Assembly (NCBI GenBank): GCA_030695565.1
Contig: JAUYRZ010000034.1
Coordinates: 1 to 64,000, forward strand
DNA length: 64,000 nucleotides
From: Archangium sp.
Lineage (GTDB): Bacteria; Myxococcota; Myxococcia; Myxococcales; Myxococcaceae
Direction of reading: 5' to 3'
This document shows positions 1-64,000 of the stretch, one piece after another (the stretch's first letter is position 1; each line of letters opens with the position of its first letter). The position numbers and the translations under genes were made by a program. The notes under the pieces are model-generated. The model did not search any database and was not told the DNA's origin. It was given only the letters and a program-made list of their open reading frames with translations.

Positions 1-180
1 CGCCGCTCACCGAGCGCATTGGCCCTGTGCACTTCACGCACTGTCGGCTCAGGCGAAGAACCGCTTCGAAATCACCGGGTGGTCCTCTGGTCCTCGGTGA
101 TCTCGGTGGAAGTGGATCACCTGATCGTCGGTGGCGACAGACTTCTCGGCGGTTCGTCCCGCCCGAAGTGAGGCGAAGAT

Positions 181-207
181 GGGGGAGGACACGAAGCGCC
201 CTCCCCC
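181..207 (-). terminator. Hairpin, probable end of helicase/methyltransferase operon
   Basis: The minus strand reads GGGGGAGG, an 11-base spacer, then CCTCCCCC, a perfect 8-bp GC stem. It lies 19 bases after the stop of the small ORF at 226-366. No T-run follows, so intrinsic termination is possible but unproven. Bases 1-180 hold no coding frame I can support on either strand. Confidence 0.45.
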
Positions 208-225
208 GTCTGCTTGGCGGCGACC

Positions 226-366
226 TCAGGCTGGAACTACTTGGGGAGAAGCCCGGATTCGGACGTATTCGAACGCCTCGATTGCCCACTCATCCTCGCT
301 CGGCCTCAGTTCCCAGGCGAAGGCGATCAAGAAGTTCGTCCATCGGACTTTCCTTTCGAGATCCAT
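226..366 (-). CDS. Small hypothetical protein (46 aa) coupled to the methyltransferase gene
   Basis: The ATG overlaps the methyltransferase stop by one base (TGATG), the usual arrangement for translational re-initiation. The 46-residue product reads like real protein: rich in W, F, E and hydrophobics, with a central stretch WTNFLIAFAWELRPSEDEW followed by an acidic-aromatic segment. I recognise no family. The frame stays open upstream inside the methyltransferase gene, so frame openness alone is weak evidence. The overlap and composition are the reasons for calling it. It could be a small accessory or regulatory subunit of the defence pair, or a chance ORF in the 3' leader before the hairpin at 181-207. 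Confidence 0.4.
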   Translation of the reverse strand: MDLERKVRWTNFLIAFAWELRPSEDEWAIEAFEYVRIRASPQVVPA

Positions 367-3300
367 CAACCGCTGCGCGCAGGCTTCTTCGAGGAATCGA
401 CCTGAAGGCCGAGCGCGGGCTGGTCCGTCTTCGTCTTTCGCGGAGCCTTCGGTTTGGCCGGCTTGGCCTTCACGGGAGGGGCTGGGAGCGCTCTTGCTTC
501 TTCGGCGGCGCGGGTGGCGTTGAGGGCGAAGAGGCGATCGAGCACTTCGTCTTCGAAGCGGGTCTGAGCGGCACGCTCGTCGTCTGTTTCGGGCGTGGTG
601 TACGGCGGGACCGTGAGGTCGGCCCATCCGTAGGCCTCGAGAACCGCACGGTCGAGATCGAGGTGAAGTGCTCGCAGCGCTTCCAGTTCTGGCGTGCGGC
701 AGTTCGGATCCTTCAGCTGGTTGTAGGTGGTCGTCAGGCCTTGCGTCTTCTCCACCATGTACGTCCCGCGCGCTTCGTAGAGGCGCCGGCCGATAGCCTC
801 GAGCAACGGCCACTCCTTGCGCGGATCTGCAGCGGGGAAGGGAAAGTTCTCAAACGCCTCGGACGGGGAGTAGTTCAGGTCTTGCTTCATCGTCGACGAG
901 AGCAGCCAGGCCCATACAGACTGCATCCGCGACTGCATGACTGCAAACTGCGCCATGCGAGGCAGCGCGAAACAGTTGAGCTTGTGGGAGAAGACTCTGC
1001 CGGCGGGTTGGAACGACACCATGAGGTGCTTGGTGACGATGCAGGTGACCAGCACCTGTGGCATCTCAGCGATGGTCTCGTAGAGCGCCGGTGTCTGCTC
1101 CCCAAAGAGCCACCAGTATCGGGCCCTAATCTCGCGATTCTGAGCAAACCGCTCAGGTTTTACCAAGTCCTCGATGCGTTCGTAGAGGTCGGGCCATTTC
1201 TTCGCCTCCTCTTCACTTAGCGACAGGAACTTCTGGCCCGTTTTCGTCGGCAGATCAGAAAAGCAGATGACGTAGCGACTGAAGTCCTGCGTCGGGCTGG
1301 TGTTGACTTCCTCGCCTCCGATGTACGGGAAGATACGCTCGGCGTTGCGCGGATTCTTCTTCACGAACTCATCGCGCTCTTCGGGCGTGAGCACGAAGCC
1401 CATTCCCAGAACCACGCTTCCCTGAAAGCTGAGATTCTCGTTCGCCTTCAGCACGACCGGATCGGGCCGTTCGGGCTTTCCGCGCAGCCGCGAGTTGATC
1501 GCCGGGACCACGAGACCATCGAGCCGCCACTCGTGCTTTGTGCTCTCGAGCCCCTCCACGTTCCGCCCCTTGGCGATGTGAGCTACCGCTACTGCAACGT
1601 TCGCGAGGCCCGGCCAGAGCAGGCTCCTCGTTGCGTCGTAGATGACGCCGCCCGCATCGACGATCGCCTTCAACCCTGACGCGCGCGTGTCGCCTTGCGA
1701 GATTGTGTTGGTCGCGATGAGACCAAACGTTCCATGAGCGCAGAGCAGATCGAACGCGCGCCGGAAGAAGTGCGCCGACAGGTCTGCGTTCCCATGCGAG
1801 CCCGGGTTAATCGTCTGCAGCCAGGGGATGTACGCGTCGCCACCCGAAGCAGAGATGTTGTTCTTTCCGGCAAACGGTGGGTTCCCCACGAAGGAGTCGA
1901 ACCCGTCGCGGCCCTCGCCGAAGACTTCAGGAAACTCCAGCTCCCAGTGGAAGGGCTGCGTCGGCACGTCAGGGTGCTCGCTACGCAATTCCGCCACCAG
2001 TTCGCGGATCGCGAAGGCCCACGGCCCTGTTTCCTCCTTCGCCCCAGGCGGCGCGAGCAGATGAACCTTGCCTGACAACTGCGCCAGCAACGCCTTACGG
2101 GCCTTTTCCTTCTTCTCAGCGAAGAACGACGCCACCACCAGGTCACCGATGCCGCGCGCGACCCCCAGCGACTCCTCGGAGCGGCGGTGGAGTGACTCCA
2201 GTTCCGTGGTGTCCGGCGGGTCTCCGATGGCGTGGATCTGAATGCGCAGGTCCTCCGCCGTGCGCACCAGCTTCGCGACATGCGAGGTAAAGACCGTCGT
2301 CCACGGGCCGGCCTCTTCCTTCTCCCACGTGAAGCGGGCGATCTGCTGCTTGCTCAGCCCTACCAACGAGTCCCCGCACTTCAGCGCGTGGTCGAGGAAA
2401 GTGAACGGGTGGTCCTTCGCGAGCGTGAAGAGCCACAGCGAGAGCTTGGCCAGGTTGACCGCGAAGGGGTTCTTGTCGACGCCATACAAACAGCGCTGCG
2501 CGACGAGTCGCCGTGCACGCAGCACCACGTCTTCATCGGGTGGAACCTTCGGGGTTTCTCCGTGCCGGGCCCAGGAGTCCTTCAGCGCGTCCCCCAGGAA
2601 GCGGCAAGCCTCCACGAGGAACGCGCCAGAGCCCATTGCCGGGTCGCAGACCTTGAGCGCCAGGATCTCATTGGGGGTTGGGTTCGATCCCAGCCCCTCG
2701 ATGATCGGCCTGAGCGTCTTGCTCACGATGGGTTCGGTCAGCGAACGCGGCGTGTAGTGCGAGCCCGAACGCCTCCGCTCCTCGCCCGGCTGGAGATACA
2801 GACTTCCGAGCGGCAGCACCGAAGTCGAGGTCGGTGAGATGCGGCGATCGAGTGCAACCACCAACTCATCGACGGTCTTCGCCGCCTGCACCGCCTTGAG
2901 CGTGTTGCCGGTCACCTCAGACTCCGCCGCCTTCAGCAGCTCGCCACGCTTCTTCGAGGCCAGCAGGTCGTCGAGATTCACCACCACGTGCTTGGGCCGC
3001 AGGGACAGGGAAGGACCCGTCGCAGTCTCGAGCGCGAAGCCCATCATCGACTCGTAGACCGAGCCGATCTGCTCGACGTCGAGCGCACGATAGGAGAGCC
3101 GCTCCCCATCGAGCACGAGCAGGTTGCGCAGGACCTTCAGCACCACGCCATCAGGCACGCGAGGAATCGAGGGCAGCTTCTCTCGCTTGTCTGCTGAGAA
3201 GGCTGAACCGCGCGGCCTGCCTTCGAGGAACGGATAGCTGTTGGGATCGAAGAGCTCGCCGTGACGCTTCGGCAGCGCGAAGTCTGCGTGCGACCCGCCT

Positions 3301-4316
3301 CGATAGAGAAGGCGAAACAGCGTCACCAGCCGCGCCCAGGCTCCGAAGCGCTGATCCATCACGTCGGGGTAGCGCGACTCGTCGTCTCGCAGCGACTCGA
3401 ACAGGGCCGTGACCGAATAGTGCTGCAGGTACGTCGCCGTCTGCGGCATCAGCCCGCGGTCCTCTGCGTAGAGGACAAAGACGAGCCGGAGAATGGTGGT
3501 GAGCAAGCCGCCGTAGAGTTCGTCACTCGCTTCGGCCCGCCGAAGCTCCCGAAGCAGATTGCCCTTCACCGCGGCATCAGCCGCCTCGAACCCTCGCAAC
3601 AGCTCCTGGAGCCCAGCCAGCACCTGCTCCGCTAGCTTCGTGGAGACTTCGTTCTGGTAGCGGCGCGACTCCTTCAGAATGGTGAGCAGCCGCTGGTCCT
3701 CGGGCAACGTGAAGACCCGATCGGCATGCAACAACATCTGCAGCGCGCCGAGAATGTCGCGGCCGCTCGCTTCGCACATGTCGGCGACCTTGAACGTGGC
3801 TGAACCCGCGGTCTCTCCGCCGCTCGGCGCAAAGACCAGTCGAATTGCGTCGCCGTTCGACAACACGCCCACAGGATTTCCGGTCTCGCGCAGCAGGCGC
3901 TCGAAACGCACCTGCGGAGAGGCGTGCCAGCCCTCGGGCTTCGCGGGGAGCTCGTCGAACGAGGTGTGCGCGGCGAGTTGCTGCAACAGCACATGGCCAC
4001 CCTCAGGCAGAGGAGCCACGTGCGTCGGCCTCAACGTCTCCTGGTACTCGGCGAGCACGACGTCGAACGCCGTGCCCGGCTCGACGACGTCAGCATCACC
4101 CCAGCGCAGCAGCTCCTTGAGCAGCCTCGGCAGGCTCTCGACGAGCTGCGCGTCACCCACGAAGCGTCGAAACCACTCCTGCTCCGCCAGCAGCGCCTTG
4201 CCTCTGTTGACGTACGCGCCAGCGCGAATCAGCGCAGGAGCCGTGACCACCAGCCCGACCGGTTGAACGAAGCCGATCCAGTCCTTGTGAGTCTTGAGTT
4301 CGTAGTCGTTCGCCAT
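366..4316 (-). CDS. drmMI: Large Eco57I/PglX-like N6-adenine DNA methyltransferase (DrmMI-like)
   Basis: About 1316 aa. It should transfer methyl groups from SAM to adenine N6 in a specific DNA site, marking self DNA for a restriction-type defence. SAM-binding motif I is DPAMGSGAFLVEA near residue 559, followed by YGVDKNPFAVNLAKLSLW near 612. Catalytic motif IV is NPPF near 813. The N-terminal third has a restriction-enzyme-like patch (ERLLRETGNPVGVLSNGD) but I see no clear PD-ExK catalytic set. The C-terminal part after about 950 probably recognises the target, and a Lys/Pro/Ala-rich tail ends the protein. A GTG precedes the ATG; I start at the ATG, which has GGGGTGAG upstream. It follows the SNF2 helicase gene after 4 bases, so they are co-transcribed. 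The pair matches the first two genes of class 1 DISARM, but a stand-alone type IIG/ISP-like methyltransferase is an alternative. Confidence 0.85.
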   Translation of the reverse strand: MANDYELKTHKDWIGFVQPVGLVVTAPALIRAGAYVNRGKALLAEQEWFRRFVGDAQLVESLPRLLKELLRWGDADVVEPGTAFDVVLAEYQETLRPTHVAPLPEGGHVLLQQLAAHTSFDELPAKPEGWHASPQVRFERLLRETGNPVGVLSNGDAIRLVFAPSGGETAGSATFKVADMCEASGRDILGALQMLLHADRVFTLPEDQRLLTILKESRRYQNEVSTKLAEQVLAGLQELLRGFEAADAAVKGNLLRELRRAEASDELYGGLLTTILRLVFVLYAEDRGLMPQTATYLQHYSVTALFESLRDDESRYPDVMDQRFGAWARLVTLFRLLYRGGSHADFALPKRHGELFDPNSYPFLEGRPRGSAFSADKREKLPSIPRVPDGVVLKVLRNLLVLDGERLSYRALDVEQIGSVYESMMGFALETATGPSLSLRPKHVVVNLDDLLASKKRGELLKAAESEVTGNTLKAVQAAKTVDELVVALDRRISPTSTSVLPLGSLYLQPGEERRRSGSHYTPRSLTEPIVSKTLRPIIEGLGSNPTPNEILALKVCDPAMGSGAFLVEACRFLGDALKDSWARHGETPKVPPDEDVVLRARRLVAQRCLYGVDKNPFAVNLAKLSLWLFTLAKDHPFTFLDHALKCGDSLVGLSKQQIARFTWEKEEAGPWTTVFTSHVAKLVRTAEDLRIQIHAIGDPPDTTELESLHRRSEESLGVARGIGDLVVASFFAEKKEKARKALLAQLSGKVHLLAPPGAKEETGPWAFAIRELVAELRSEHPDVPTQPFHWELEFPEVFGEGRDGFDSFVGNPPFAGKNNISASGGDAYIPWLQTINPGSHGNADLSAHFFRRAFDLLCAHGTFGLIATNTISQGDTRASGLKAIVDAGGVIYDATRSLLWPGLANVAVAVAHIAKGRNVEGLESTKHEWRLDGLVVPAINSRLRGKPERPDPVVLKANENLSFQGSVVLGMGFVLTPEERDEFVKKNPRNAERIFPYIGGEEVNTSPTQDFSRYVICFSDLPTKTGQKFLSLSEEEAKKWPDLYERIEDLVKPERFAQNREIRARYWWLFGEQTPALYETIAEMPQVLVTCIVTKHLMVSFQPAGRVFSHKLNCFALPRMAQFAVMQSRMQSVWAWLLSSTMKQDLNYSPSEAFENFPFPAADPRKEWPLLEAIGRRLYEARGTYMVEKTQGLTTTYNQLKDPNCRTPELEALRALHLDLDRAVLEAYGWADLTVPPYTTPETDDERAAQTRFEDEVLDRLFALNATRAAEEARALPAPPVKAKPAKPKAPRKTKTDQPALGLQVDSSKKPARSG

Positions 4317-4320
4317 CACC

Positions 4321-7300
4321 TCACCCCGTCACCGGCCAGAGATAGACCAACCCCACCGGGTCAACGCGAACGGTCTTCACCTCGTAAGACTCGAGGATGC
4401 GCGCAGGCTCGGTCTTCAGCTCTTGCTCGAGCGCGGCCAACCGCTTGTGCTGGTGGTTCCTCTCACTCTGGAGCTGACGCTTCTCTTCTTCGCTGAACTC
4501 GAAGCTGGCCTGCTCGGGACTCTTGGCGACCGTTTCCGAAATGCGCTTCTTGTGCGCCTCGAGCAAGTCGCGCATCGACCGAGCCTCTCGCTCTGCCCGC
4601 AAGGCGAGGGCCTTCCGCGCGGCTGCCTCTGCTGACTGCGAGCGTGCCGTCAGTTCCGAAGACAGCTCGCTGACGTCTTGCGCCGCCTCTTGGGCCAGGT
4701 GTTTGAGGATCTCGGCGGGGGGCTTGCGGTGCTTCTCGACGGCAAGCGCCTGCTCCAGCAGCTCGAGCGTCTGCGCCTCGGCTGTGTCGCGGTAAGGCTT
4801 GAGCCCGTCTTTGCGCTTGAGAGGGTCAACCCAGGGGGCGGTGACCTGAATCAGCTCGTCGTGGAGACGGGCTGCATGACGCCCATGGATCGACAGCCGG
4901 CCGAGCAGGAGCACCCGGGGAACAGGGCTGTCGGTCATCACCACCGTGGCCCGCGAGAGGTCATCGTGCACGAAGCCCTGTGAGAGAAATCGCGCGAGGA
5001 GGCGCTGCACGACGCGGTGCTCCAGGTGCAAGTGCACCGTGCTGTTCTCCAGGCTGCCCACGTCCTTGAAGACCAGCGGGCGCAGCGGGCTCGACCGACG
5101 CCAGTCACGCAGGCGTTCTTCCGGCTTGCGCGGTTGTCGGAGCGAGTCGAGCGTCTCCTGCCAGCCTGGACCGGCATCCTTGACGTCGGCCATCTCGGGG
5201 AACTGCCAGAGACCGCCGTGCAGATCCTTCAGCGGCTCAGCGCCGAGGAGACCCAGTGACTCGTCGAGCGAGTTCCTGAGATCGTGATCGTCGAGCGCGA
5301 GCTGCTTCTTGGAGTCATCCAGGATTCGTCGAAGGCGCTCGAGTTGGGTCGCCAGCGCGTCCTGTCGCTCCCGAGAGGCTTCGAGTTCCTCCTCGACCAC
5401 CGCTTGCTGATCTCCAGCCGACTCGTCGGCCAGATCGGTGCATTGCTGGTCGATGTCCCCTCGACGGATGCCAGCGGACAAGCGCTTGCTGAGCTTCTCG
5501 TCCACGACGCGCGACAAGCTGCCGAGCTGTGCGTGAATGCGCGCCGATTTTTCCACCAACACCTGGAGCACGCGATCTTCGGATCTCTGCCGGTAGAGGA
5601 AGTAGTGGCAGTTCACGACCTCCGCGCGCTGCAGCTTCCGGTCGATGCGGCCGTTGCGCTGCTCCATTCGGCTCGGGTTCCACGGCAGGTCGAAGTGGAA
5701 GAGGTCCGAACAGTGGTTCTGCAGGTTGACGCCCTCTCGTGCCGCATCGGTGGCGATGAGGATCCGCAGCTTGTGCTTCGTCGGGTCTTCGTTGAACGCG
5801 TCGCGGAGTTCATCGCGCTTCTTCGTCGAGGCGCCGCCGCCGTGGAAGGTATCGATCCGGACGTCGACGTCACCCAGCGTGCCGAAGGCCTCGCGCAGCC
5901 GGTCGCGCAGATAGCTCATCGTGTCGACGTACTCGGTGAAGATGAGCACGCGGCGGTTGCCCCATTTCCCGTTGGTCAGGCACTCCTCGCGGATCCACGA
6001 GATGAGTCGGAGGACCTTCGCGTCGGGCAAGTGGCGATGCTTGCCAGCGATGCTCCCCATCGTCTCGAGCAGCTCCGCTTCGCGCCTCACGAACTGAGCG
6101 TCGGTCGGGGGAAGCTGCGAGAGGCCAGTCGCCATCTCCAACTGCGCGTCCTCCTCGAGCTGAAGTTCCTGCTCGGTGAGATCAGCCAACTCGTCGTCAG
6201 CGCCGGGCGCTTCGCGCAGCAATGAGAAGTCACTTGCGTCCGTCGTCGCTGCCTTCTTCGCGAGTGAGGACCGGTGCACATTGAGGGTGCGGGCGAACGC
6301 GTCCACGGAGCTGAGAAGCCGCTTCTGCAGCGAGGTCACGATCAGCATGCTTGCTGCCGCAGCCGTTTTCGTCGCCTTGGCCAGCTCGAGCCGCTGTTCT
6401 CGCAGCTCGCGGTAGTCCTGCAGGAGCTTTGGCAGTGTCAGCTCAGGCGAATCCTCAGGGAGTTCGCTGAGGTCGAACTGCACCACATTGCGCCTGGGAA
6501 ACTTCCCCGCTCCCGCTGTTCGAAGGTCTTCCTTGAGTCGACGAACCATCACTTCGTCGAGCTGTCTGGCCGTCCGGACCGGCACGCCACGACAGAAGCG
6601 TTGCGGATCGAGGATCTCCAGCAGGGCAGAAAAGGAATTGGAGTGGCCGTTATGCGGCGTGGCCGAGAGGAAGAGTCGATGCTCGAAGTGTGGCGAGAGG
6701 TCGCGCACCACCTTGGTCAGCTTCGAGTCGATGGCGTACTTCGAGCTGCTTGCTGGGGCTGCGTTGTGCGCCTCATCCAGGATGAGCATCGACCCTGGAT
6801 AGGGTGTCTGCTGGTCCATCCACGCACGGAGCGGCATCGCGTAAGCCTCATCACGGAGCAGCGCATGAGAGATGATGAAGCGGTTGTGCGTCTGCCAGGG
6901 GTTCACGCCGTAGCCGCGCTCGCGGCGGCACTTGAGGACGTAGTCACGATCGAACACCGTCATGGTGAGCCCAAAACGCTCGGCCAGCTCGTCACGCCAC
7001 TGCGTCACCACCGAGGGCGGTACTGCCACGACGACACGACGCACCTTCTGACGGAGCAGCAGCTCACGCAAAATGAGCCCGGCCTCAATCGTCTTTCCCA
7101 GGCCTACGTCGTCCGCGATGAAGAGGTTGACGCGCGGAAGGAGGAGCGCCTTGCGCAACGGCTCCACCTGGTAGGCCATCACCTCAATGCCCGCACGCCA
7201 AGGCGCTTGAAGGAAGCGCGGATCGGTGGAGGTTACGCAGTTCCAGCGAAGCGCGTGCAAGTAGGCGGAGAAACGACCTGGGCTGTCGAAGCCCCGAGCG

Positions 7301-7509
7301 GCGACCCGTTGCCACTGTGCGGGAGTGATGATCTCAGCGTCGAGTTCGCTCTCCCAAAGCACTTCAAGTGCCTGGCCCTGAGCATCGTCATCCAGACAGG
7401 AAAGACGCACGAGCGTGTCGTCTTGAGGCCCAGCAGGCGGGATGATCTCCTCGACGAGGTATTGCCGCGAGCGGACCTTCACGACGCTGCCGAGCACCAG
7501 CTGAGTCAT
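4321..7509 (-). CDS. drmD: SNF2-family helicase, DISARM DrmD-like
   Basis: About 1062 aa, cytoplasmic. A superfamily 2 DNA translocase expected to act on foreign DNA with the methyltransferase encoded downstream. Visible motifs: Walker A DDVGLGKT near residue 134, Q/Ia block AVPPSVVTQWRDEL near 163, DEAH box near 246, motif III SATPHNGH near 283, and motif VI QRNGRIDR near 620 in the second RecA lobe. A long charged coiled-coil region fills the C-terminal third, with AEREARSMRDLLEAHKKRI-type helices. Length and order match DrmD, and the drmD-drmMI order is that of class 1 DISARM. GTG precedes ATG at the start; ATG at 7509 has GGAAG upstream. RapA-like helicases share the core, so the DISARM label rests on length and neighbour. 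The divergent GtrA gene begins 41 bases away. Confidence 0.85.
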   Translation of the reverse strand: MTQLVLGSVVKVRSRQYLVEEIIPPAGPQDDTLVRLSCLDDDAQGQALEVLWESELDAEIITPAQWQRVAARGFDSPGRFSAYLHALRWNCVTSTDPRFLQAPWRAGIEVMAYQVEPLRKALLLPRVNLFIADDVGLGKTIEAGLILRELLLRQKVRRVVVAVPPSVVTQWRDELAERFGLTMTVFDRDYVLKCRRERGYGVNPWQTHNRFIISHALLRDEAYAMPLRAWMDQQTPYPGSMLILDEAHNAAPASSSKYAIDSKLTKVVRDLSPHFEHRLFLSATPHNGHSNSFSALLEILDPQRFCRGVPVRTARQLDEVMVRRLKEDLRTAGAGKFPRRNVVQFDLSELPEDSPELTLPKLLQDYRELREQRLELAKATKTAAAASMLIVTSLQKRLLSSVDAFARTLNVHRSSLAKKAATTDASDFSLLREAPGADDELADLTEQELQLEEDAQLEMATGLSQLPPTDAQFVRREAELLETMGSIAGKHRHLPDAKVLRLISWIREECLTNGKWGNRRVLIFTEYVDTMSYLRDRLREAFGTLGDVDVRIDTFHGGGASTKKRDELRDAFNEDPTKHKLRILIATDAAREGVNLQNHCSDLFHFDLPWNPSRMEQRNGRIDRKLQRAEVVNCHYFLYRQRSEDRVLQVLVEKSARIHAQLGSLSRVVDEKLSKRLSAGIRRGDIDQQCTDLADESAGDQQAVVEEELEASRERQDALATQLERLRRILDDSKKQLALDDHDLRNSLDESLGLLGAEPLKDLHGGLWQFPEMADVKDAGPGWQETLDSLRQPRKPEERLRDWRRSSPLRPLVFKDVGSLENSTVHLHLEHRVVQRLLARFLSQGFVHDDLSRATVVMTDSPVPRVLLLGRLSIHGRHAARLHDELIQVTAPWVDPLKRKDGLKPYRDTAEAQTLELLEQALAVEKHRKPPAEILKHLAQEAAQDVSELSSELTARSQSAEAAARKALALRAEREARSMRDLLEAHKKRISETVAKSPEQASFEFSEEEKRQLQSERNHQHKRLAALEQELKTEPARILESYEVKTVRVDPVGLVYLWPVTG

Positions 7510-7550
7510 CACTTCCGTTCTACCGGAACTCGCGGAGTGCAGGAGCCGCT

Positions 7551-7982
7551 ATGTTTGAAGGCGTGAAGCTGCCCGAGCGCCTCTGGAGATTCTGGGCCTC
7601 GCGCAGCCTGATGATCGGCGCGATCTCCACCACGCTCGATCTCTGCACCGGTGGGCTGGTGTTGTGGGCGGGCGGATCCACCCGGGTGGCGGCGATGAGC
7701 GGCACCACCGTCGGCTCGACCTTCAGCTACTTCGCCAACCGGCACTTTGCGTTTCAGGATCACGCAGAGCCCGTGTCGAAGTCGGGCCTCAAGTTCTTCC
7801 TGATGCAGGCGGTGCTGGGCACCCTCCACGGCCAGGTGGTGGTGTGGCTGCGTGAGGTGCTGGGCGTTCCCTACGTGGTGGCGAAGATGTCGGCCGACCT
7901 GCTGGTGGTCACCGGGCCGCAGCTGCTCATCATGAGGCACTTCATCTTTCCAAAAAAGAAGCCCGTTCCGGTGCAGCGCTGA
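7551..7982 (+). CDS. GtrA-like small membrane protein
   Basis: 143 aa with about four membrane segments and the GtrA/DPMS family pattern. These are a first helix pair around AISTTLDLCTGGLVLWAGG, the conserved SYFANRHFAF loop, then two more helices and a basic C-terminus. GtrA proteins are thought to help flip or supply lipid-linked sugars for surface glycosylation. No glycosyltransferase partner sits next to it here. Start ATG has AGGAG about 7 bases upstream. The 3' end overlaps the convergent gene at 7942-8307 by 41 bases. Confidence 0.8.
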   Translation: MFEGVKLPERLWRFWASRSLMIGAISTTLDLCTGGLVLWAGGSTRVAAMSGTTVGSTFSYFANRHFAFQDHAEPVSKSGLKFFLMQAVLGTLHGQVVVWLREVLGVPYVVAKMSADLLVVTGPQLLIMRHFIFPKKKPVPVQR

Positions 7983-8307
7983 CCACCCGATCGCTGAACA
8001 CCGCGGCCACCAGCAAGCCCATCGCGACGGCGTGTAGCAGGCCGGAGACCCCGCCCAGCACCGCGTAGATGACCCCGAGGTCGCTCGTCGATCGCCCTGA
8101 GTCGTGAAGCTTCATGGGCAGGATCGCGAAGACCGTGCGCCCCAGCAGGTCGAGCAGCAGCAACATCACCGCTGAGACCGCGGCGAGCATGGAGACCCGG
8201 GGGTGCCGGTTCCACCGCAGGATGGCCATCGACAACAACGTGACGTCGACCAGCAGCGAGGGGATGGCCGTCACCAGTGACGAGAGCACGGCAGGCAGCA
8301 TTTCCAT
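7942..8307 (-). CDS. Small hypothetical membrane protein
   Basis: 121 aa with three to four hydrophobic helices (for example LVTAIPSLLVDVTLLSMAI, AAVSAVMLLLLDLLGRTVF and GGVSGLLHAVAMGLLVAAVF) and a short polar C-terminus. No recognisable catalytic motif and no family I can name. Its end overlaps the convergent GtrA-like gene by 41 bases. Its start faces the nth remnant at 8332 across 24 bases, so the two would share a divergent promoter region. Confidence 0.6.
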   Translation of the reverse strand: MEMLPAVLSSLVTAIPSLLVDVTLLSMAILRWNRHPRVSMLAAVSAVMLLLLDLLGRTVFAILPMKLHDSGRSTSDLGVIYAVLGGVSGLLHAVAMGLLVAAVFSDRVVSAAPERASFLER

Positions 8308-8331
8308 CGAGCCAGCTTACGCTCCGAGCCC

Positions 8332-8442
8332 ATGGAAGGAGATCGCCTCACGGTCGAGGTGCTCACCCGCCTCGCGCAGAAGTATCCGAACGCGAAGTAC
8401 GAGCTGAACTGGGAGAACCCGTGGCATCGGCAGGGGCGCTAG
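8332..8442 (+). pseudogene. nth: Truncated endonuclease III (nth) N-terminal remnant
   Basis: A 36-codon ORF whose product contains LTRLAQKYPNAKYELNWENP. This matches the extreme N-terminus of endonuclease III proteins, which normally continues into the LLVATILSAQ-type helix. Here it breaks after ENP, runs WHRQGR and stops. The helix-hairpin-helix, catalytic Lys/Asp and 4Fe-4S cysteine cluster (about 180 residues) are all missing, and the next gene starts 9 bases after the stop. I infer an internal deletion that removed most of nth. Whether a full copy exists elsewhere cannot be seen. Confidence 0.65.
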
Positions 8443-8451
8443 AGTCGGCCC

Positions 8452-9216
8452 ATGCTCCTCACGCTCGCTGCGCTGGCTGTGTTCGCTCAAGGACCGCAGA
8501 AGTGCGTCACGGTCGGCGGCAATCGGGTCTGTGGTTACGAGTGCGCTGACAACGGAGTGCGCGCGCAATGCACCCAGACCCCCGCGGGCGTGTGCGCCAA
8601 GAACAGCACGCAGGTGATGTGCTTCGACCCGCCGCTCTGGCTGGCGGCGACGTGGGGTGGCGCAGTGCCCAAACCCGTCTGCGAGACCGATGGCACCAAC
8701 ATCGCCTGCGGCTACGACTGCAAACGGGAAGGCGTCAAGGTGGCCTGCGCGTCGACGCCTTCGGGCATCTGCACCCGCCAGTACGGGAGCATCACCTGCT
8801 TCGATCCCGCTCCCGAGGTGTACGGCGTGTTCGGCAAGTCGGTGCCTGCGCCCTCGTGCAAGGCGCAAGATGGCCAGGTCGCGTGCGGGTACGGGTGCAT
8901 CGCGAGCAACAACCAGGTCGCCTGTGCACGCACGCCGTTCGGCCTCTGCGCGGAGGGTGGTGGTTCTCCGACCTGCTTCGATCCCGACAAGGCCGTCATC
9001 TGCGCCAAGGGCACTTCCACTGCGAAGGCCCAGTGCGTTCGGCAGTCGGGCTCGGTGTTCTGCGGCTACGCGTGCGCGCGCGCGGGTGACGAGGTGGCGT
9101 GCGCGAAGACGCCAGATGGCTCGTGCGACACCTCGGGCCCGGGCAAGCCGGTCTGTTTCGATCCCCCGATGCGCGGCGGCTCGAGCGCGTGCCTCGAGGC
9201 GGCCGGCGCGCGATGA
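8452..9216 (+). CDS. Secreted Cys-rich protein with four internal repeats
   Basis: 254 aa. A short hydrophobic leader (MLLTLAALAVFAQG) suggests export. The mature part is four tandem units of about 55-60 residues. Each has the pattern C-x(n)-CGYxC-x(6-9)-V/A-xCxxTPxGxC-x(8)-CFDP, giving six conserved cysteines per unit. This spacing implies disulfide-stabilised modules acting outside the cytoplasm. I know no named domain for it. The stop overlaps the next start (ATGA), so it is translated together with the Rieske oxygenase. Confidence 0.8.
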   Translation: MLLTLAALAVFAQGPQKCVTVGGNRVCGYECADNGVRAQCTQTPAGVCAKNSTQVMCFDPPLWLAATWGGAVPKPVCETDGTNIACGYDCKREGVKVACASTPSGICTRQYGSITCFDPAPEVYGVFGKSVPAPSCKAQDGQVACGYGCIASNNQVACARTPFGLCAEGGGSPTCFDPDKAVICAKGTSTAKAQCVRQSGSVFCGYACARAGDEVACAKTPDGSCDTSGPGKPVCFDPPMRGGSSACLEAAGAR

Positions 9217-10376
9217 AGTGGAGAACCCAGCCGCGGCAGCCTGATCCCCAGGCCGCATCACGGCGCATCGATCTCGAAGCGGAAGCCGACCTGCAGCGCT
9301 GCGGGGCCCTCAAAGACTTCTGGTACGTGGCGTGTCTCTCCTCTGAGTTGAAGGAGAAGCAGGTGATCTCCCGCACCATCCTCGGCACGCCGCTCGCCTT
9401 GTTCCGCGGTGCGGATGGAAAGCCGGCGGTGTTGTTCGATCGGTGCCTGCATCGCAACGCGCGGCTGTCGGCAGGTGACTGCTTCGACGGCAAGCTGGGC
9501 TGCCCCTACCACGGCTGGACGTACGATCCGTCGGGCGCCTGCGTGGAGATCCCCTCGATGGGTCCGTCACAACGAGGTGGCGACCTCGGAGCGGGGCTTC
9601 AACTTCGCCCCTGCGACGTGGGCCAGGTGCGCAGCTTTCAAACCCGGGAGCAGGACGGGCTCATCTTCGTCTTGATGGGCGAGACCGCGCGGCGCGAACC
9701 CTTCCGCGTGCCGAAGTGGGGCGAGCCGGGGTGGACGGTCTATTTCATGGTCACGCGCTTCCCGAACGGGGTGACCAACCTCGTCGAGAACTTCATGGAC
9801 GTTCCGCACACGGTGTTCGTGCACAAGGGCTGGTTCAGGAACCGCAAGCTGCGGGAAGTGCCGGCCACCGTCGCGCGCACGCAGGGTGAAGTGCTGGTCA
9901 CCTACGAGCAGCAGCACGATGAGCTCACCGGTGCGGGGCTGCTGATGAACCCCACCGGCGAGCCGATGACGCACACTGATCATTTCTTCATGCCGAACGT
10001 CACGCGCGTCGACTACCTCTGGGGGCAACGCAGTGGGTATGTGATCTCCAGCCAGGTCACTCCGGTGGGGCCGTTGGAGTCGCTGGTGTTCACGTCGATC
10101 TCGTATCGGTTGCCGTTCGACGTGCCGGGCAACCTGCTGGCGCGCGGGCTGCGGCGATTCATGAAGTGGTACACCACGCAGGTCATCACGCAGGACGTCG
10201 ACATCATGCGCATTCAGCGTGAAGGGTTGACGCACGCGAAGGGTGGCCTCGACTTCACCAGCACCGAGGCCGACCTGCTGCACGCCGACATCGAGGACGT
10301 GCGCGGTTGGTTGCGCAGTGGTGGCGAAGGTGAAGGGCCTGCGCCCGCCACCCGGCGCATCACGTTCTGGATCTAG
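9213..10376 (+). CDS. Rieske non-haem iron oxygenase
   Basis: 387 aa. Expected to hydroxylate or O/N-demethylate an aromatic or lipid-like substrate using electrons from a separate reductase. The 2Fe-2S site is C78-x-H80 and C97-x2-H100 (CLHR, CPYH). The mononuclear iron site is NLVENFMDVPHTVFVH, with D196, H199 and H204. Length and layout fit the vanillate O-demethylase/phenylpropionate dioxygenase alpha-subunit superfamily. No ferredoxin or reductase gene is adjacent. I start at the ATG that overlaps the upstream stop; a longer frame runs back into the Cys-rich gene. The substrate cannot be told from sequence. Confidence 0.85.
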   Translation: MKWRTQPRQPDPQAASRRIDLEAEADLQRCGALKDFWYVACLSSELKEKQVISRTILGTPLALFRGADGKPAVLFDRCLHRNARLSAGDCFDGKLGCPYHGWTYDPSGACVEIPSMGPSQRGGDLGAGLQLRPCDVGQVRSFQTREQDGLIFVLMGETARREPFRVPKWGEPGWTVYFMVTRFPNGVTNLVENFMDVPHTVFVHKGWFRNRKLREVPATVARTQGEVLVTYEQQHDELTGAGLLMNPTGEPMTHTDHFFMPNVTRVDYLWGQRSGYVISSQVTPVGPLESLVFTSISYRLPFDVPGNLLARGLRRFMKWYTTQVITQDVDIMRIQREGLTHAKGGLDFTSTEADLLHADIEDVRGWLRSGGEGEGPAPATRRITFWI

Positions 10377-11080
10377 AACGTCAGCAACACGCCGAGGCCG
10401 GGGCCCGCGGTGGGAATGACGTGAACGCTGACCGCCTCGGGTGAACCACCCTTTTGATACCGCTTCCACCCCGAGATGAGATGCGCAGGCGCGCTCAAGA
10501 TGTTCGCCTCACCGATCGCCGTGCCCACCGCGAAGTTGATGATGGCGCCCCGCCAGTGGTCGTAGCCAAGCCCGAGGATCAAACTCAGGCCGACGTTGAA
10601 CAACACGTTGCCCACGTGGAGGTACCAGGCAAACCCGCCCAGCTCCGCTTCTGCTCCACTACCCAACATGCGCTCGCCTTCTGCGATGAGAGCGCAACGA
10701 TCTTCCGGGGTGACGGTGCTCGCCTTCTTTGCATACAGCGGCCCGGCCTCGAGCACTTCAGGTCGACCGAGCAGCGTGAAGGCGAGGCCCACGCCCGTGC
10801 CTGCCGCGCCCCAATACCAATCGGGCTGCTCCTCTCGCGTGAAGAGCGGCATCAACGCCAACTGACCGATGCCCAGCCCGGCGTAGATCGCGCCCCAGGC
10901 GAGGGTCCAGTTATGTGAACGAACGCTCTCTTCCGCGAGGAGCTTCGAGAGAAAGGCCAACCGCGCCTCGTCACTGAGCCCGGCCACGCCCTGCGCCGAG
11001 GCGCCCGACGGGCGTTCACAGTTCTGTGCTCGAGCCGCTCCGGAAGTCGCCACGACGAGCACCAACAGCAGTCGGATCAT
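10373..11080 (-). CDS. Hypothetical exported/envelope protein
   Basis: 235 aa from the ATG that opens a signal peptide (MIRLLLVLVVATSGAARA). The mature part has four glycine-rich hydrophobic stretches (WGAIYAGLGIGQLALMPLF, AGTGVGLAFTLLG, GNVLFNVGLSLILGLGY, INFAVGTAIGEANIL). This suggests a small membrane or membrane-associated protein. No family recognised. The frame extends 47 codons upstream, but that part is Arg-rich and lacks a leader. It ends convergently with the Rieske gene, overlapping by 4 bases. Confidence 0.65.
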   Translation of the reverse strand: MIRLLLVLVVATSGAARAQNCERPSGASAQGVAGLSDEARLAFLSKLLAEESVRSHNWTLAWGAIYAGLGIGQLALMPLFTREEQPDWYWGAAGTGVGLAFTLLGRPEVLEAGPLYAKKASTVTPEDRCALIAEGERMLGSGAEAELGGFAWYLHVGNVLFNVGLSLILGLGYDHWRGAIINFAVGTAIGEANILSAPAHLISGWKRYQKGGSPEAVSVHVIPTAGPGLGVLLTF

Positions 11081-11124
11081 TTGGCCGGGCAGCATGTCAG
11101 TTTGTCTGTGGCAGGGTACGCCGC

Positions 11125-12210
11125 ATGATTGCCCGCCTTGCCGTGGTGAGCCTGCTGGTCTGCGCTGCTTGCCGAGCACCTTCGCCGCTCTCGAAAGAGC
11201 CCGCCTTCGATTTCGAGTCACGGTCGAACCCGACAGAAGCAGCCTTCAGCACCGAAGCGACGTTGCTGAGCCGATGGAACGATCCGCGCGCCGACTCGCT
11301 GCGTGACTTCTGGAATGCGGGCGAGGCCGGCGCCTTCAAGGGCGTCGACGGAATCGAGCTCGCCTGGCGGATTCACCGCGCGCCCAACGCGAAGGCGGGC
11401 GTGGTGCTGCTCCCGGGCCGCACGGAGTCGATCATCAAGTTCGCCGAGGTCTGCTCCGATCTCGTGGCGCAGGGCTACTCGACGTACGCGCTCACGCTGC
11501 GCGGTCAGGGCGAAGCGGGCCGCATGTTGCCGGATCGAGACAAGGGCTACGTCGCCTGGTTCGACGACTACGTCGAAGACACCCACGCGTTCATCAGCAC
11601 CGTGGTGAGGCCGGAGCAGCCGCGCGTGTTCCTGCTGGCGCACTCCATGGGCGGCGCCGTGGCGGTGCTGGTCAACGACGAACACCCGGGTGACGTCGAT
11701 GCGCTCGCGCTCAGCGCGCCGATGCTCGACATCAACCTGGGCGCATTTCCTCCGCCGGTGGCGGCGTCATTGGCCAGCGGCATCTGCGATTCGACCGATG
11801 GCAGTGGTTTCGCGATCGGCGGCGGGCCGTACAAAGAGGAGCAGGACTTCGCCAAGAACAGCGTCACCAGCAGCGAGGCGCGGTGGACGTGGAAGGTGCA
11901 GCAGCTCCGCGATGACGAGCAGATTCGTGCGGGCGGGCTCACGTGGAGGTGGTTGTGCCAGGCGCTGGTGGGCTCGAGCCGCGCGCAGCAATCGGGCCGA
12001 TTCTCGTCGACGCCGACGGTGCTCTTCCAGGCGGCCGACGACACGTTCGTCAACCGCCCAGGTCAGGAGCGGTACTGCGTCGATGCGCCGCGCTGCACCT
12101 TCAGCCGCATCGAGAACGCGAAGCATGAGCTGCTGCAGGAACGCGACGAGGTGAGAAGCCGGGTGCTCTCGCGCGTGGTGCGGTTCTTCGACTCGCAGGT
12201 GACGCCGTGA
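11125..12210 (+). CDS. Lipoprotein alpha/beta hydrolase (lysophospholipase/monoglyceride lipase-like)
   Basis: 361 aa from an ATG that starts a lipoprotein signal (LLVCAAC). It should hydrolyse acyl esters at the cell envelope. The nucleophile elbow is HSMGG in VFLLAHSMGGAVAVL, and the preceding loop LTLRGQGEA is typical of the hydrolase_4/PldB group. A late Asp lies in FQAADDTFVNRPGQ and a His in ENAKHELLQE, completing a plausible Ser-Asp-His triad. The stop overlaps the start of the next gene (GTGA), so they form a pair. Confidence 0.8.
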   Translation: MIARLAVVSLLVCAACRAPSPLSKEPAFDFESRSNPTEAAFSTEATLLSRWNDPRADSLRDFWNAGEAGAFKGVDGIELAWRIHRAPNAKAGVVLLPGRTESIIKFAEVCSDLVAQGYSTYALTLRGQGEAGRMLPDRDKGYVAWFDDYVEDTHAFISTVVRPEQPRVFLLAHSMGGAVAVLVNDEHPGDVDALALSAPMLDINLGAFPPPVAASLASGICDSTDGSGFAIGGGPYKEEQDFAKNSVTSSEARWTWKVQQLRDDEQIRAGGLTWRWLCQALVGSSRAQQSGRFSSTPTVLFQAADDTFVNRPGQERYCVDAPRCTFSRIENAKHELLQERDEVRSRVLSRVVRFFDSQVTP

Positions 12211-12680
12211 GGGCGGCGCTGTCGATGATGGTGCTCATGGCGTCGAGCGCGTTCGCGGCCGAGCCGGACTTCAGGCTGCACGTCGGTGGCCAGGTGGGCT
12301 TTCCGTATGTGCTGGGCGTGAGCTCGACCGGAACGTTCTTCAAAGAAGGCCGGCCGCGGTTCGATGTCGACGCGACGTGGGAGCCTTCGGTGCAGCTTCA
12401 GTCGTACAGCCTCGGCGGCGCGTACCACGTGCTCGATCGTGCGTTCTTCGTGGGTGGGCGGCTGCGCATCGTGCAGTACCTGCCTCCGTGGGCGCGCGGA
12501 GCCAGCGATGCGTTCCTGGGGCTGGGTCTCGAAGCGGGGGTCCGCATCCGCGTGGGGCCAGGTGAGAAGGGCGTGATTCACGTCACCCTGCACGGCACCT
12601 TCGTTCCGGGCCAGGCCACCAACTTGTCGACGCTGGTGGGTTTGTCAGCGGGGTTCTCGTGGAGTGTCTTCGAGCGCTGA
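12207..12680 (+). CDS. Small exported beta-rich protein
   Basis: 157 aa with a signal peptide ending SAFAAEP. The mature part alternates hydrophobic and polar residues with many Gly and aromatics (LHVGGQVGFPYVLGV, FFVGGRLRIVQYLPP, GLGLEAGVRIRVG). It ends in an aromatic/charged FSWSVFER, the pattern of a small outer-membrane beta-barrel. No named family. It starts at a GTG overlapping the lipase stop, so the two are co-translated. Confidence 0.65.
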   Translation: MRAALSMMVLMASSAFAAEPDFRLHVGGQVGFPYVLGVSSTGTFFKEGRPRFDVDATWEPSVQLQSYSLGGAYHVLDRAFFVGGRLRIVQYLPPWARGASDAFLGLGLEAGVRIRVGPGEKGVIHVTLHGTFVPGQATNLSTLVGLSAGFSWSVFER

Positions 12681-12695
12681 GCGGCCCCCTCAGGC

Positions 12696-13331
12696 TCAGG
12701 GGATGACTTCGGCGGCCGCGGTGCAGATGCCACCGTCTGCTTCGACTCGACCGTCGATGCCTTCGGCGCAACGCGCGGTCAGCCGTGCACACGCGTCTGA
12801 AGGCAGGCTCTCGCAGGTGGTCGCCGCAGCAGCGCAGGCCGCATCGAATGCAGCTCGGAACGCGTCGCGCACGCACGTTCGTTCGGTCGCCACGCAGGTG
12901 GTGTCTTCCGGATTCGCGGCCTGGCAGGCGTTGAGCGCATCACGGCAGACAGCGACTGCAGCGGGTTCAGGATGGGGGCCCCGGCCACCGTGGTGACGAC
13001 CACCGGGTCGACGCTCGTCACCATCAGGAGGCGGGCGACGCACGCCGCCGTCTCCACCTTCACAACCACCACGACCACCGTCACGACGCTCGGGCGGCGG
13101 TGGCAAACACGCATGCAGCGCGGTGCGACAGGCCTCGAGGTCCGCGCCAGCAACAGCTGCACAGGCCTCGAACGCCTGACGGCACGCATCGGCCTCCGCG
13201 CGGAAGGTGCAGAAATCGGTCTGGGCCGACTCCAGCGCTTGCGTCGTGTCCTCCACGCTCGTGAGCAGCTCCACGTCACACGCCGCGAACGTGCTGAACG
13301 ACAACACCATCACCAGTCGATTGATTCTCAT
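12696..13331 (-). CDS. Cys-rich exported protein or lipoprotein
   Basis: 211 aa. The N-terminus MVLSFSTFAAC could be a lipobox, though Phe at -3 is unusual. The N- and C-terminal thirds contain evenly spaced cysteines in Ala-rich helical stretches (CRQAFEAC, CRTALHAC, CRDALNAC, CVRDAF, CESLPSDAC). The centre is low-complexity Gly/Arg/Asp/Pro. Helical Cys pairs of this kind suggest disulfide-linked hairpins. No known family. SD-like AGGAG precedes the start, and a hairpin (13351-13368) lies just upstream. Confidence 0.6.
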   Translation of the reverse strand: MRINRLVMVLSFSTFAACDVELLTSVEDTTQALESAQTDFCTFRAEADACRQAFEACAAVAGADLEACRTALHACLPPPPERRDGGRGGCEGGDGGVRRPPPDGDERRPGGRHHGGRGPHPEPAAVAVCRDALNACQAANPEDTTCVATERTCVRDAFRAAFDAACAAAATTCESLPSDACARLTARCAEGIDGRVEADGGICTAAAEVIP

Positions 13332-13350
13332 GCTTGCAGCTCCTGTTGGG

Positions 13351-13368
13351 GAGAGGCCGTCCCCTCTC
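13351..13368. other. Hairpin in the leader of the Cys-rich gene
   Basis: GAGAGG, a 6-base loop, CCTCTC. It sits about 20 bases upstream of the start at 13331 and just before that gene's AGGAG. Seven T residues on the minus strand (13392-13398) follow the stop of the upstream gene. The leader may therefore hold a weak terminator and/or a translation-control hairpin. The stem resembles the core of the REP-like elements elsewhere in the window. Confidence 0.3.
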
Positions 13369-13402
13369 GACGCTGCTGGTGTTCAGCACGGAAAAAAAGC
13401 GA

Positions 13403-13972
13403 TCACGGGCACGCGCCGGGGAAACGCACTGACTTCTGGCCGCTGCGAATCGCCGCACACCCGTCGAGGCACTGCGATTGCCCGACGTCAGTGCACGAGA
13501 AGAAGTGATCGCGCGTGTCGCCTGCGCACACGTCGGGCAGCACGTAGCAGGCGCCCGAAGCGGGCCGGCTGCACTCATTCGGGAAGACCAGACGGGCGCA
13601 GCTCGCGCCCTCGGGGCACGGGTTGGTGGTGTCGTCGCACGCGCGCGGGTTCACGCACTCGCCGCGTGCCGAACGTGAGGCCACACCCGCTGCCCGGCGC
13701 AGGCAGTCGTTCCAATACGTGACGCCGTCGCAGCCGCACTCGGGCCGCGCATCACCGTCGCAGAAGGCAGGCCGTCGCACGCAGCGGCCGAACTCGTCAT
13801 CGCAGGAGAGCTTGTCGCAGAGCTCTCCGCCCCCGCACTCCAGGTTGTCGAGGCACGGCCTGCCCATGGGTGGTCGAAAGCCGCCGTCAGAATCAGAAAC
13901 CGTCACGATGGGAATACTCACCGCACCGCAACCGGCCAGGACCAGCGGCAGCACGAAGTTCAAGTGCCTCAT
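13403..13972 (-). CDS. Lipoprotein with a Kazal-type inhibitor domain
   Basis: 189 aa from an ATG opening a lipoprotein signal (LPLVLAGC). The middle has the Kazal pattern C-x-CDGVTYWNDC-x-RRAAG (around residues 90-120), preceded by FCDGDARPECG. Kazal domains block serine proteases by inserting a loop in the active site, so this may protect the cell surface from proteolysis. Flanking Cys-rich segments resemble myxobacterial surface lipoproteins. The start overlaps the preceding gene's stop (ATGA). It is the last gene of the sigma-factor operon from 16516. Confidence 0.7.
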   Translation of the reverse strand: MRHLNFVLPLVLAGCGAVSIPIVTVSDSDGGFRPPMGRPCLDNLECGGGELCDKLSCDDEFGRCVRRPAFCDGDARPECGCDGVTYWNDCLRRAAGVASRSARGECVNPRACDDTTNPCPEGASCARLVFPNECSRPASGACYVLPDVCAGDTRDHFFSCTDVGQSQCLDGCAAIRSGQKSVRFPGACP

Positions 13973-15003
13973 GGCGAAGGCCCCGTCCGGGAAAGAAGGT
14001 CGAACGAGAACCCGAGCTGGAGCGCGGGCCGTGCTTGCCAGGGAACGAGCAGGTGCTCCGATTGATCCGCGATCGACACGGTGTAGCGCCGGCGCGCGGG
14101 GTCGAGGTCCACCACGGCGCGAAGGAAGACCGCGCTCGCCTGGGTCAGGTGCAACCGCATGCCGAGGCCGGCGGTGAAGAAGGGAGCGAGGTCGACACCA
14201 TCTGCTCGCAAGCTCGGGCTCGATACTGTTTGAGACGTGCCGTGGGCGATCAACGCATCGAGGCCACCACCGAGCGCGAAGTCCACCTCGAAGGGGCCCA
14301 CCTTCCGGCGCAACGAGGGCAACACGCGGAAGGAGATCGTCTGCAGCTGCACCTGCAACGAGACCAACGTCGCCTCGTCGGTCACCGGGCCCTGGTACGC
14401 GACGGAGAACGAGAGCTGTGGATGCCACGGCCCTTCGCCGAACGTGGCCGTCACTTCTGCGCCGCCTCCGAAGACGACGGGCGCGACGGCGCCGTACCCA
14501 CGCCCTTGAAGGAAGGCAGCCAGCCCGAGCCCGAAGGCCGCGGGGGCTTCAGCGGGTACGTCTCGCACCTCGGCAACCGGCGCCACGGTGACCGGCGCAG
14601 GTGGAGGCGCGCGGCGACTCTCTTCGACCGAGAGCTCCTGCACCCCGGCCTGGGCGACGAGCGCGGCAGCCTCCGAGACCAACAACGCAGGCCCACCCCG
14701 AGGCAACGCCTTGCGCCGCCGCAGCAAACCGGTCGGGCCGAAGATCTCCACCACGCAGGTCTCGTCGGTCCACACCACGCGTACACGCGCGAAGGCTCCA
14801 CCCACCTCGGGCGGAGGCAGCACGCCGACGAGGTGAAGCTCGAGCTGCATCGACCTGAGCCAGTCCTCCAGCGACGTGCGCAGCGCGTCGACGTCGACCG
14901 GCTTTCCGACGGCCTCCAGCAACACCACGTTGCTCGAGCGAACCGGTTCAGCGGCCACAGCATGGACGGAGACCAGCGCCATCACGAGCGGCAGCGCACG
15001 CAC
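13969..15003 (-). CDS. Exported envelope protein, unknown family
   Basis: 344 aa with a signal peptide (MALVSVHAVAAEP). Residues 25-110 look like a small alpha/beta domain, followed by a Pro/Ala/Val linker. The C-terminal 190 residues are Gly- and aromatic-rich alternating strands (LQLGFSFDLL near the end), as in outer-membrane barrels. It lies 2 bases after the anti-sigma gene and overlaps the Kazal lipoprotein gene by 4. It is therefore probably an envelope target or partner of the ECF system. No specific function can be assigned. Confidence 0.65.
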   Translation of the reverse strand: MRALPLVMALVSVHAVAAEPVRSSNVVLLEAVGKPVDVDALRTSLEDWLRSMQLELHLVGVLPPPEVGGAFARVRVVWTDETCVVEIFGPTGLLRRRKALPRGGPALLVSEAAALVAQAGVQELSVEESRRAPPPAPVTVAPVAEVRDVPAEAPAAFGLGLAAFLQGRGYGAVAPVVFGGGAEVTATFGEGPWHPQLSFSVAYQGPVTDEATLVSLQVQLQTISFRVLPSLRRKVGPFEVDFALGGGLDALIAHGTSQTVSSPSLRADGVDLAPFFTAGLGMRLHLTQASAVFLRAVVDLDPARRRYTVSIADQSEHLLVPWQARPALQLGFSFDLLSRTGPSP

Positions 15004-15005
15004 GA

Positions 15006-15926
15006 TCAGGGCGTGAGCGAATCCAGACGGGTGCGAGCGCGAGGAGCGAATACGCCGGAAGGATAGTCATGAAGCACCGCCTCCCACGCGCTGCGTTCTT
15101 CCTCAGCGCGGCCCAGTGCCTGGAGCGCCATCGCCCGCGAACCCTGCACGTCTTCGCGCAGCATCTGATTGTTCGAGCTCAGGTACGCATCGAATGACTC
15201 GAGCGCCGACGCGGCGTCACCTCGGTCGAGCAACAAACGCCCGAGCGCCGCGTGCGAGAGCGCTGCTTCAGGAGAAGCCGGGAAGCGGCTCACCACCGCG
15301 CGGAAATCACGAATGGCTTCGGCGGTCTCACCGGTCACGCGTGCCTGGGTGGCACGAGCGAAGATCGCCAGCGCATCGGGCTCGACGGGCGCGGGCGGAA
15401 TATTCGGCTTCACTTCCGCCTTTGGTTCTTCACGAACCGGCGCAGCGCGCTTCACGGCCTTCACCGGTTCTTCAGCGGGAACGAGCGGAGGCGGCGGCGT
15501 CTCCTGCGGAATGACTTCGCGCACTTCCTGGCGCGGAGGCGGCGCCTGACGAGGTGCGGGCGGGACCACCACTTCGGGCTCGACCGCGAACAGGCGCGGC
15601 AACACACCTGTGTACTGCGCGACCGCGGCGAACGAACCAAAGGCCATCAGCGCGACGCTGGCGGCGATCAGCAAAGGACCGACGCGGCGACGGCGCGGCG
15701 CTTCGGGCACCGCCTTCGCACCCGACAACGCGCGCGCGACGAGCTCATCGAGATCGGCAGCCGAACCACCGACCGCATCGAAGTCGATGCGCACCTGACG
15801 CTCGAAGCGGCAGGTCATGCACGACGCGAGATGGGCCTCGGCCCGCGCGCGCTCATCGTCAGACGCGAGGCCTTTGGTGACCTTGTCGAACAGTTCTTCC
15901 GGGTGAAGATCGAGGGTTTCCATCAC
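15006..15926 (-). CDS. Anti-sigma factor: zinc finger, one TM helix, TPR-like C-terminus
   Basis: 306 aa. The N-terminus has the zinc-binding anti-sigma pattern H-x3-C-x2-C (HLASCMTC). After an Arg run comes one membrane helix (LLIAASVALMAFGSFAAVA, around 90-110). A Pro-rich periplasmic linker follows, then about 120 residues of TPR-like helices (LGRLLLDRGDAASALESFDAY). It should hold the co-encoded sigma factor at the membrane until an envelope signal arrives. Its start overlaps the sigma-factor stop by 4 bases. The periplasmic TPR part is a plausible sensor or scaffold. Confidence 0.8.
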   Translation of the reverse strand: MMETLDLHPEELFDKVTKGLASDDERARAEAHLASCMTCRFERQVRIDFDAVGGSAADLDELVARALSGAKAVPEAPRRRRVGPLLIAASVALMAFGSFAAVAQYTGVLPRLFAVEPEVVVPPAPRQAPPPRQEVREVIPQETPPPPLVPAEEPVKAVKRAAPVREEPKAEVKPNIPPAPVEPDALAIFARATQARVTGETAEAIRDFRAVVSRFPASPEAALSHAALGRLLLDRGDAASALESFDAYLSSNNQMLREDVQGSRAMALQALGRAEEERSAWEAVLHDYPSGVFAPRARTRLDSLTP

Positions 15927-16516
15927 TCCACCTCCAGGGCGGCGTGCAAGCGGGGGTCGGCCTCGATGCGCTTCTTGAGCGAGGCCTTGGCCAGGCGAAC
16001 CCGGCTGCGAACGGTGTTGAGCGGCACGCCAGTCGTCTCGGCGACTTCTTCGAGCGAGAAACCGAGCACCACGCGGAGCGCGAGCGTCTCGGCCTGCTCT
16101 TCGGGCAGCGTCTCCATCAACGAACGCACCGCGTGACGGCGGCGCTCCGCTTCGATGGCTTCATCCTGCGAAGGCGCCACGCCGAACGCATCGGGTTCGA
16201 TGGCATCGTCCTGGCGTTCACCGCGAATGGCCGTGCGCCGGCGCGCAGCGAGCGCGGTGCGGGTGACGATGCGCGAAGCAAAGTGAGACGGAGAACACTC
16301 GCCCCGAAATGCGGGCAGCGCCTGGACCAGACCAATCAACGACTGCTGCACCACGTCATCCACGTCGGCGTGCGTGGTGCCCATCAGCGAACGGGCCGCG
16401 CGAATCACTCCGGGTGCGAGCTGCTTGAGCAGCTGCCCGATGGCCGCCGTGTCACCGCGCGTCGCGCGATCCACGAGATCACCAGGTACCTGCGCACGCG
16501 GGGTCGGCGTCATCAC
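15923..16516 (-). CDS. ECF (extracytoplasmic function) RNA polymerase sigma factor
   Basis: 197 aa. The region 2 pattern includes DVDDVVQQSLIGLVQALPAFRGE, and region 4 is ALRVVLGFSLEEVAETTG followed by PLNTVRSRVRLAK, the -35-binding helix-turn-helix. It directs RNA polymerase to envelope or stress genes when its anti-sigma partner is released. First gene of a four-gene minus-strand run: sigma, anti-sigma, envelope protein, Kazal lipoprotein. Start overlaps none upstream; ATG follows a 290-base divergent spacer. Confidence 0.9.
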   Translation of the reverse strand: MMTPTPRAQVPGDLVDRATRGDTAAIGQLLKQLAPGVIRAARSLMGTTHADVDDVVQQSLIGLVQALPAFRGECSPSHFASRIVTRTALAARRRTAIRGERQDDAIEPDAFGVAPSQDEAIEAERRRHAVRSLMETLPEEQAETLALRVVLGFSLEEVAETTGVPLNTVRSRVRLAKASLKKRIEADPRLHAALEVE

Positions 16517-16806
16517 GCAGAGAAGGTGTCCGGCAGCGGCCAGAAGCGATCAATCATCCCCAAGCCAACGGAAAGACGTGGCTTCAACCGGGCGTGAGCT
16601 CCAGAAACCAGTCTCCTTTGAAGAGGATTCCCGGCTTCATTTCGCCCTTGGGTCCGGAGGAGGGGCCTTGGAGCACGAAGCGACTCAACATGCGCGCACT
16701 CTACCGTCCGTTGGCAAGGGCCGAGGTATCAGAAGCGCGCACCTCGACCTCCCTCAGGTGGATGATCACGCGTGCATCGGTCGCGAGATTGACGTCTCAT
16801 CGCCGC
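16517..16806. other. Divergent intergenic region upstream of the ECF operon
   Basis: 290 bases between the sigma-factor start (minus) and the PqqD/HlyD-like gene (plus). The plus frame stays open back to a GTG at 16594, but codons there are AT-ending and rich in AGA/TCT/GCA, unlike the gene body. I therefore treat it as non-coding. I found no convincing consensus promoter by eye, nor an ECF-type GGAAC/CGTC pair with good spacing. Confidence 0.5.
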
Positions 16807-18711
16807 GTGTCGTTGCCAGGCCTCAAGTCTTCCGTCGAGTTGGAGCCGGGGCCCATGGGCCCGCAGTTGATCGACCGCGTCTCCGGCCAGAAGTTGCCCA
16901 TCAGTGAGATGGAGTCGCAGGTGCTCGCCTTGTGGGACGGCGCGCAGACCGCGACCACGCTCTCGGCGCGGCTCTTCGTGGAAGGCATCGACATCGAGCC
17001 GTGGCAGGTGGAGCAATTCTTCGTACGCCTCGCGCGTGCGCAGGTGCTCGGCCCCACGGCGCCGGTGGTGCCTGACTTCGTGCCCGCGGGGCCTGGCGTC
17101 GAAGAGCCCGGCGACATCGTGCCGATGCTGCGCGGCGATCTGATCATCGCCAAGTCGGCGCAGAGCAAAGGCACGCTCGAGGTGAAAGATCCGGTCACGG
17201 AGCGCAGCTTCACGCTCTACGACTTCGAGGTGTCGATCGCGCGCATGCTCGACGGCAAACGTTCTGCGCAGGAGGTGCTCGACGCTGCGAACCGGCTGGG
17301 CATTCCGGTGACGCTGCCGACGCTGAAGACGTTTCTGCAGCAGCTCAAGGCGTATCAGTTCATCGATGCCTCGGTGACCGGCGGCGAGTCGACCTGGCCC
17401 AAACGCAAGCAGTGGAGCGTCGGCGTTCGCGAGCTGTACCAGAGCGCGTTGCGGCTGATGCGCGCGGGCAAGTACGACGAAGCACGCGGCTACGTCGACG
17501 CGATGATCGAGGCTGATCCCGCCAATGAAGAAGCGGCCGCGTTGCGCCAGCGGATCTACGACGAGGCGATGGGCGCGAAGGAGTTGAGCGTTCCTTTCGA
17601 CACGCTGCACACGCCGGTGCCTTCCGCCGAGAGCGCCGTTCAGCCTGCGGCGGCACCTGATCCGTTCGCGAGCTTCGGCTTCCACTCGGCGCCGCCCTCC
17701 ACCGCTGAGCTGCCACCGATTCCGCAAGAGGTCGATTCGGTGCTCGCCGACAGCCCGGCGCCGATGCCTGTCGCGCTCGACCATCGGCCTGCACCCGTGC
17801 CTGCCCCGCCGTCCATCGAGCCGGTGCTTCCCCCTGCGCCCGCGCGGAGTCGTCGCCCGCTCTTCATCGGCGCCGCGGTGGTGGGTGTGGTGTTGATCGT
17901 GCTGCTGCGGCCCGTGGAGGGCCTCGCGCAGTTTCCCTGTGAGCTGCAGGTCGACGAGCTGGCGATCCCCAGGGCGCCGTTCGCGGGGCCGGTCGGTCCG
18001 CCCATCGTCGCCGCGGGCACGCGCGTGGAAAAGGGGGCGGTGTTGGCCCGCTTGACCCTCGCGCCCGAGGAGACGCCCGAAGGTCTCGAGGCACGCATCA
18101 AGGAGCTCGAGACGAAGCTCGCCGCCAGTCGCCCTCCGGCGACCGCGAAGGAGCTGCTCAAGGCGAAGTCGAACGTGAAGAAGGCAACTGCGGCGGTCGC
18201 TTCGCTCACCAAGAAGAAGAAGAAGGCGACGAAGAAGGCGCTGCCGGCGATCGAAGCGAAGCGGGTCGAGAAGCAAACTGTCCTCGACGCCGCGAAGGCC
18301 ACGCTCGAGGCGATGATGCAGCCTGACCTGCGCGCTGAGTGGACGGCGACGCTGGAAGAGCTCACCTCGAAGAAGGTGGCCGCCGCCGTGCGCAGTGAAC
18401 GTTCGGTCATCACCGCGCCCACGGCGGGGCTCTTCCTCGCCCCGGCCACGGCCCCGGAGCAGCTGGCGGAGAACGATTCGTACGGCCGCATCGTGGCACC
18501 CACGTTCAGGGCCGTGACGAACAAGCCGTTGGTCACTGAAGCGGAGAGCGCGGTCTTCGTGGCGGCGGCAGGCCGCGTCGACGTGAAGCTCGAGCGGAGT
18601 GCTGCGGGGGTCTCTGCGCGCGTGCAAGGCGAAGTGAGGTGGGTCGGCGCGAAGGGCACGCTCGAGGTTCCATCAGGGCGGACGCCCTGGCTGCTCTCGG
18701 CGCTCCGATGA
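16807..18711 (+). CDS. PqqD-like domains fused to a membrane HlyD-like adaptor
   Basis: About 634 aa from the GTG at 16807. ATG 16762 or GTG 16594 are possible but poorly coding, and no SD is decisive. Two winged-helix segments resembling PqqD repeats come first (PISEMESQVLALWDG and SFTLYDFEVSIARMLDGK). A helical TPR-like piece and a Pro-rich linker follow, then one membrane helix (PLFIGAAVVGVVLIVLL, near 370-390). After it comes an HlyD-like half: a lipoyl-like segment (VEKGAVLARLTLAPEETPEG) and a Lys-rich coiled coil. Such adaptors bridge inner-membrane exporters to the envelope, but no ABC exporter is adjacent. The substrate is unknown. The last codon overlaps the next gene (ATGA). Confidence 0.65.
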   Translation: MSLPGLKSSVELEPGPMGPQLIDRVSGQKLPISEMESQVLALWDGAQTATTLSARLFVEGIDIEPWQVEQFFVRLARAQVLGPTAPVVPDFVPAGPGVEEPGDIVPMLRGDLIIAKSAQSKGTLEVKDPVTERSFTLYDFEVSIARMLDGKRSAQEVLDAANRLGIPVTLPTLKTFLQQLKAYQFIDASVTGGESTWPKRKQWSVGVRELYQSALRLMRAGKYDEARGYVDAMIEADPANEEAAALRQRIYDEAMGAKELSVPFDTLHTPVPSAESAVQPAAAPDPFASFGFHSAPPSTAELPPIPQEVDSVLADSPAPMPVALDHRPAPVPAPPSIEPVLPPAPARSRRPLFIGAAVVGVVLIVLLRPVEGLAQFPCELQVDELAIPRAPFAGPVGPPIVAAGTRVEKGAVLARLTLAPEETPEGLEARIKELETKLAASRPPATAKELLKAKSNVKKATAAVASLTKKKKKATKKALPAIEAKRVEKQTVLDAAKATLEAMMQPDLRAEWTATLEELTSKKVAAAVRSERSVITAPTAGLFLAPATAPEQLAENDSYGRIVAPTFRAVTNKPLVTEAESAVFVAAAGRVDVKLERSAAGVSARVQGEVRWVGAKGTLEVPSGRTPWLLSALR

Positions 18712-20126
18712 AGCTCGAACCAGGATCCCCTCTCCCTCCAGGAGAGGGCCGAACAAACTCAATCGCAGTCATCACCCTGCTCCTCACGCTGGCAGCCTGT
18801 TCGCCGCAGCCCGCGACGATGGAGGCCGGATCTACAGGTGGCGGAGTCGCAACCGGTGGTGGCGCAGCAACCGGAGGGAGCGGTGGTGGTGGCGCCGAAG
18901 CCGAAGACGCCGGCCTCGACGCAGGACCGGGCACCGGCGACGCAGGCACCGCGTGCACCTCGCCGAGCGACTGCGCCTCCAACACCTGCGTGGCCTGGCT
19001 CCGCGACGCAGGCTCGGTCTGCGGACGGCTCTGTTTCGATCAAACCCAGTGCGCTGATCTGCCCGGGTTCACCTGCGTTCCCGATCTCAACGGCAGCGGC
19101 GTGTGCGTACCCAGGAGCCCGGCACACTGTCTCCCCTGCGACTTCGACGTGAACTGCGGCGGCTTGTCGGAAGCCTGCGTGCTCGCTCCCGGCGACTCGA
19201 CCATGACCTGCCGCGTCGACTGTTCACTCGCGGGAACGGCCGCGTGCCCACCCGACTATCTCTGCACCGAGACGCGCTTCAACAACGCGATGCGCTCGTT
19301 CTGCACGCCGCCGGCGGGAAAGTGTTCGACGTCGGAGGGCGGATTCTGCGATCGCTTTCCGCAGCCGCAGGCGTGCTCCACCACCAACGATGCCGGCACG
19401 TGCAGCGGCGCTCGCACCTGCGTGAACGGGCGCTTCACCACCTGTGACGCGCAGCTGGCCGCATGCCGCGCGACGTGCGAGCAGGCCGAACGTCCCGGTT
19501 GCACCGAGCCGCTGTGCCCGGGTGCGACTCGGCTGCCGACGCATTGTGGTGACTGCAACACCGCGTGTCCCGGTGCCGGCAGCACCACCGCGAACGTCAC
19601 CTGCACTGATGGCGGCTGCACCTTCAGCTGCAAGGGCCAGAACTACGACGTCGATCGCGACGCGGGTTCAGGCTGCGAAGTGGCCGACGCGCCCACGGGG
19701 AATCATGTGGTGACCGGCGCGACCAGTCTGGGCACCCTGCCCTGCAATGACGGCTCGACCATCAACGCGATGGGCGTGATGCCGAGTGATACGCGCGTGC
19801 ACGAGAATCCCGTCGTACCGGCGTTCAGCGTGATGGAGGGTGCGGCTCCTGATTTTCTCGCGGTCAGTGCGAGCGGCGGCACGTTCTGCGTGAACGATGT
19901 GGACGTGGCGTTGACCGTGACGGGCGCGGCGAACCTCGCCTGCTTCAGGCTCACCGTGGTGACCGACAACGGCACGTGGTCTTGCATGACGAACGCGGCG
20001 GGTACGTGTTCGGTGTCGCAAGGGTCAGGCTCGTATTCGGGTGGGACGACGATTTCACTTCGCGTCGAGCGGACGTGTTCGGCGGCGGCGGCGGCCGCTC
20101 GGTACACGGTGGCGGGCCACTTCTGA
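18708..20126 (+). CDS. Cys-rich lipoprotein, surface-exposed
   Basis: About 472 aa starting at the ATG that overlaps the previous stop. The first 15 residues (PGSPLPPGEGRTN) are encoded by a REP-like hairpin. A lipoprotein signal follows (VITLLLTLAAC), then a Gly/Thr/Ala-rich spacer and many Cys-rich modules such as CTSPSDCASNTC and CFDQTQCADLPGFTC. The C-terminal 130 residues look like a beta-sandwich with few Cys. The pattern is typical of large myxobacterial surface lipoproteins of unknown role. A start downstream of the repeat is possible only at a non-standard codon. Confidence 0.7.
   Translation: MKLEPGSPLPPGEGRTNSIAVITLLLTLAACSPQPATMEAGSTGGGVATGGGAATGGSGGGGAEAEDAGLDAGPGTGDAGTACTSPSDCASNTCVAWLRDAGSVCGRLCFDQTQCADLPGFTCVPDLNGSGVCVPRSPAHCLPCDFDVNCGGLSEACVLAPGDSTMTCRVDCSLAGTAACPPDYLCTETRFNNAMRSFCTPPAGKCSTSEGGFCDRFPQPQACSTTNDAGTCSGARTCVNGRFTTCDAQLAACRATCEQAERPGCTEPLCPGATRLPTHCGDCNTACPGAGSTTANVTCTDGGCTFSCKGQNYDVDRDAGSGCEVADAPTGNHVVTGATSLGTLPCNDGSTINAMGVMPSDTRVHENPVVPAFSVMEGAAPDFLAVSASGGTFCVNDVDVALTVTGAANLACFRLTVVTDNGTWSCMTNAAGTCSVSQGSGSYSGGTTISLRVERTCSAAAAAARYTVAGHF
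18728..18748. repeat. REP-like hairpin inside a CDS
   Basis: CCCTCTCC, 5-base loop, GGAGAGGG: perfect 8-bp arms. It is the same CT/AG-rich element found at 20134, 21921, 38344 and, degenerate, near 41870. This copy sits within codons 7-14 of the lipoprotein gene. Confidence 0.6.
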
Positions 20127-20133
20127 CAGCCCG

Positions 20134-20148
20134 CTCCCCCACGGGGAG
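20134..20148. repeat. REP-like hairpin, short copy
   Basis: CTCCCC, loop CAC, GGGGAG, followed by AGGGAG. It lies between the lipoprotein stop (20126) and the DNA ligase start (20166) and belongs to the same family as the other copies. It could act as a weak transcription barrier. Confidence 0.5.
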
Positions 20149-20165
20149 AGGGAGATAGGATCGAC

Positions 20166-21296
20166 GTGCTTCCGAAAGAGGTGAAGCTGTTCTTCCAGGA
20201 GGGCAACTCCGACAAGGTCTACTACGCGCGCATCGTGCCCGCGGGCGCCAACGTCTACGACGTGGTGGTGCAGTGGGGCCGGCGCGGCAGCACGCTGAGC
20301 CAGGGCAAGAAAGCGGTGAAGGTCTCGCTGGAGAAAGCGCAGACCACGCTGGATCGCCTCGTCAAAGAGAAGACCACCAAGGGCTACGAAGCGATGAGCG
20401 GCACGGTGAAGCCCGCCGAGGTCGCGCCCCCGGTCGGTGAAGGCTCGGCCAGCAAGGCGGGCGGCGTGCGCAAGAAGGTCGGCCGGGTCGCGCAGCTGCT
20501 CAACCCCGTCGAGGTGCACGAGGTCGAGCGGCTGCTCGCCGATGACCAGGTGCTCGCGCAGCAGAAGCTCGATGGCAATCGCGTGCTCTGTCACATCGAA
20601 GACGGCGAGGTGCTTCCCACCAACCGCGCGGGTCAGAAGACCCACGTGTCTGCGCAGATCCTCGCGGGGCTCACCCATCTTCCCCACGGCACCGTGGTCG
20701 ATGGCGAAGTGGTGGGCCCCGTGTACTGGCTCTTCGACGTGCTCCAGTTCGCGGGGCGCGAGCTCACCGGGCAGTCGTGCCTCGAACGCTTCACCCTGCT
20801 CTCCGACGAAGTGGAGCCTGGCTTGAGCGAACCGGTGCGGGTGCTCGAGAGCGCGCTCACCACCCCCCAGAAGCGCAGCCTCTACGAGCGGCTGCAGCGG
20901 GCGAGCGCCGAAGGCATCGTCTTCAAGCGCAAAGCCGCGCCGTACACCGGTGGCCGGCCTTCGTCGGGCGGCACGCAGCTCAAGTGCAAGTTCGTCAGCT
21001 CAGCCGACGTGGTGTTGGTGGAGAACGCGGGCAACGCGTACCGCATGCAGGTCTACGACGGCGGCAAGCCGTTCGACGTGGGCAAGGTCTTCTCGGGTAC
21101 CACCAACGAGACGCGCGCGCGCATCGACGCGGCCCTCGGCGAGGGAAAACGGCTGGTCGCTGAAGTGCGCTACCTCTACGCGACCGATGACTCCCAGCTG
21201 TTCCAGCCCATCTTCGTGCGCGTGCGCGACGACAAGCCGGAGAAAGACTGCCTGCGCGCTCAGCTCAAGAGCACCAACCGCGACGTGCATCAGTAA
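20166..21296 (+). CDS. WGR domain-ATP-dependent DNA ligase fusion
   Basis: 376 aa. Residues 5-75 are a WGR domain (DKVYYARIVP, VVVQWGRRG), a DNA-end/nucleic-acid-binding module known from PARPs. Residues 110-280 are an ATP-dependent DNA ligase core: motif I KLDGNR with nucleophile K134, motif III VVDGEVV near 177, motif IIIa YWLFDVL near 187, motif IV EGIVFKRK near 249 and motif V QLKCKF near 271. An OB-fold-like tail follows. It should adenylate and seal nicks, probably in repair. The start is GTG. No Ku homologue is in the window. The protein is smaller than LigD. Confidence 0.85.
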   Translation: MLPKEVKLFFQEGNSDKVYYARIVPAGANVYDVVVQWGRRGSTLSQGKKAVKVSLEKAQTTLDRLVKEKTTKGYEAMSGTVKPAEVAPPVGEGSASKAGGVRKKVGRVAQLLNPVEVHEVERLLADDQVLAQQKLDGNRVLCHIEDGEVLPTNRAGQKTHVSAQILAGLTHLPHGTVVDGEVVGPVYWLFDVLQFAGRELTGQSCLERFTLLSDEVEPGLSEPVRVLESALTTPQKRSLYERLQRASAEGIVFKRKAAPYTGGRPSSGGTQLKCKFVSSADVVLVENAGNAYRMQVYDGGKPFDVGKVFSGTTNETRARIDAALGEGKRLVAEVRYLYATDDSQLFQPIFVRVRDDKPEKDCLRAQLKSTNRDVHQ

Positions 21297-21299
21297 CGC

Positions 21300-21806
21300 T
21301 CACGGAACCGCGAGCGTCACGTCGAAGCTCACCACGCCGCCACACGGTGAGATGTCGCGCCGCCAGGTCGCTTCATCGCTGCCCTGCGCCCAGGTCGCTG
21401 CCGGCTCCGCCGCCAGCACGCCCGCATCCACCCCCGCATCTGCCGGCGCGAACGACTGCACGTCGTAGAACTCGCGATCCTTTGCACTGCGCGCGCACGC
21501 GGCGGTCGCATCCCAACCGGCGGGCAGCGGCTGCACCCAGACCCGCGCCGTCTCGGTGGTGCCATTGAGCGCGCCCAGACAGCTGAACTCGATGTCTCGC
21601 GAGAGATGGATGGGTGACTTGAGCGCCTGACCGCACAGCGCGAGGTACGCACCGACGTCTCCGGCGAGATCGCTCACCACCAGCCCGGGCGAAGTGGCGC
21701 TGAACGAGGTCGCGACCGAACCCGGCAAGGTCAACTGTACCGAGCGCGTGGTTCCCGATTCACAGGCCGCCAGCAGAAGGAGAAAGCAAAGAGAGGCAGA
21801 TCGCAT
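21300..21806 (-). CDS. Small lipoprotein
   Basis: 168 aa with a clear lipobox (FLLLLAAC). The mature part is mostly beta-like with four cysteines and an Asp-Ala-Gly spacer (PADAGVDAG). No family recognised. It lies 143 bases after the REC-kinase gene, with a REP-like hairpin between, so it is probably a separate transcript. It ends 3 bases from the convergent ligase gene. Confidence 0.65.
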   Translation of the reverse strand: MRSASLCFLLLLAACESGTTRSVQLTLPGSVATSFSATSPGLVVSDLAGDVGAYLALCGQALKSPIHLSRDIEFSCLGALNGTTETARVWVQPLPAGWDATAACARSAKDREFYDVQSFAPADAGVDAGVLAAEPAATWAQGSDEATWRRDISPCGGVVSFDVTLAVP

Positions 21807-21909
21807 GTCGCGGCCTCGTGCAAACCGAACGCCAAACGCGTTTCGCTCGGAGAAGCCCCACGTCTGCCATCGATGTCAGAGACAGTCGTGTCAGGGCTCG
21901 AGGCCCTCA

Positions 21910-21937
21910 CCCCCACCCTCTCTCCCGAAGGGAGAAG
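21910..21937. repeat. REP-like hairpin with conserved flank
   Basis: TCTCCC, GAA loop, GGGAGA. The left flank is the reverse complement of the GGGGTGAGGGC tail seen beside the copies at 38344 and 41870, so this copy points the other way. It lies just beyond the end of the six-gene minus-strand signalling operon and could end its transcript. Confidence 0.6.
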
Positions 21938-21949
21938 CAGTTCCTTTCG

Positions 21950-23032
21950 TCAAACGACAGGCAGGCGCACCTGAAAGGTGGTGCCCTGACCGACGATGCT
22001 GCTGACGGCGATGCTGCCGCCCAGCTCTTCGACGATTTGTTTCGAGATGGCCAGGCCCAGCCCCGTACCGCCGTCGACCTTGGTGGTGAAGAACGGGTCG
22101 AACACCCGGCTGACCACCTCGGCCGGAATGCCGGAGCCGTTGTCTTCCACCACCAGCACCGCTTCTTTGCCCTGCGCGCTCAGGGTGACGCTCAACAGGT
22201 TGCGCTGCCGCTGCTCGGGATCGAACGCTTCGATCGCGTTGACCAGCAGGTTGAGCACCACCTGACCCAACCGTGTGCGCGAGCCGCGAATGGGCGGCAC
22301 GGCACCGGCCAGGAGCTTGAGCTGACCGCGGTGCCGCACTTCACCGGAAGCAGAGCGAACGGCGAACTCCACCACCTCCTTGAAGTCGACGTCTTCGTCG
22401 GTGCGTGAACGGGTGGAGAGCTCGACGGAGCTGATGATGTCGGCCAGCGCCTGCACCGAGGTGCGCGAGTCGCGCAGCGCTCCATCGAGAATCTTCTTGC
22501 CGGTGAGGTCGCCCACCAGCTCGCTGATCAACTCGAGGTTCATGGTGAGCGCGGTGAGCGGCCCCCGGAGTTCGTGCGCCACGCCCATGGCGATCACCCC
22601 CAGCGAATACATGCGCTCGGTCTCGCGCATGCGGCGCTCGAGCTCGGTGGCCCAACGCACGGCGCGGTAGCGCTCCACCGCGCCCACCAGCACCTGGCGC
22701 AGCTCGACCGGCTCCCACGGCTTGCGCAGGTAGAGATCGATGTGACCGCGGTTGATCGCGTCGATGGCCGCTTCGAGATCCGAATACGCGGTCATCAAGA
22801 TGCGCACGGTGTCGGGGAACTCGGTGCGCACCGCGTCGAGCAGATCGACACCCGACATGCCCGGCATGCGTTGGTCTGCCACCAGCACGGCGATCTCCTG
22901 CTTGCGCATCAGCTCGAGCGCAGCGGCGCCGCTCTGTGCGGTGACCACCGGCACGGAGCCGCGGAGACCAGCTGTGAAGACCACCAGGTTGGCGGCCTCG
23001 TCGTCGACGTACAGAACTGAAGGAGAGGTCAA
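21950..23032 (-). CDS. Response regulator-histidine kinase (REC-HisKA-HATPase)
   Basis: 360 aa. A receiver domain comes first (phospho-acceptor D53 in VLVADQRMPG), then HisKA with H153 in VAHELRGPLTAL. The ATPase lobe carries an N-box (LLVNAIEAFD), DNGSGIPAEVV and GTGLGLAISKQI. No membrane segment: a soluble kinase whose input is a phosphorelay. I start at a TTG that overlaps the upstream kinase stop (TTGA). The frame continues upstream but inside the neighbour. Last gene of the operon starting at 31682. Its receiver is a natural target of the hybrid kinase encoded just before it. Confidence 0.85.
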   Translation of the reverse strand: MTSPSVLYVDDEAANLVVFTAGLRGSVPVVTAQSGAAALELMRKQEIAVLVADQRMPGMSGVDLLDAVRTEFPDTVRILMTAYSDLEAAIDAINRGHIDLYLRKPWEPVELRQVLVGAVERYRAVRWATELERRMRETERMYSLGVIAMGVAHELRGPLTALTMNLELISELVGDLTGKKILDGALRDSRTSVQALADIISSVELSTRSRTDEDVDFKEVVEFAVRSASGEVRHRGQLKLLAGAVPPIRGSRTRLGQVVLNLLVNAIEAFDPEQRQRNLLSVTLSAQGKEAVLVVEDNGSGIPAEVVSRVFDPFFTTKVDGGTGLGLAISKQIVEELGGSIAVSSIVGQGTTFQVRLPVV

Positions 23033-25830
23033 CGGGTTCCCCTGGGAAGCGCGGCCGTGAAGGAAGTACCACCCCCGGGCCGGGGGGAGAACCGCAGATC
23101 TCCGCCCCACCTCAGCAACGACTGTCGGGAAAGGTAGAGCCCCAGGCCCGTGCCCTCGCCGGGCGCCCGCGTGGTGAAGAAGGGATCGAACAGCCGCGAG
23201 GCGATCTCTTCGGGCACGCCGGGCCCGTCATCGGCCACCGAGATCTCCACCCGCTCGCCCACTTCTTTGATCGAGAGCCACACGTTGCGCGCCGGCGCGC
23301 GGATGGCGTTGTCGATCAGGTTCACGAACACCTGGTTCAGCTCGGCCGCCGAGGCCACCACCTGCACGTCGGCGTAGTCGCGGTGCACCTGCACATCGAG
23401 CAGGCGGTGCTGCAGCAAACGCACGGTGGAGTCGAGCCCCGCCCGCGGGTCCACCGGTCGCACGCCGCCGCCGTCGCCCGGGCTCACGTGCGTGAGCAAG
23501 GCGCCGCTGATCACGTCGATGCGCTGCGCTCCTTCGGCGATCACCGCGAGCAGCTGCGTGTCTGACTCGTCCAGCCCCGGGCGAGCCTGCAGCGCGCGGA
23601 CCCCGTTGAGCACCGCGTTGACGGGGTTGCGCACCTCGTGACCGACGCCCGCAGCCAGCGTGCCCACCGCGGCCAGGCGCGCCGAGGCGGTGACCTGCAA
23701 CGAGAGCGAACGCAGCCGCAGCTGCGCCTGCACCCGGGCCACCAACACGCGCGGGTGAAACGGTTTCTCCACGAACTCGTCGGCGCCCGAGGCGAACCCT
23801 TCGATGGCCGCGTCGGTGCCCCCCCGCGCGGTGAGCAGGATGACCGGCGTGGCCGCGATGACCGGGTCGGCTTTGATGGCCTTGCACAGCTGCGTGCCGC
23901 TCAGGCCCGGCATCATCACGTCGGAGAGCACGAGCTCGGGCCGCTGCCGCTTCACGCTCTCCAGGCCCGCAAGACCGTCAGCGGCCACCAACACGTCGAA
24001 GGACACCGAGAGCAGATCGACCAACATCGCCCGCACGTCGGGGTTGTCCTCCACCACCAGCACGCGCGCGCGCCGGCCTCCGTCGAAGACGATGGCCCCG
24101 CTCGTCGCCTGCGGAGCGGACCCCAGCGGGCCCCGCGGGTCGGGCGCGATCACCTCGAGCTCGGCGTCGGACGCACGCCTTGCCTCGGAGCCTTCGAGCT
24201 GAACCTGCCGGCGCTCCAGCGCCTCGGGCTTGATGTGACCCTTGCCGCGCGGCAACACGATGGTGAACGCGGCGCCCTGGCCCACCTCGCTGGTCACCTC
24301 CAACCGGCCGCCGTGTAGCTCGACCAGGTTGCGCGCGAGCGCGAGCCCGATGCCCACGCCGCCCACCCGGCGGCCCGACGCTTCGTCGGCCTGGTAGTAG
24401 CGCTCGAAGATGCGGGTGAGATCGGCGGCCGCGATGCCCGGGCCGGTGTCCTGCACGGTGACCCGCACTTCGCCCGGCGTCTCCTCGACGCGCAGGGTGA
24501 CCTTGCCGCCCGAAGGCGTGAACTTGAAGGCGTTGCCCAGCAGGTTCGAGAGCGCGCTGTCGAGGCGGTGCGAGTCGCCCCAGAGATCGCTGGTCGACTC
24601 GAGGCCCTCCACCTTCAGCTCCAGCCCCCGCGCTTCGGCCGCGCTCGCGAAGAGCACGCCCAGCTGCCGGGCCATCGCGCCCATGTCGAGCGAGGCGTGG
24701 TCGAGGCGCAGCTGGCCTGCGTCGATGCGCGAGAGGTCGAGCAGGTCGTCGATCAACCGCAGCAGGCGCCACGAATTGCGGCGCAGGCCTTCAAGGAGCC
24801 GGCGCTCTTCGGCGGGCACGTCGCGGCCGAGGCGATCGTCGAGTGGCGCGAGGATCAAGGTGAGCGGCGTGCGCAGCTCGTGCGAGACGTTCGCGAAGAA
24901 CTCGCTCTTGAGCGCGTCGAGCTGCCGCAGCCGCTCGAGGGCTGCCGACAGCTCGCTGGTGCGCTCGGTGACGCGTTGATCGAGCTGCACGTTGACGCGG
25001 AACGCTTCGGCGGCGCGCTCCTGCAGCTCGTCCATCGATTGGCGCATGGCGTGGGTGGTCTGCTCCAGCAACGATTCCTTCTGCGCTGAGAGCCGCCGCA
25101 CGTCGCTCCACCCGCCGTAGCCGAAGCCCAGCGCGATGAACGAGGCGAGCGTCTCCAACAGCCCGAAGTGACCGAAGTGCGCGGCGAGCGGCGCGAGGGC
25201 CGCCCCCAGCGCGGCGCCCACCCAGCGCCGCCACGTGCCTGGCTTCGGGTTCTGCCAGGTCAGCTCGTAGCGGCAGCAATCGGCCCCGTTCACCTGGCAC
25301 TGCAGCTCGATCACCTGGGCGGGCGGCAGATCCCAGATGGAGGGGAACGCGGCGTAGTTGGCCATGCGGCCGATGCACGAGTTGCGGTTCCGCTCGGGCC
25401 GGCCGCTCGTGTACGTGAGGGTCATCGACCACGGCGACTCGCGTTCGATCGCGAAGCGCCCCGCGCGGTTGTAGGTGGGGGAGAACTCGACCGACTTGCG
25501 GTAGGCGAGGCCCGGGCTGCCGACGCTGCGCAAGATGTAATACGCAAAACCCAGCGCTTCGGGCGTGGCGATGTTGCTCGCGGCGAAGATCATGAAGTCG
25601 GGATCGCCCGAACCCCGCACCAACTCGTCGAGCAGCAGCTCGAGAAAATCGAGTGAGACGAAGTTGTTCGGCCCTGCCAGGTACTCGAGAGAGAGCGGCA
25701 TGGGCCGCTCGGCCCACAACGCTTCGAGCCGCGCGCGCCCGTACCGCTTCTCGAAGCTCAGCAGAAACGTCTTGAGCAGGCGCGCGCCGACCTCGGGCTT
25801 GTCCCACTGCCGGGTGGCCTCTCCCGTCAT
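23029..25830 (-). CDS. Hybrid sensor kinase with V4R-like input and two kinase cores
   Basis: 933 aa. Residues 1-195 resemble the V4R/haem-NO-like small-ligand domain common in myxobacterial kinases, ending in LQCQVNGADCCRYELTW. A short hydrophobic pair (200-240) and a coiled coil follow. Kinase core 1 has H317 in NVSHELRTPLTL and GGVGIGLALARNLVELHGG. A receiver follows (VLVVEDNPDV; acceptor in LVLSDVMMPG). A second kinase core has GVGHEVRNPVNAV and GTGLGLYLSRQS. Both cores keep their His and G-boxes. Two complete cores flanking one receiver is unusual. Overlaps its neighbours by 4 bases on both sides. Confidence 0.85.
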   Translation of the reverse strand: MTGEATRQWDKPEVGARLLKTFLLSFEKRYGRARLEALWAERPMPLSLEYLAGPNNFVSLDFLELLLDELVRGSGDPDFMIFAASNIATPEALGFAYYILRSVGSPGLAYRKSVEFSPTYNRAGRFAIERESPWSMTLTYTSGRPERNRNSCIGRMANYAAFPSIWDLPPAQVIELQCQVNGADCCRYELTWQNPKPGTWRRWVGAALGAALAPLAAHFGHFGLLETLASFIALGFGYGGWSDVRRLSAQKESLLEQTTHAMRQSMDELQERAAEAFRVNVQLDQRVTERTSELSAALERLRQLDALKSEFFANVSHELRTPLTLILAPLDDRLGRDVPAEERRLLEGLRRNSWRLLRLIDDLLDLSRIDAGQLRLDHASLDMGAMARQLGVLFASAAEARGLELKVEGLESTSDLWGDSHRLDSALSNLLGNAFKFTPSGGKVTLRVEETPGEVRVTVQDTGPGIAAADLTRIFERYYQADEASGRRVGGVGIGLALARNLVELHGGRLEVTSEVGQGAAFTIVLPRGKGHIKPEALERRQVQLEGSEARRASDAELEVIAPDPRGPLGSAPQATSGAIVFDGGRRARVLVVEDNPDVRAMLVDLLSVSFDVLVAADGLAGLESVKRQRPELVLSDVMMPGLSGTQLCKAIKADPVIAATPVILLTARGGTDAAIEGFASGADEFVEKPFHPRVLVARVQAQLRLRSLSLQVTASARLAAVGTLAAGVGHEVRNPVNAVLNGVRALQARPGLDESDTQLLAVIAEGAQRIDVISGALLTHVSPGDGGGVRPVDPRAGLDSTVRLLQHRLLDVQVHRDYADVQVVASAAELNQVFVNLIDNAIRAPARNVWLSIKEVGERVEISVADDGPGVPEEIASRLFDPFFTTRAPGEGTGLGLYLSRQSLLRWGGDLRFSPRPGGGTSFTAALPRGTR

Positions 25831-26615
25831 GCCGGCCTGCGCCCCGTCACCGTCAACACCACCGCGTACTTGAGCGCATCGGGGTCGGAGAGCATCGCGA
25901 GGTAGCCTTTGGCGAACGCCCAGTACCGCTGCTCGTCGCCGAAAGACTTCACGGCGATGGGCGCGAGCACCTCGAAACGTTGGGTGTAGTCGGCCACCAG
26001 GCGCGCATCGGCGCCCGCGGCCACGTAGAGCGGCGACAGGTGCACGCTCACGTCGTGCAGACCCGCCTGCTTGAACCAGGTGAAGAGCTTGCGGCCCACG
26101 AAGAAGTCGAAGCCCGTCGAACTGAGCGCGCGCATGAAGGGCTCGATGCCCTCTTCCACCACTGCCGGCCGGGGCCAGAAGGCGAGGCCGATGCCGTCGA
26201 TGTCGGCGACCGACACCGTGCCCCCGGGCCGGGTGATGCGAATCATCTCACGCAGTGACGCTTCGGGCTCGCGCAGGTACTCGAAGACGAACTGGCTCCA
26301 GCTGAAGTCGAAGTGGGCGTCGGGAAGCCCGGTGGCCGGGAGCGCGCCGACGTGCGCCTGAGCGTTCTTCGAGCCCTTCACCAGCGTGTTCGCTTCCGCC
26401 ACGCGCTCGGGGCTCACGTCGAGGCCGGTGACGAAGCCATCGGGCCCGACCAGCTCGAGCATCGAGGGCATCACCGCGCCCGAGCCGCAGCCGAGGTCGA
26501 CCACGCGCATGCCGGGCTGCAGGCCGGCCGAGCGCAGCCGCACGGTGCTGGGGTTGGCGGTCTCCTGCTGGAGCAGGCGCCGGCCTTCTTGCGACGACTC
26601 CATCAGGTAGCTCAT
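25827..26615 (-). CDS. SAM-dependent methyltransferase (class I)
   Basis: 262 aa. Motif I is VVDLGCGSGAVMPSM near residue 39, the acidic motif II residue lies in VTGLDVSPERV, and the post-motif is PDAHFDFSWSQFVFEYL. It should methylate a small molecule, lipid or protein; the acceptor is not evident. It sits inside the signalling operon, overlapping both flanking genes by 4 bases, so it is probably part of the same output rather than housekeeping. No CheR-type features, hence chemotaxis methylation is unlikely. Confidence 0.8.
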   Translation of the reverse strand: MSYLMESSQEGRRLLQQETANPSTVRLRSAGLQPGMRVVDLGCGSGAVMPSMLELVGPDGFVTGLDVSPERVAEANTLVKGSKNAQAHVGALPATGLPDAHFDFSWSQFVFEYLREPEASLREMIRITRPGGTVSVADIDGIGLAFWPRPAVVEEGIEPFMRALSSTGFDFFVGRKLFTWFKQAGLHDVSVHLSPLYVAAGADARLVADYTQRFEVLAPIAVKSFGDEQRYWAFAKGYLAMLSDPDALKYAVVLTVTGRRPA

Positions 26616-29023
26616 GCCGTGGGCCTCTCCGCCTCGCCCGCGTCGACGTGGGCGACCGCTTCCTTCTCATGTCTGCGCAGACGGGCAAAGACAGAGATCA
26701 TCTGGCTGGTCATCTCGCGCACCACCGAACGATGCGCGCCGAACTCGAACACCGGGCCCATGCTGTGGAAGCCCATCGCCTCGAGGTCGGCCACGTCGGT
26801 GGCGAACGCGTGGCACTCTGCTTCTCTTCGCCCCTGGCGGGCGTAGACGGCCGCGGCGTGCGCCGCCAACGAGGTGCGGGCCTCGGCCGCGCCCGGCCCG
26901 TGCGGATCGATCAGGTACAGCCGGAACGAGCTGTACATCTCGGCCCAGAAGAGACCCGGCGACATGGTCTCCAGCAACGCCCAGCCCAGGGGCGCGCCGT
27001 GTCGATCCTCCACCACCGTCAGGCTGCGGCCGCGGCTGAGCCCCCGCGCGCCGAACCTGCCCGACAGGCTCTCCAGGTGCAGCTCGCCGGGCACCAGATC
27101 GTCGCTGAGCACCTTGACCGGATCCTCCGAGGCGCCCGCGTGGGCAAGGAAGGCGCTCTCGTCGTCGGGCCCTGCGTCGCGCACGCGCAACGGCCCGGGC
27201 GCAGGCTGGCGTTCGAGCGACAAGCGCATCGGCTCGAAACGCACCCGGTAGGCCAGCCCGGGGCGCAGCACCCGCACCGACAAGGCGCCGTAGATGCGCT
27301 CGGCCCAGCGGTTCGACGCGCGCCACAGGCCTCGCACGTAGTCCACGTCGGGCAGCGCCTCGCCGTAGTCGAAGCTCAGGCACATCAGCTGCTGCGAGAG
27401 CGCGGCGGAGCGGTGGTAGCCCGACTTCACCATCAGGTGCTGCGAGAGCCAGGTGCGCGAGTAGATGCGCAGCCCCGAGGTGTGACCGGCCAGCTCACCG
27501 TCTTGCAGGATGACGAAGGTCTTCCCCAGACCGTGGGCACCGGCGCCCATCAGGCCATGGGTGCGCTCCGGAGCGAGCGGCTCGCTGGGCGTGGAGTGAT
27601 CGCGCCACACCGCGCCTTCGTCGGCGAAGAAGTCCCAGATTTTTCCGAACGGGGTGGTCGAGCCACACTCCGCGCCCACCACCAGGTGGCGCACCAGCAG
27701 GTCGAGCAGCACCTGGCGATCGGCGTCGGTGATGCAGGTGAACTGCAGGCCACAACGCCGCTCCCCATCGTCTTCGGTGCCGGCCCGCCCCATCGAGGCG
27801 ACCACCGCCGAGACCTGGATGCGGCGCTCCCCCAGCTGGAGCTGCACGTCATCCAGCCGCAGGCCGAGGGGAAAGACGTCGATGGCCGGGTCGACCCGGA
27901 AGCAGGCCCCGATCGAACTCAAGTCGAGCACGGGTCTGGTGACGCGTAAGCCACTGAGCGGCGAGACCACGGTGATGGCCGCGCTGACCGTACCCGCCGG
28001 CACGCGCAGGCTGGTGCGGCGATGCACCTGCAGCAACGCCTGCGGCACGGCCACCACCAGCTTCTCGTCGGTCGCGCTCAACACGCCGGCGTACCCCGAG
28101 AGCTGCCGGCCGTTGATCTCGAACGACAAACGCACCGCCTGCCCCGGCGCCCAGTACGCCCGCGGCGTCGAGGCGGGCTCGAGCAGGTGCAGCACCCGGC
28201 CGTCATGACCTGCCCGTGCGAAGAGCTGAGAGAACGCGCCGTCGTCGGTGCCCACCGTGAAGGCGTTGCCCGAGCGGCTGGCCGACTTGAGCAAGGCACA
28301 GATGCGCAGCGCGTTGGTGAGGCGCTGGGGCGCCGCGGGCGTGCGGCGATGGGTCTCGAAGACCGCGCCGACCTGCAACGCGCTCCCTTTCAACTCGGCG
28401 CTCCCCTTCAGCTCGTTCCCCCACTCCGGGTTGCCCTCCACCCGGCGCACCGTCTGCACGATGCAGGAGACCTCTTCCATCAACACCACCTGGCCCCGCC
28501 GCAGCCGGGTCAACACGATGGGCTCACCGGGCATCAACGCCGCGAGGTGAGGGCCCGCGGCCACCAGCAGGCCAACGCCTTCGTTCGACACGTCGATGCA
28601 GGTCGCCTTGAGGGGGATGCCGCGCGTGACGATGGTCGCGTCGATGGGCACCGAAGCCAGATGGCGCGGCGAGGCGCGCCTGCGCACCAGGGCCTTGAGC
28701 TTCCAGGGGGCGTCGTCGTCGAGCGTGAGGAAATCGAAGCCGGCCGCGGCGATCGCCTCGAGCTCTTCCAGCGCCTCGGCATCTGCGGTCGGGGCCAACA
28801 CCACCCGGGTGGCACTCGGTGCCTTGCGGTCGAGCTCTGCGAGCAGCTTCTTGAGCTCGCCGTGATGCGAGACCACCAGTGAAGGTGCCTGTGAAAGGAA
28901 AGGCGCGGCTTCTTTGCGCGAGGCCGCCTCGAGGTACTCGTTGCCGCTCTCTCCCAGGATGGCCTTGAGGAGTGAACGAACCTCAGGTTGCGGATGAATG
29001 ATCAAGACAGGTCGGGGGGCCAT
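26612..29023 (-). CDS. PilZ protein with degenerate receiver and GNAT-like C-terminus (paralogue A)
   Basis: 803 aa. Residues 1-110 have receiver-like secondary structure (PVLIIHPQPEVRSLLKAIL) but lack the acceptor Asp (VVSHHGE). PilZ domain 1 has RRRASPR near 114 and DVSNEG near 144. A YcgR-like domain holds PilZ 2, with HRRTSLR near 334 and DLSSIG near 367. Both signatures are intact, so c-di-GMP binding is likely. Residues 455-780 are shared with the paralogue at 29652. They read like two GNAT-type halves, each with a strand, hydrophobic core and helix (SGLRIYSRTWLSQHL and APLGWALLETMSPGLFWAEM). The acyltransferase idea is inference. It may be a c-di-GMP-controlled enzyme or scaffold. Confidence 0.75.
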   Translation of the reverse strand: MAPRPVLIIHPQPEVRSLLKAILGESGNEYLEAASRKEAAPFLSQAPSLVVSHHGELKKLLAELDRKAPSATRVVLAPTADAEALEELEAIAAAGFDFLTLDDDAPWKLKALVRRRASPRHLASVPIDATIVTRGIPLKATCIDVSNEGVGLLVAAGPHLAALMPGEPIVLTRLRRGQVVLMEEVSCIVQTVRRVEGNPEWGNELKGSAELKGSALQVGAVFETHRRTPAAPQRLTNALRICALLKSASRSGNAFTVGTDDGAFSQLFARAGHDGRVLHLLEPASTPRAYWAPGQAVRLSFEINGRQLSGYAGVLSATDEKLVVAVPQALLQVHRRTSLRVPAGTVSAAITVVSPLSGLRVTRPVLDLSSIGACFRVDPAIDVFPLGLRLDDVQLQLGERRIQVSAVVASMGRAGTEDDGERRCGLQFTCITDADRQVLLDLLVRHLVVGAECGSTTPFGKIWDFFADEGAVWRDHSTPSEPLAPERTHGLMGAGAHGLGKTFVILQDGELAGHTSGLRIYSRTWLSQHLMVKSGYHRSAALSQQLMCLSFDYGEALPDVDYVRGLWRASNRWAERIYGALSVRVLRPGLAYRVRFEPMRLSLERQPAPGPLRVRDAGPDDESAFLAHAGASEDPVKVLSDDLVPGELHLESLSGRFGARGLSRGRSLTVVEDRHGAPLGWALLETMSPGLFWAEMYSSFRLYLIDPHGPGAAEARTSLAAHAAAVYARQGRREAECHAFATDVADLEAMGFHSMGPVFEFGAHRSVVREMTSQMISVFARLRRHEKEAVAHVDAGEAERPTA

Positions 29024-29067
29024 GCGCTGCTCCTTGTTGTGCCCCCCAAGGCATCACTGCATCGTGT

Positions 29068-29652
29068 TCATCCGCTACGTGGCTTGGGCCTGACCAGCCC
29101 CAACACTTCGAGCTTCGACAACACCTCGGCCGGCTGAAAAGGTTTGCGCAAGAACGCCGCCGCGCCCGCTTCGTGAAACTTCTTCTCGAGCTCAGCGCTG
29201 TGCCGGCCGCTCATGGCGAGCACCGCGATGCTGGCGGTCTGCGGTGATTCTTTGAGCCGCCGGCAGACCTCGAGGCCATCCATACCCGGCATGTACGAGT
29301 CGAGCAGCACCACCTCGGGGCGCAGCAAACCGACCTTGAGCAGACCATCGAGGGCGTTCTCGGCGAGCGAGACCTCGATGGGAAAATCAGACTTCGCCAG
29401 CAGCGCACCGAGCGAGCGCAGGTAGGTGGGCTCGTCATCGATGACCAGCAGCCGCACCTTCTCGCCCTCCAGCTCGCGGGGCACCGGCAGGCGGTGCGCA
29501 CGCAGGAAGTCGACCAGCTCGTCGGAGGCCACCCGGCGATGCCCCCCCGGCGTGCGGAACGCGCGCAGCTTGCCCTGCTCGATCCACTTGAGGACGGACG
29601 AGGGGCTGACCTGAACGAGCGAAGCCACTTCGTGGGAGGTCAGCAGGCGCAT
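29068..29652 (-). CDS. HTH (MerR/excisionase-type)-receiver protein
   Basis: 194 aa. Residues 1-55 are a helix-turn-helix of the excisionase/BldC type (TSHEVASLVQVSPSSVLKWI, then the GGHRR wing). Residues 65-190 are a receiver domain with D118 in VVLLDSYMPGMDG and the conserved Lys in FLRKPF. DNA-binding first and receiver second is the reverse of the usual order. It lies between the two PilZ paralogues, its start sharing one base with the upstream stop. It is a probable transcription output of the kinases in the same operon. Confidence 0.85.
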   Translation of the reverse strand: MRLLTSHEVASLVQVSPSSVLKWIEQGKLRAFRTPGGHRRVASDELVDFLRAHRLPVPRELEGEKVRLLVIDDEPTYLRSLGALLAKSDFPIEVSLAENALDGLLKVGLLRPEVVLLDSYMPGMDGLEVCRRLKESPQTASIAVLAMSGRHSAELEKKFHEAGAAAFLRKPFQPAEVLSKLEVLGLVRPKPRSG

Positions 29653-31682
29653 CAGGAGGTCAGGCCGTCGGGTTCGTTCATGGGCCTGACGTCTCCGTTG
29701 TCACGCCGCCGCACGCGCGCCAACACCGAGTTCATCTGGGTGATGAAGTCGCGCACCACCGAGCGGTGAGCGCCGAACTCGTAGACCGGGCCCAGGCGTA
29801 CGAACCCCAGCGACTGCAGGTCTTCCACGTCGGCGTTCGAAGCGTGGCACTCCACCTCGCGTCGGCCTGCCCGGGCTGCCTGCAGGGTGGCCCACGAAGC
29901 GAGCGAACTGCGCGCCTGCGCGGCGAGCGCACCCGAAGCGTCGAGCAGGAAGATTCGGAACGAGGTGTACATCTCGGCCCAGAAGAGACCCGGTGACATG
30001 GTCTCGAGCAGCGCCCAGCCCAGGGGCGCGCCGCGATCGTCTTGCACCACCACCAGCGAGCGGCCGCGCGAGAGGCCCAGCGCGCCGAAGCGGCGCGACA
30101 ACGTCTCGAGCCGCAGCTCTCCGGGCACCAGGTCGTCGCTGAGCAGCTTGACGGGATCTTCCGAGGCAGAAGCGAACGCGAGAAACGCGCGTTCGTCATC
30201 GGGCCCCGCGGCGCGCACCCGCAAGGGCGCGGGCACGAACGCAGCGGTGGGCAGCCGCATCGGCTCGAACCGAACGCGGTACGCGAGGCCCGGCTTGAGC
30301 AGCCGCGAAGAGACCCCGTCGTAGATGCGCTCGGCGCGACTCGACACCCGCCACAGCCCGCGCACGTACTCCACGTCGGCCAGCGCCTCGCCGTACTCGA
30401 AGCTCAACGACAACACCTGCTGCGAGAGCGTACCCGCGCGGTGAAAACCCGACTTCACCAGCAGGTGCTGTGCGAGCCAGGTGCGTGAATAGATGCGCAG
30501 GCCCGAGCTGTGCGCGGCCAGCTCACCCTCACGCTGCACCACCACGGTCTTGGAGAGCCCGTGCGAGCCATCACCCAGCAGTTGCTGGGTGGCCGAGGGG
30601 GGGCCTGAATGATCGCGCCAAAGCGCGCCTTCTTCCCGGAAGAGCTCCCAGATGCGGGGGAACGCGACCGACGAACCACAGGCCGCACCTTCCACCCGAT
30701 GGTGCAGCAGCAGGTCGACCAGGCGTTGGCGCTCCTCGGCGGAGACCGAGGTGAACGCGAGGTGGCCGACCGACGTGGTGATGGCGGAGAAGTGCAGCCG
30801 CTCGCTTGCGAACTCCAGCATCACGCGCTCGAGCCGAAGCCCTGGAGGAACGACGTCGGCGGGGTCGACCTTGAAGCTCGCCCCCGTGGCGCTGAGTTGA
30901 AGGACGGTGCGGCACCGCAGCAGGCCACTGAGCGGCGAGACGAAAGTGATCGACGCACCCGGCGGCAACGCCAGCGCACGCAGGTCGGTGCGGGGAGGCC
31001 GGGCGGCCAGCACACGAGGCAGGTGCAACACCACCGCGTGGCCCGAGGCGATCACCACGGCCGCGTGACCGGTCAGCTGGCGGCCATTGGCCTCGAAGGA
31101 CACGGTGACGATCTGCCCCGGCTGCCACTGCGGCGCGCCGCGCGGCGAAGGGCGAGGCAGGTAGAGCTGCTGGTCTTCGATGCGGGCCGACTCGAACTTC
31201 TCTTCGACCGGCGAATGATCGGTGGCCACCGTGAAGCGGGTGCCCCCGGAGCAGGCGGCCTCCAGCACCACGCGCACTCGAAGCGGGCTGGTGATGCGCA
31301 GCGGCAACGCAGGCGCGTTCTCGCTGGGAACAAAATGAGCGGCCACGAAGAGGAGCTCGGTGCCTTCGACGGAGCTGACGCGCTCCACCGTGCAGGTCAC
31401 CTCGCCCATCAACACTTCTTCTCCCCGGTGCAGCGCGCCCAGCTGAAGCACCTCGCCCACGGCCGCGGCGACCTGCTGCGGCACCAGCAGGCCCACGCCC
31501 TCGTTCGAGACTTCGATGCAGGTTGCTTTGAAGGTCTGGCCGTCGCGAAGCACGGTGGCGTCGATCGGCGTGGTGAGCGGGCGGGCCGCGGAGAGCCGGG
31601 CCAGGCGCTTGAAGTCCTCGTGCAGCGCGGTCTCCAGCTCGGAGCGCTGCGGCTCACTCAAGGTGGTCGGACGACGGAACAT
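29652..31682 (-). CDS. PilZ protein with GNAT-like C-terminus (paralogue B)
   Basis: 676 aa from the ATG beginning MFRRPTT. The frame continues upstream, but that stretch covers the promoter. It matches paralogue A from its first PilZ to the end and lacks the receiver-like segment. The first PilZ reads EVSNEG (Glu for Asp). The second keeps RTDLR but has QLSATG (Gln for Asp), so c-di-GMP binding may be weaker. The C-terminal region (LRIYSRTWLAQHLLVKSGFH, APLGWALLETMSPGLFWAEM) is nearly the same as in A. First gene of the operon. A and B could form a heteromer, one binding c-di-GMP and one not. Confidence 0.75.
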   Translation of the reverse strand: MFRRPTTLSEPQRSELETALHEDFKRLARLSAARPLTTPIDATVLRDGQTFKATCIEVSNEGVGLLVPQQVAAAVGEVLQLGALHRGEEVLMGEVTCTVERVSSVEGTELLFVAAHFVPSENAPALPLRITSPLRVRVVLEAACSGGTRFTVATDHSPVEEKFESARIEDQQLYLPRPSPRGAPQWQPGQIVTVSFEANGRQLTGHAAVVIASGHAVVLHLPRVLAARPPRTDLRALALPPGASITFVSPLSGLLRCRTVLQLSATGASFKVDPADVVPPGLRLERVMLEFASERLHFSAITTSVGHLAFTSVSAEERQRLVDLLLHHRVEGAACGSSVAFPRIWELFREEGALWRDHSGPPSATQQLLGDGSHGLSKTVVVQREGELAAHSSGLRIYSRTWLAQHLLVKSGFHRAGTLSQQVLSLSFEYGEALADVEYVRGLWRVSSRAERIYDGVSSRLLKPGLAYRVRFEPMRLPTAAFVPAPLRVRAAGPDDERAFLAFASASEDPVKLLSDDLVPGELRLETLSRRFGALGLSRGRSLVVVQDDRGAPLGWALLETMSPGLFWAEMYTSFRIFLLDASGALAAQARSSLASWATLQAARAGRREVECHASNADVEDLQSLGFVRLGPVYEFGAHRSVVRDFITQMNSVLARVRRRDNGDVRPMNEPDGLTS

Positions 31683-31731
31683 GGGAACCTTGTCGCTTCT
31701 TCGCGTGAGGGCGACCGTAGGAAGCGCAGGA

Positions 31732-31760
31732 AAAGTAGAATTAACAGCTTTGAGATTCAA
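31732..31760 (-). promoter_or_regulatory. Possible sigma70-type promoter of the signalling operon
   Basis: The minus strand reads TTGAAT, 17 bases, TACTTT. The -35 box is a good match, and the -10 box keeps the first T, the A and the last T. This would give a leader of about 40 bases before the ATG at 31682. The surrounding 230-base spacer is the most AT-rich stretch nearby. Confidence 0.35.
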
Positions 31761-31917
31761 GGACTGTCTACGACCAGTCGAGCTCGGAGCTGAGGTGGCC
31801 TGGGGGTCCTGTCCTTCACCGAGGATTTTTCCAGTACGACGAGTCAGCTCAAGACCCAATCTTGGCGCGCCTCTCCCCAAAGCGCAGCGCTCCTCGGGGG
31901 CGTATGAGGAGCGGGCG

Positions 31918-32634
31918 ATGAAGATTCTCACCTGGAACGTGCTGCACCGCGTGCACGCCGAGACGCACAACGAGAAGGCCATCGAACGGTGGCCCGAAGA
32001 GGCGCAGCGGGTGCGCGCCGTGGCGCTCTGGCTGGTGAACGCGATGACGACCGGGGACTTCGACGTGGCGTTGTTGCAGGAGGTGAGCGGCGATCTGCTG
32101 GCGGCCCTGCGCGCGCAGCTGCCGGGCCGCAGCGTGCTCGAACATCTCTATCCACGCGTGCCCAGGAGAAACGGCCAGTCGTTGCGCGACCCGCGGGAGT
32201 TCCTGGTGGTGATCGCTCCGGCGGGCGCGAAGCTCGTTCGGGCGCACACCTTCGAGAACGATCCGGGCAAGGGCTTCTTGATGGTGCAGCTGGCCTCGGG
32301 TCCGGTGGTGATCTCCACGCACGTGAGCTGGGGGCCCAGGGCGATTCCCCAGCTGCTGATGCTCTCGCAGGTGCTGCGCGATGCGCCCGGCCTGGTCTGC
32401 CTGGGGGGCGACTTCAATGCCGACCGTGCGGCGATCTCCCGCGCCACCGACGAAGACGCGATGATCAGCGTCTTCCCCGAAGGCTCGCCACCCACGCGCC
32501 CTCAGGACACCGAGGCGGGCGGGGCCGACATCGATCACCTGCTGTGCAGAGGCGCCCAGATGAACGAGGCGCACGTGTTGGAGCACGGGGGGCTGTCGGA
32601 TCACCACGCGGTGGGCGCGACCATCGTGGCATGA
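31918..32634 (+). CDS. Endonuclease/exonuclease/phosphatase-family hydrolase
   Basis: 238 aa. EEP fold: the opening strand is MKILTWNVLHR, the metal-binding Glu is in DVALLQEVSG, the GGDFNADR motif is near residue 165, and the C-terminal LSDHHAV supplies the catalytic His pair. The family includes DNase-I-like nucleases and inositol/sphingomyelin phosphatases; the substrate is not clear. No signal peptide. The start has GAGGAG 9 bases upstream. Divergent from the PilZ operon across a 235-base spacer. Confidence 0.75.
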   Translation: MKILTWNVLHRVHAETHNEKAIERWPEEAQRVRAVALWLVNAMTTGDFDVALLQEVSGDLLAALRAQLPGRSVLEHLYPRVPRRNGQSLRDPREFLVVIAPAGAKLVRAHTFENDPGKGFLMVQLASGPVVISTHVSWGPRAIPQLLMLSQVLRDAPGLVCLGGDFNADRAAISRATDEDAMISVFPEGSPPTRPQDTEAGGADIDHLLCRGAQMNEAHVLEHGGLSDHHAVGATIVA

Positions 32635-32665
32635 GCGATGCGTAGGGGAGCAGGCAGAGGTATCG

Positions 32666-33298
32666 ATGCCGACTCCAGACGAAATCCTTGCGGGACTGAT
32701 CAGCATCACCAACCGCGGGTTCATCTTCGCGGTCGCCTGGCACTTGTTGGTGGGAGCGGGCTTGATCGCGGCCTCGCAAGAGTGGCGGGCGTCAGCTCGG
32801 CTGGAGGGGGCGTTGCTGACCGCTCCGCTGCTCTCGGTGAGCGCGTTCGCGTGGGGCATTGAAGATCGGTTCACCGGCACGGTGTTTCTGGCGCTGAGCG
32901 CGGCGCTCGGGTTGATCAGCTGGCGATCGAACCGGGCCGACGTGCCGCGGCAGAAGTGGACCAGCGTGCTGGGCGTGGTGCTGATCTCGTTCGCGTGGGT
33001 GTACCCGGAGTTTCTGCGCGGCTGGCCGCAGGTGACCTCTCTGATCGCCTCGCCGATGGGCCTCATACCCTGCCCCACGTTGGCGCTGGTGATGGGCTTC
33101 ACGCTGCTGGGCTACGGGCCGGCGAGCCGGGGGTGGGCCGTCGTGCTGGCGCTCGCTGCGAGCTTCTATGCGGGCTTCGGCGTGATGCGGCTGGGCGTGA
33201 AGCTCGACCTGGTGCTGCTGGTGGGCGCGATGGGTCTGGCGGTGCGGGCGTTGGGCCGGCCGCGCGGGGCTGAGCGGCGGCTGCAGTTGGTGCACTGA
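32666..33298 (+). CDS. Hypothetical polytopic membrane protein
   Basis: 210 aa with about six membrane segments (for example GFIFAVAWHLLVGAGLIA, LALVMGFTLLGYG, LDLVLLVGAMGLAVRAL). No conserved polar motif that would name a family. Starts 31 bases after the EEP hydrolase stop, with no obvious terminator, so probably in the same transcript. Confidence 0.6.
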   Translation: MPTPDEILAGLISITNRGFIFAVAWHLLVGAGLIAASQEWRASARLEGALLTAPLLSVSAFAWGIEDRFTGTVFLALSAALGLISWRSNRADVPRQKWTSVLGVVLISFAWVYPEFLRGWPQVTSLIASPMGLIPCPTLALVMGFTLLGYGPASRGWAVVLALAASFYAGFGVMRLGVKLDLVLLVGAMGLAVRALGRPRGAERRLQLVH

Positions 33299-33385
33299 GG
33301 AAAGCCCAGTGCCCGCTCCTGAGGGCAGAGAGTCGGGGACAGGTTCCTGCTGCCCGGCGCCCTGGTCGGTGCGATCGTAGGAGCC

Positions 33386-33988
33386 ATGAAGCGACTGCAC
33401 CGCAAGGACCTCTACGGCTGGTCGAAGTTTCACGAGCCGATCAACGTCGACTTCAACAGCGTGCTCTGGGTGCGTGAAGGCGGCAACGTGGTCATCGATC
33501 CGTTGCCGCTCTCGCCGCACGATCTCGCCCACCTGCAGCAACTGGGTGGCGCGGCGTTCATCGTGATCACCAACTCAGCGCACGTTCGGGGAGCGCTCGA
33601 GTTGCAAAAAGCCACCGGCGCGCAGCTGCTGGGCCCGTCCGCCGAGAGGGAGAAGCTCGCGTGCGATCGCTATCTGACCGACGGTGAAGAAGTGGTGCCG
33701 GGCCTGCTGGTGCGTGAGCTCGATGGCTCGAAGACCCCTGGCGAGTTGGCCCTGGTGCTCGAAGAGACCACCTTCATCTCTGGAGACCTCGTGCGTGCGC
33801 ACCGAGCCGACACGGTGATGCTGCTGGGGCCCGAACAAGGCGTGCCCGACACGACGCGCGCGGTGGTCTCGCTGCGCCGGCTGCTGCAACTCCATCCGCG
33901 CATCGAGGCGATCCTGATGGGCGACGGCTGGTCACTCTTCCGCGGCGGGCATCAACGGCTGACCGAAGTAGTCGAGCACAATGGGTAG
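33386..33988 (+). CDS. Metallo-beta-lactamase-like protein with degenerate metal site
   Basis: 200 aa. The fold is recognisable: a hydrolase-like opening strand VNSVLWVREGGNVVIDPLP-type, VITNSAHVRGA where the HxHxDH loop should be, and TTFISGDLV with the usual SGD turn. Only one His of the metal loop remains (NSAHVR), so zinc-dependent hydrolysis is doubtful. It may act as a binding protein or need other ligands. It stands alone after an 87-base gap. Confidence 0.65.
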   Translation: MKRLHRKDLYGWSKFHEPINVDFNSVLWVREGGNVVIDPLPLSPHDLAHLQQLGGAAFIVITNSAHVRGALELQKATGAQLLGPSAEREKLACDRYLTDGEEVVPGLLVRELDGSKTPGELALVLEETTFISGDLVRAHRADTVMLLGPEQGVPDTTRAVVSLRRLLQLHPRIEAILMGDGWSLFRGGHQRLTEVVEHNG

Positions 33989-34009
33989 AGCCGGTTACCT
34001 TGCGCGCTC

Positions 34010-34615
34010 ATGAGCAAGCCCACGCTGACCTACTTCGACATTCCCACGAGCCGCGGTGAAGAGTGCCGCCTCGCCCTCTTCATCGCCGGCGTTTCTTTCA
34101 CGGACGAACGTCTCTCTCGCGAGCAGTGGGAAGCGCGGAAGGCGACGGCGCCGTTCGGTGCGTTGCCCCTCTTCACCAGCGAAGGCCGCCCGCCGCTCTC
34201 GCAGTCGAACGCGATCCTCCGGATGATCGGTGGCCAGCACGGCCTCTTGCCTGCCGACGCCTGGGAGTCGGCGCGTCACGAAGCGGTGATGTGCGCGGTC
34301 GAAGAGCTGCGCGCGAAGTTGGGGCCCACCGGCCGCATCAAGGATCCGGTGGAGAAGCAGAAGGCCCGTGAAGCGCTGGCGACCGGCTTCTTCCCCGAGT
34401 GGAGCGCGCAGGTCGAAAAGCAGATCACCGGCCCGTTCCTCGGCGGCGCGCAGATCAGCGTGGCCGACCTGAAGATCTTCGTGGCGCTCTCCACCCTGCT
34501 CGCGGGGAAGATCGATCACATCCCGGTCGAAACCTTCAAGCCGTTCCCGAAGCTGCTCGCGTTGACCGAAGCGGTGAAGAATCACCCGAAGGTCGTCGCG
34601 TGGTACGCGCGCTGA
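34010..34615 (+). CDS. Glutathione S-transferase family protein
   Basis: 201 aa. The thioredoxin-like N-terminal domain has a catalytic-type Tyr in LTYFDIPTSRGEECRL and the cis-Pro plus GSH-binding Ser block LPLFTSEGRPPLSQSNAILR. The helical C-terminal domain carries the N-capping ISVADLKIF. It looks like a sigma/mu-class GST. It should conjugate glutathione or a similar thiol to electrophiles, or reduce peroxides. Starts 21 bases after the MBL-like gene and ends convergently 2 bases from the next. Confidence 0.85.
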   Translation: MSKPTLTYFDIPTSRGEECRLALFIAGVSFTDERLSREQWEARKATAPFGALPLFTSEGRPPLSQSNAILRMIGGQHGLLPADAWESARHEAVMCAVEELRAKLGPTGRIKDPVEKQKAREALATGFFPEWSAQVEKQITGPFLGGAQISVADLKIFVALSTLLAGKIDHIPVETFKPFPKLLALTEAVKNHPKVVAWYAR

Positions 34616-34617
34616 TT

Positions 34618-35382
34618 TCAGCGCCCGCAGCCTTTTCGGAAATCGGAGTCGTCGAGGAATTGATCGAGCGCCTGCTTCCAGGCGGTCCACTTGTGGCCGC
34701 CCGGAACAGGGAACTTCCGTTTCATGGGGAGCGCCATCGCGAGCACCTCGTTCGACTCGCTCAAGATCTCGTCTTCCGTGCCCCAGCCCAGATACAGCTT
34801 GGGGCCCTTTTCTTTCCCCGCCGTCAGCGCCTGTAGCCACCGCCACAGCTCGAGGATGGTGGTGTCTTCGTCTTTGACCTCGACCTTCTCGGGCGCCTTC
34901 CATTTCGCGAGGCCACCTTCTGCGCGGATCTTCGCGGCGACCGGGTGCACGCCGAGAAACGGAGCGAGCGCGAGCACGCCGGTGATCTCTTTGGGGTGAT
35001 CGTGTGAGTACATCAACGTGCCCAGGCCCCCCATCGACAGACCGATGAGCCACGTCTCGCGGTAGCGCCTGGCCTTGGCGGGTTGGAACACGTCTTCGCC
35101 CAGCCGCTCCACCACCGTGCCCTTGGCGTAATACGAGTACGTCGCCTGGGCGGAGATCAGGTCGACGGAGAGCCCGCGGTCTCGAATCGAGTCGACGAAA
35201 CCCTTCTCTTCGAAGTCGGTGGCGGTGTCTCCGACGCCAGGCAGGAAGACGACGAGGCATTTCGCGCGGCCCTTGAAGTCATCGTCGACCTCCACCATCG
35301 GACTGACGGGCGGCATCATCATCGTGGCGCAGCCACTGAAGAGCAGCGCCAACACCGTTCCTACGCTCACAAGCCACTTCAT
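34618..35382 (-). CDS. Lipoprotein alpha/beta hydrolase
   Basis: 254 aa from the ATG opening a lipoprotein signal (ALLFSGC). Serine nucleophile in LIGLSMGGLGTLMYS, a strand-turn CLVVFLPGVGDTATDF, and a late His in PVPGGHKWTAW. Feruloyl-esterase/PHB-depolymerase-like fold is likely; the substrate is unknown. It follows the SNF2 helicase gene after 13 bases on the same strand. The two functions do not obviously belong together, so the link may only be transcriptional. Confidence 0.75.
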   Translation of the reverse strand: MKWLVSVGTVLALLFSGCATMMMPPVSPMVEVDDDFKGRAKCLVVFLPGVGDTATDFEEKGFVDSIRDRGLSVDLISAQATYSYYAKGTVVERLGEDVFQPAKARRYRETWLIGLSMGGLGTLMYSHDHPKEITGVLALAPFLGVHPVAAKIRAEGGLAKWKAPEKVEVKDEDTTILELWRWLQALTAGKEKGPKLYLGWGTEDEILSESNEVLAMALPMKRKFPVPGGHKWTAWKQALDQFLDDSDFRKGCGR

Positions 35383-35395
35383 GGGACTGGACCTA

Positions 35396-38323
35396 TCACG
35401 CGTCGAAGAGGGCGAGCAGGTCGTCCCGTGTAAGTCCTCCGGCGGCGCCCGCCCCACCATCGAGCGCGGCTTCGAAGAGCGCTCTCTTCTTGTCCTGCAG
35501 CTGAAGAATGCGCTCCTCCACGGTGCCTTGAGAGACGAGGCGGTAGACGAACACCGGCTTGTCCTGACCGATGCGGTGCACGCGGTCCGCGGCCTGTGCT
35601 TCGACCTGCGGGTTCCACCACGGGTCGACCAGGAACACGTGATCTGCCGCGGTGAGCGTGAGCCCGGTACCGCCGGCCTTGAGCGACATGAGCAGCACCG
35701 TCGGCCCCGTCGGCGATTGGAACTGCTCGACGATCTCTCCACGATTCGAGGTCGAACCATCGAGGCGCGAGAACGTGAGCTCCGCCGCCTTCAGCGCAGG
35801 CTCGATGAGATCGAGCATCGTGGTCCACTGGCTGAACACCAGGCAGCGATGCCCATCGGCCGACGCGTTGACGAGAGACTCGACGAGCGCATCCACCTTC
35901 GAGCTCGACTTCGCCTGCTGACCGGGCACCAGCGCCACGTGACACGCGGCCTGCCGCAACCGGAGCAACGCCTCGAGCGCCTTGAGCACGCTGCCGCCCC
36001 CCTGGAGCAGGCTCACCACGTCAGCGCGCGTCGCCGCATGCACCGCGTCGTAGACCGCGCGTTCCTTCTCCTCGAGGGTGACGAAGCGGATCGCCTCGGT
36101 GCGCGGAGGCAACTCGGGCGCGACCTCCTTCTTCAACCTGCGCAGGATGAACGGAGCCAGCCGCTTGCGCAGCGCCTGCGTCGCTTCCTGCGAGCCGCCT
36201 TCGATCTTCTCTGCGTACCTGGTGTTGAAGTCGCTGCGCCCGCCGAGCAGGCCGGGGTTGGTGAAGTGCATCAGGCTCCACAGCTCTTCGAGGCGGTTCT
36301 CCATCGGCGTTCCGGAGACCGCGAGCTTGAGACCGCCGTTGAGCCGGTACGCGGCGCGCGTGGCCTGGCTGTCGGGGTTCTTGATGGCCTGCGCTTCGTC
36401 GAGCACCACCACGCGCCACTGCCTGGCAGCGAGCGCATCGGCATCGAGCCGGAGCAACGCATAGGTGGTCAACGTGACGTCGGCGTCGGTCAGCGAGCGG
36501 CCGGGCCCGTGGTACGCGTTGACGGTCATCGAGGGGCGGAAACGCGCGAGCTCGGCCTTCCAGTTCGGGAGCACGCTGGTCGGGCACACCACCAACGAGC
36601 CCTTCTCGAGCGCGCAGATGGTCTGCAGCGTCTTGCCAAGACCCATGTCGTCGGCGAGCACGCCACCCAGGCCGGCTGACTTGAGGAAGCCCAGCCAGTT
36701 CACGCCGTGGCGCTGGTACGGGCGCAACGTGGTCTCCAGACCATCGGGAACGACTGCGGAAGGCAGCGACTCGAAACCTTCTGCCAGCGGGCGCAGGCGC
36801 TCGAGCCCCGCGGGGGGCGGCGTCTCCATCTGCTGACACAGCTCGGCCAACGCCGGCAACGCGTGGTTGGCCACCGTGCCGCTCTCGGAGCGCGCTTCGA
36901 GCAACGCGGCCACGCGCGCGCCGTGCGTATCGAGCCAGGCCGCAGGCAGCGGAGCCCAACCACCACTCTCGATGGGCACGAGGCCCAACCCTTCCTTCCA
37001 CGCGCGCAGCACCGCCTCGCCTGAGACGAAGGTGTCTTTCGCGCCGCCCTCCACTTCGAAGCGCAGCCCGAAGCTCGCGCGCGGAACGCCGAACGCATCG
37101 AGGGCGGAGCTCGTCTCGAGCATCGGCCTGAGCGACAAGCCGGTACCCACCACGCGCCGCGCGTCGCCCGAGAGTCCACCGCGCCAGCTCTTGAGCTGAT
37201 CGACGAACTTCGAGAGCTCAGGGCCGTTGAGCGTGGTGCGCCGGCCGGGCAGGAGGCTCATCGACTCGCGCAGCTGCAGCGTGACGCGCGACTCCTTGTT
37301 CTCATTGCGCACGGGCATCGGACCACCGAGGTAGGTCAGCTTGCCGTTGTCGATGCGCGCGGTCGGAGGGCTGCCGTACACGAGCACCGGCAACACGGAG
37401 AGCCCGGTGTCCATCTGCGCGAGCTGCAGCTCGATGCGCGGCTCGAGCGTGCGATCGATGCGCGGCAAACGCCGGCTGTGATTGTCGACGGGGAAACGTT
37501 GCGCGAGCTCAGGGAGGACCCGGCTCATCAGCTCACCCAGCTGCGTGGCCTGGTACCGCCGCACGCTGGGAATCAGGTGGAGCCAGGGGCCGGTCAGCTC
37601 GGTCTCCCCCAGCGCGCACACCACTTCACCGCACCGGGCGACACCCGGGCTCACCACTTCGGACACGCGGGGATCGGCGTGAATGGTGACCACCACGTCG
37701 CTGCCTTCGTCTTCTACCTTCACGCGCGGCAGCATCACCTCGTTGGTGAAGGCGACTGGCTGGCCCTCGAGCAGGATGTTGCGCGAGACGTTGAGCAGGC
37801 CGAGCAGACCCAGCAGGCGATCCGGCGGCAACGCGCCACGCCACGGGCGATCGAGAATGCGATCTGCGAGCAGGTCGCCATTCTCCAGCTGAAGGTTGCG
37901 CGCCTGACCGGTGGCGACCATCGACTGCAAGGAAGCAGGCAGCGGCTCGACCTTGCCGTCGGAGTGCAGCAGCTCACGGGTGACGGTCAGGCCCTGGTCG
38001 ACCTTGGTGAAGCGGTAGACCAGGCGCGTCCACGTCTGGGCGGCGGTGGCGACCTCGGTACCGCCTTGCATGAGCGTGATGACCGCGGCGACCACGTGTT
38101 CGCAGGGGCTGAACGCGCTGTCGCAGGAGCACTCCCAGGCGTCGTCGGGCGTCAGGTAGACGGTGAACGCGACGGGCCGATTGGCCGGCTTCACCCGGAA
38201 GACGAACTCTTTGCCCTGCTGCTTGTCGAGCGCGGCAGAGTTGGCGCGGGCGAGTTTCACCCCGTTGGCCCAGAGAGCCGGCTTGGCCTCCGCGCGGATG
38301 GCATCGAGCAACGCTTGCGACAT
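35396..38323 (-). CDS. SWIM zinc-finger SNF2-family helicase
   Basis: 975 aa. The N-terminal SWIM finger C65-x-C67-x6-C74-x-H76 (CSCDSAFSPCEH) binds DNA or protein. A bacterial SNF2-associated region follows (about 200-470), then the two ATPase lobes: LADDMGLGKT near 565, VVLDEAQAIKN near 650, SGTPMENRLEELWSLMHF, and AADRVHRIGQ near 920. It should translocate on double-stranded DNA and displace bound proteins. The next gene downstream is a lipoprotein; the PARP-finger gene upstream is on the same strand after 53 bases with a REP hairpin between. Distinct from the DrmD-like helicase at 4321. Confidence 0.9.
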   Translation of the reverse strand: MSQALLDAIRAEAKPALWANGVKLARANSAALDKQQGKEFVFRVKPANRPVAFTVYLTPDDAWECSCDSAFSPCEHVVAAVITLMQGGTEVATAAQTWTRLVYRFTKVDQGLTVTRELLHSDGKVEPLPASLQSMVATGQARNLQLENGDLLADRILDRPWRGALPPDRLLGLLGLLNVSRNILLEGQPVAFTNEVMLPRVKVEDEGSDVVVTIHADPRVSEVVSPGVARCGEVVCALGETELTGPWLHLIPSVRRYQATQLGELMSRVLPELAQRFPVDNHSRRLPRIDRTLEPRIELQLAQMDTGLSVLPVLVYGSPPTARIDNGKLTYLGGPMPVRNENKESRVTLQLRESMSLLPGRRTTLNGPELSKFVDQLKSWRGGLSGDARRVVGTGLSLRPMLETSSALDAFGVPRASFGLRFEVEGGAKDTFVSGEAVLRAWKEGLGLVPIESGGWAPLPAAWLDTHGARVAALLEARSESGTVANHALPALAELCQQMETPPPAGLERLRPLAEGFESLPSAVVPDGLETTLRPYQRHGVNWLGFLKSAGLGGVLADDMGLGKTLQTICALEKGSLVVCPTSVLPNWKAELARFRPSMTVNAYHGPGRSLTDADVTLTTYALLRLDADALAARQWRVVVLDEAQAIKNPDSQATRAAYRLNGGLKLAVSGTPMENRLEELWSLMHFTNPGLLGGRSDFNTRYAEKIEGGSQEATQALRKRLAPFILRRLKKEVAPELPPRTEAIRFVTLEEKERAVYDAVHAATRADVVSLLQGGGSVLKALEALLRLRQAACHVALVPGQQAKSSSKVDALVESLVNASADGHRCLVFSQWTTMLDLIEPALKAAELTFSRLDGSTSNRGEIVEQFQSPTGPTVLLMSLKAGGTGLTLTAADHVFLVDPWWNPQVEAQAADRVHRIGQDKPVFVYRLVSQGTVEERILQLQDKKRALFEAALDGGAGAAGGLTRDDLLALFDA

Positions 38324-38343
38324 GGGTGCTGCTTATAGGACTC

Positions 38344-38376
38344 CCTCTCCCTTCGGGAGAGGCTCGGGGTGAGGGC
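38344..38376. repeat. REP-like hairpin with GGGGTGAGGGC tail
   Basis: CCTCTCCC, TTC loop, GGGAGAGG (38344-38362): perfect 8-bp arms. The CGGGGTGAGGGC tail runs up to the stop of the PARP-finger gene. It separates that gene from the SNF2 gene and could act as a terminator or RNA-stability element. Confidence 0.65.
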
Positions 38377-38919
38377 CTAGCTGCTCAGCGCCTGACCCAA
38401 CTCATCGAGGTCAGTCGCCGTGAGTTCAGGGCAGTTCTTCTTGATCTTCGCCAACAACTCCGTGTCGCCCGTGTGTTCAGCCGCACACGCCGTGTGCAGA
38501 TACCCCGGCCCCTTGCGAACGAAGCTCCCGGTGTCCACCTCGCGCTCCACCGCCACCCGCAGCGAGCCCTTCTCGATCAACTCTTCACACTGCATGCACT
38601 TGCTGCGGCCGGTCGACGCGCGCTCCGCGAACGGGAAGGGCCGCTCGCCCGCGGGAGCCTTGGCCTTCGCGCTGTTCAACAATTCCTCGAGCGCCGCACG
38701 ATCCGGCACGTTGCCCGCGAACGCGGCCAGCGCCTCCTTCACCAGCGCCGGCTTCTTGGTCGCCGCGCAGGTGAGGTGGTGCCAGAAGTAGCTGACCTCG
38801 CCCTCATTGAACTGATTGGGCGTCTCTTCCCCGAACCGCAGCACGCCCTTGTCGATCTTCTGCCGGCAGGTGCGGCAGGTGGCGCGAGCTGACTTCGATT
38901 CCTCGATGACGTTGGCCAT
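38377..38919 (-). CDS. Protein of two PARP-type zinc fingers
   Basis: 180 aa. Two copies of the PARP finger pattern C-x2-C-x(28-30)-H-x2-C. The first uses C15, C18, H48, C51 (TCRTC, HLTC), the second C108, C111, H142, C145 (KCMQC, HTAC). Both are followed by the usual Lys/Ala-rich helix. In eukaryotes this finger recognises DNA nicks and ends. There is no ADP-ribosyltransferase domain, so it probably acts as a DNA-break sensor or adaptor. On the same strand as, and just upstream of, the SWIM-SNF2 helicase. Confidence 0.8.
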   Translation of the reverse strand: MANVIEESKSARATCRTCRQKIDKGVLRFGEETPNQFNEGEVSYFWHHLTCAATKKPALVKEALAAFAGNVPDRAALEELLNSAKAKAPAGERPFPFAERASTGRSKCMQCEELIEKGSLRVAVEREVDTGSFVRKGPGYLHTACAAEHTGDTELLAKIKKNCPELTATDLDELGQALSS

Positions 38920-38989
38920 GCGCGGAATCTGCCCCTAAGCCCGAGCGGAGCCAATCCAGAACCTCAGGGTCTGATATCTGCGAACACCG

Positions 38990-40507
38990 ATGACGGCGTG
39001 GGCTGCAGTGCATCTGTTGGCAGCAGCCTCGGGCCTGATGGTCATCGCGCTGGCGCTCTCGAAGGGTGAACGCAGCCCGCTGCGAAGGCCTCTGGCCTTG
39101 TTGGCCGCCAGCCAGTTCACCTGGAACGCCGCCGCGGTGGGCTCCGAGGTGACGCAGGTCGAGACCTACGCCTTGCTGGGCGCGATCGCTGCACCGCTGT
39201 TCACGCCACTCGCGCTGCACTTCGTCATCACCTTCCTGGGCCGCCGCCGCCAGCTGCGTGTCCCGCTGCTGGCCGTGTACGTGGTCTTCCTCTCGCAGTC
39301 GGCCGCGGTGCTCGTCGAGCTCATCGTGCCGGGCACGCAGTTCGCCAGTGGCGTGGGCGCCTTCGCGCTCGTGTTGTTGACCACCAGCCTGCCCGTCGCC
39401 GTCTACGCCATCGTCCTGGTCGCGAAGCATCTTCGGCAGGCGGCCTCGGACGTCGAGCGGCTTCGCACGCGCATCTTGTTGCTTGCCGTGGTGGTGGTGC
39501 CGCTGCTGCTGACGACGGACCTGTTCGCAGACCTCGGCTGGCCGGTGCCGCGCATGGCCACCCTGGGCGCCTTCAGCTTCAACCTGATGCTCGCGCGGCT
39601 GACCCTGGGCCTGGGCCTCTTCACCGGTGCGACCCGGCCCTCGGTGGCGCTCGGTCAGGCCGTGGTGCTCGGGCTGTTCTTCGCGGTGAGTTACCTCGCC
39701 ATCTTCAATGCCTTCAGCGGACAACAAGGCGCGTTGATCATCGCCTTCACCGCCTTGTCACTGGTGCTCTCGGTGGTGGGCTGGCTCTTGCTGAGCAACA
39801 GCAGCGCTGCGCGGGCGGGGCTCGAACGGTTCGCCACCATGGGCCGCTTCTCCGCGCAGATGGCGCACGACCTGAAGAACCCGCTGGCCGCCGCGAAAGG
39901 CGCAGCCGAGTACCTCACCGAAGAGCTGCGCCGCAGTGGCGACGCGCCCAACGAAGACTTCGCCAGGCTGGTGGTCGCGCAGCTCGATCGCCTCAACACG
40001 GTCATCGATCGCTATCAGCGGCTCTCCAAGCTCGAGCCGCAGTTCAGCTCGCTCGACGCGAACATGTTGGTGAGCAACGTGCTCTCGCTGCAACAGTTCG
40101 CGGCCGAAAGCGCGGTGAGCATCGAGCGCAAGTTCGCCACGCCGCCGCCTCGTTTCCTGGGCGACGCCGACCTGCTCGCCTCCGCGCTGGAGAACCTGGT
40201 GAAGAACGGCATGGAGGCGATGCCCACCGGCGGCACGTTGACCGTCTCCACCGCGCTCACTGAAGACGACGAGCCGCGGGTGGTGCTCTCGGTGCAAGAC
40301 ACCGGGGCCGGCTTCGATGCGCGCGCGAAAGAGCAGGCCTTCGAGCTCTTCTTCACCACCAAGGCGACCGGCTCGGGCCTGGGCCTCGCGTTCGTGCGGC
40401 AGGTCGCGCGCGCGCATGGTGGTGATGCCGTACTGACTTCTCGCGAAGGTGCGGGCACGACTGTTTCTGTGACACTTCCCCTGACTCAGGTGACGACGCA
40501 TGAGTGA
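38990..40507 (+). CDS. Membrane sensor histidine kinase
   Basis: 505 aa. Residues 1-270 hold about eight membrane segments, resembling 7TM/MASE-type sensor regions. HisKA has H293 in MAHDLKNPLAAAKG. The ATPase lobe shows ENLVKNGMEAM (N box), VQDTGAGFD and GSGLGLAFVRQVARAHGG. It should phosphorylate the NtrC-type regulator encoded next, whose start overlaps this stop by 8 bases. The ligand is unknown; lipid or a membrane state is plausible because almost no extracytoplasmic loop is long. Confidence 0.85.
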   Translation: MTAWAAVHLLAAASGLMVIALALSKGERSPLRRPLALLAASQFTWNAAAVGSEVTQVETYALLGAIAAPLFTPLALHFVITFLGRRRQLRVPLLAVYVVFLSQSAAVLVELIVPGTQFASGVGAFALVLLTTSLPVAVYAIVLVAKHLRQAASDVERLRTRILLLAVVVVPLLLTTDLFADLGWPVPRMATLGAFSFNLMLARLTLGLGLFTGATRPSVALGQAVVLGLFFAVSYLAIFNAFSGQQGALIIAFTALSLVLSVVGWLLLSNSSAARAGLERFATMGRFSAQMAHDLKNPLAAAKGAAEYLTEELRRSGDAPNEDFARLVVAQLDRLNTVIDRYQRLSKLEPQFSSLDANMLVSNVLSLQQFAAESAVSIERKFATPPPRFLGDADLLASALENLVKNGMEAMPTGGTLTVSTALTEDDEPRVVLSVQDTGAGFDARAKEQAFELFFTTKATGSGLGLAFVRQVARAHGGDAVLTSREGAGTTVSVTLPLTQVTTHE

Positions 40508-41867
40508 CGCTGCTGCAGTGCTGGTGGTGGATGACGATGAAGCGGTGGGCAAGGTGCTCGCGGCGTTGCTGTCGCAAGATGGGCACCGCGCCACGTGGGT
40601 CGGCTCGGCTGAAGCGGCGCTCGCGACGTTGGAGAAGAAGGCCTACGACGCCGTCATCTCCGACGTGCGCATGCCCGGGTTGTCGGGGCTCGAGCTGCTC
40701 AAGCTGGTGCGCGTGAAGTGGCCCGAGCTGCCGGTGGTGTTGCTCACCGCGCACGGCACGGTGCCGATGGCGGTCGAAGCGATGCGCGATGGCGCCGCCG
40801 ACTTCATGCTCAAGCCCTTCAACCGCGAAGAGGTGTTGTTCGTGGTGAAGAAGGCGCTCTCTGGAAGCGCGGGCGAACGCGCGGCGCCGCCGCGGCAGAG
40901 CCGCACGAAGGTCGAGAGCACCGACGGCATGGTGGGCACCTCGCCGCCCCTCGAAGAAGCGCGCGCGCTCATCCGCCAGGCGGCGCCCAGCACGGCCACC
41001 GTGTTGATTCTGGGAGAGACGGGCACCGGCAAGGAGCTCGCTGCGCGCGCGCTGCACTCGTTGTCTTCGCGCAAAGCCAAACCCTTCGTGCGCCTCAACT
41101 GCGGAGCGCTCCCGGAGAACCTCTTCGAGTCGGAGCTCTTCGGTTACGAGAAGGGCGCGTTCACGGGCGCGGTCAATCGCAAGCCCGGGCGTGTGGAGTT
41201 GGCTGAAGGCGGCACGCTGTTCCTCGACGAGGTGGGTGAGCTGAGCCAGGCCTCGCAGGTGAAGCTGCTCCGGTTGATTCAGGAGAAGGAGTTCGAGCGG
41301 CTCGGCGGCACGGAGACGTTGAAGGCCGACGTGCGCATCGTGGCGGCCACGCATCGTTCGTTGCCCGAGATGGTGAAGGCGAACACGTTCCGCGAAGACC
41401 TGTATTACCGGCTCAACGTGGTGCCGATCTCCATGCCGCCGCTGCGCTCGCGGCCGGACGATCTCGAGCCGCTGGTGAAACACTTCCTCTCGGTGTTGGG
41501 CCCGCAGAACGGTCGCCCGAAGGCGGCGCTCAGCTCGGCCGCGATGGTCTTGGTGGCGGCTCAGCAGTGGAAGGGCAATGTGCGGCAGCTGCAGAACTTC
41601 ATCGAGCGGCTGACGGTGCTCGCGCCGCCAGGGGATCTGATCGAGGAAACCACGGTGCAGCGTGAACTCGAGCGGCTGGGTGGCGATTCGCCCGAGGCCG
41701 TTTCGTCGGCTGACTCACTGCCCGAGCGAAGGAAGGATGCAGAGCGACAGGCGGTGGAAGAGGCGCTCAAGAAGGCGGGCGGCAATCGTTCGGTCGCGGC
41801 GCGGTTGCTCGGGGTGAGTCGACGCACGCTGTACAACAAGCTCGAGTCGCTCGGCCTCGACGACTGA
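40500..41867 (+). CDS. NtrC-family sigma54-dependent response regulator
   Basis: 455 aa. Receiver domain with D55 in [13 protein letters not shown]. The AAA+ domain has Walker A GETGTGKE, the sigma54-contacting GAFTGA loop, Walker [13 protein letters not shown] and an R-finger region. The C-terminal Fis-type HTH is [20 protein letters not shown]. When phosphorylated it should activate sigma54 promoters. Forms a two-gene unit with the membrane kinase. Likely targets are not visible; I found no clear -24/-12 site nearby by eye. Confidence 0.92.
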
Positions 41868-41868
41868 C

Positions 41869-41908
41869 TCCGTCTCCCTTCGAGATACAAGGGTCGGGGT
41901 GAGGGCCC
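41869..41908. repeat. Degenerate REP-like element
   Basis: CTCCGTCTCCCTTCGAGATAC followed by AAGGGTCGGGGTGAGGGC. The tail is intact, but one arm of the hairpin is broken. It lies between the convergent NtrC gene and the gene at 41916. Confidence 0.5.
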
Positions 41909-41915
41909 CACTTCG

Positions 41916-42464
41916 TCACCAAACGGCGTAGCCGACCCCGATCGCCGCCTCGAGCGAAAACGGAGAGGGCCCGACTGAGGGGCGGCGGAACCCCGACCCC
42001 ATCACCAAGCCGAAGCCGGGGCCTGCCTCGAGAAAGATCACCAGCCCTCTCCGAACGACCTGATCACCCGGGCGAGTCAACGGCGCGAACACCAACCGCA
42101 CCGGAGCGAAGATCGCGAGCGACAGCGGGAGATCGCCAGCCCCGTAGAAGAGGCCACCGACCAAACCAATCGACGGCTGGATCCCCAGGCTCCAGCGATC
42201 GCTGAACGCGTAGTCGAGACCCAGGCCGATGGTGGCCACGGTGCTGACCCGGATCGTGCCGACCGTTCCCCGAACGACCGCCGAGAACCGATCCGCAAAG
42301 GTCGCGCCCAGCTCGGCCGAAAGACCGGGGCCGAACCCAACGGCATGGCCACTGACCGCGCCGGTGACCGCGAAGTGAATGCCCCCGCGAACCCGCGCCT
42401 GCTCGCGCACTTCGAGAGGAACCTCACCGGCCGCCAGCTGCATCAGCAACACCGTCGTCAACAT
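41916..42464 (-). CDS. Exported small barrel-like protein
   Basis: 182 aa from the ATG at 42464 with a weak signal peptide (MLTTVLLMQLAAGEV). The remainder is Gly-rich alternating strands (VGFGPGLSAELGATFAD, LGIQPSIGLVGGLFYG, EAAIGVGYAVW), as in outer-membrane beta-barrels. The start shares a base with the stop of the kinase-remnant gene (TGATG), so translation is coupled. No named family. Confidence 0.6.
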   Translation of the reverse strand: MLTTVLLMQLAAGEVPLEVREQARVRGGIHFAVTGAVSGHAVGFGPGLSAELGATFADRFSAVVRGTVGTIRVSTVATIGLGLDYAFSDRWSLGIQPSIGLVGGLFYGAGDLPLSLAIFAPVRLVFAPLTRPGDQVVRRGLVIFLEAGPGFGLVMGSGFRRPSVGPSPFSLEAAIGVGYAVW

Positions 42465-42904
42465 CACGCACTCCGCCCTGCAACGAGCGAACGCTGCACC
42501 ACCCAGGAAGTCACCGTCGCCAGCGCCATGGTGATCACCGTGGTACCCGAGAACAGCCACATGCTCACCGCCGGAAACAGCACACAGAGCGCGCCGGTGA
42601 CGCCGAAGAGCAACGAGATGAGCACCGTCCACCGCAGCATCGACACGGCGCACACGGCCAGCACGCGGCCCGTGCCGCCTTCTCCGATGACGCCGCGCAC
42701 CTCGAGATCAGGCCGCACGCCCGAGGAGGGACCCGCTTCATCCGTCAGCGCATCACGCAGGTCGACCGAGAGCATGGGAAGCGACTGCATCGGTACGCTG
42801 GAGGGCGCGAGCGTGTCGGCGGCGCTGCTGACCATCGAATCCCCGAGGCGAATCGTGAGCTCGGGTTGCAGCGTGGGGTCGACGACGGAGAGGCTGTCGG
42901 GCAT
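42464..42904 (-). CDS. Ser/Thr kinase remnant fused to two membrane helices
   Basis: 146 aa. The middle reads VRGVIGEGGTGRVLAV, the glycine-rich loop (subdomain I) of a Pkn-type kinase. It should then continue with the Lys and catalytic lobes. Instead the sequence goes into two hydrophobic helices (TVLISLLFGVTGALCVLFPA and FSGTTVITMALATVTSWVV) and ends. No catalytic Lys, HRD or DFG remains, so it cannot be an active kinase. It may be a decayed gene after internal deletion, or a small membrane protein that kept part of the kinase. The frame is intact and coupled to the next gene. Confidence 0.55.
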   Translation of the reverse strand: MPDSLSVVDPTLQPELTIRLGDSMVSSAADTLAPSSVPMQSLPMLSVDLRDALTDEAGPSSGVRPDLEVRGVIGEGGTGRVLAVCAVSMLRWTVLISLLFGVTGALCVLFPAVSMWLFSGTTVITMALATVTSWVVQRSLVAGRSA

Positions 42905-42946
42905 CGGGGCAGCAGCTTAAGCCCCGCTGTGGCTAAGGTGCGCCCC

Positions 42947-43495
42947 ATGCGGCTCCACCTCACCCTCCTGGCCCTGCTCCTCGCCGGCTGCCCTCAATAC
43001 ACAGGCCCCCAAGCCGACGCGACGTACTTCTGGCAGATCAAGACCAGCACCCTCGAGTTCGGCGCCTGCAGCGACGCGCCGGATTTCCGCGAGGGCCTCA
43101 CCGCGCTCCCCATCACCGACAACACCTTCGTCATCTACAAGGTGTCTTCCGACGGGAAGCAGGCGGTGACCCAGAAGTGCGATCGCCTCGACAGCTCCAC
43201 CTGCTCGCCGTCCGACAGCAGGGTGGTCTTCGACGTCACCGGCCGCGAGCTCAACTTCAACCAGACCAACAAGGCGCCCATCGGCATGACCGGCTGCTCG
43301 CTGCAGCAGACCGAGACGTGGACACTCACCGACGCCACGCGCGCGATGACGCTCGACCTCGTGAACGTGCTGACGCTGGTCGACTCGCAGCCCGCGTGTG
43401 ATCAAGTGGAGGCCGACTTGAAAGCCCGCTCACCCAACGGGCTCGGCGTGGAAGGCTGCGTCATCACCAGCAAGCTCACCGGCGAGTTGAAGTAA
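42947..43495 (+). CDS. Lipoprotein
   Basis: 182 aa from the ATG opening a lipobox (LALLLAGC). The mature part has eight cysteines and mixed beta/loop character with no named domain. Three bases separate its stop from the next start, so it is the first gene of a secreted three-gene run ending in the DUF2330 gene. Divergent from the kinase-remnant gene. Confidence 0.65.
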   Translation: MRLHLTLLALLLAGCPQYTGPQADATYFWQIKTSTLEFGACSDAPDFREGLTALPITDNTFVIYKVSSDGKQAVTQKCDRLDSSTCSPSDSRVVFDVTGRELNFNQTNKAPIGMTGCSLQQTETWTLTDATRAMTLDLVNVLTLVDSQPACDQVEADLKARSPNGLGVEGCVITSKLTGELK

Positions 43496-43498
43496 CCC

Positions 43499-44047
43499 AT
43501 GCACCTGCTCCGCGCGGTGTGGTTCGTTCTCCTGCTGGCGCCCGTGGCCCACGCCGCAGATGAACAGTGCGTGGTCGAGCCGAAGGTCTTCAAGCCGCAG
43601 TTCGCCAGCAAGCTGCCCAGGGGCTTCAAGCTCGTCTCCACCAGGAGGGACACGAAGCTCATCACCCAGGTGATGAAGCTGCCCGGTGGCTTCGAGGCCA
43701 AAGTCACCGTGGCCGGCTGCAACAACCTCACCTTCACCATCGGGCTCAAGGGCCCGGGGCTCACCACGAAGACGGTGGGCGCCGAGCTGGTGGCCATCGC
43801 GCGGCGCATCTTGCCCACCCTCCCGATGGACAAAGACTCCACCGTCGACGTGAAGTTGATCAGCCAGGCGCTCGAAGAGGCCCGCATCAACGTGATGCCT
43901 GCCCAGCTGCCGTGCGGTGATGCGACCTGCCAGCTCTCGCTCGAAGGCGACGATGTGAAGCCCCCGAAGAGCAAGTCGAAGAAGAAGGATGTTCCGCCGG
44001 CGGAACCAGTCGGCGTGCTCAAGTTGTCGTACGACCTCCCCCTCTAA
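43499..44047 (+). CDS. Exported protein, unknown family
   Basis: 182 aa with a clear signal peptide (LLLAPVAHAADE). Two Cys pairs, a repeated KLPRGFK/KLPGGFE motif, and a Lys-rich Ser/Pro linker near the end (PPKSKSKKKD). No recognised domain. Co-transcribed with the lipoprotein and DUF2330 genes, spacing 3 and 13 bases. Confidence 0.6.
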   Translation: MHLLRAVWFVLLLAPVAHAADEQCVVEPKVFKPQFASKLPRGFKLVSTRRDTKLITQVMKLPGGFEAKVTVAGCNNLTFTIGLKGPGLTTKTVGAELVAIARRILPTLPMDKDSTVDVKLISQALEEARINVMPAQLPCGDATCQLSLEGDDVKPPKSKSKKKDVPPAEPVGVLKLSYDLPL

Positions 44048-44060
44048 TCAGGAGAACTCG

Positions 44061-45461
44061 ATGCTCCGCCTCGCCTCTGCCGCAGCGCTGCTGTTCGCCG
44101 GTGCTGCTCACGCCTTCTGTGGTTTCTACGTCTCCAGCGCCGGAGCCGACCTCTTCAACGACGCCAGCATGGTGGTGCTGATGCGCGATGGCACCCGCAC
44201 CGTGCTCTCGATGCAGAACAACTACCGCGGCCCGACTCAAGACTTTGCCCTGGTCATCCCAGTGCCGGTCATCTTGAAGAAGGAGAACGTCAAGACGCTC
44301 CCCAAAGAGGTCTTCACGCGCATCGACACCCTCGCCTCACCGCGCCTGGTGGAAGACTACGAGCCCGGTCAGTGCCCGCCCCCGCCGCCCATGACCGTGC
44401 CCTCCCCCTCGTCAGCGGACATGGAGGGCGGCATGCCCCGCGATCTCGGCGTGAAGGTCGAGGCGAAGTTCGACGTGGCTGAGTACGAGATCGTGATCCT
44501 CTCCGCGAAAGACGCGCTGGGTCTCGACATCTGGCTCAAGGAGAACAAGTACAAGGTGCCCGCCAACGCGGCGCCGCTCCTCAAGCCGTACGTGGACACC
44601 AACTGGAAGTTCTTCGTGGCCCGCGTCAACGCCAAGAAGGTCACCTTCGTCGACGGCCAGGCGGTGCTCTCGCCGCTGCGCTTCTTCTACGACTCCGAGA
44701 AGTTCGAGCTGCCGGTGCGCCTGGGCCTGGTGAACAGCGGCGGCACGCAAGACCTCATCGTGCACGTCATCGCGAAGACCCGCTACGAGCTGGCCAACCG
44801 CAAGAACGTGATGATGCCCACCAACGTTCAGCTCACCGAGGCTGCCATGCCGGTGTTCGGCGGCTTCTACGCCGAGCTGCTCGAGCGCACCTTCAAGGCG
44901 AACGAAGGCGCGGCGGTGACGGAGTTCGCGTGGAAAGGCGCGTTGCCCCCGCCGCAGGTGATGCTGGGCGGCGGCATCTACGGCGTGACGTGCGACCCCT
45001 GCCCGCCCCCCGAACCGGTCGATGATCCGCTGGCGAAGTACCTCGGCGCCGACGCGATCCCCGGCCTCAAGACCGACGAAGACATCGCGAAGTTCGCGCG
45101 CGAGGCGACGGTGACCCGCGTTCACCTTCGCTACGGCAAAGACAGCCTCACCGACGACCTGGTGTTCAAGGCCGCAGCGCCCATCGCGGGCGGCATTCCC
45201 GAGATGCCGAAGACCGGTGCCGCGAAAGAGAACCGCTTCCAGGGCCGCTACATCGTCAAGCGGCCGTTCAATCAGAACCAGTGCTACCGCTACTGGGGTG
45301 GTGGCGGCGCGGCGTCGAATGGCTTCGTGCCGGTGCAGACCTCGCTCGCCGGTACGCAGGGCACCCAGGCGGCCTCCACCAAGATGACCGCACCCTTCTC
45401 GAGCTACCTGAAGAGCGACGTGCCTGAGCTGGGCCTGCTCGCACCGAAGAAGAAGAAGTAG
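44061..45461 (+). CDS. DUF2330 family exported protein
   Basis: 466 aa. Signal peptide (AGAAHAFCGFYV) followed by the typical DUF2330 opening: a Cys, VSSAGADLFNDASMVVLMRDG and YRGPTQDFALVIPVP. About 440 residues of mixed alpha/beta end in a Lys-rich tail. The family is common in myxobacteria; its function is unknown. AGGAGA precedes the ATG by 5 bases. Ends 6 bases from the convergent debranching enzyme gene. Confidence 0.85.
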   Translation: MLRLASAAALLFAGAAHAFCGFYVSSAGADLFNDASMVVLMRDGTRTVLSMQNNYRGPTQDFALVIPVPVILKKENVKTLPKEVFTRIDTLASPRLVEDYEPGQCPPPPPMTVPSPSSADMEGGMPRDLGVKVEAKFDVAEYEIVILSAKDALGLDIWLKENKYKVPANAAPLLKPYVDTNWKFFVARVNAKKVTFVDGQAVLSPLRFFYDSEKFELPVRLGLVNSGGTQDLIVHVIAKTRYELANRKNVMMPTNVQLTEAAMPVFGGFYAELLERTFKANEGAAVTEFAWKGALPPPQVMLGGGIYGVTCDPCPPPEPVDDPLAKYLGADAIPGLKTDEDIAKFAREATVTRVHLRYGKDSLTDDLVFKAAAPIAGGIPEMPKTGAAKENRFQGRYIVKRPFNQNQCYRYWGGGGAASNGFVPVQTSLAGTQGTQAASTKMTAPFSSYLKSDVPELGLLAPKKKK

Positions 45462-45467
45462 CTCAGT

Positions 45468-47633
45468 TCACTTGATGGCGATGATCTGCACGTCGCCCGA
45501 ACGCCGCAGCACCCGGATGCCGACGTCGAGTTCGTGCCGCTCGAGCAAGACGTCGATGCTCGCCTCGCCCACCTTCAGGTTGCTGATGCGAACCCACGGC
45601 AAGAAGTCGGGCAGCATCGAACGTTCGAAGAGCAGCTGCTGCTGCGGCGCGCGAATGAGCATGCCCAGCGAGCTCTGCAGGAGCATGTAGACCGCCGCCG
45701 CGGCCCACGCCTGGGGTGCACAGGCCACCGGGTAGCGGGTCGGCCCTTCTGCGGGCCGGCGCGTGAAGCCACAGACCAGCTCGGGCACGCGGGTCAGGTC
45801 GACGAACTGGCTCAGGTCGAACAGGCCCTTGAACAACGCCGTCGCCGCATCCGTGGAGCCATAGTTCGCGAAGCCGCGCGCGATGAGCGCGTTGTCGTGC
45901 GGCCACACGGAGCCGTTGTGGTAGCTCATCGGGTTGTAGCGCCGCTGATTGGTTCCCAACGTGCGCACACCCCACCCCGAGAACATGTCTTCGCCCATCA
46001 GGGTGGCCACCGTGCGCGACGCGTGTTCGGGGCTGGCGATGTTGCCGAACAAGCAGTGGCCCGCGTTCGAAGAGCGCACCTCGCAGGGCCGCTTCTGACC
46101 GTCGAGCGCGATGACGTAGGTGCCCAGCTCCTCCGACCAGAACTTCTCTTCGAAACGCACGCGCAAACTCTCGGCCTGGGTTCTCAACGTACGGGCATGC
46201 TCTTCATGGCCCAGCAGGTGAGCCAGCTCGGCGGCGCGGCGTTTGGCCTGGTAGACGTAGGCCTGCACCTCGCACAAGGCGATGGGCGGCTCGGCCATCT
46301 CGCCGCTCGCGTGAAACACCGAGTCGTGGGAGTCCTTCCAGCCCTGCTGCGCGAGGCCTTCGGGGGTGTGCCGCATGTATTCGACGAAGCCGTCTTGATC
46401 GCGATCGCCGTAGGTATCGATCCACCGCAAGGCGAGCACGATCTGCGGCCAGATCGATTCGATGAGCGCCCGATCGCCGGTGCGCTCGTAATAGGCGCCC
46501 GCCAGCAACACGAAGAGCGGCGTGCTGTCGATGCTGCCGTAGTAGCGGCCGAACGGAATCTCTCCCAGCGCGGCCATCTCTCCGCGCCTCGTCTCGTGGA
46601 GAATCTTGCCGGGCTCGGAGTCTTGCAGCGCGTTGGTCTCGGTCGCCTGGTTGGCGGCCAGAAAACCGAGCACCCCGCGGGCCACGCTGGGATCGAGCCA
46701 GAGCATCTGCAGCGCGGTGATGATGCCGTCGCGGCCGAAGACGGTGCTGAACCAGGGCACACCCGCGTACGGGTAGAGCCCGTGCGTGGTCTGGGTGAGC
46801 ATCATGCTCAGGTCCGATGAAGAGCGGGCGAGCCACGTATTGAAGCGTTCATTGCCGGTGGTGATCTCGGGCCGGCGCGCACGCCCCTCCGCCAGCATGT
46901 TGGAGGCCGCGCCCAGCGCATGGTCGTACGCGAGCCCCTGCCTTCGCACCTCGCCCAGCTCACAGCTCACCGTGCAGTAGATCGTCTCCGAGGTCTGCGG
47001 CCCCAGCATCAGCTCGAAGGTCAGCTCGGTGCCGTCGATGTGCTGCGGTTTGGGAAAACACTCGATGGTGGTCTGCCGGTGCGTGCCGTCGAGCCCGTCG
47101 TACCCGAGCACCAGCACACCCTCCCGGGCCACCGGGTCGAGCAGCTTGCCGCGGCGGGGCCGGGCGGTGCCGCGCACCTCGAAGATGTCGGCGAAGTCGG
47201 CGGAGAACCGCATGCTCAGCTTGAGCGTCACCGGGTCGAGGCCGTGATTGGTCAGCCGCAGCCGCTCGAAGCACGAGCCCCTGAAGAGAAACTTCGACCT
47301 GAACAAGTGCAGGATGTCGCGGCGGAAGACCGAGTCTTCACTCACGCGGATGTCGGGGTTGGTGAGGTCGACCACCAGCAGGTCGTTCTGATCTCTCACG
47401 GTCGAGCTGAGCAGCAGGGGCCGCCTGCCGTTGACGCGCAGCTCGAGCCGCGACAGGTAGCGCGTGCCCTCGTGGTAGATGCCCTGCTCGCCCAGCCCCA
47501 GCGGCACCACGTCGCCGAAGTCGTCGAAGATGGCGAAGGTCTCCTCGTCTTTCAGGACGCGGGTTCGCCCGTCAGCCCGGGAGGAGGTGGCGAGGATGTA
47601 ATAATGATCCTGGACGCGGATGACCTCTTCCAT
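45468..47633 (-). CDS. Glycogen-debranching-type amylo-alpha-1,6-glucosidase
   Basis: 721 aa. The N-terminal beta-sandwich (GDE_N-like; FAIFDDFGDVVPLGLGEQGIYHEGTRY) caps an (alpha/alpha)6 barrel of the GH63/GDE type. Barrel motifs include QGWKDSHDSV and YHNGSVWPHDNALIARGF, and FGRDGIITALQMLWLDP. It should remove alpha-1,6 branches from glucans. Last gene of the trehalose/glucan operon from 52219, right after a GT4. No signal peptide, so cytoplasmic. Confidence 0.85.
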   Translation of the reverse strand: MEEVIRVQDHYYILATSSRADGRTRVLKDEETFAIFDDFGDVVPLGLGEQGIYHEGTRYLSRLELRVNGRRPLLLSSTVRDQNDLLVVDLTNPDIRVSEDSVFRRDILHLFRSKFLFRGSCFERLRLTNHGLDPVTLKLSMRFSADFADIFEVRGTARPRRGKLLDPVAREGVLVLGYDGLDGTHRQTTIECFPKPQHIDGTELTFELMLGPQTSETIYCTVSCELGEVRRQGLAYDHALGAASNMLAEGRARRPEITTGNERFNTWLARSSSDLSMMLTQTTHGLYPYAGVPWFSTVFGRDGIITALQMLWLDPSVARGVLGFLAANQATETNALQDSEPGKILHETRRGEMAALGEIPFGRYYGSIDSTPLFVLLAGAYYERTGDRALIESIWPQIVLALRWIDTYGDRDQDGFVEYMRHTPEGLAQQGWKDSHDSVFHASGEMAEPPIALCEVQAYVYQAKRRAAELAHLLGHEEHARTLRTQAESLRVRFEEKFWSEELGTYVIALDGQKRPCEVRSSNAGHCLFGNIASPEHASRTVATLMGEDMFSGWGVRTLGTNQRRYNPMSYHNGSVWPHDNALIARGFANYGSTDAATALFKGLFDLSQFVDLTRVPELVCGFTRRPAEGPTRYPVACAPQAWAAAAVYMLLQSSLGMLIRAPQQQLLFERSMLPDFLPWVRISNLKVGEASIDVLLERHELDVGIRVLRRSGDVQIIAIK

Positions 47634-47645
47634 GGCGCACGCCTT

Positions 47646-48740
47646 TCACTCGGTGGCTTCGGCTTGCAGAACTGCATCCACACCCGTGCTCGTGCCGTTG
47701 CGGCTCAGGTACCGATGCTGGCGTCTGACCCGCTCGTAGGCCTTGAGGTAGTCACGTGCCATTCGGCCAGAGACGAAGCGCTGGTCGAACGACGCGCGGC
47801 ACCTGCGGCGATCGATTTCGGGCACGCGTTTCACCGCGTCGACCGCGGCGTCGATCGAGTCGACCACGAAGCCCGTCACGCCTGCTTCGATCACCTCGGG
47901 CACCGACCCGTGCCGCCAGGCGATGACCGGCGTGCCGCACGCGAGTGCTTCGATCATCACCAGGCCGAAGGGTTCAGACCAGTCGATGGGAAAGAGCAGC
48001 GCGTACGCCTCGCCGAGGAACGTGTCCTTGGACTCGCCGCCGATCTCTCCGATGAACTCGACCGACGCGCCGTCGAGCAGCGGCTCGATCACCCGCTTGA
48101 AATACTCAGCGTCTTTCGAATCGACCTTCGCGGCGATCCTCAGCGGCAGGCCGGCGCGGCGGGCGATCTCGATGGCCCGGTCGGGCCGCTTCTCGGGCGA
48201 GATGCGCCCCAGGAACGCGAGGTACGCGCCGGGCTGGGGCCTGAAGTGATGCAGGCCGGCGGGCAGGCCGTGGTGAATCGTCTTCTGCCAATTCACGAAC
48301 GGCAGCGGAACCCGCTGCGAGTCCGAGATGGAGATCAACGGAACCTCGTCGAACTCCCGATAGAAGGGCACCAGGTCGGGCCCCTCGAGGCTGCCGTGCA
48401 GGGTGGTGACGTGCGGAACGTTGAGCCGCCGCGCCATGGGCAGGTGCAGGCAGTCGACGTGGTAGTGAATGACGTCGAAGCGGTTCGCCTGGTCGGCGAC
48501 CTGCTCGAGCTCCAACAGCTGGTGAACGAGTTGATCCTTGCAGCCGGTGTCCAGCCGCAGGGCTCGTTTGCAGGGCGCGATCAGCCGTGCGGCCGTCTGC
48601 GAATCACCGCTGGCGAACAAGGTGACGTCGTGCCCCAACCGAACGAGCTCTTCGGTCAAATACGAGACGACTCGCTCGGTCCCGCCGTACAACTTCGGCG
48701 GCACACTCTCGAACAACGGCGCTACTTGCGCGATTCTCAT
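47646..48740 (-). CDS. Glycosyltransferase family 4
   Basis: 364 aa, GT-B fold. The N-terminal acceptor lobe begins MRIAQVAPLFESVPPKLYGG, typical of the glucan-type GT4 that travels with debranching enzymes. The donor lobe has GRISPEKRPDRAIEIARRA and the E-x7-E motif EPFGLVMIEALACGTPVI. It probably adds glucose units to an alpha-glucan or glycolipid acceptor. Strong GGGGGGAGG Shine-Dalgarno precedes the ATG. An inverted repeat lies in the 62-base gap from marR. 12 bases separate it from the debranching enzyme. Confidence 0.85.
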   Translation of the reverse strand: MRIAQVAPLFESVPPKLYGGTERVVSYLTEELVRLGHDVTLFASGDSQTAARLIAPCKRALRLDTGCKDQLVHQLLELEQVADQANRFDVIHYHVDCLHLPMARRLNVPHVTTLHGSLEGPDLVPFYREFDEVPLISISDSQRVPLPFVNWQKTIHHGLPAGLHHFRPQPGAYLAFLGRISPEKRPDRAIEIARRAGLPLRIAAKVDSKDAEYFKRVIEPLLDGASVEFIGEIGGESKDTFLGEAYALLFPIDWSEPFGLVMIEALACGTPVIAWRHGSVPEVIEAGVTGFVVDSIDAAVDAVKRVPEIDRRRCRASFDQRFVSGRMARDYLKAYERVRRQHRYLSRNGTSTGVDAVLQAEATE

Positions 48741-48759
48741 TTCGCCTCCCCCCGCTTCC

Positions 48760-48784
48760 GTTCCCTAGAGTTAATGAGGGGAAC
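48760..48784. promoter_or_regulatory. Inverted repeat between marR and the GT4 gene
   Basis: GTTCCC, 13 bases, GGGAAC. It sits 19 bases after the marR stop and 20 before the GT4 start. It could be a partial terminator lowering expression of the last two genes, or an operator. Sequence unlike the otsA-clcA palindrome. Confidence 0.35.
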
Positions 48785-48802
48785 CGACGCGCGCGCAGGC
48801 AG

Positions 48803-49261
48803 CTACCGGTCGAGCTTCCGGGTGAGATCTTCAGAGAGCAATCGAAGCACGCGCTTGGCCCTGTTCACCGCGGGCGGGCCCGCTTTGGAGATCAGCTGCG
48901 CCACCGAATGTTCGACGGTGCCGGCAGTGGGGCGATCGAGCACCCGGCCTTTGGCGGTGAGGCTCAGCGCCACACGCCGTTGATCCCCCGCCTGGCGCCG
49001 CCCGGTCACCAGGCCCTTCTTGATCAACCGGCCCAGGCTCACCGAGACGGTGCCGCGATCGAGGTGGAGCACCGACGCGAGCTGCGTGGCGTTCATGCCG
49101 GGGTACTTGCCGATACAACGCAAGAAGAGCCGCTGCTGCGCGGTGACGCCCAGCGTGCGGTCCATCTGCGACGACATGCGCTCCAGGGCGTGGTTGAGCT
49201 CCCAGAGGTGCTGCATGAAGTCGAGCGGACCTTCGAGGGGGAAGGTGGGCTGCTCCTTCAC
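48803..49261 (-). CDS. MarR-family transcription regulator
   Basis: 152 aa. Winged HTH: the recognition helix is in DRGTVSVSLGRLIKKGLV, and the wing is DQRRVALSLTAKGR. N- and C-terminal helices form the dimer. It should repress until a ligand (phenolic or metabolite) binds. It sits inside the trehalose/glucan operon, overlapping otsB by 4 bases. The perfect palindrome upstream of otsA is its most likely operator (inference). Confidence 0.85.
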   Translation of the reverse strand: MKEQPTFPLEGPLDFMQHLWELNHALERMSSQMDRTLGVTAQQRLFLRCIGKYPGMNATQLASVLHLDRGTVSVSLGRLIKKGLVTGRRQAGDQRRVALSLTAKGRVLDRPTAGTVEHSVAQLISKAGPPAVNRAKRVLRLLSEDLTRKLDR

Positions 49262-50010
49262 GGCGCGCCCTCCTTGAGGCTGATCAGCCGCTGCAACAAG
49301 CCGTCGATCTCTTTCTGGCTGGGCAGAAAGTAGTCGGCCGCCGACGCGGGCGAACGCCCCACCCGGATGCAGATGATGCGCTCGGGTTGGCGCAGGTCGA
49401 ACACGTCTTCATCGGTGACGTCGTCGCCCACGTAGAGCGCCACTTCGGCCTTCGAGCGCGCGCACAGCTCGAGCATCGCGTCGCCCTTGTCGGGTGCGCC
49501 GGGCGGCACCACGTTGATCACGCTCTTGCCGCCGATCGCCCGCAGCGGCCGGGTCAGCTTGCCCAACACCCGCGTGATGGCCCGTTGGGCCGCGGCAGGG
49601 TGGCGCGATCGCCGGTAGTGCACGGTCAACGAGAGGCCCTTGTCCTCCAGCTCGAGGCCGGGGGTCTTCGCCACCAACGAGGTGAGGCGCACGCGCGCTT
49701 CGTCGAGCTCGACCGCGCCGGTGGCCGCACGCGCCCCGCCCTCGATGCCGTGGTTGCCCACCACGTACTTCACCTTCGCCCGGTCGAGCCGGGTGGCCAC
49801 GTCAGCCCGGGCACGCCCGGAGATGACCGCGGTGGGAAAGAGCTGGCACACCCTCGAGAAGAGCGCGCAGGTCTCGGGGCGCATGCCCGCCTCTTGCCGG
49901 CCGCGCACGATGGGCGCCAGCGTGCCGTCGAAGTCGAAGGCCAGCAGCGGGCGGGCGCGCGTCAGGCGGGAGAGCACCTCGGCCTGTCTGGCAAGCAGCA
50001 CGTTTTTCAT
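49258..50010 (-). CDS. otsB: Trehalose-6-phosphate phosphatase
   Basis: 250 aa, HAD superfamily. DFDGTLAPIV supplies the nucleophile Asp pair, VISGRARADV the Ser/Arg motif, KGDAM the Lys motif, and YVGDDVTDEDVF the metal Asp pair. It turns trehalose-6-phosphate into trehalose after OtsA. 13 bases follow the otsA stop. The marR start overlaps its end. Confidence 0.92.
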   Translation of the reverse strand: MKNVLLARQAEVLSRLTRARPLLAFDFDGTLAPIVRGRQEAGMRPETCALFSRVCQLFPTAVISGRARADVATRLDRAKVKYVVGNHGIEGGARAATGAVELDEARVRLTSLVAKTPGLELEDKGLSLTVHYRRSRHPAAAQRAITRVLGKLTRPLRAIGGKSVINVVPPGAPDKGDAMLELCARSKAEVALYVGDDVTDEDVFDLRQPERIICIRVGRSPASAADYFLPSQKEIDGLLQRLISLKEGAP

Positions 50011-50023
50011 AGAGGCGCGGAGT

Positions 50024-52219
<2,196 letters not shown>

Positions 52220-52240
52220 GATCGGGGCTTACCTCAGACT

Positions 52241-52256
52241 TGTTGGATATCCAACA
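52241..52256. promoter_or_regulatory. Perfect 16-bp palindrome, probable MarR operator
   Basis: TGTTGGATATCCAACA is identical to its reverse complement. It lies 21 bases upstream of the otsA start (minus) and 46 upstream of the clcA start (plus), so one bound dimer could control both directions. Size and symmetry suit a MarR dimer, and a MarR gene is in the otsA operon. Binding is inferred. Confidence 0.6.
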
Positions 52257-52302
52257 GATGCCGTGCTACCTGTCTTCGTTGATGCGAAGTGAGCGCGCCT
52301 CC

Positions 52303-54519
52303 ATGAACGACCAGATCAGGGTGGTATGGCAACGCGCCAGGGCCGACGCGTCTCGCGCAAGGGAGCGGGCCTCTGCCCTGCTGCGCAAACACCTGCCCGC
52401 CGAGTCGCAGCACCTGTTCGCGCTGACCATCGCCGTGGGTGTGGTGTGCGGCTTCGTCGCGGTGGCCTTTCACCTCGGCATCCAGGCGGCAGAGTCCTTC
52501 CTCATCGAGCGCGCGTTGACTGCGCCGGGCGGCAGTTGGATGGCCTGGACCATCGTGACGCCCACCCTGGGTGGGCTGCTCGCTGGCGTGTTGCTCACCT
52601 ACGTGGTGCCGGGCGCTCGGGGCTCGGGCATCCCGCAGGTCAAGAAGGCGTTCGCGCTCGAGGGCGGCCGGGTTCGGTTTCGCGACGCCTTCGGCAAGTT
52701 CTGGCTGTCCATCCTGCAGATCGGTTCGGGCGCGTCGTTGGGCCGCGAAGGGCCCACGGTGCAGATCTGCGCGGGCGCCACCAGCCTGCTGGCCCGGGCG
52801 ACCTCGCTGCCGGCGAAGAACATGCGGCGGCTGTTGCCCGTGGGCGTGGCGGCCGGCATCGCCGCGGCCTTCAACGCGCCCATCGCCGCGGTGACCTTCA
52901 CCATCGAAGAGATCGTCGGCTCGCTCGATCACGCCGTGCTCTCGGGCGTGGTGGTGGCCGCCGCGCTGGCCGCCGTGATCGAACGAGGTGTGCTCGGGGT
53001 GCACCCGGTGATCGCCGTGCAGCAGGTGTACGGGCTCGATCACCCGTCTTCCCTGTTCTCCTACGCGCTGCTGGGCGTGGCCGGAGGGCTGGTCTCGGTG
53101 GCCTTCACCGACTCGCTCCTCAAGTTGAGGCTGGGCTTCCGCAAGTCGACCAGGCTGCCCGTCTGGGCTCAGCCCGCGGTGGGGGGTCTGGTCACCGGCG
53201 TGCTCGCGGTCGTGGTGCTCCGGTTTCTGGGCACCACCGGCGTCACGGGCGGCGGCTACGAGACGCTCGGCAAGGCACTCGCCGGCCAGCTGGGCCTCAA
53301 GGCGTTGTTGGCGCTGTGCCTGGTGAAGATGGTGGCCACCGCCTTTTCGTATTCCAGCGGGGGCGCAGGCGGCATCTTCGCGCCTTCACTCTTCATCGGA
53401 GCGATGCTCGGCGGCGCGGTCGGGTACCTCGACGTGGCGATGTTCCAGCACGAAGAGCGTCAGCTCGGGGCCTTCGCGCTGGTGGGCATGGGCGCCGTCT
53501 TCGCGGGGGTGGTGCGCGCGCCCATCACCTCGGTGTTGATCATCTTCGAGATGACCGGCGGCTATGGCCTGGTGCTGCCCCTGATGCTGGCGAACATGAC
53601 CTCCTACGTGCTCGCGCGCCGGCTGCGCCCGGTGCCGATCTACGAAGCGCTGCTCGAGCAAGACGGGGTGGTGCTGCCCCACGCCACGCCCCGGTTGCAC
53701 GCGCTGGAGCAGCTCACGGTGCGCGAGGCGATGACCTCCGAGGTGGTCTCGGTCAACGCCCACGACACCGCGGAGCAGGCGCGCGCCGCGTTGGCCGGCA
53801 GGAGCTTCGAGCTGGTGCCCGTCATCCAGGCCAGCGGTGCCATCGTGGGTGCGGTCTCGTTGTTCGCGCTGCGTCAGGCCCCCCCGACCGCGCTCATGTC
53901 GGCCTTGATGCACGAGGCCCAGACCATCTTCGCTGACCTGCCGCTGTCCCGCGCGGTGGTGCGCATGAACGACGCGGGCGCAAGGCAGCTCCTGGTGCTC
54001 GACGAGAGCACCGGCTCGCGGCTGGTGGGCATGCTGAGCCTCACCGACCTCGTGCGCGCGCACGCCCGCGCTGCGGGCACCGTTCAGTCGCCCCGGGCCG
54101 TGGGGCTTTCAGGGTTGAGTGAGCTGAGGGCGACCGATCTGGCCACCTCGAGCCCGGTGGTCTCCGGCAGCACGCCCCTCGACGAGCTGGTGAGCAGCCT
54201 GGGCGCGTCGCCCAGCGGCGCCGTGGTGGTGAGCGCCCGCGATGGCAAGACGACCGGGGTGGTGCTGCTCGAGCACGTGCGGGAGTTCCTGGGCGACGAG
54301 CAGCTCCAGCGCATGTTGGTGGCCGAAGACCTCATGCGGCCGCTGCCCGCCGTCGCCGAAGACGCGACGCTGGCCGAGGTGATCGCCTCGTGCGTGGAGC
54401 AAGACGCGCCCGCGTTGTGGGTGCGCACCACCACGCTGGGCGCGCAGCCTCAGCTGATCACCCGCAGCGCCCTGGGCCGGGTGTTGCTCGATTGGTACGC
54501 CAGGGAGGCGCGGGCATGA
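52303..54519 (+). CDS. ClC-type chloride channel/exchanger with CBS domains
   Basis: 738 aa from ATG 52303; an ATG 21 bases earlier and a frame from 52240 across the palindrome are less likely. ClC selectivity motifs are all present: GSGIPQVK, GREGPTV (gating Glu) and GGIFAPSLF. An FTIEEIVG pair supplies a candidate proton-transfer Glu, favouring H+/Cl- exchange. About 10-12 membrane segments (residues 40-440) are followed by cytoplasmic CBS-type repeats (REAMTSEVVSV, ATDLATSSPVVSGS, AEDLMRPLPAVAED) that may bind adenine nucleotides. The stop overlaps the Crp-type gene (ATGA). Confidence 0.88.
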   Translation: MNDQIRVVWQRARADASRARERASALLRKHLPAESQHLFALTIAVGVVCGFVAVAFHLGIQAAESFLIERALTAPGGSWMAWTIVTPTLGGLLAGVLLTYVVPGARGSGIPQVKKAFALEGGRVRFRDAFGKFWLSILQIGSGASLGREGPTVQICAGATSLLARATSLPAKNMRRLLPVGVAAGIAAAFNAPIAAVTFTIEEIVGSLDHAVLSGVVVAAALAAVIERGVLGVHPVIAVQQVYGLDHPSSLFSYALLGVAGGLVSVAFTDSLLKLRLGFRKSTRLPVWAQPAVGGLVTGVLAVVVLRFLGTTGVTGGGYETLGKALAGQLGLKALLALCLVKMVATAFSYSSGGAGGIFAPSLFIGAMLGGAVGYLDVAMFQHEERQLGAFALVGMGAVFAGVVRAPITSVLIIFEMTGGYGLVLPLMLANMTSYVLARRLRPVPIYEALLEQDGVVLPHATPRLHALEQLTVREAMTSEVVSVNAHDTAEQARAALAGRSFELVPVIQASGAIVGAVSLFALRQAPPTALMSALMHEAQTIFADLPLSRAVVRMNDAGARQLLVLDESTGSRLVGMLSLTDLVRAHARAAGTVQSPRAVGLSGLSELRATDLATSSPVVSGSTPLDELVSSLGASPSGAVVVSARDGKTTGVVLLEHVREFLGDEQLQRMLVAEDLMRPLPAVAEDATLAEVIASCVEQDAPALWVRTTTLGAQPQLITRSALGRVLLDWYAREARA

Positions 54520-55232
54520 GCGCGCCCCGAGCCCGAATCGCCGACCCCGAAGTGCTGGCTCACTTCGAAGCGGCGCCCCTCTTTCGCACCCTGACACCCG
54601 CAGAGCGCGCGGCGCTGGCCAGGCACACCCGGGTGGTCTCGTTGCGGGCGCACGGCGTGTTGTGGCGTGAAGGCGACGAGGCGACGCAGCTGGGTCTGGT
54701 GCTCCACGGCCGGGTGGCCATCGAACGCGCCAGCCTGCGCCGCCTGATGGTCGACGTGGCCGGCGAAGGTCAGCTGGTGGGCGAGGTGGCGCTCTCGCTG
54801 GGCGCCGCGTACCAGTTCGACGTGCGGTGTCTGCGCAAGGCCCGCGTGGCGTTGGTGCCGGCGCCCGCGCTGCACGACCTGATGGGCCGTCAGCCGGGTC
54901 TGGGTCTGGCGCTCGCTGCCACCCTCGGGCACGAGGTGCTGCGGTTGACCCGGCGCCTCGAGGCGCTCTCGGCCGGCAACGTGAGCCAGCGGCTGGCGCG
55001 GGTGCTGCTCGGGTTGACCGAACGGTTCGGCACGCCCTTCCCCGGCGGCACCTTGATGCCCGTGCGGCTGCGCCGGGAAGATCTGGCCGCGCTGGCCGCC
55101 ACCACGGTCGAGTCGGCCAGCAGGCAGATCAGCGCGTGGAAACGGCAGGGCGTGCTGGTGCCCCAGCCCGCCGGCTTTCTGGTGAAAGACTTTCGCGCGC
55201 TGCGCCTGCTCGGCGATCTGGTCGAGCCCTGA
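54516..55232 (+). CDS. Crp/Fnr-family transcription regulator
   Basis: 238 aa. The N-terminal cyclic-nucleotide-binding-like beta-roll spans about 20-135 (LGLVLHGRVAIERAS, GQLVGEVALSLG). No Fnr-type Cys cluster. The C-terminal winged HTH has LRREDLAALAATTVESASRQISAWKR-type helices (E and R of the recognition helix kept). Co-translated with the ClC gene, so it may link chloride/osmotic state to transcription. Ends 4 bases from the convergent lipoprotein gene. Confidence 0.88.
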   Translation: MSAPRARIADPEVLAHFEAAPLFRTLTPAERAALARHTRVVSLRAHGVLWREGDEATQLGLVLHGRVAIERASLRRLMVDVAGEGQLVGEVALSLGAAYQFDVRCLRKARVALVPAPALHDLMGRQPGLGLALAATLGHEVLRLTRRLEALSAGNVSQRLARVLLGLTERFGTPFPGGTLMPVRLRREDLAALAATTVESASRQISAWKRQGVLVPQPAGFLVKDFRALRLLGDLVEP

Positions 55233-55236
55233 AGGC

Positions 55237-56016
55237 TCACCACGCGGAGAGCGCCTCTTCGCCCGGCGCGCTCATGATCGCCGCTCCCGAGAAACGACCC
55301 GTGGCGCCGAGGTAAGCCCCTGCGGCCGGTCTTCGCCCGCGGTTGAACTCTTCGGGCGCCGCCTCGAGCTGCGGTGGCCGTTGCCCTTCGCGGGTGACCT
55401 GCGCGCCGTCGCAGAAGAGCCAGGTGGTCAGCGGGCCCTCCCGCCAGGCGAAGTAGACCCGCGGGCTGGGCGCCGCTTTGCGCGGGCAGGCCCGGCGCGC
55501 TGCTTCTTGCTGGGTGAGGCGTTCCTTTCGCCAGGCCTCCAGAGCGCGAGCGGCCTGCAGCACCCGCAGCGCTTCAGGTGCGCTCACCAGCCGGCGGCGC
55601 GTCTGGTCGATGAGCGCCTGGCCCCGGTCGATCAACGCGGGCCAGGCGCCGGTCGCCGCGAACGCGCAACCCTTCAAGGCGGCGAGGCCTTCAGCGTGCA
55701 CCTGGAGCAGCGGTGGCAGCCGCGTCGCCCCTTCGTCGAGCAACGAGACCGCGCCCTCCGCCCACGCCGCGGCCGACCCCTCGGGCACGGCCTTCAAGAA
55801 GGTCTTGAGCAGGCCGTTGACCGAAGACAGCTCGTCGAGCAGGAACCGGGGCTCCGCCTCGCAGATGGCCTCCCCGGCGAAGGCGCGCTGGTGGGCCCGC
55901 ACGCCTCCGAAGTCGAACGGCTGGGGGCGCACCACGCTCTTCTTCACCGGCGCGCAGGCCCCCAGCAGCAGCCACAACGACCAGCTCACCGCTCGAGATC
56001 GTGCAGGCCAGCTCAT
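55237..56016 (-). CDS. Lipoprotein, unknown family
   Basis: 259 aa with a lipobox (WLLLGAC). Mostly helical mature part (RLVSAPEALRVLQAARALEAW) with four cysteines in mid/late positions. No recognised domain. Divergent from the AlaDH-like genes across 85 bases. Confidence 0.65.
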   Translation of the reverse strand: MSWPARSRAVSWSLWLLLGACAPVKKSVVRPQPFDFGGVRAHQRAFAGEAICEAEPRFLLDELSSVNGLLKTFLKAVPEGSAAAWAEGAVSLLDEGATRLPPLLQVHAEGLAALKGCAFAATGAWPALIDRGQALIDQTRRRLVSAPEALRVLQAARALEAWRKERLTQQEAARRACPRKAAPSPRVYFAWREGPLTTWLFCDGAQVTREGQRPPQLEAAPEEFNRGRRPAAGAYLGATGRFSGAAIMSAPGEEALSAW

Positions 56017-56101
56017 GAAGCCGACAGTGCCCCGGGGCGGAGTGACACGACCATGATGGGCATCAACGAATCGCCGGGTGGCATTGCGTACTTAAGACGC
56101 C

Positions 56102-57229
56102 ATGTCTCTTCGGTCCGTCGGTTTTCCCTGTGCCCGCCACGAAGCGGCCGAGGTGCGGGAGCTGCTCCCTTCGTTCTTTCAGTTTCTGAGGCAGTTCAAG
56201 CTCGAGCGCGTGGTGGTGGAGAATGGCTACGGCGCCCGCATGGCGGTGCCCCGCAGCGACTACGAGCTCGCCTACCCCGGCCTGGAGCAGGGCTCGCGCG
56301 AGGCCGCCTTCGCCCAGGAGCTGGTGGTGGTGTTGCGTTGCCCTGCGGAGGCTGATCTCCGGCGGCTGCGCCGCGGCGCGGTGCTCCTCTCGATGCTGCA
56401 CTTCCCCACCCGGCCCGCGCGCGCCTTGCTGATGGAGGAGCTGGGCGTCACGGGCGTGGCGATGGATCAGATCACCGACGATCTCCATCGCCGGCTGGTG
56501 GAGAACCTGGAAGCAGTGGCCTTCAACGGCATTCGGGTGGGCATGCAGACGCTCGCGGCGACGTGGCCCGGGTTCGGGAGCCCGCAGCGGGGGCCGCTGC
56601 AGGTCACGGTGCTGGGCGGCGGCGCCGTGGGAGCCCACGCAGTGAGGGCGGCCGTGCGGTACGGCGACGATGCGGTGCGCGCCGAGCTGAAGGCGGCCGG
56701 CGTGGCCGGGGTGTTGGTGACCGTGCTCGACGCCGAGCTCACCTCGAACGCGGGGGTGCTGGAGCGCACCCTGAGCCACACCGATCTGCTGGTCGACGCC
56801 ACGCTGCGGCGCGACCCCGCCGTTCCCGTCGTGCGCAACGCGCAGCTCACGCACCTGCCTTCACACGCGGTGATCGTCGATCTCTCCGTCGACCCCTACG
56901 ATCTCGAGCGCATCCCTCCGGTGGTGCGGGCGGTGGAGGGCATTCCCCAGGGGAACCTGGACCACTTCGTCTTTCCCATCACCGACCCCGCCTGGGCGGC
57001 GCTCGACCCTCGCATTCCGAACCACGAGCGGCGCACGGTGGCCAGCTGCTACTCGTGGCCGGGCATTCGCCCGGTGGAGTGCATGAAGGTCTACGGCGCT
57101 CAGCTCGAACCCGTCGTGAGGGCGTTGATCGACCGCGGCGTGGCGCCACCGACGCATGACTCCACCATGGCTCAGCGCGCCACCACGCGCGGGTTTCACC
57201 ACCGCTGGCTGCCGGGAGGCCGCTCATGA
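56102..57229 (+). CDS. Alanine-dehydrogenase/transhydrogenase-like NAD(P) enzyme, copy 1
   Basis: 375 aa. The N-terminal half is of the AlaDH/PNT substrate-domain type. The second half is a Rossmann domain with VTVLGGGAVGAHAVRAAVRYG near 160. A conserved tail reads CYSWPGIRPVECMKVYGAQL. The family oxidises amino acids or opine-like compounds with NAD. Copy 2 follows with a 4-base overlap and the same motifs, so the two may form a hetero-oligomer. Whether it is true alanine dehydrogenase is uncertain; the N-terminal Arg/Lys pair of AlaDH is not obvious. Confidence 0.75.
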   Translation: MSLRSVGFPCARHEAAEVRELLPSFFQFLRQFKLERVVVENGYGARMAVPRSDYELAYPGLEQGSREAAFAQELVVVLRCPAEADLRRLRRGAVLLSMLHFPTRPARALLMEELGVTGVAMDQITDDLHRRLVENLEAVAFNGIRVGMQTLAATWPGFGSPQRGPLQVTVLGGGAVGAHAVRAAVRYGDDAVRAELKAAGVAGVLVTVLDAELTSNAGVLERTLSHTDLLVDATLRRDPAVPVVRNAQLTHLPSHAVIVDLSVDPYDLERIPPVVRAVEGIPQGNLDHFVFPITDPAWAALDPRIPNHERRTVASCYSWPGIRPVECMKVYGAQLEPVVRALIDRGVAPPTHDSTMAQRATTRGFHHRWLPGGRS

Positions 57230-58344
57230 AGACGCTCGGCATTCCGCGCATGCACAAAGAAGCAGGCGAACGCCGCGACTTCTTGCCCCCGCTGCTGGCG
57301 GCGGCAGCGGCCCACGGTGTCGAGGTGGTGATGGAGCGTGGGGTGGGCAGCGGTATGGGCCTGACCGAAGCCGACTACCGCGCCGCCGTGCCGGGCCTTC
57401 GCGTGGTCGACACCCGCGCAGAGGCGTGGGCGCAAGACGTGGTGCTGGTGCTGCGCTCTCCCGAGGCCGAGGAGTTCCCCACGTTGATCAAGCCGGGCAG
57501 CACCGTGGTGGCCATGCTGCACCTTCCCACGAGGCCCCGACGGGTCGCCGCGCTTCGGGCCCTGGGCGCCTTCGCCGTGAGTCTCGACGGTCTGGCCGAC
57601 GACGAAGGGGCGCGGCTGGTGGAGAACACCCGCGCGGTGGGCTGGAACGGGCTCGAAGCGGCCTTCAGCGCGCTGGAGCAATTCAACCCCTGGCGACTGG
57701 AGCCCCAGCGAGGCGTCATCAACGTCACGGTGATGGGCGCAGGCCAGGTGGGCAAACACGCGGCGGAGGCGGCCATCAAGTACGGCAGCCGCGAGCGCTG
57801 GGAGGCCTGGTCGGCGCGCGGCACGCCGCCGGTGACCGCCTCGGTCGTCGGGCGGCGCATCGTGGCAGACCCGCAGTGGCTGGCAGACCGGCTCGAGTTG
57901 ACCGACGTGCTGGTCGACGCCACCCAACGAGATCGTTCTGACGTCGAGTTGATCCCCAACACCGCCCTGCATCGCCTTCCCGCGCACGCGGTGGTGTGCG
58001 ATCTCAACGTCGACCCCTACGTGCCGAGCGGCAAGCCGCCCACGGTCAGAGGCATCGAAGGCATCCCCATGGGAAGCCTGGACCAGTTCATCTTCGCCCC
58101 CGACGACGCGCAGTGGATGCGCACGGTGCCCGCTGAGGTGCCCCATGGGGCCCGGCGCGCCGTGGTCAGTTGTTATTCCTGGCCCGGCCTGCACCCCAGG
58201 CCGTGCATGGAGCACTACGGGCGTCAGCTCGAGCCGCTCCTGGTCAGACTTCTCGAGCGCGGAGGCGCCGGCGCGCTCCCCCGCGACGGCGACGCGCTCG
58301 ACCGTGCGCTCTGGCGCGCGGGCCTCAGCGCTCTGGCGGCGTGA
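57226..58344 (+). CDS. Alanine-dehydrogenase/transhydrogenase-like NAD(P) enzyme, copy 2
   Basis: 372 aa. N-terminus MKTLGIPRMHKEAGERRDFLP is closer to AlaDH (IGIPKE-type) than copy 1. Rossmann motif VTVMGAGQVGKHAAEAAIKYG near 165. The shared tail is CYSWPGLHPRPCMEHYGRQL. Sequence and length parallel copy 1, implying tandem duplication. Coupled by ATGA. Substrate not known; amino or imino acids, or an opine-type product, are possible. Confidence 0.75.
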   Translation: MKTLGIPRMHKEAGERRDFLPPLLAAAAAHGVEVVMERGVGSGMGLTEADYRAAVPGLRVVDTRAEAWAQDVVLVLRSPEAEEFPTLIKPGSTVVAMLHLPTRPRRVAALRALGAFAVSLDGLADDEGARLVENTRAVGWNGLEAAFSALEQFNPWRLEPQRGVINVTVMGAGQVGKHAAEAAIKYGSRERWEAWSARGTPPVTASVVGRRIVADPQWLADRLELTDVLVDATQRDRSDVELIPNTALHRLPAHAVVCDLNVDPYVPSGKPPTVRGIEGIPMGSLDQFIFAPDDAQWMRTVPAEVPHGARRAVVSCYSWPGLHPRPCMEHYGRQLEPLLVRLLERGGAGALPRDGDALDRALWRAGLSALAA

Positions 58345-58389
58345 TGTGACGGGGGGACGCCGCCAGGGCGCGAAGAGGAACTCGACGAA

Positions 58390-58608
58390 TCAGGCGTGAA
58401 CCTCGACGGGCTGCATCGACCCGCCTTCGCCATCGAAGCGGGCCTTCTCTTCGGCGTCTTCCTGGGCGACCGCGTCGCGCATCGCCCGGTTCTTGCGATC
58501 GATGGTGAGCTTGACCACCAGCGCCCCCAGCAGCCCCGTGACACCCAACGCCGCGCCCACACCCAGGGCGATCTTCGTGCCCAGCTTCATGTGCCGTGAG
58601 GTTTTCAT
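58390..58608 (-). CDS. Small single-TM protein
   Basis: 72 aa from ATG 58608. Short basic N-terminus, one helix (IALGVGAALGVTGLLGALVV, residues 11-30), then a charged soluble tail (KNRAMRDAVAQEDAEEKARFD). Type-III-like topology. No family. Separate from the antiporter operon, 83 bases downstream of it. Confidence 0.55.
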   Translation of the reverse strand: MKTSRHMKLGTKIALGVGAALGVTGLLGALVVKLTIDRKNRAMRDAVAQEDAEEKARFDGEGGSMQPVEVHA

Positions 58609-58691
58609 GCTGCATGCATAGTGCTGTGACCGCTGGGCCGCGCCGCTCAATCAGGGGCGTTACGGTTCCGAAACCGGGTTGCGCTGTACGG

Positions 58692-59654
58692 TCAGGTCAG
58701 GGCCAGCGCGAGCAAGAACCCCGCGTACGCCAGCACGAAGAGGCCACCCTCCACCCGGCCGATCACCCGCGACGTTCGCATCACGAAGGCCCCCAGCAGC
58801 GTCAACACCACCATCACGGCCAGATCGACGCGCACGGATTGAAGCGGGGCCTCGATCGGAGCGATGAGCGCGGCCGCCCCCAGGCACAGCAGCGAGTTGA
58901 AGATGTTCGAGCCCACCACGTTGCCCACCGAGATGTCGGAGTGACCGCGCCAGGCAGCGATGAGGCTGGTCGCCAGCTCGGGCAACGAGGTGCCCACCGC
59001 GACGATGGTCAGCCCGATGATGCGCTCTGAGATGCCCAGCCCGCGGGCCAGCCCCGAGGCGCCGTCGACGAAGAGGCTCCCCCCGAGCACGAGGAGCCCC
59101 AGCCCGGCCAGCGCGGTGAGCGCCAACCGGCCCTTTCCTCGCGGTGAGGGCGCGCCCGCGAGATCCGCCGCCTTCTCCATCTGCCCGGCGTCGCGTGAGA
59201 CCCCCGCCATGGAGCGCCGCGAGGACACCACCATCCACACGCTGTAGCCGGCCGCGAAGAGCAGCAGCACCGCGCCCTCGAGCCGGGTGACCCGGCCATC
59301 GAGCAACACCAGAGGCACCGCCAGCGTCGCGAGCACCAGCACGGGCACCTCGCGTCGAATGAGCGCGCCATCGACCCGGGCGGGCTTCACCAGCGCAGTG
59401 ACCCCCAGAATGAGGCCGAGGTTGGCGATGTTGCTGCCGATCACGTTGCCCAGCGCGATGCCGCCCGCCCCGGCAAGGCTGGCTTTCACGCCCACCACCA
59501 CCTCGGGCGCCGAGGTGCCGTACGCCACCACGGTGAGCCCGATGAGCAGCTGCGGCACGCCCAACGAGCGCGCCAGGCCCGAAGCGCCGCCCACCAGCCA
59601 CTCCGCGCCAAAGTAGAGCAGCACCCCGCCCCCCAGCAGCAGCATCAGGTTCAA
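58692..59654 (-). CDS. CaCA-family Na+(K+)/Ca2+ exchanger (YrbG-like)
   Basis: 320 aa with the two inverted alpha repeats of the CaCA family. Repeat 1 is TVVAYGTSAPEVVVG with GNVIGSNIANLGLILG; repeat 2 is TIVAVGTSLPELATS with GNVVGSNIFNSLLCLG. About ten membrane segments. Should exchange Ca2+ for Na+ or H+ at the inner membrane. Start is a TTG overlapping the upstream stop (TTGA), with GGGAGG 7 bases before; ATG 59645 is the alternative. Last gene of the five-gene antiporter operon. Confidence 0.9.
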   Translation of the reverse strand: MNLMLLLGGGVLLYFGAEWLVGGASGLARSLGVPQLLIGLTVVAYGTSAPEVVVGVKASLAGAGGIALGNVIGSNIANLGLILGVTALVKPARVDGALIRREVPVLVLATLAVPLVLLDGRVTRLEGAVLLLFAAGYSVWMVVSSRRSMAGVSRDAGQMEKAADLAGAPSPRGKGRLALTALAGLGLLVLGGSLFVDGASGLARGLGISERIIGLTIVAVGTSLPELATSLIAAWRGHSDISVGNVVGSNIFNSLLCLGAAALIAPIEAPLQSVRVDLAVMVVLTLLGAFVMRTSRVIGRVEGGLFVLAYAGFLLALALT

Positions 59655-60994
59655 GGTGCACCTCCCGCGCTCAGCGCCCACACCGTGCGGGCGATGTTGA
59701 CCAGCAAGATGACGCTGAAGCCCAGCAGCCCCACCGGAAGAAATTCGGTGAAGCCGAACCGCACCCGTTCACCGCGCAGATCCTTGAGCTTGCTGCGCTC
59801 GACCAGCGACTGGGTGAGCGGGCCGCTGGTCGCCGCGGTGAGGAACAGGCTCGAGCCTGCGCACACCGAGAGCGCCAGCCCGATGTAGATGGGCTCGGCG
59901 GGGTGCTGCTTCGAGAGCACGTCGGCCACCTCGAGCAGCGCCGCCATGCTGGGGCCCGCGGAGAACAAGCCGGTCGACACGGCCGCCACCACGAGGAACA
60001 CCACCACCTGGGCCAGCGGCGGCAGGGGCAACGAGGTGAGCCACCGCGCCGCTTCGGTGAAGAGCCCGGTGCGCCGCACCGCCGCCACCATCAGGAAGAG
60101 CGCGAGCAGGAACAACGCCGACTCCACGTCGACCCGGGTGCGCAAGAGGCGCTCTCCTGAACGCGGCTGGGCGAGCAGGGCCACGCCCGCGCCCACCCAG
60201 CACACCAGCTCGGGGGTCAGCCCCCACGACGCCGGCGCCAGCAACCACCCGGCCAGCATCAAGGCCATCGCCACCAGGGCCGGCCACAACGAGGCCCAGT
60301 CGAGCTTCACGCCCCGGTACAGCGCGCCCAGGGTGGCCAGGGTCAGTCGCCGGGAGAGCCCGGTGCTCACCACGTCACGCGCCGGCCGCACGAAGAGCAC
60401 CACCAGCCCGATGAGCAACCACACCGCGAGGAAGGTGGGGAGCACGGCGCCGGCGAGGTACTCCCGGAAGCTCAAGGTGCCGCGCCCCAGCAGCAGCACG
60501 GCGGGAAAGTCACCGATGGGGGTCGCAGCGCCACCCAGGTTGCAGGCCACCAGCATCAGGCCCAGCGTCCACGTGGTGTAGCGGCGGGTGACGCCGATGA
60601 GGGCGAACACCGAGAGCAACACCGGCAGCACCACCAGCAGCGCGGTGATGTTGTTGACCACGCCCGACACCAGGTACGTGCCGAACGAGAAGAGCGCGGT
60701 GAGCGCCACCGGCCGCGCGCCCGCAAGGCGCGTCACCCCGACCGACGCCAGCCCGAAGAGCCGCGAGTCGGCCAGCCGCTCTGCGTAGAGACCGAGCGCC
60801 ACCAGAATGACCAGCACGTCCCACGGCACGTCGGCGAACAGCTGCGCCACCGTGGCCACCTTCAGCACGACGCAGGCAAGACAGGTGAGCGCGCCCCCCG
60901 CGAGCACGATGAGCAGACGCAGCGAAGGCAACGCGGCCTGCAGCACGATGACGCAGATCAACAACGCGGCGAACAGCAGCTGCTCGGCGTTCAT
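59651..60994 (-). CDS. NhaD/ArsB-type ion transporter
   Basis: 447 aa, about 11-12 membrane segments. Ion-transporter superfamily motifs are VVNNITALLVVLPVLLSV, NLGGAATPIGDFPAVLLLG and SAGPSMAALLEV. This is the NhaD/CitM/ArsB pattern with duplicated re-entrant Asn/Gly hairpins. Probably Na+/H+ exchange given its company. ATG overlaps the upstream stop (ATGA), and the next gene starts at its stop (TTGA). Confidence 0.85.
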   Translation of the reverse strand: MNAEQLLFAALLICVIVLQAALPSLRLLIVLAGGALTCLACVVLKVATVAQLFADVPWDVLVILVALGLYAERLADSRLFGLASVGVTRLAGARPVALTALFSFGTYLVSGVVNNITALLVVLPVLLSVFALIGVTRRYTTWTLGLMLVACNLGGAATPIGDFPAVLLLGRGTLSFREYLAGAVLPTFLAVWLLIGLVVLFVRPARDVVSTGLSRRLTLATLGALYRGVKLDWASLWPALVAMALMLAGWLLAPASWGLTPELVCWVGAGVALLAQPRSGERLLRTRVDVESALFLLALFLMVAAVRRTGLFTEAARWLTSLPLPPLAQVVVFLVVAAVSTGLFSAGPSMAALLEVADVLSKQHPAEPIYIGLALSVCAGSSLFLTAATSGPLTQSLVERSKLKDLRGERVRFGFTEFLPVGLLGFSVILLVNIARTVWALSAGGAP

Positions 60995-61632
60995 TCGGCC
61001 AGCTCCAGCTGGGTGAAGTCGGTCGCTGACACGGCCACCAGCCAGCGGGGATAGATGGACAGCGGCACGCTCAGCACGTCCCAACCCAGCAGCTGGCGGA
61101 ACTGGGTGCGCACGTCGGGGCCCGAGACGCGGACCCACGCCGAGAGCGCGAAGAGACCTTCGGCCCCGCCCGCGCCATAGACGAACGAGAGCAACACCGA
61201 ACGTTGGCCGGCCCACGACTGAAACTCCGAGAGCTCGAGCAGCTCCACCCGGCCACCGAAGTTGGCCAGGACCCGCTCCCAATCGGGGCTGAACTCACTG
61301 TGCCGCACCAGCGCGACGCGCACCGACGCCGGCAGGGCCTTCACCAGGGCGTCGAGCCAGCGCACCTCGAGCCCCACCACCACCACCCGGGTGATGCCGG
61401 TCAGCCGCTGCGCCAACCCGGTGGCGTCGACCCGCGGCGGGCGGGCACCGCTCTGCCAGGCAGCACAGACCGCATCCAGCACCGGCCAGTTTCGGCCGAG
61501 CACGTCACGCAGCCCCTGCACGGCCTCGGGGCCTTCGCTGGCGTCTGCCTCCGCGGTGAAGAGCCACGCGGCGCTGGCCATGCCCAGCTCGGCCGCCGCC
61601 AGCGCGAACGCTTGATCCGTTCCTCCGCTCAC
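60991..61632 (-). CDS. Unknown soluble protein B of the antiporter operon
   Basis: 213 aa from a GTG overlapping the previous stop. No signal peptide or TM. The middle looks like one Rossmann-like half (RVVVVGLEVRWLDALVKALP, RVALVRHSEFSPDWERV, RVELLELSEF). The C-terminal part is aromatic-rich. No nucleotide-binding glycine motif is intact and no family known to me. Its fixed position between transporter genes suggests regulation or assembly. Confidence 0.6.
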   Translation of the reverse strand: MSGGTDQAFALAAAELGMASAAWLFTAEADASEGPEAVQGLRDVLGRNWPVLDAVCAAWQSGARPPRVDATGLAQRLTGITRVVVVGLEVRWLDALVKALPASVRVALVRHSEFSPDWERVLANFGGRVELLELSEFQSWAGQRSVLLSFVYGAGGAEGLFALSAWVRVSGPDVRTQFRQLLGWDVLSVPLSIYPRWLVAVSATDFTQLELAE

Positions 61633-62132
61633 CCCTTCTTCTCCAGGCGCGCCAGCAGCCGCTCCAGCAAGGCCACCATCACCACGTTGGCCAGCGCATG
61701 CTGCGGCGGGCCATCGGTGAGGCAATCGATGGCGGCCTCCATCGCCTGCTCGTCGTCACCCAACAGCTCGCGCAAGGCGTGGGTGGGCAGCGGCACCGGG
61801 AAGTGGCCTTCTTCCACCTCGTCTTCCAGGTGCGGGGGCAACCGCATGGGCACCCGCTCACCCGTGAGGGGCGCGTCGACGCCGGGCACCCGGGCGAGCA
61901 CCAGGCCCAGCAGTCGCAGCAGCAGGTAGTTGGCGCCCCGGTGATGGAGCGGCCCTTCGTCGACCAGACAACGCTGCACGAATTCGCGCTCGGCCTTCTC
62001 GGGCACCAGGGTGGCGAGCAGGGCATCGAGCTGGGCGGCGTCGACGAAGCGCAGCGCCCGCGAGGCAGGAAGGTGACGCTTGTCGTGCTTGTGAGGTTTG
62101 GGAGGCGGCATGTCGGGGTCCGTCAGGTTCAC
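61629..62132 (-). CDS. Unknown soluble protein A of the antiporter operon
   Basis: 167 aa from a GTG overlapping the nhaA stop; an ATG 7 codons in is the alternative. The basic N-terminus (PPPKPHKHDKRH) is followed by mainly helical, acidic sequence (LRELLGDDEQAMEAAIDCL, LANVVMVALLERLLARL). No TM segments. Not recognised. Could be a cytoplasmic pH- or ligand-sensing partner of the transporters. Confidence 0.6.
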   Translation of the reverse strand: MNLTDPDMPPPKPHKHDKRHLPASRALRFVDAAQLDALLATLVPEKAEREFVQRCLVDEGPLHHRGANYLLLRLLGLVLARVPGVDAPLTGERVPMRLPPHLEDEVEEGHFPVPLPTHALRELLGDDEQAMEAAIDCLTDGPPQHALANVVMVALLERLLARLEKKG

Positions 62133-63532
62133 AGTGTGGTGGAACTCTCGGCTTCATCCGCGGTCTGGGCAGCAGCGGGCGAGACCTGCGGCGCGAGCAG
62201 GAACTTTCCCAGCCCGAGCGCGACGACCGAAGCGAGGCCACTTGCGATCAACACCCCCAGCTTCGCCGCGCCCAGCAGCGCCGGGTCGGTGAAGGCGAGC
62301 TGGGCGATGAAGATGGCCATGGTGAAGCCCACCCCGGCGACCGTGCCCAGCACCACCAGGTGCCGGGTGGTCAGCCCGGCCGGGAGCGTGGCGAGCCCGA
62401 GCCGCAACGCGAGCGCACACGCCAGCAGCACGCCCACCGGTTTGCCGATGAGCAGCCCAGCGGCCGCGCCCAGCAGCACGTGCCACTCCGCGCTTCCGAA
62501 AGAAGCCCCGCCCACCACCACGCCCGCGTTGGCCAGGGCGAACACCGGCATGATGCCGAACGCCACCCAGGGGTGGAGCAGCTCGATCAAACTCTCCGCG
62601 GGCGACATCGCCTCACGGCGCGCGTCGGCCACGTTCCTCAAGCTGGCGGCCAGGTCGTGCGACGAGAGCGACTCCGGCCCGCTGCGCTCCAGCTCGTCGA
62701 GTTCTTTCTTCATGCCGTCGACGAAGCCGGTCGGCCCCAACCACGCCTGCACCGGCGTGATGAGCCCGATGATCACCCCCGCGATGGTGGGGTGAATGCC
62801 TGCCGCCGCCACGCCCGCCCAGGCCACCACCGCGGGCACGACGTAGATGGGCTTCGAACGCACGCCCAATCGCTGGAGCAGAAAAATGGCCGCGAGGGCA
62901 ACCGCAGCCACCAGCAGCCCGGAGACCGAGAGGCCCGACGAGTAGAACAGGGCGATCACGATGATCGCCCCGAGGTCGTCGATCACCGCGAGCGCCAGCA
63001 GCAGCACCCGCAACGCGGGCGGCACGCGTTTGCTCAGCAAGGTGAGAATGCCCACCGCGAAGGCGATGTCGGTGGCCATCGGCACGCCCCACCCTGAACG
63101 CGTCTGGGCCGCGCCCGCGAACACCAGGTAGCAGAGGGCAGGCACCAGCATGCCGCCCAGCGCGGCCACCGCGGGCAGCGCCGCGCGCCGCCACTCCGAC
63201 AACTCACCGTGATGGAGCTCGCGGCGAATCTCCAGGCCCACCACGAAGAAGAAGAGGGCCATCAAGCCATCGTTGACCCACCACTCGGCGCTGCGCTCGA
63301 ACGCGAAGGGCCCCACGTTGAAGCCGACGGGCGTGTGCCAGAGCTGCACGTAGCTCTCCGCCCAGGGCGAGTTGGCCCAGAGCAGGGCGATGGCCGCGGC
63401 GCCGATGAGCATCAGGCCGCTGGAGGCTTCGATGCGCAGGAAACGCTCGAGGGGCCGCCGGGCCAGCCGCGCAGCGCGCAGCAAGGGAGTCCACGCTTCG
63501 GGTGGTGCAGAACGAGGGGTGGGGGTCGACAT
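62129..63532 (-). CDS. nhaA: Na+/H+ antiporter NhaA
   Basis: 467 aa from ATG 63532; a longer frame exists to 63592. NhaA hallmarks: MATDIAFAVGILTLL, and the double Asp AVIDDLGAIIVIALFYS (ion-binding pair). HPWVAFGIMPVFALANAG and GKPVGVLLA complete the fold. About 12 membrane segments. Exports Na+/Li+ in exchange for protons and controls internal pH and sodium. First gene of the operon; protein A starts on its stop codon (GTGA). Confidence 0.93.
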   Translation of the reverse strand: MSTPTPRSAPPEAWTPLLRAARLARRPLERFLRIEASSGLMLIGAAAIALLWANSPWAESYVQLWHTPVGFNVGPFAFERSAEWWVNDGLMALFFFVVGLEIRRELHHGELSEWRRAALPAVAALGGMLVPALCYLVFAGAAQTRSGWGVPMATDIAFAVGILTLLSKRVPPALRVLLLALAVIDDLGAIIVIALFYSSGLSVSGLLVAAVALAAIFLLQRLGVRSKPIYVVPAVVAWAGVAAAGIHPTIAGVIIGLITPVQAWLGPTGFVDGMKKELDELERSGPESLSSHDLAASLRNVADARREAMSPAESLIELLHPWVAFGIMPVFALANAGVVVGGASFGSAEWHVLLGAAAGLLIGKPVGVLLACALALRLGLATLPAGLTTRHLVVLGTVAGVGFTMAIFIAQLAFTDPALLGAAKLGVLIASGLASVVALGLGKFLLAPQVSPAAAQTADEAESSTTL

Positions 63533-63653
63533 GTCAGTCCCGGCCGGATACCCGGCAAGTGGCGGCCCGACCACCCCAAAACCTGCGGCCAAACCACGCG
63601 CCGCACCCGACTCAAGTGAGCGGCGACAATGACACCCCGCCGGGGGGAAGCGG

Positions 63654-63669
63654 GATCAATCGGTTGATC
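63654..63669. promoter_or_regulatory. Inverted repeat upstream of nhaA
   Basis: GATCAA, TCGG, TTGATC: perfect 6-bp arms. It lies 122 bases upstream of the nhaA start and 88 upstream of the right-edge ORF. Could be an operator in the shared 224-base divergent region, which otherwise shows nothing I can name. Confidence 0.35.
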
Positions 63670-63756
63670 AGAAACTGTTTGTAGGGGGGGCCGATGACGC
63701 GGTGCGGCTGCCTCTTATACCTTCGGTCCTTCACTCACGGTCCGGGGGGGCCAAAC

Positions 63757-64000
63757 ATGAACGACACACGGCTGATGGAGCTGCGACCACTCGCGCCTCC
63801 GCGAGAGGTGTTCGAACTCGAAGTGGGGATGCGTCCGACGGATGAATTGGTGCGCATCGCCTCGGATGCCTGTTCCAAAGGCCTGCGGGTGCATTTTCTG
63901 GGGCTGGCCAGCCGGCCCTTCGGCGACCTCTTCAAGGTGGCTGCAGCCGGTGGGTGGGGTGACGGGTGCCGCGCGGGCAGGCACTCGTTCATTCCGGGCT
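63757..64000 (+). CDS. Partial hypothetical CDS at right edge
   Basis: 81 codons open to the edge. The sequence begins MNDTRLMELRPLAPPREVF and reads as soluble alpha/beta protein (LRVHFLGLASRPFGDLF). No Shine-Dalgarno is obvious (GGGGGGG 7 bases before the ATG), and third-codon GC is only moderate. No family visible. Divergent from nhaA. Confidence 0.4.
   Translation, partial: MNDTRLMELRPLAPPREVFELEVGMRPTDELVRIASDACSKGLRVHFLGLASRPFGDLFKVAAAGGWGDGCRAGRHSFIPG

Follow-up and report, generated by a model that had tools for sequence, protein, structure and literature searches.

Six consecutive genes on the minus strand of the Archangium sp. window (the whole stretch of DNA that was analysed, 64,000 nucleotides) raise the question of whether two PilZ fusion proteins, a response regulator, a methyltransferase and two kinases form one system, and whether such a system has been described before. 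The sequence-only reading, which had joined them into a single circuit, knew of no described counterpart. This last claim falls, as fusion A is identified by sequence comparison as the orthologue of PixB (M. xanthus MXAN_2604), published as a verified c-di-GMP receptor that affects motility and development, with pixB governing gliding and fruiting in soil myxobacteria (PMC8316039). Together, the six genes make up a pixB operon that has been enlarged and in part duplicated. New here are the conservation of a trio comprising PixB, the methyltransferase and the kinase, the sensor fold of the kinase, the domain make-up of PixB, the HD-GYP variants, the exchange of kinase bodies and the duplication that gave fusion B.

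The operon and its PixB proteins

All six ORFs are present and open, and the operon proposed from the sequence is real. In gene order, and all on the minus strand, they encode fusion B (676 aa; 29652-31682, with an ATG start and an alternative TTG at 31760), an HTH-REC response regulator (29068-29652), fusion A (803 aa; 26612-29023), a class I SAM methyltransferase (25827-26615, with a 4-nt overlap at either side), a hybrid kinase of the form HK-REC-HK (23029-25830) and a REC-HK (21950-23032, with a TTG start and a longer alternative GTG at 23110). The successive junctions are a 1-nt overlap, a 44-nt gap and three 4-nt overlaps, so that the earlier values stand except for the gap, which had been given as 45. 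This gene order is beyond chance, since the same order recurs in other genomes. Pfam agrees with the earlier domain calls on PilZ, on HTH_17 plus receiver, on Methyltransf_11/25 and on two HisKA/HATPase cores plus receiver; in the REC-HK it finds a receiver and HATPase, with HisKA near threshold. The GNAT-like part of fusion A is upheld by a fold search, which matches tandem GNATs, and not by Pfam, in which the GNAT of PixB gave no match at E <= 10.

PixB is built of a pseudo-receiver, a PilZ domain, a YcgR-like PilZ domain and a tandem GNAT, encoded throughout on the minus strand. Residues 1-115 (28679-29023) match receiver chains by fold (Z about 14) and contain neither a phospho-acceptor nor an acidic pocket; this lack of a phosphorylatable receiver speaks against the reading of the operon favoured below. 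The first PilZ domain (residues 116-222; 28358-28678) carries R116xxxR120 and the second motif DVSNEG, and residues 231-450 (27674-28333), comprising a YcgR/MrkH-like N-domain and the second PilZ, carry R336xxxR340 and DLSSIG. Fold matches assign residues 448-770 (26714-27682) to a tandem GNAT like that of VipF, MAB_4324 and the histidine acetyltransferase 9emd, from which PixB differs in being fused to PilZ and in having no canonical CoA P-loop. By eye, the acyl-CoA loop (Q/RxxGxG/A) is absent from both GNAT halves in all members examined, including M. xanthus, and catalysis by this part of PixB is therefore uncertain in both organisms. The polar residues D642, R664, R666, E695, H764 and R765 are invariant in 29/29 sequences. 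The PilZ-N-acyl amino acid synthase Nas354 (PMC4897644) also joins PilZ to a GNAT-superfamily enzyme; its FeeM-type domain, however, is single and N-terminal, and FeeM was absent from the PixB fold matches, among the matches listed.

Fusion A shares with the PixB group the succession of two PilZ domains and a GNAT-type C-terminus, the RxxxR positions and the downstream neighbourhood. Its R116xxxR120 aligns with R121 and its R336xxxR340 with R331, the c-di-GMP residues published for M. xanthus PixB (PMC8316039), and the M. xanthus relative in the alignment has Arg at both 121 and 331 accordingly. This relative lacks Ser in both second PilZ motifs, in agreement with the published description, whereas the window copy has Ser in both. 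Binding of c-di-GMP by fusion A is predicted; such binding is published for M. xanthus only.

Fusion B is a tandem copy of PixB in which the c-di-GMP motifs have decayed and the GNAT residues are intact. It has lost the N-terminal pseudo-receiver; in its first PilZ the second Arg of RxxxR is replaced by Ala and the second motif reads EVSNEG, and in its second PilZ the RTDLR is kept and the second motif reads QLSATG (Asp to Gln), so that the protein does not conform to the c-di-GMP-binding PilZ motif (RxxxR plus D/NxSxxG). Every invariant GNAT residue is retained, and identity between the two fusions is 64-71% in the GNAT part and 44-48% in the PilZ parts. A second PixB copy is present in two genomes, and fusion B groups with that of G004 in the tree (100/99). 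Joint control of both fusions, as originally proposed, is consequently doubtful for fusion B, given its degraded PilZ motifs and lost N-terminal domain; fusion B is a natural PixB variant with degraded c-di-GMP motifs.

Distribution of the gene set across genomes

A recurrent neighbourhood with kinases had been set as the test of a single system, and a survey of a 193-genome sample, counted over contiguous full-length PixB genes (n=67), found that in 67/67 the kinase homologue follows directly in the same orientation. The genomes are not independent, because conservation of the linkage extends over a single family plus a few relatives at order level. The spacing occupied by the methyltransferase between PixB and kinase is kept in 66 of these 67 loci; its apparent loss at some loci was an artefact of ORF calling, and the gene was recovered by tblastn. 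The order PixB-methyltransferase-kinase is thus near-invariant, which supports a single co-inherited unit, and the sensor kinase and methyltransferase have kept their link with PixB in nearly all of the family. In three congeners fusion A, the kinase, the HTH-REC and the REC-HK all went undetected. One genome, G013, holds the kinase without PixB or methyltransferase, and the kinase can therefore have another job.

In the M. xanthus study (PMC8316039), pixB is followed by two downstream genes, which are the counterparts of the window methyltransferase and hybrid kinase; none of the papers searched covers MXAN_2605 or MXAN_2606 under these tags. The two loci therefore agree in PixB architecture, in the R121/R331 positions and in these two genes, and differ in that the window has, upstream, an added HTH-REC and PixB duplicate and, downstream, a REC-HK. 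The methyltransferase and one specific sensor kinase can thereby be named as candidate partners of PixB, encoded in M. xanthus by the two genes right after pixB.

The HTH-REC has a MerR/BldC-like HTH (HTH_17) and a C-terminal receiver with Asp and Lys intact, and the REC-HK combines a receiver and a histidine kinase without a DNA-binding domain. At >=55% identity the two co-occur in five PixB genomes (G000, G003, G004, G022 and G155) and are found in no other PixB genome sampled; by this distribution of similar sequences, they are additions of the window's lineage to the PixB core.

The hybrid kinase and its sensor

The hybrid kinase comprises, in order, a sensor, a hydrophobic hairpin, HK1, REC and HK2, with all phosphotransfer residues intact, as they are in 28-29/29 kinases compared. 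The sensor (residues 14-195; 25246-25791, minus strand) has an H-NOX/V4R superfamily fold, matching H-NOX at Z 15 over 172 residues, and displays three Cys and one Glu (C152, E175, C178 and C186) at zinc-site spacing. The three Cys are invariant in 21 sequences, and by eye the cluster is missing from the more distant G055 kinase. In these 21 sensors no His occurs at or beside the proximal heme position, and Y110 is invariant; identity as a heme-based H-NOX was rejected on this ground. A heme-free, redox-sensing H-NOX is known from V. cholerae (PMC7108781), and the Cys spacing of the window sensor is near that of the S. oneidensis zinc site; unlike H-NOX, however, the sensor has a Glu at the His161 position, is fused to a kinase and is followed by the hairpin. 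The V4R, MopR-PoxR and MetOD1 sensors (PMC5847659) belong to the same superfamily and resemble it in the three-Cys cluster, but V4R and PF12625 profile matches to the window sensor fall below the Pfam cut-off, and a solved-structure profile search with the sensor alignment gave only coiled-coil and low-complexity matches. The comparison gives the kinase a sensor fold in which a Cys3-Glu site is open to testing.

The kinase body of the window is of another lineage than that of M. xanthus. In the window clade it has been exchanged, to all appearance with the additional REC-HK; the sensor, methyltransferase and PixB were retained. In an HK1-REC tree, in which the G004 row, a mistranslated contig end, was disregarded, G040 falls weakly beside the window clade, less clearly than in the HK2 tree. 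In the G040 cassette, the same kinase body and a REC-HK accompany a PilZ-methyltransferase protein; the 32% "sensor" identity of the G040 kinase comes from forcing a multi-TM region into the alignment and is meaningless. In two order-level relatives, the kinase beside PixB is a kinase-REC-HD-GYP protein ending in a c-di-GMP hydrolase module, which suggests that c-di-GMP turnover can be an output of the same sensor.

Readings of the operon's function

Of the single circuit originally proposed, the c-di-GMP link stands and is reinforced by these HD-GYP kinases, whereas phosphorylation control of PixB, with its pseudo-receiver, stays conjectural; that phosphorylation and c-di-GMP converge on one output has good support as a linkage and is unproven as a mechanism. 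In the extended pixB operon, the sensor kinase would be set by an internal cue, either a small molecule or the redox state at the Cys3-Glu site, and the PixB pseudo-receiver would probably dock on this kinase, a single protein thus receiving both the kinase state and c-di-GMP. The GNAT part by itself would set reversal frequency in growth, fusion B would probably provide a GNAT output less dependent on c-di-GMP, and the methyltransferase might act on the GNAT product or on a protein of the same pathway. The HTH-REC, driven by the hybrid kinase and the REC-HK, would control transcription, probably of its own operon or of motility genes. With its shown and inferred parts taken together, this explanation is given an even chance.

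An alternative, which appears unlikely, is that a small molecule, acyl or methylated, is made by the PixB GNAT together with the methyltransferase and detected by the small-molecule-type sensor of the kinase, with c-di-GMP gating its production. Phc quorum-sensing operons (phcBSRQ; PMC8578825) similarly join a methyltransferase to a sensor kinase and to a receiver-kinase without a DNA-binding domain, the G040 cassette offers a comparable pairing, the sensor fold also occurs in sensors that bind phenol or other ligands (MopR, PoxR and VirS), and sensor, methyltransferase and PixB stay constant while kinase bodies change. The window differs from phcBSRQ, however, in its PilZ-GNAT and in a methyltransferase that matches generic class I families only (Methyltransf_11/25) and shows no family or profile match to any signal synthase; the missing canonical acyl-CoA loop also counts against synthesis, there is no sign of a released signal, and the consulted part of PMC8316039 does not report extracellular complementation of pixB. 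That PixB and the methyltransferase specifically produce a signal, intracellular or released, that c-di-GMP gates and the H-NOX/V4R-fold kinase senses is distinctly improbable; if true, it would mean a family-wide chemical circuit for reversals and fruiting, in which the kinase has switched its output module between the histidine kinase and the c-di-GMP hydrolase type.

It is likewise doubtful that PixB is a non-catalytic scaffold, whose pseudo-receiver and degenerate tandem GNAT bind the kinase and a motility regulator in a manner switched by c-di-GMP. The pseudo-receiver carried by full-length members and the loop missing from both GNAT halves of every member fit such a role, and in the 2021 paper the acetyltransferase role appears to be based on domain deletion; the 29/29 invariant polar residues, however, look like an active or ligand site. 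Mere co-transcription, with kinases that serve another pathway and are tied to pixB by a shared starvation need without direct contact, would fit the lone kinase of G013 and the changing of kinase bodies beside a constant PixB, but is very improbable given the joint absence of sensor and PixB elsewhere and an order that, in nearly every genome, is fixed and has start-stop overlaps.

Identity of the operon and architecture of PixB

The sequence-only reading of a six-gene run was confirmed by an ORF check of the window: six open ORFs lie on the minus strand at 21950-31682, in the order fusion B, HTH-REC, fusion A, methyltransferase, hybrid kinase (HK-REC-HK) and REC-HK, and the junctions were essentially as described (the first two genes overlap by 1 nt, a 44-nt gap follows, and the other three junctions are 4-nt overlaps). 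Pfam searches of the six proteins identified PilZ; HTH_17 and a receiver; a methyltransferase; HisKA/HATPase twice around a receiver; and a receiver with HATPase, the HisKA of REC-HK being only near-threshold. Fusions A (26612-29023) and B (29652-31682) are paralogues with 55–57% identity.

A genome scan using an alignment of relatives identified an 804-aa homologue of fusion A in Myxococcus xanthus AM003 (fetched locus L057:5386-7800), in which positions 121 and 331 are Arg and neither second PilZ motif contains Ser in the alignment. Both features match exactly what has been published for PixB (MXAN_2604), a c-di-GMP-binding protein that controls reversals in a Frz-dependent manner and is required for development (PMC8316039); pixB is upregulated during M. 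xanthus development (PMC8844925). A methyltransferase gene (50% identical) and a hybrid kinase gene (41%) follow pixB in L057 with 4-nt overlaps. The shared residues and neighbors make fusion A almost certainly a PixB orthologue, which places a known locus at the core of the finding. The earlier proposal of a single, undescribed circuit is partly supported: the linkage of PixB to the kinase recurs across genomes, but the claim of an undescribed system was wrong at its core (PMC8316039); what is new is the extension of the pixB operon and the comparative evidence.

The predicted structure of fusion A (mean pLDDT 81.5) and its fold matches comprise a receiver fold without catalytic acids (residues 1-115), a PilZ domain assigned from the prediction (116-222), a YcgR/MrkH-like pair (231-450) and a tandem GNAT (448-770). 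The GNAT part has no Pfam match and is visible by fold comparison only. No RxxGxG/A loop was found in either GNAT half of any PixB member examined, and D642, R664, R666, E695, H764 and R765 are invariant in 29/29 aligned PixB sequences. The published “acetyltransferase activity” appears to have been deduced from domain deletion (PMC8316039), and the GNAT part is treated here as a putative enzyme.

Other PilZ-GNAT proteins were also observed: a second subfamily of ~700 aa (L048, L049 and L050, e.g., L050:8506-10725), which has no pseudo-receiver, is ~23% identical to PixB and is solitary, with no accompanying kinases, in many Myxococcaceae; a third of ~778 aa in genus g26; and a PixB-like gene (25% identical; L046:468-6577, genome G023) adjoining a gene for a Ser/Thr kinase-AAA-TPR protein, not a histidine kinase.

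Conservation of the locus and variation of kinase bodies

A PixB-type gene is present in 70 of the 193 sampled genomes of the phylum, and in 67 of these it is followed, on one contig and strand, by a homologue of the kinase sensor, the N-terminal domain of the hybrid kinase; in the other three, the two genes are on separate contigs. The intervening gap is 790–865 nt, matching the methyltransferase gene in length, in 66/67 genomes (81 nt in G042), and tblastn detected the methyltransferase gene itself in fetched loci spanning this interval. Among the sampled genomes, G013 has the kinase without pixB. Fusion A, the kinase, HTH-REC and REC-HK were all undetected in three congeners, two of whose genomes are only ~80% complete. 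At L102:5610-8561 (G013), the sensor kinase is retained without pixB and the methyltransferase, and a POT-type transporter gene adjoins it by eye, as in M. xanthus. The entry BNCN01000003.1 (L053), named Comamonas sp. KCTC 72670 in its title, contains a typical Myxococcus pixB locus and is probably mislabelled or mixed.

The kinase bodies vary. In the G042 and G055 kinases, an HD-GYP domain comes after the same sensor and HK-REC; because its HHExxDGxGYP motif is intact, a c-di-GMP hydrolase likely adjoins the c-di-GMP receptor in these genomes. In the trees, the second kinase core of the window clade and that of G040, which belongs to another family, form a fully supported cluster (100/100) separate from every other PixB kinase, whereas the sensor of the window clade joins the M. 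xanthus type at 94/94 (not starred). G040 has the same kinase body but a multi-TM N-terminus, and its gene adjoins a REC-HK gene behind a gene for a PilZ-methyltransferase protein. Most simply, the PixB operon would have acquired this kinase body and REC-HK together from a G040-like cassette. The constant part of the operon is the sensor, methyltransferase and PixB. The G040 locus itself (L106:6296-11440: PilZ-methyltransferase fusion, HK-REC-HK, REC-HK) is a compact relative of the pixB operon.

The sensor of the hybrid kinase

Of 29 hybrid kinases, 28–29 retain intact phosphotransfer residues. In structure comparison, the N-terminal 195 residues are predicted to adopt an H-NOX-like fold (Z 15.0 over 172 residues, rmsd 2.8); a search of the sensor sequence against solved structures returned nothing relevant, and its Pfam matches (PF12625, HNOB and V4R) are all sub-threshold. 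Profile alignment with Myxococcota H-NOX proteins gave a probability of 93.7 for the C-terminal part only, where C152, C178 and C186 coincide with or adjoin Cys columns of those proteins. Spacings to the next Cys are 26 and 8, compared with 25 and 8 in the zinc site of the Shewanella oneidensis H-NOX (C139, H161, C164 and C172; PMC7108781), whereas the invariant E175, three residues before C178, takes the place of the S. oneidensis His. The heme position has no His in the alignment. Most likely, the domain is a heme-free sensor of the metal/thiol or small-molecule kind. A hydrophobic hairpin follows it, so a membrane anchor is possible; its hydropathy is weak in the window copy.

Lineage-specific additions and proposed mechanism

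Five genomes from three genera (G000, G003, G004, G022 and G155) carry HTH-REC and REC-HK (at least 55% identity) alongside PixB, and fusion B is present only in G000 and G004. Because one G004 contig carries a B-like gene, HTH-REC and the start of PixB, and a second carries the kinase and REC-HK, the six-gene order is probably common to G000 and G004 across the contig gap. Fusion B is a lineage duplicate, since it and the G004 copy form a clade (100/99) within the window genus. It has no pseudo-receiver; identity to fusion A is 44–48% in the PilZ parts and 64–71% in the GNAT halves. RxxxR is lost from its PilZ1 and Asp is replaced by Gln in PilZ2; every invariant GNAT residue is kept. This pattern suggests that the output was kept and c-di-GMP control weakened. 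M. xanthus PixB minus its PilZ domains is reported to restore motility but not development (PMC8316039), which provides a concrete expectation for fusion B.

The mechanism that we prefer, joint control by phosphorylation and c-di-GMP, is evenly balanced between right and wrong. The main rival, suggested by analogy, is that the operon products synthesize and sense a signal, as the methyltransferase, sensor kinase and REC-HK are also common to the Phc system (PMC8578825). The other rival is that PixB is a non-catalytic scaffold. Joint control and both rivals are experimentally separable.

Elsewhere in the window, 38990-40507 (+) encodes another histidine kinase with weak similarity to the kinase part of REC-HK, and an ORF at 20166-21296 (+) resembles, by eye, a fusion of an N-terminal WGR domain to an ATP-dependent DNA ligase-like domain.
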